Assembly: GCA_937967705.1 (NCBI GenBank)
Contig: CALCJG010000381.1
Location: 1-10,629, forward strand
DNA: 10,629 nt
From: an uncultured Spirochaetia bacterium
GTDB lineage: Bacteria; Spirochaetota; UBA4802; JAGODF01
Reading direction: 5' to 3'
Shown here: piece by piece, positions 1 through 10,629 of the stretch
How positions within the stretch are numbered: position 1 is the first letter of the stretch
How the letters are laid out: every line of letters begins with the position of its first letter
Made by a program: the position numbers and the translations under genes
The notes under the pieces: generated by a model
Databases searched by the model: none
What the model was told of the DNA's origin: nothing
Seen by the model: only the letters and a program-made list of their open reading frames with translations

Positions 1-1
1 G

Positions 2-543
2 GAGCTGGAAGACTTCCTGGCAGCAGGGCCTAAGCCCGTGGCCGTCACCTTCGGTTCTGTGGGCGGTGAGGACCGGGAGGAGACCTCGCGGCTGCTGGTG
101 GAGGCGCTGCGTTTGTCGGGTCAGCGGGGGGTGATTCAGAAAGGCTGGGGAGACCTCCCGGAGGCCGGGGGCGGGGAGGCGGTTTGCTTTGCGGGCTACA
201 TCCCCCATGACTGGCTCTTTGCCCGGTCCTCCTTCGTGATCCATCACGGCGGGGCAGGAACCACGATGGCGGCCGTCAGGGCAGGGCTTCCCTCCCTGGG
301 GTGGCCCACGGGGGGGATCAGCTCTTCTGGGGGCACTGTCTGAAGAGAGAGGGAGCGGCGCCGAGTCCTCTCCAACGGAAAGGACTCTCCGCCGGGAGGC
401 TGGCGGACCATATACATCGTCTGCTGGAACGCTATGACGTTTACCGCCACCGGGCTTCGCTTCTGTCGGAAGACTGCGGGAGGGAAGGGGGAGCGGCGAT
501 GGCCGCCGCGGTCCTCGAGAAGACCTTCGGGGCCGCCGGATGA
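2..543 (+). pseudogene. GT1-family glycosyltransferase, 3' part, frameshifted
   Basis: This is the C-terminal half of a GT-B fold glycosyltransferase; the 5' part lies outside the window. From base 2 it reads ELEDFLAAGPKPVAVTFGSVGG, the start of the nucleotide-sugar-binding domain. It then gives the donor-binding signature HHGGAGT (bases 241-261), matching the complete paralogue just downstream. After GLPSL the frame runs off into WPTGGISSSGG and stops at 341-343. The expected continuation, VAHGGDQLFWGHCLKREGAA, is in the +1-shifted frame and runs to the TGA at 541-543. Restoring one G in the GGGG run at 298-301 would make the two parts one protein. This is either a real inactivating deletion or a homopolymer sequencing error. 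The intact overlap of its stop with the next start argues that the gene was recently functional. The acceptor and sugar are unknown. Confidence 0.85.
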
Positions 544-1805
544 GGGTGCTCCTCCCCGTCATCGGAACCCTGGGGGACCTCTTCCCCTTTCTGGCCCTCG
601 CCCGGGAGTTCACCCGGCGGGGCCACGAGGTGACTATCTGCACCTATCCGATGTACGAGGGGAGGATCAGGGAACTCTCTCTGGATTTCCTCCCCACTCA
701 TCCGTACATCACCCGGGAGTATCTGAACGCCGGACTCCTGAGCATGGCCTCCGACCATAAGCCGAGGATGTTTGAGGATTCCCGCCGGTTCTTCTCGGAG
801 ATGATCCTGAAGGACGCCTTGCAGCGTTACGAAGAGATACGGGAGGCGGCCAGGGGGGCCGACTTCGCGGTGTGTCATCATTTTGACTATCCGGCGCAGG
901 AGGCGGTCATCCGGGAGAAGGTCCCCTGGGCGTGCACGGCCCTGAGTACGTTTCATGTGCCGACGAAGCGGAGGGCGCCGCATTTCGAGAAGCTCGTTAA
1001 TTACGGTCCTCTCCTGAACACCCTTCAGTGGAAGACTGCGGGGATTCTGGAAAACCTCATCTTTCTGCGGCCTGTCAGGGATTTCCTCGCCGCCGTCAGG
1101 AGCGAGCGCCCCCGCATCCGCTCCTTTCCGGAATCTCCCCATATCAACTTCATTGCCGTGTCTCCTCACGTGGAAACCCTCCCGGATGATTATCCCCCCT
1201 CCTACTGCCGTACCGGGATATGGGAATTCGATCAGGGAAATGCCGGATATGTCCCCCCCGCGGAACTGGAGGCGTTCCTGGCGGAAAGGGAAAAACCGGT
1301 TGTGGTCACCCTGGGATCCATGGGGGGCCGAGGGGAGGGGATGGCGGAGGTCTTTGTAGAGGCGGCCAGGAGATTCGGGCGGCCGGTCATTCTGCAGAAG
1401 GGATGGTGCGACCTGGGTTTTCGGGAAAAACAGGAGGATGTTCTCTCCGTCAATTTCATCCCCCATGACTTCCTTTTCCGGAGGGCGTATCTCGTCATCC
1501 ATCACGGCGGCGCCGGCACCTCCTACGCCGCCTGCCGGGCCGGGGTTCCTTCCATCGTTATCGCCCACGCCTCGGACCAGTACTTCATCGGGCAGATGCT
1601 GGGGAAACGAAACGTGGCCCCGAGGCCGATAAGGCGCCTGGAGCTTTCGGTGCGGACGCTCTCCGACCGTATGGCAAGGCTCGTAAGGGGGGATATGTTC
1701 CGGTCGGCCCGGCTGTTTCAGGGATCCATGACGGAGGAGAGGGGGGCGGAAAAGGCCGTGAGGGCCGCGGAGAACCTGCTGGCCGGAGGGCCGAACCCTT
1801 CCTAA
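540..1805 (+). CDS. GT1-family (UGT/MGT-like) glycosyltransferase
   Basis: A complete 421-residue GT-B glycosyltransferase, the usual length for GT1 enzymes that move a sugar from a nucleotide donor onto a lipid or small molecule in the cytoplasm. The N-terminal acceptor domain opens with MRVLLPVIGTLGDLFPFLAL, the G-T-x-G-D-x-x-P pattern shared with sterol and lipid glucosyltransferases. The C-terminal donor domain has VTLGSMGG (257-263), HHGGAGT (321-327) and the D346-Q347 pair that contacts the sugar in this family. The start ATG overlaps the stop of the preceding paralogue (ATGA). Only a weak ribosome site is visible, so translation is probably coupled to the upstream gene and could suffer from its frameshift. 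The two plus-strand enzymes align along their C-terminal halves and are tandem duplicates. The stop overlaps that of the convergent gene. The family is secure; the substrate cannot be read from sequence. Confidence 0.93.
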   Translation: MRVLLPVIGTLGDLFPFLALAREFTRRGHEVTICTYPMYEGRIRELSLDFLPTHPYITREYLNAGLLSMASDHKPRMFEDSRRFFSEMILKDALQRYEEIREAARGADFAVCHHFDYPAQEAVIREKVPWACTALSTFHVPTKRRAPHFEKLVNYGPLLNTLQWKTAGILENLIFLRPVRDFLAAVRSERPRIRSFPESPHINFIAVSPHVETLPDDYPPSYCRTGIWEFDQGNAGYVPPAELEAFLAEREKPVVVTLGSMGGRGEGMAEVFVEAARRFGRPVILQKGWCDLGFREKQEDVLSVNFIPHDFLFRRAYLVIHHGGAGTSYAACRAGVPSIVIAHASDQYFIGQMLGKRNVAPRPIRRLELSVRTLSDRMARLVRGDMFRSARLFQGSMTEERGAEKAVRAAENLLAGGPNPS

Positions 1806-3109
1806 TTTCTCAAAAATTCCTGGTAACGCTTCAGGATGATCTGCGCCGCCTTCCGGGAGCCGTCAAGACCCTCGCCCCTCTCCCGGAGCCGTTCGATCCG
1901 GGAAACGTACTGGTCCCGGCGGGTCATCACCGTCTCCAGGGCTTCCCTCAGTTTTTCCCGTGTATAGAGCACATGGCCTATGCTGACCCCTATCCCCAGG
2001 CGCTCGACGGAGCTCATGTTCCAGATCTGATCGTGAATGACCGGGATCCCGATGATCGGAATGCCGGCATGTATGGCCTGATAGATGGTGCCGTTGCCCC
2101 CCTGGCAGATCACGGCGTCGCAGAGCTCCATCGCCTCACGTCCGGGAACGAAGTCCGCCAGGAAGACGTTCTCCGGCACTTCAGAGGGGGGATCGATGAT
2201 CCCCGCCGTGGACAGGATGCATTGTATGTCGCGGAGGCTTCCGAAGAAGGCGATCGCCTCATACAGGTATTCCCGCGCTCCCATGCTCCCCATCGTGACA
2301 TAGACGGTCTTCCGGTCAGGGCGGAGACGGCTTCGGATATCCGCCCATCCCCCCGTGCACCGGGTGGGAAATTCCCACACCAGGGGGCCCACCATATGGA
2401 AGCGCTCCGGGGTCGAGGGCTTCAAGCCCGAATAGGCGGGAAGGTCGGGTACGATCACGCAGTCGGCGTCGGCCCAGGTCTCGTGAAGATCCCGGGTCCC
2501 TTTCAGGCCGTGGAGCCGGCAGAGGCGGTTAAAGGGCCGGTTGGCCCTGCGCAGCATGAGCCCCTTGACCGGGGGCATCACGATCCGGGCGATGCTCCGA
2601 ACCGCCGCCAGCAGGGGCCTCCCGATGAAGCCGGGGGCTGTATCGGTGGCCTTCAGGACCAGTTCCAGCAGGGGAAAGGTATCCGGGGCGTCCAGGGGAC
2701 CGGCGGCGTAGCTGGTGGAGGTGCTGTTGATGAGGGTGGCGTGAAAGAGACCGGCGATACGGGACGAGAGGCTGACGGAGATCCGGAAATCGGAGATGAG
2801 GATGTCCGGCTTCAGCCGCTCGAAGAGCTCCCGCTCTTCCCGGACCGCCTCGCCCAGGCTTTCCTCTGTATAATACCGGACCCCGGACTGCTCGCTCACC
2901 TGCCGCAGATCCTCCTCCGTCAGGGTAATCAGGGGGTAAACGGGATATCCCTGGGATAGCGCCAGGGACATGTACTTCCCGTCCCCGGCAAAGAGGACCT
3001 CGTGGCCCGGGGAGGCGAGTTCCCCGGCCAGGGCCAGCAGCCGGGTGACCCGTGCAAGGATGTTGCCGTTGGGCAGGAGGAGGATTCGGCAGGGGATGGC
3101 ATCAGTCAT
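1802..3109 (-). CDS. GT1-family glycosyltransferase with atypical donor motif
   Basis: A GT-B glycosyltransferase of about 435 residues, divergent from the two plus-strand enzymes. It opens with a Rossmann-type CRILLLPNGN followed by LALAGELASPGHEVLFAG. Its donor domain carries VYVTMGSMG and then CQGGNGTIYQAIHAGIPIIG, with HDQIWN completing the sugar-binding motif. The family usually has His where this protein has Gln in QGGNGT, a residue near the donor diphosphate, so donor binding may differ or activity may be reduced. It is the second gene of a minus-strand operon with the acyltransferase. An earlier ATG at 3124 sits one base after the upstream stop, but its nearest GAGGAG is 14 bases away. 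The ATG at 3109 has GGAGAG seven bases upstream, so I prefer it. The family is secure; the role in tailoring an acylated glycoside is inferred from context. Confidence 0.9.
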   Translation of the reverse strand: MTDAIPCRILLLPNGNILARVTRLLALAGELASPGHEVLFAGDGKYMSLALSQGYPVYPLITLTEEDLRQVSEQSGVRYYTEESLGEAVREERELFERLKPDILISDFRISVSLSSRIAGLFHATLINSTSTSYAAGPLDAPDTFPLLELVLKATDTAPGFIGRPLLAAVRSIARIVMPPVKGLMLRRANRPFNRLCRLHGLKGTRDLHETWADADCVIVPDLPAYSGLKPSTPERFHMVGPLVWEFPTRCTGGWADIRSRLRPDRKTVYVTMGSMGAREYLYEAIAFFGSLRDIQCILSTAGIIDPPSEVPENVFLADFVPGREAMELCDAVICQGGNGTIYQAIHAGIPIIGIPVIHDQIWNMSSVERLGIGVSIGHVLYTREKLREALETVMTRRDQYVSRIERLRERGEGLDGSRKAAQIILKRYQEFLRN

Positions 3110-3116
3110 CGGGTTT

Positions 3117-3122
3117 CTCTCC
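3117..3122 (-). promoter_or_regulatory. Ribosome binding site deciding the start of the minus-strand glycosyltransferase
   Basis: GGAGAG on the minus strand lies seven bases before the ATG at 3109. The competing ATG at 3124 would overlap this motif and has only a distant GAGGAG. Spacing therefore favours 3109, though TAA-A-ATG coupling at 3124 remains possible. Confidence 0.5.
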
Positions 3123-3125
3123 ATT

Positions 3126-4529
3126 TTATTTCGTATAACTCCTCGTGGTAGTCACCTCCCCGCCAATGGCACCGGATACAATATTCCGTAAACACTCCGC
3201 GAAGCGTTCCGCCTCCCTCCTGCCGATGAGGGGCTCTGAATAGGCTATCGTGAAGGAGAGGGACCCGTCGAGCAGGACGGGATAGAGCGTAAATGTATTT
3301 CCGAAACCGTGCTGGGAGGCGTAGCCGTAGAGCCGCTCGATTTTCAGGGTGTTGTAGCTGCTCCGCACCTGCGATTTGATCAGATTGGAGATCGAAACCG
3401 GATCCTGTCTCCCGGCCTGTTTGCCGTTGAGAGCGCCGAGCCAGACCCTGCCGGGAAGCCAGCGCCGCAGGTACTCGTAGAGCAGCGGAAGCCGGATGTG
3501 ATCCCCACGCTGTACCGCGCGCCGGAGCTTGTGTTCTATCTCGGCGGCGAGCTTCCAGATCTCCGTGCGGCGGGAAAGGGCGAACCCCTCCACAACTCCG
3601 GAGATGTAGGAACCGTAATGCTCCGGCGGTACGTAAAATTCCCGGCGCAGGCAGACGTTGGAGGAGGCGGTCACCCTGACGGCGCGGCTTCTGTTCAGAA
3701 AAGCGCACAACGTCATAAGCAGGGCGCTCATGAGGAAGGCGTGCAGGCCGACGGCACGCGCCCGGCAGGCCCCGAAGATATTCCCGGACTCCTCACCTGA
3801 AAAGTGGTGGACGATAACGCGGGTGTGCCGTTCTTCCGCCGGGGCGCGCCGGGAAAGCGGCATCGCGTCTCCGTACCATGCCTTGCGCAGGAGGGTACGG
3901 AGGAACAGCGGAAGGGCGCCCAGGGGGGTGATGGGCGGCAGATAGGAATCCAGGGGCGGGGCCAGATCGGACGCTGAACCCACAACGGGTCCGATCACCG
4001 TCCCGGAGGCGAATACGTCATAGAGGGTGAAGAAACGGTCGATGAGATTGTAAAAACTGATGCGGTCCAGGATCACGTGATCGCCGGCGATGAGGATGGT
4101 GGATCTCTGCCGTTCGCCGTCTGCCAGATGGATGAGCTTCCAGAGGAGGGCGGTCCGGGAGAAATCCGTTCCCGAGGCCGCCTCGATCAGGGCGTGCTTC
4201 TCCTGCCTGCCGGCGGCAGACTGTTTCTCGAAAGGGGGCGCCGCGCCGTCTCTCAGGAGGAAACGATTCTGCCCCCCGTCGGAGGTGACATGGCAGCGCA
4301 GGGCCGGCTGTTCCTCCATCAGGTGTGCGAGTACTCTTATGATGACATCATTATCCATACGGATATCCACGTCCATGACCGCGACGATCACCAGGGCCGC
4401 AAACCGGTGCATGTGGCAGAAACCGTTCTCCCATCGCCCGAGGGGGCGGAGTTTTTTTCCGCCATCGGGGGAAGATTGGGGATTATCTGATTGCCCTTTA
4501 GAGCATCTGAAGGTATAATCCTTTTCCAT
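3126..4529 (-). CDS. Condensation-domain-like acyltransferase (PapA/alcohol acyltransferase superfamily)
   Basis: A 467-residue protein of the CoA-dependent acyltransferase/NRPS condensation fold. The N-terminus has RPLGRWENGF and then a strand-helix segment ending HLMEEQPALRCHV, as in PapA5-type enzymes. The active-site segment reads GDHVILDR. The usual HHxxxDG has lost its first His and final Gly but keeps the catalytic His (about residue 151) and the structural Asp (about 155). Later landmarks are SNVCLRREF (about 290), VSISNLIK (about 378) and SFTIAYSEPL (about 425), matching the latch and floor-loop regions. It is first in an operon with a glycosyltransferase, so it probably transfers an acyl chain to a glycosylated or soon-to-be-glycosylated acceptor. 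The start is uncertain. The frame stays open to 4775, but the extra N-terminus is compositionally unlike a protein. ATGs at 4529 and 4547 lack a clear ribosome site, and one at 4613 has a weak AGGGG. Confidence 0.75.
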   Translation of the reverse strand: MEKDYTFRCSKGQSDNPQSSPDGGKKLRPLGRWENGFCHMHRFAALVIVAVMDVDIRMDNDVIIRVLAHLMEEQPALRCHVTSDGGQNRFLLRDGAAPPFEKQSAAGRQEKHALIEAASGTDFSRTALLWKLIHLADGERQRSTILIAGDHVILDRISFYNLIDRFFTLYDVFASGTVIGPVVGSASDLAPPLDSYLPPITPLGALPLFLRTLLRKAWYGDAMPLSRRAPAEERHTRVIVHHFSGEESGNIFGACRARAVGLHAFLMSALLMTLCAFLNRSRAVRVTASSNVCLRREFYVPPEHYGSYISGVVEGFALSRRTEIWKLAAEIEHKLRRAVQRGDHIRLPLLYEYLRRWLPGRVWLGALNGKQAGRQDPVSISNLIKSQVRSSYNTLKIERLYGYASQHGFGNTFTLYPVLLDGSLSFTIAYSEPLIGRREAERFAECLRNIVSGAIGGEVTTTRSYTK

Positions 4530-4964
4530 AAGGGGCAAAGTTTTCATTCGGGGGAGGAGAGGGCAAATAAAAAAAGAAAAAATGTTTGAGGTACTGTATC
4601 GCCGTTGTTTCATCCAAGCCCCTGCAATTGATTGTGGTCTGCCGGCAGGAGTGCCGCTGCCTGCGGGACTCGGATAGGGCGGGGACTTATCTTCCCCTGC
4701 CGGGGATTGTGGGGATTTGTTCCTAGGTAGGAACTTACCCTGCAGGAAGGGTGCAGGGCGGCACCCCTCCTGCACCTCCCCGCGCCCTCCTCAGTCGCCG
4801 GAGGGGCTGGGTCGCTCGAAACTCGCCGCAGTCACTCCGCTTCGCTCCGTTTGGTGCAGCTCAAACAGTCGAGCTATAAGGTATCCGCCTGGCGGCGGAT
4901 GGTTTAAGGGTCGGGTTGCAATGTAAAAACATTGTGATCCCTCTTTTTATATGTGTGGGTGGTG

Positions 4965-4991
4965 GGGAATCTTTATTGCATAAAGAATCCC
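4965..4991. repeat. 12-bp stem-loop with TGC loop
   Basis: The arms are GGGAATCTTTAT and ATAAAGAATCCC, pairing at 11 of 12 positions around a three-base loop. It lies four bases before the 22-bp palindrome and about 85 bases upstream of the small gene at 5076, so it could be in that gene's leader. Confidence 0.6.
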
Positions 4992-4995
4992 TGTC

Positions 4996-5017
4996 GGGGT
5001 TTTCGGCCGAAAACCCC
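4996..5017. repeat. Perfect 22-bp palindrome
   Basis: GGGGTTTTCGG followed at once by CCGAAAACCCC gives dyad symmetry with no spacer. It could be a binding site for a dimeric regulator or a cruciform/hairpin. It has no following T tract. Confidence 0.65.
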
Positions 5018-5075
5018 CGGCCTTTCCGGGGTTCCATTGGAGGGGCTGGGGAATTGAAGCGGAGGAATACGTAAG

Positions 5076-5261
5076 ATGTCCGGCCGGGAGGGGAAGTGGG
5101 AGCGCATCTTTAACGGCGATCCCGAGCGATGCCCCGACTGCGATATGGCCATGCTTTACTCGGTCACCTGCGGCAGCCGGGCGGAAAAGGCCTGGCGCGC
5201 CCTGAGGCGGGATTTCCGGCTTTGCCGGGGATATTTCCGCCCCCGGGGGAGGGGGCCCTGA
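5076..5261 (+). CDS. Small hypothetical protein with CPDC motif
   Basis: A 61-residue frame starting MSGREGKWERIF, preceded by GGAGG ten bases upstream. It has four Cys: CPDC near residues 19-22, then C32 and C50. It is rich in Arg toward the C-terminus and ends GYFRPRGRGP. The CPDC pair could be half of a metal site, but the second pair is not spaced like a classic zinc ribbon. I do not recognise the family. It stands alone between the inverted-repeat cluster and the direct-repeat element. Reality as a gene rests on the ribosome site and ordinary protein composition only. It may be a degraded piece of a larger protein. Confidence 0.4.
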   Translation: MSGREGKWERIFNGDPERCPDCDMAMLYSVTCGSRAEKAWRALRRDFRLCRGYFRPRGRGP

Positions 5262-5569
5262 TCCTCATTTTTTGGCATATCGGCAGTAAAAAATGTTGAA
5301 ATCTTTCTGTTAATTTTGTAGCCTTTGGCAAAAGGGTCAGAGAGTTCTTTGTGCCGGGGCTGGGGATTGGCCGCGTTTTTACCGGCGGCAAAATTTAAGG
5401 CCCCCTGATAAGGGTTTTTTTACCTTAGAGGGGTTAACTTTCAGAGTGGTGAGATTCTCATAGAAGCCTTCTGTCGAGGAACTTTTTGCAGGGAAGGGAT
5501 GATAACTTCCTATATATTTAAATAAACATCGTTTTGTTTTTGACAATAACATACAAGCACTTTACTTTT
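5262..5569. other. Intergenic region containing the left direct repeat
   Basis: No gene is supported here. A weak GAGG/CCTC stem followed by ATTTTTT at about 5249-5275 might terminate the small gene. A GCCGC/GCGGC inverted repeat lies at 5370-5389, directly before the 121-bp repeat. From 5512 onward the DNA abruptly becomes AT-rich. Confidence 0.5.
5391..5511 (+). repeat. 121-bp direct repeat, left copy
   Basis: Starts at AAATTTAAGG and ends at AACTTCCT. It matches 6676-6796 at a constant offset of 1285 with only three differences (T/A at 5409, A/G at 5422, A/G at 5502) and no gaps. Identity ends abruptly on both sides. Near its left end is CCCT-GATA-AGGG followed by seven T (5403-5421), which looks like an intrinsic terminator core. 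Read on the minus strand, the repeat is open in one frame through both copies. It probably belongs to an interspersed family. Confidence 0.9.
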
Positions 5570-6412
5570 CTAAATGTTGAAAGAATATATGGCTGAGATA
5601 AGAATTCCGTAAAATAAAATCCTCTTATTTTGCTCTTTCAAGCTGTTTAAACGTTGGTATCTCCCCCCCAACGATAATGTCACGCTTGTGTCGGGAATTA
5701 CATAGGCCATATTCATTGACAGACTTCCACCAAGATATTTATCTGTTTGTTCTTCTTTCTTGCTTTCTTGTATTCTTGATATCCCAGTAATATCAACTGT
5801 AACCCTGCTCACCTGGTATATTCCTGTTATTGATGAAATCAAATAAAGGTTCTTGGCGATGTTTATTGTAGCACTCAATCCTACTCCAGGTCCTGTTGAG
5901 TAAAAATTAATATCAAATTCTCCAATCAATATCTGTGATGACATACTCAGCGGAAAATAATAATATGTGCCTTCCCCATGTTCATCAAGATATTTCCAAC
6001 CAAAGAAAACACCAAAAACGCTACTTAAGCTATAACTTATTGAAATGTCAGTTTCAAGTCTTTCTATTTTATTTATGCTTTTAAACATATGTATTTCAGT
6101 GCCAGTTGGATTATTATAATAATTAGACTTGCACTTCCATCCGGCACCGTATGAAAAAACCCCCCCTATTGATATTCTTTCGGAAAGATTGAGTGCCAAT
6201 AGTCCTCCGTATACAAATTCGGCCGGTTCTATCATTTCAAAATTGTTATCCCAGGTAGTGCTTTCATTTTCACCCATAAGCTGAGTTTTAAATCCCGGTT
6301 CGTACCAGGCATACCATACATTTGCGCCTGCTTTGATACTTATAGCATATGTATCCTCGAGCATTAACAGAAACACGAGGGTTGAAATTAGTAATATTAG
6401 ATATTTTTTCAT
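5570..6412 (-). CDS. Predicted outer-membrane beta-barrel protein
   Basis: A 280-residue protein with a clear signal peptide: MKKYLILLISTLVFLLMLED, then a likely signal peptidase I site after TYA (about residue 23). The mature part is a series of alternating polar/hydrophobic strands rich in Tyr, Gly and Ser (for example SISIGG-like turns, YYYFPLSMSSQILIGEFDIN, LSLGGRYQRL), typical of small 8-12-strand barrels. It ends ILISAIYSFNI; the terminal residue is Ile, not the usual Phe. The ribosome site AAGAGG lies four bases before the ATG. The gene is strikingly AT-rich compared with flanking genes and lies between the two 121-bp repeats, so it is a good candidate for recent acquisition. No family is recognised; a surface or porin-like role is inferred from architecture only. 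Confidence 0.75.
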   Translation of the reverse strand: MKKYLILLISTLVFLLMLEDTYAISIKAGANVWYAWYEPGFKTQLMGENESTTWDNNFEMIEPAEFVYGGLLALNLSERISIGGVFSYGAGWKCKSNYYNNPTGTEIHMFKSINKIERLETDISISYSLSSVFGVFFGWKYLDEHGEGTYYYFPLSMSSQILIGEFDINFYSTGPGVGLSATINIAKNLYLISSITGIYQVSRVTVDITGISRIQESKKEEQTDKYLGGSLSMNMAYVIPDTSVTLSLGGRYQRLNSLKEQNKRILFYGILISAIYSFNI

Positions 6413-6528
6413 GTAACCTCTTTAATTTCCTTTTATTAGCCTGATCCATAGTAAATAATGAAAACCATTCGACCGTTTTTTATATCCCAAGCTGTTATTA
6501 ATATTCTCAAATCTGTGATTTAGCATGA

Positions 6529-6693
6529 TGCTGGTTGCAGATTACTATAGAAATCATTCATACACCAGAAGAAAATATTGAAAAAGCATATAAAAATCTC
6601 AAAGACATTCTTTCTCAGGAACTGCTTTTTAAAATAAAAGAACAATCATCAGACTTTTTTGAAAAACTAGTCATTAAATTTAAGGCCCCCTGA
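6529..6693 (+). pseudogene. Mrr-type restriction endonuclease fragment
   Basis: A frame opening after the TGA at 6526-6528 translates to ITIEIIHTPEENIEKAYKNL followed by KDILSQELLFKIKEQSSDFF and EKLVI. This resembles the linker and start of the catalytic domain in Mrr restriction endonucleases. There a TPEE..EKAY helix precedes a segment of the form ELL.KIK..SP.FFEKLVVDLL..MGYGG, recalled from family knowledge. The match breaks directly after EKLVI: the next codons, KFKAP and then stop, come from the 121-bp repeat that begins at 6676. The N-terminal winged-helix part and the whole nuclease core are missing, so this is a dead fragment truncated at both ends. No start codon or ribosome site is present. 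It is AT-rich like the adjacent barrel gene, suggesting both arrived together from a foreign, restriction-carrying segment. Confidence 0.6.
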
Positions 6694-6796
6694 AAAGGGT
6701 TTTTTTGCCTTAGAGGGGTTAACTTTCAGAGTGGTGAGATTCTCATAGAAGCCTTCTGTCGAGGAACTTTTTGCAGGGAAGGGATGGTAACTTCCT
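6676..6796 (+). repeat. 121-bp direct repeat, right copy
   Basis: Same orientation as 5391-5511, three mismatches. Its left edge coincides with the point where the Mrr-like reading frame stops resembling its family, which supports 6676 as a true element boundary. It holds CCCT-GAAA-AGGG plus T7 (6688-6706), enclosed by AAGGC/GCCTT. After 6796 the sequence is unrelated to the left copy's flank. Confidence 0.9.
6688..6706 (+). terminator. Terminator-like hairpin inside the right repeat
   Basis: A short CCCT/AGGG stem with a GAAA tetraloop is followed by seven T. The stem is only four base pairs, so it may be weak. The equivalent in the left copy is at 5403-5421 with a GATA loop. The surrounding bases closely match the strong terminator at 10096-10117. 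Confidence 0.4.
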
Positions 6797-6845
6797 GCAT
6801 GTTCCCTTTTGGCAGGTGTTGTGGGACAGCTGTGAATTTTATTCA

Positions 6846-6879
6846 GGTACCATAATCCCCCTCTCTGAGGGTGGTTACC
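6846..6879 (+). promoter_or_regulatory. Leader hairpin abutting the EFR1 ribosome site
   Basis: The lower stem pairs GGTACCA (6846-6852) with TGGTTACC (6872-6879, one bulged T). The upper stem pairs CCCTC (6859-6863) with GAGGG (6867-6871) around TCT. About 12 base pairs form in all, and the structure ends one base before AGGAG (6881-6885). Its position suits control of translation or mRNA stability, but no known riboswitch or binding motif is recognised. Confidence 0.45.
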
Positions 6880-6891
6880 CAGGAGAATATC

Positions 6892-7701
6892 ATGAAGAAA
6901 AAAGTCGCTATACTCTGTTTTTCCCCCACCAGCACCACCAGAACCGTGTGCGGCGCCATAGCCTCCGGGATGGGGACGGATGAGCCGCTGATGCTGGACA
7001 TGACCCTCCCGGAGGCCCGGAGGGAGATCGTTGATAAGAAAGGCGCCCTGCTGGATGCGGTGGATCATGTCGTTGTGGGGGCGCCGGTCTATGCCGGCAA
7101 GCTGCCGATTCCGGTCATCGAGTGCCTGGGAGCCCTGAAGGGGGACGGGAAGAACGCCGCGGCCGTCGTCGTTTACGGCAACCGGGATTACGGCGTGGCG
7201 CTGCACAGCATGGCGGAAATCCTTTCCCGGAACGGTTTCAGCGTCATCGCCGCCGGCGCTTTTATCGCCCAGCACTCCTATTCCGATCTGATCCCGGTGG
7301 CCATGGGACGGCCCGATCCTTCGGACCTGGAGAAGGCACGGCAGTTCGGGGCACGGATGGCCGGGGCAGTAAAACCTCTGAGCCTGGAGGAGATCCCCCT
7401 GCAATGGGACCGGGCGTCCCGGTCGAAGAGTTATACCGCCCTCAACCCCCTCTACAGGGCGAAGAAATGCATACAATGCGGAAAGTGCGCCCGGGCCTGT
7501 CCGGCCGGCATCATAGCCCCCGCTTCGGGGGCGTACCTGAAAGGCATCGATAGGAAGGCGTGCGTCGGCTGCATGGCCTGCGTGAAAAGCTGTCAGACAG
7601 GGGCCAGATATCTGAAAGTAAACCCCCTCGTTCAGATGGTTATCAACAGAATTTTAGGTGAGGCCTCCCGGAAGAGGAAAGAGCCGACGGTTGTAGTCTG
7701 A
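6892..7701 (+). CDS. EFR1-family flavodoxin-ferredoxin fusion protein
   Basis: A 269-residue cytoplasmic redox protein. The N-terminal flavodoxin-like domain (about 1-160) has VAILCFSPTSTTRTV, whose SPTSTTR loop fits the FMN-phosphate site, with GAPVYAGK (63-70) and VVYGNRDYG (94-101) at positions expected to cradle the flavin. The C-terminal part is a bacterial-type two-cluster ferredoxin: C193-x2-C196-x2-C199-x3-C203-P and C224-x2-C227-x2-C230-x3-C234. This arrangement is that of EFR1-family proteins, common in anaerobes and thought to pass electrons between flavin and iron-sulfur carriers; the partner here is unknown. The start at 6892 has AGGAG six bases upstream. An in-frame GTG or ATG farther up (6871) would lie inside a leader hairpin and lacks a ribosome site. 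No terminator follows. Confidence 0.9.
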   Translation: MKKKVAILCFSPTSTTRTVCGAIASGMGTDEPLMLDMTLPEARREIVDKKGALLDAVDHVVVGAPVYAGKLPIPVIECLGALKGDGKNAAAVVVYGNRDYGVALHSMAEILSRNGFSVIAAGAFIAQHSYSDLIPVAMGRPDPSDLEKARQFGARMAGAVKPLSLEEIPLQWDRASRSKSYTALNPLYRAKKCIQCGKCARACPAGIIAPASGAYLKGIDRKACVGCMACVKSCQTGARYLKVNPLVQMVINRILGEASRKRKEPTVVV

Positions 7702-7775
7702 CAAAGATTGCCATCGGATGTTCCCCCGGGGCATTTGTTCGGATGGAAAAAGCAACAAGTTTGGGGTGATAAAAA

Positions 7776-8267
7776 ATGATTTTTCGGTTTACTAAAAATT
7801 CACAGACAAAGCTGAAAACAGGGAGATTGCCCGCTGTTGAGGAATCGTCGAACCTGCTTTATGAATGGTATGTGAATGTGTTTTTCTGTATGCGCCACAA
7901 GTATTTTATCACAACAAATGCCGCTACGTTGTTTACAGTGATCATTTATGGAGCCGGGATAAAAGATGATACCGATTATTTCGGTCATATTTTTAATGCA
8001 GTGAGACAGCAAATGCAGGATGTTTCATTGGATTTAATTTTCCAGCGTATGATTTCTTCAAAAATATCAGAAATAATCTATGCCAATACAATAAATAGAT
8101 CAATTCTCGGGTCAATGAATGATATGACTGCAATGGCAAAGCTGCTTATTCAAGAGGATCAACTGCCGCCTTTTGAAATAAGCAAGTTTATAAATGACAC
8201 GCCGTTTAAATATATTGGGATGCATGACCCATTGGATTGCCTGGTAAAATACAAGAAATATGATTAA
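7776..8267 (+). CDS. DUF6933-like hypothetical protein
   Basis: A 163-residue protein starting MIFRFTKNSQTKLKTGRLPA, with WYVNVFFCMRHKYFITTNAATLFTV next and LGSMNDMTAMAKLLI in the middle. The order of features (an N-terminal FTKKLQ.K-like segment, a W-x-x-N strand, an N-x-A-T-L-F segment, and a late N-x-x-LGSMND segment) recalls DUF6933 proteins, whose function is unknown to me. No signal peptide, membrane segment or catalytic motif is visible. The ribosome site GGGGTGAT lies about five to ten bases before the ATG. Base composition is more AT-rich than both neighbours, which suggests a separate origin. The DUF assignment is from memory of the family pattern and should be treated as moderate. 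Confidence 0.7.
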   Translation: MIFRFTKNSQTKLKTGRLPAVEESSNLLYEWYVNVFFCMRHKYFITTNAATLFTVIIYGAGIKDDTDYFGHIFNAVRQQMQDVSLDLIFQRMISSKISEIIYANTINRSILGSMNDMTAMAKLLIQEDQLPPFEISKFINDTPFKYIGMHDPLDCLVKYKKYD

Positions 8268-8346
8268 GGCATTAAAGGCATCAGAAGTGACTTTTCCGCT
8301 TGGGTGTCGGTGATGCTGCAGATCGCTGACGGAGAGGTGAGTTGAT

Positions 8347-8835
8347 ATGAACTGTACCTTAGAGCCCATGGCACCGGAGCATGAAACCGACGTCATGGAT
8401 ATCTTCAATTACTACTGCGAAAACACCTTCAATGCCTATCCAGAGGGAAGAATGCCCACTCAGTTGTACCTGCGGTTTCTGGACATCGCCAAGGCTTATC
8501 CCGCCTTCGTGGTGAAAGGGGGCGCAGAAATCATCGGCTTCTGTCTGCTGAGGCCCTATAATCCCTTTCCGGTGTTTAAAGAAACCGCGGAGATCAGTTA
8601 CTTCCTTAAGGACGGTCATACAGGGAAGGGGATCGGCAGACAGGTCCTGTCGAAGCTGGAAGAGGAAGCGGGAAAAGCCGGTATCAAAAGGCTTCTGGCG
8701 GACATATCCTCGGAAAACCGGGGGAGCATCGATTTTCATTTAAAGAACGGTTTTACTCAATGCGGAACCTTCAAAAATGTGGGGAAGAAATTCGATAAGA
8801 GCTTCGATGTGGTATGGATGGAGAAGGAATTGTAA
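8347..8835 (+). CDS. GNAT-family N-acetyltransferase
   Basis: A 162-residue GNAT enzyme that would transfer an acetyl group from acetyl-CoA to an amine. The central strand AEISYFLKDGH is followed by the pyrophosphate-binding loop GHTGKGIGRQVLSKL (90-104), fitting the Q/R-x-x-G-x-G/A signature. The late motif SSENRGSIDFHLKNGF (121-136) is the usual N-x-x-S-x-x-F/L-H...GF element seen in phosphinothricin-acetyltransferase-like GNATs. The N-terminus YCENTFNAYPEG also fits that group. The ribosome site GGAGAGGTGAG ends five bases before the ATG. The length is normal. The substrate is not predictable. It stands 79 bases after the DUF6933-like gene and may be co-transcribed with it. Confidence 0.9.
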   Translation: MNCTLEPMAPEHETDVMDIFNYYCENTFNAYPEGRMPTQLYLRFLDIAKAYPAFVVKGGAEIIGFCLLRPYNPFPVFKETAEISYFLKDGHTGKGIGRQVLSKLEEEAGKAGIKRLLADISSENRGSIDFHLKNGFTQCGTFKNVGKKFDKSFDVVWMEKEL

Positions 8836-8939
8836 AGGATTGTGCCTACTGCTGTGACCGTCCTGTGTCGTTTGCGGGCGGTTGACGCAGGTGTCTGGAG
8901 CGATAAGTGCCGTACGACCCTTAAAGCCTGGAGGTATCG

Positions 8940-9575
8940 ATGCTGGAAAAGCTGGCCTGCTCGCTGGGAAGGAATGACGAACAGCCTAACATCGATCTCG
9001 CTGTTGAGCTGGTTGAAGCGAATGACAAAAAAGGAATCCGGGAGATCGTCTCCGGTCTCGGTGATGTCTCGGAAAAGGTCAACAACGACTGCATCAAGGT
9101 TCTCTACGAGATAGGGGAACGCAAACCGGCTTTGATAGCGGACTATGTTTCCGACTTCATCGAACTGCTGCAGTCGAAGAACAACCGGCTCGTATGGGGC
9201 GCCATGACGGCCCTTTCGCATATCGCGGCATTGAAGGCAAAGGAGATCTTCGATCGCTGGGATATCGTGTACAACGCCTACCGGAAGGGAAGCGTCATCA
9301 CCGTCGATACAAGCATCAGCGTATTTGCCGGTCTCGTCAGGGCGGACAGGGGGTATGGGGAAACGGTATTCCCGGTCCTCCTGAAGCATCTCGAAGAATG
9401 CCGGCCCAAAGAGGTGGGACAGCATTCGGAACGCGCCTTCGTCTGCATCCATAAAGACAACGCCGAACCCTTCAAGAGGATCCTGACCGGACGCCTCAGC
9501 GAACTCACGGTGGCCCAGAGGAAGCGGGTGGACAGGATACTGAAGAAGGTGGAAGAGGGGGAGTTTGTTGAATAG
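8940..9575 (+). CDS. HEAT-like repeat protein
   Basis: A 211-residue, almost entirely helical protein. It shows successive helix pairs: ELVEANDKKGIREIVSGLGD, VNNDCIKVLYEIGERKP, YVSDFIELLQSKNNRLVWGA, MTALSHIAALKAKEIF, and later FPVLLKHLEECRPK. The repeated Asn-Leu/Val-Gly helix turns and the N-R-L-V-W-G-A-M-T-A-L unit are characteristic of HEAT/adaptin-like scaffolds that bind other proteins. No enzyme motif, signal peptide or membrane segment is visible. The start has GGAGG five bases upstream. It lies 104 bases beyond the acetyltransferase gene. The function is likely protein-protein interaction, with the partner unknown. Confidence 0.8.
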   Translation: MLEKLACSLGRNDEQPNIDLAVELVEANDKKGIREIVSGLGDVSEKVNNDCIKVLYEIGERKPALIADYVSDFIELLQSKNNRLVWGAMTALSHIAALKAKEIFDRWDIVYNAYRKGSVITVDTSISVFAGLVRADRGYGETVFPVLLKHLEECRPKEVGQHSERAFVCIHKDNAEPFKRILTGRLSELTVAQRKRVDRILKKVEEGEFVE

Positions 9576-9600
9576 ATACACCGGTCCCAGGAAAAACTGA

Positions 9601-9632
9601 TTGACAGGAGCCGGGAGAGGCGGGCATATACT
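9601..9632 (+). promoter_or_regulatory. Candidate sigma-70 promoter for the exported protein gene
   Basis: A perfect TTGACA (9601-9606) is followed by TATACT (9627-9632), or CATATA two bases earlier. Spacing is 20 or 18 bases, so only the weaker -10 has near-normal spacing. The placement 30 bases before the ATG at 9663 is right for a leader with AGGAG at 9652-9656. Confidence 0.4.
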
Positions 9633-9662
9633 CATCAACCCATCCCACCCTAGGAGACGCCC

Positions 9663-10061
9663 ATGAAACGGGTACAGTATTTCACGGCAGCCCTTATCCT
9701 GATATCCCTCAGCGCCGCAGCTTTTTCCAAATCCAAACTTCTCTCGGAGTATAAAGGGTTTTGGGAGCGGATGAATCACAGCAATGTCCATATAGAGGAC
9801 AGCTACATCGCCTTTTCCATCCGGAAGGGACATGCGATACGGGAGATCTGTTTTGCGAAATCGGCCAAAAAGGTCCCGGAAGGGCTGCTGGTCAAATGCA
9901 ATCCCTCGCCGTCGGCCGGGGATATGAAGGCGGCCCGATCGGCACTGAAAGAGCTGTGGGACGGCAGCAGAAAAACCGTCATGAAAACATCCGTGACCAT
10001 CTATAAAACCGCTAGCGGTATCTCCTTCGAACCCAAAGGGGGGGAGTATGTCAGGATGTGA
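9663..10061 (+). CDS. Small exported hypothetical protein
   Basis: A 132-residue protein with an N-terminal signal peptide: MKR, then the hydrophobic YFTAALILISLSAAAF, with likely cleavage around AAAFSKS (about residue 20-22). The mature protein is about 110 residues, basic, with predicted strand-rich segments such as DSYIAFSIRKGHAIREI and KTSVTIYKTASGISFEP. It has two Cys in the mature part (C63, C79) that could form a periplasmic disulfide. The ribosome site AGGAG is six bases from the ATG. It has its own candidate promoter upstream and an intrinsic terminator downstream, so it is probably a single-gene unit. The family is not recognised. Confidence 0.75.
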   Translation: MKRVQYFTAALILISLSAAAFSKSKLLSEYKGFWERMNHSNVHIEDSYIAFSIRKGHAIREICFAKSAKKVPEGLLVKCNPSPSAGDMKAARSALKELWDGSRKTVMKTSVTIYKTASGISFEPKGGEYVRM

Positions 10062-10095
10062 GTCCGGGCGTCGACCGCCGGCGTTCGAGAAAAGG

Positions 10096-10117
10096 CCCCC
10101 TGTAAAGGGGGTTTTTT
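10096..10117 (+). terminator. Intrinsic terminator after the exported protein gene
   Basis: A CCCCC/GGGGG stem with a TGTAAA loop is followed directly by six T. It lies 35 bases after the TGA at 10059-10061. The flanking AAGG...TTTTTTGC closely matches the terminator core in the 121-bp repeats. Confidence 0.85.
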
Positions 10118-10178
10118 GCAGGGGAGACATCCGGATTGGATCGTGTCCCGGAAGAGGATCAGAGACGAGAGGGAACGG

Positions 10179-10629
10179 GTGACAGAAGAATACGAAAACA
10201 CCCCGGAAACGGAAGCGGCGGAAACCGTTCCCTGGTACTGGCGATGGCGCGTCGGCAAGAACCGCTATAATCTCGCGGAGCTCGCCGGGTCCTTCGGCGA
10301 CCTGGGGACCCTCATCCCCTTCGTCGTCGGTTACATCGCCGTGATGAAGATCGACCCCCTGGGCATCCTCTTCATGTTCGGGGTCAGCGAGATCATGGTC
10401 GGCCTCTTCTACAAGACGCCGATCCCCGTGCAGCCGATGAAGGCCATCGGCAGTGCGGCCATCGCCTCCGGCGGGGGGATCAGCGCCGGTATGCTCTGCG
10501 GGGCGGGGCTCTTTACGGGGCTCTTCTGGCTCCTGGCGGGCGTTACTAAGCCTGTAAACCTCGCCACGGCGTTCGCGGCAAAGCCCATCATCCGCGGTAA
10601 AACCGACTGTATGGTCGAAGAGCTGCGGT
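10179..10629 (+). CDS. MOT1-type molybdate/sulfate transporter, 5' part
   Basis: The N-terminal part of a polytopic inner-membrane transporter, cut by the window end. After a charged tail it reads YNLAELAGSFGDLGTLIPFV, the hallmark of the MFS_MOT1 molybdate transporter family. Hydrophobic helices and the second conserved segment TPIPVQPMKAIGSAAIA follow, then GLFTGLFWLLAGVT. These two signatures make the family secure; the substrate could be molybdate or sulfate. The GTG at 10179 is chosen because GAGAGGG ends five bases upstream. A GTG at 10143 is in frame but has only a distant purine run. From about 10598 on, after KPIIRG, the reading (KTDCMVEELR) is polar where family members continue with a Gly/Leu-rich helix. 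The end may therefore be a frameshift, a chimera or real divergence. Confidence 0.85.
   Translation, partial: MTEEYENTPETEAAETVPWYWRWRVGKNRYNLAELAGSFGDLGTLIPFVVGYIAVMKIDPLGILFMFGVSEIMVGLFYKTPIPVQPMKAIGSAAIASGGGISAGMLCGAGLFTGLFWLLAGVTKPVNLATAFAAKPIIRGKTDCMVEELR

Follow-up and report, generated by a model that had tools for sequence, protein, structure and literature searches.

The arrangement described here, AT-rich DNA between two direct copies of a short sequence, recalls several known systems. In E. coli, plasmid DNA delivered by conjugation was cut and then integrated by single crossing-over; a duplication PCR product was obtained in 56 of 60 clones, and 14 sequenced clones carried duplications of 109–950 bp beside the inserted plasmid DNA (PMC3240628). 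The view put forward by those authors is that a trimmed, re-circularised molecule underwent single crossing-over, and the same paper also treats homology-facilitated illegitimate recombination, which leaves deletions (PMC3240628). The TIMEs of Pseudomonas measure 262 bp, with 38-bp inverted repeats and 5-bp target duplications, and in the TIME-COMP arrangements presented with them two such elements bracket cargo without transposition genes (PMC4133298). In the genomic islands of Bordetella petrii, low-GC DNA lies between direct repeats that can recombine to form a circle (PMC2717098). Finally, integron cassettes in the spirochaete genus Treponema are gene-sized pieces of DNA between repeats (PMC3607928).

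The locus studied here shares something with each of these systems and differs from each of them. With the E. coli case it has in common foreign DNA accompanied by direct host duplications and an arbitrary joint between foreign and host DNA; that case, however, was a plasmid experiment with identical homology, whereas this locus is old and natural, its copies are 2.5% diverged, and circle and parent would have to be inferred (PMC3240628). Homology-facilitated illegitimate recombination was considered for this locus and set aside as a misfit, since deletions would be expected from the account given in PMC3240628. The likeness to TIME-COMP lies in two short repeats around cargo without transposition genes, and among the cases described one has its repeats in the same orientation and one has GC below that of its plasmid; unlike TIMEs, the repeat here (R) has no inverted ends, and the match outside the unit is 3 bp long (PMC4133298). 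Low-GC DNA between direct repeats is shared with the Bordetella petrii islands, but most of those, as described, have an integrase and a tRNA gene site, neither of which was found here (PMC2717098). In contrast to the Treponema cassettes, the present unit is single, carries no attC cores, and no integrase was found (PMC3607928).

The features of the locus are collected in Table 1; the window is the whole stretch of DNA that was analysed (10,629 nt). A pair of ungapped, same-strand repeats with three mismatches had been proposed by a sequence-only reading, and this pair was confirmed. The two copies, R1 and R2, are identical at 97.5% of positions and differ at repeat positions 19 (T/A), 32 (A/G), and 112 (A/G), from which a longest mismatch-free block of 79 bp follows. 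When R1 was queried against its own window with blastn, R2 was recovered at E = 4e-49, the runner-up was a match of 25 nt at E = 0.004, and there was no third copy in the window. The likeness of R1 and R2 is not due to chance. R2 lies upstream of the flavodoxin/ferredoxin gene and ends 95 bp before its ATG.

Table 1. Features of the repeat-bracketed unit and its immediate neighbours (positions in the window)
Feature	Position	Strand	Description
Left flanking ORF	5076..5261	+	61 aa; 68% GC; host side
R1, repeat copy	5391..5511	+	121 bp; 42% GC; bounds the unit on the left; 118/121 to R2
Weak terminator-like hairpin with T run	5397..5418	+	Start of R1; same motif in R2, 6682–6703
AT-rich interior	5512..6675	.	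1,164 bp; 33.3% GC; change points 5499 and 6683 between flanking ORFs
Beta-barrel protein gene	5570..6412	-	Intact; 280 aa; signal-like start; 36% GC; GC3 0.33
Mrr-type restriction endonuclease remnant	6544..6681	+	N-terminal part and catalytic core missing
R2, repeat copy	6676..6796	+	121 bp; 44% GC; bounds the unit on the right
Right flanking gene, flavodoxin-like/4Fe-4S protein	6892..7701	+	61% GC; host side

Structure within R was weak at most. Folded as RNA with a few flanking bases, R1 gave z-scores of −1.37 (+ strand) and 0.04 (− strand), and folded as DNA it gave −1.57 (− strand) and −1.99 (+ strand). A scan of the window against Rfam at E ≤ 1 returned no matches, R included. A consensus scan counted eight terminator-like sites in 5000–7000, compared with 2.3 ± 1.9 in shuffled sequences; such an excess does not demonstrate a function. 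One terminator-like motif farther away, at 10092–10116, showed 84% identity over its 25 nt to R positions 7–31.

The AT-rich interior that had been claimed was borne out by measurement (Table 1). Outside the unit, GC was 61.7% over the whole left side and 53.6% over the whole right side, and the left-side genes together with the flavodoxin gene had 61–68% GC and GC3 of 0.76–0.82. The description of both outer flanks as GC-rich holds only in part: the gene at 7776–8267 has 36% GC, and the genes to its right range from 49% to 63%. A sharp switch at the inner repeat edges had also been described, and this was borne out with a reservation. Within 5262–6891, between the flanking ORFs, the maximum-likelihood AT-rich segment was 5499–6683, its edges 13 and 8 bases off the ends of the interior; however, the left edge is loose, since the limits within 3 log units were 5387–5901 for the start and 6659–6775 for the end, the latter being narrower. 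Over 4.4–7.7 kb, the best AT-rich segment was 5267–6922, which begins where the left flanking gene ends and closes shortly inside the next gene, because the intergenic flanks and the repeats are AT-richer than the genes. The GC content was 46% and 48% in the outer intergenic flanks and 42% and 44% in the repeats, compared with 21% and 32% in the non-coding parts of the interior and 26% in the Mrr remnant. As the GC of R is close to that of the host intergenic flanks and unlike that of the non-coding interior, R looks like host-type DNA by composition, and the interior, by its AT-richness, is foreign-looking.

The barrel protein that had been read from the letters is supported by its AlphaFold2 model, which has about ten strands and a mean pLDDT of 86. 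The fold search returned 161 chains at E ≤ 0.001, and among the best 50 of these the TM score was at most 0.66 and the identity 6–14%. The structure matches were numerous barrels with low identity, which makes the fold clear but gives no ground for claiming a function; the product of the interior gene is taken to be an outer-membrane protein. It had no Pfam match, and the TDE1717 outer membrane barrel family of NCBIfam was reached only below threshold (15 bits, cut-off 135). Ten homologous proteins were found at E ≤ 1e-3 from 2,489 candidates, the window's own protein counted; the barrel protein aligns with its homologues over its full length; of the ten, P0009 and P0010 stop short. A single match of the ten carried an organism name (Spirochaetota bacterium, 54% identity). 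In viral contigs, four stretches fitted the pattern of the barrel protein and none was confirmed, and in 297 genomes of another phylum (Pseudodesulfovibrio anchor genome) its profile gave one match at E = 3.6e-5. Six contigs were listed for the barrel protein, four for the flavodoxin protein, and three for the HEAT protein (8940–9575); the barrel, being listed on more contigs than its neighbours, may have additional contexts beyond the present locus.

The interior also contains the Mrr fragment, and here the claim is upheld both by the PADLOC profile mREase_IV, covered from 144 to 183 of 317 (E = 2.1e-6), and by likeness to an Mrr protein. Upon comparing the remnant with reading frames of at least 200 aa from 12 Mrr-bearing loci (L017–L028), we found 49% identity to L017 over residues 7–45 (39 aa, E = 2e-9) and 45% identity to L018 (E = 7e-5), with weak matches to L027 (E = 0.07) and L026 (E = 0.27) and none at E ≤ 1 to the other eight. 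L017 and L018 continue into MGYGG and the catalytic part, which the window remnant lacks, and the 141 residues of open frame that precede the aligned part in L017 are absent as well. As both the upstream residues and the catalytic part are missing, the gene is broken on both sides. The homology stops at the edge of R2, reaching its first codon, and with the catalytic core gone, the joint ignores the gene. The fragment had no match among solved structures at E ≤ 10, and in Pfam and NCBIfam only sub-threshold matches with unrelated names were obtained.

The interpretation of the unit as a composite mobile element, one of the two alternatives offered by the sequence-only reading, found no support. 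The best inverted end match of R scored 14, which was equalled by 800 of 2,000 shuffles, so that terminal inverted repeats are lacking, and the attC core consensus sequences, GTTRRRY and RYYYAAC, were absent from either strand of both copies with 30 bp of flank. The match of the target-site type measured 3 bp (GCA) at the outer edges of the unit, 1 bp at those of R1, and 0 at those of R2, and 3 bp are shared by 1.9% of random position pairs. No transposase, integrase, or recombinase was detected by Pfam among the 10 window proteins, counted without ORFs cut by the window ends, in agreement with the earlier statement that a transposase is lacking. The barrel gene is the only interior ORF of at least 60 aa, and thus no integrase was found there; possibly one was once present and later deleted. 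No tRNA or tmRNA attachment site was found, as ARAGORN gave 0 such genes in the window.

To explain these observations, we tentatively favour a single recombination event that added the foreign DNA and, via a single crossover with a circle, duplicated 121 bp of host intergenic DNA. We give this reading a probability of about 0.42; the odds for it and for its rivals are judgements and were not computed. The circle that we infer would be a short host-homologous segment, R, joined to foreign DNA, with an AT-rich relative as the probable donor. One RecA-type crossover between the circle and the chromosome, at a native R with the 61-aa ORF to its left and the flavodoxin gene to its right, would leave the foreign DNA between two R copies, with host DNA on either side. 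The point within the broken Mrr gene at which the foreign end was fused to R would be arbitrary, and recombination between the two copies would remove the unit again, one R remaining.

Since a single crossover leaves two direct copies around an insert, the observed anatomy of host R, foreign DNA, and host R is the expected product. In line with this, the direct copies flank DNA of foreign composition, the GC of R is host-like, the Mrr homology breaks off at R2 without regard to the gene, and the barrel gene is full length relative to its homologues; the E. coli clones provide an experimental parallel (PMC3240628). The three mismatches could be allelic differences between donor and recipient or have arisen by later drift. 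On the other side, R was not seen beside AT-rich DNA elsewhere in the collections searched, as a circle donor would demand, and no relative in which the site is vacant turned up there; the change point in composition is loose on the left, and a RecA crossover across 121 bp at 97.5% identity is inefficient. Because the Mrr gene is broken on its far side too, some of the patchwork would be older or younger than the insertion event. The search for mobility genes in the unit found none, and most likely the unit is the scar of ordinary recombination and not a working mobile element; the event is of an ordinary kind. If a single crossover did occur, the locus is a natural example of foreign DNA entering without dedicated machinery, the duplicated host segment is its signature, and similar scars could be sought systematically.

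A long target duplication that needs no circle is, in our judgement, a somewhat unlikely source of the same anatomy. In that case, foreign DNA would have entered at a break or by template switching, and two copies would have been made of 121 bp of single-copy host DNA: after copying R, the polymerase would have moved to a foreign fragment and then gone back to where R begins, perhaps via AAATTT, which could be part of Mrr and of R alike. The host-like composition of R, its occurrence in no other place in the collections searched, and the arbitrary ends of the foreign fragment all agree with this route. The Mrr alignment also enters R2 by one codon, so that R2 may begin with a few bases of Mrr origin that served as a short microhomology. 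However, the literature searched held no bacterial precedent of such length, and AAATTT within AT-rich DNA carries little information.

Alternatively, R could belong to a host family of interspersed intergenic repeats, and an R-flanked island from elsewhere in the population could have moved in by recombination between R copies; we regard this as unlikely. Capture by recombination within such a family had been suggested by the sequence-only reading. The part of that suggestion that stands is foreign-looking DNA between host-like copies, with Mrr ending at the repeat; a convincing second site of R is what it lacks. The geometry, an identity of 97.5% instead of 100%, and the 84% likeness of the motif at 10092–10116 to the start of R over 25 nt speak for exchange within a family. 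What weighs against it is the lack of a third copy in the window or in any collection searched. R1 had no match in 50,697 phage and 72,556 plasmid records (blastn, E ≤ 1e-5), and the region 5200–6900 had none in the phage and plasmid records at E ≤ 0.01 (distant blastn). Exact patterns of R were absent from viral contigs (38-mer and 19-mer) and from a set of 84,980 species represented by one genome each (37-mer). Among 395 genomes of another phylum (Pseudodesulfovibrio anchor), R1 gave one match of 32 nt, with at most two first-look candidates scored per genome in the 21 rows listed. This match was rejected as a second R site and ascribed to chance; it lies inside a coding gene of 440 aa, by eye presumably a CNNM/CorC-like protein, and the surrounding DNA is single there. 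So far, R has been seen at this locus alone across the phage, plasmid, viral, and species-genome collections, the kind of result that the sequence-only reading named as counting against mobility. The best flavodoxin match in genome contigs was 36%, so that no close relative seems present, and the searches for R therefore say little about the host itself. If R were a dispersed family, it would mark an undescribed gene-capture system, probably in a lineage of spirochaetes to which nothing closely related and sequenced occurs in the collections searched.

We consider an assembly chimera quite improbable. In this case, a repeat common to two genomes of a metagenome would have led the assembler to loop in the foreign segment. 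Both joints lie exactly at the repeat, and some metagenome assemblers use k-mers shorter than the longest identical block of 79 bp; the window, which may be a metagenome record, was also unmatched by pattern in genome and viral contigs. Nevertheless, R1 and R2 differ at three sites and retain distinct flanks, and the barrel, flavodoxin, and HEAT proteins are each listed on several contigs, the longest of 93,508 bases in all three cases, which may or may not be one contig.

We see only a slim chance that R forms the ends of a non-autonomous repeat family not yet described, with neither inverted ends nor attC structure, that captures AT-rich genes and carries them from member to member of its lineage through a novel trans-acting recombinase. 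Slimmer still is the chance of a non-autonomous composite transposon of the TIME-COMP type, with R as a miniature element whose ends a transposase from another locus would recognise. Low-GC cargo between direct copies, the missing transposase, and the GCA match would suit it, and the two TIMEs of TIME-COMP2 do have the same orientation (PMC4133298); against it, R has no terminal inverted repeats and is 121 bp long, compared with 262 bp for the TIMEs of that source, and an outer match of 3 bp occurs in 1.9% of random pairs. An integron-type gene cassette with R as its attC site is hardly credible even though unit size, repeat length, direct orientation, and the chromosomal integrons of Treponema would agree with it, as the GTTRRRY/RYYYAAC cores are missing, no integrase occurs among the proteins scanned, there is only one unit, and Treponema is the sole spirochaete clade reported with integrons in PMC3607928.

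The neighbouring genes give some indication of the host. The named homologues of the flavodoxin protein were Spirochaetes first, followed by Bipolaricaulota and Desulfobacteraceae, and those of the HEAT protein were Brevinematales first, then Spirochaetes, Treponema twice, and Spirochaetota, besides Methanomethylovorans, Fibromonadales, and Clostridium. Including that of the barrel, the named homologues appear to lean to Spirochaetota, most of the listed proteins carrying no name. In genome contigs, 13 loci were confirmed from 40 candidate stretches for the flavodoxin protein, with the above 36% as the best confirmed match, and in the large protein collection its best identity, leaving out its own entry, was about 60% in the 120 proteins listed out of 565. 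Family searches for DUF6933 and FlaA from the Pseudodesulfovibrio anchor found neither in the 1 genome scanned nor in any of 14 controls.

The DUF6933 gene at 7776–8267 (36% GC, GC3 0.39) is a second AT-rich gene amid a GC-rich setting. No direct repeats of at least 12 nt bracket it in 7600–8450, indicating that AT-rich DNA hereabouts is independent of R. The roughly 400 bp between annotated genes at 4640–5060 contain short inverted motifs and look repeat-like by eye. At the left end of the window, the C-terminal part of a glycosyltransferase (2–543) is split over two reading frames, the first with a stop at 341–343, which reflects either a genuine frameshift or an error in the sequence.
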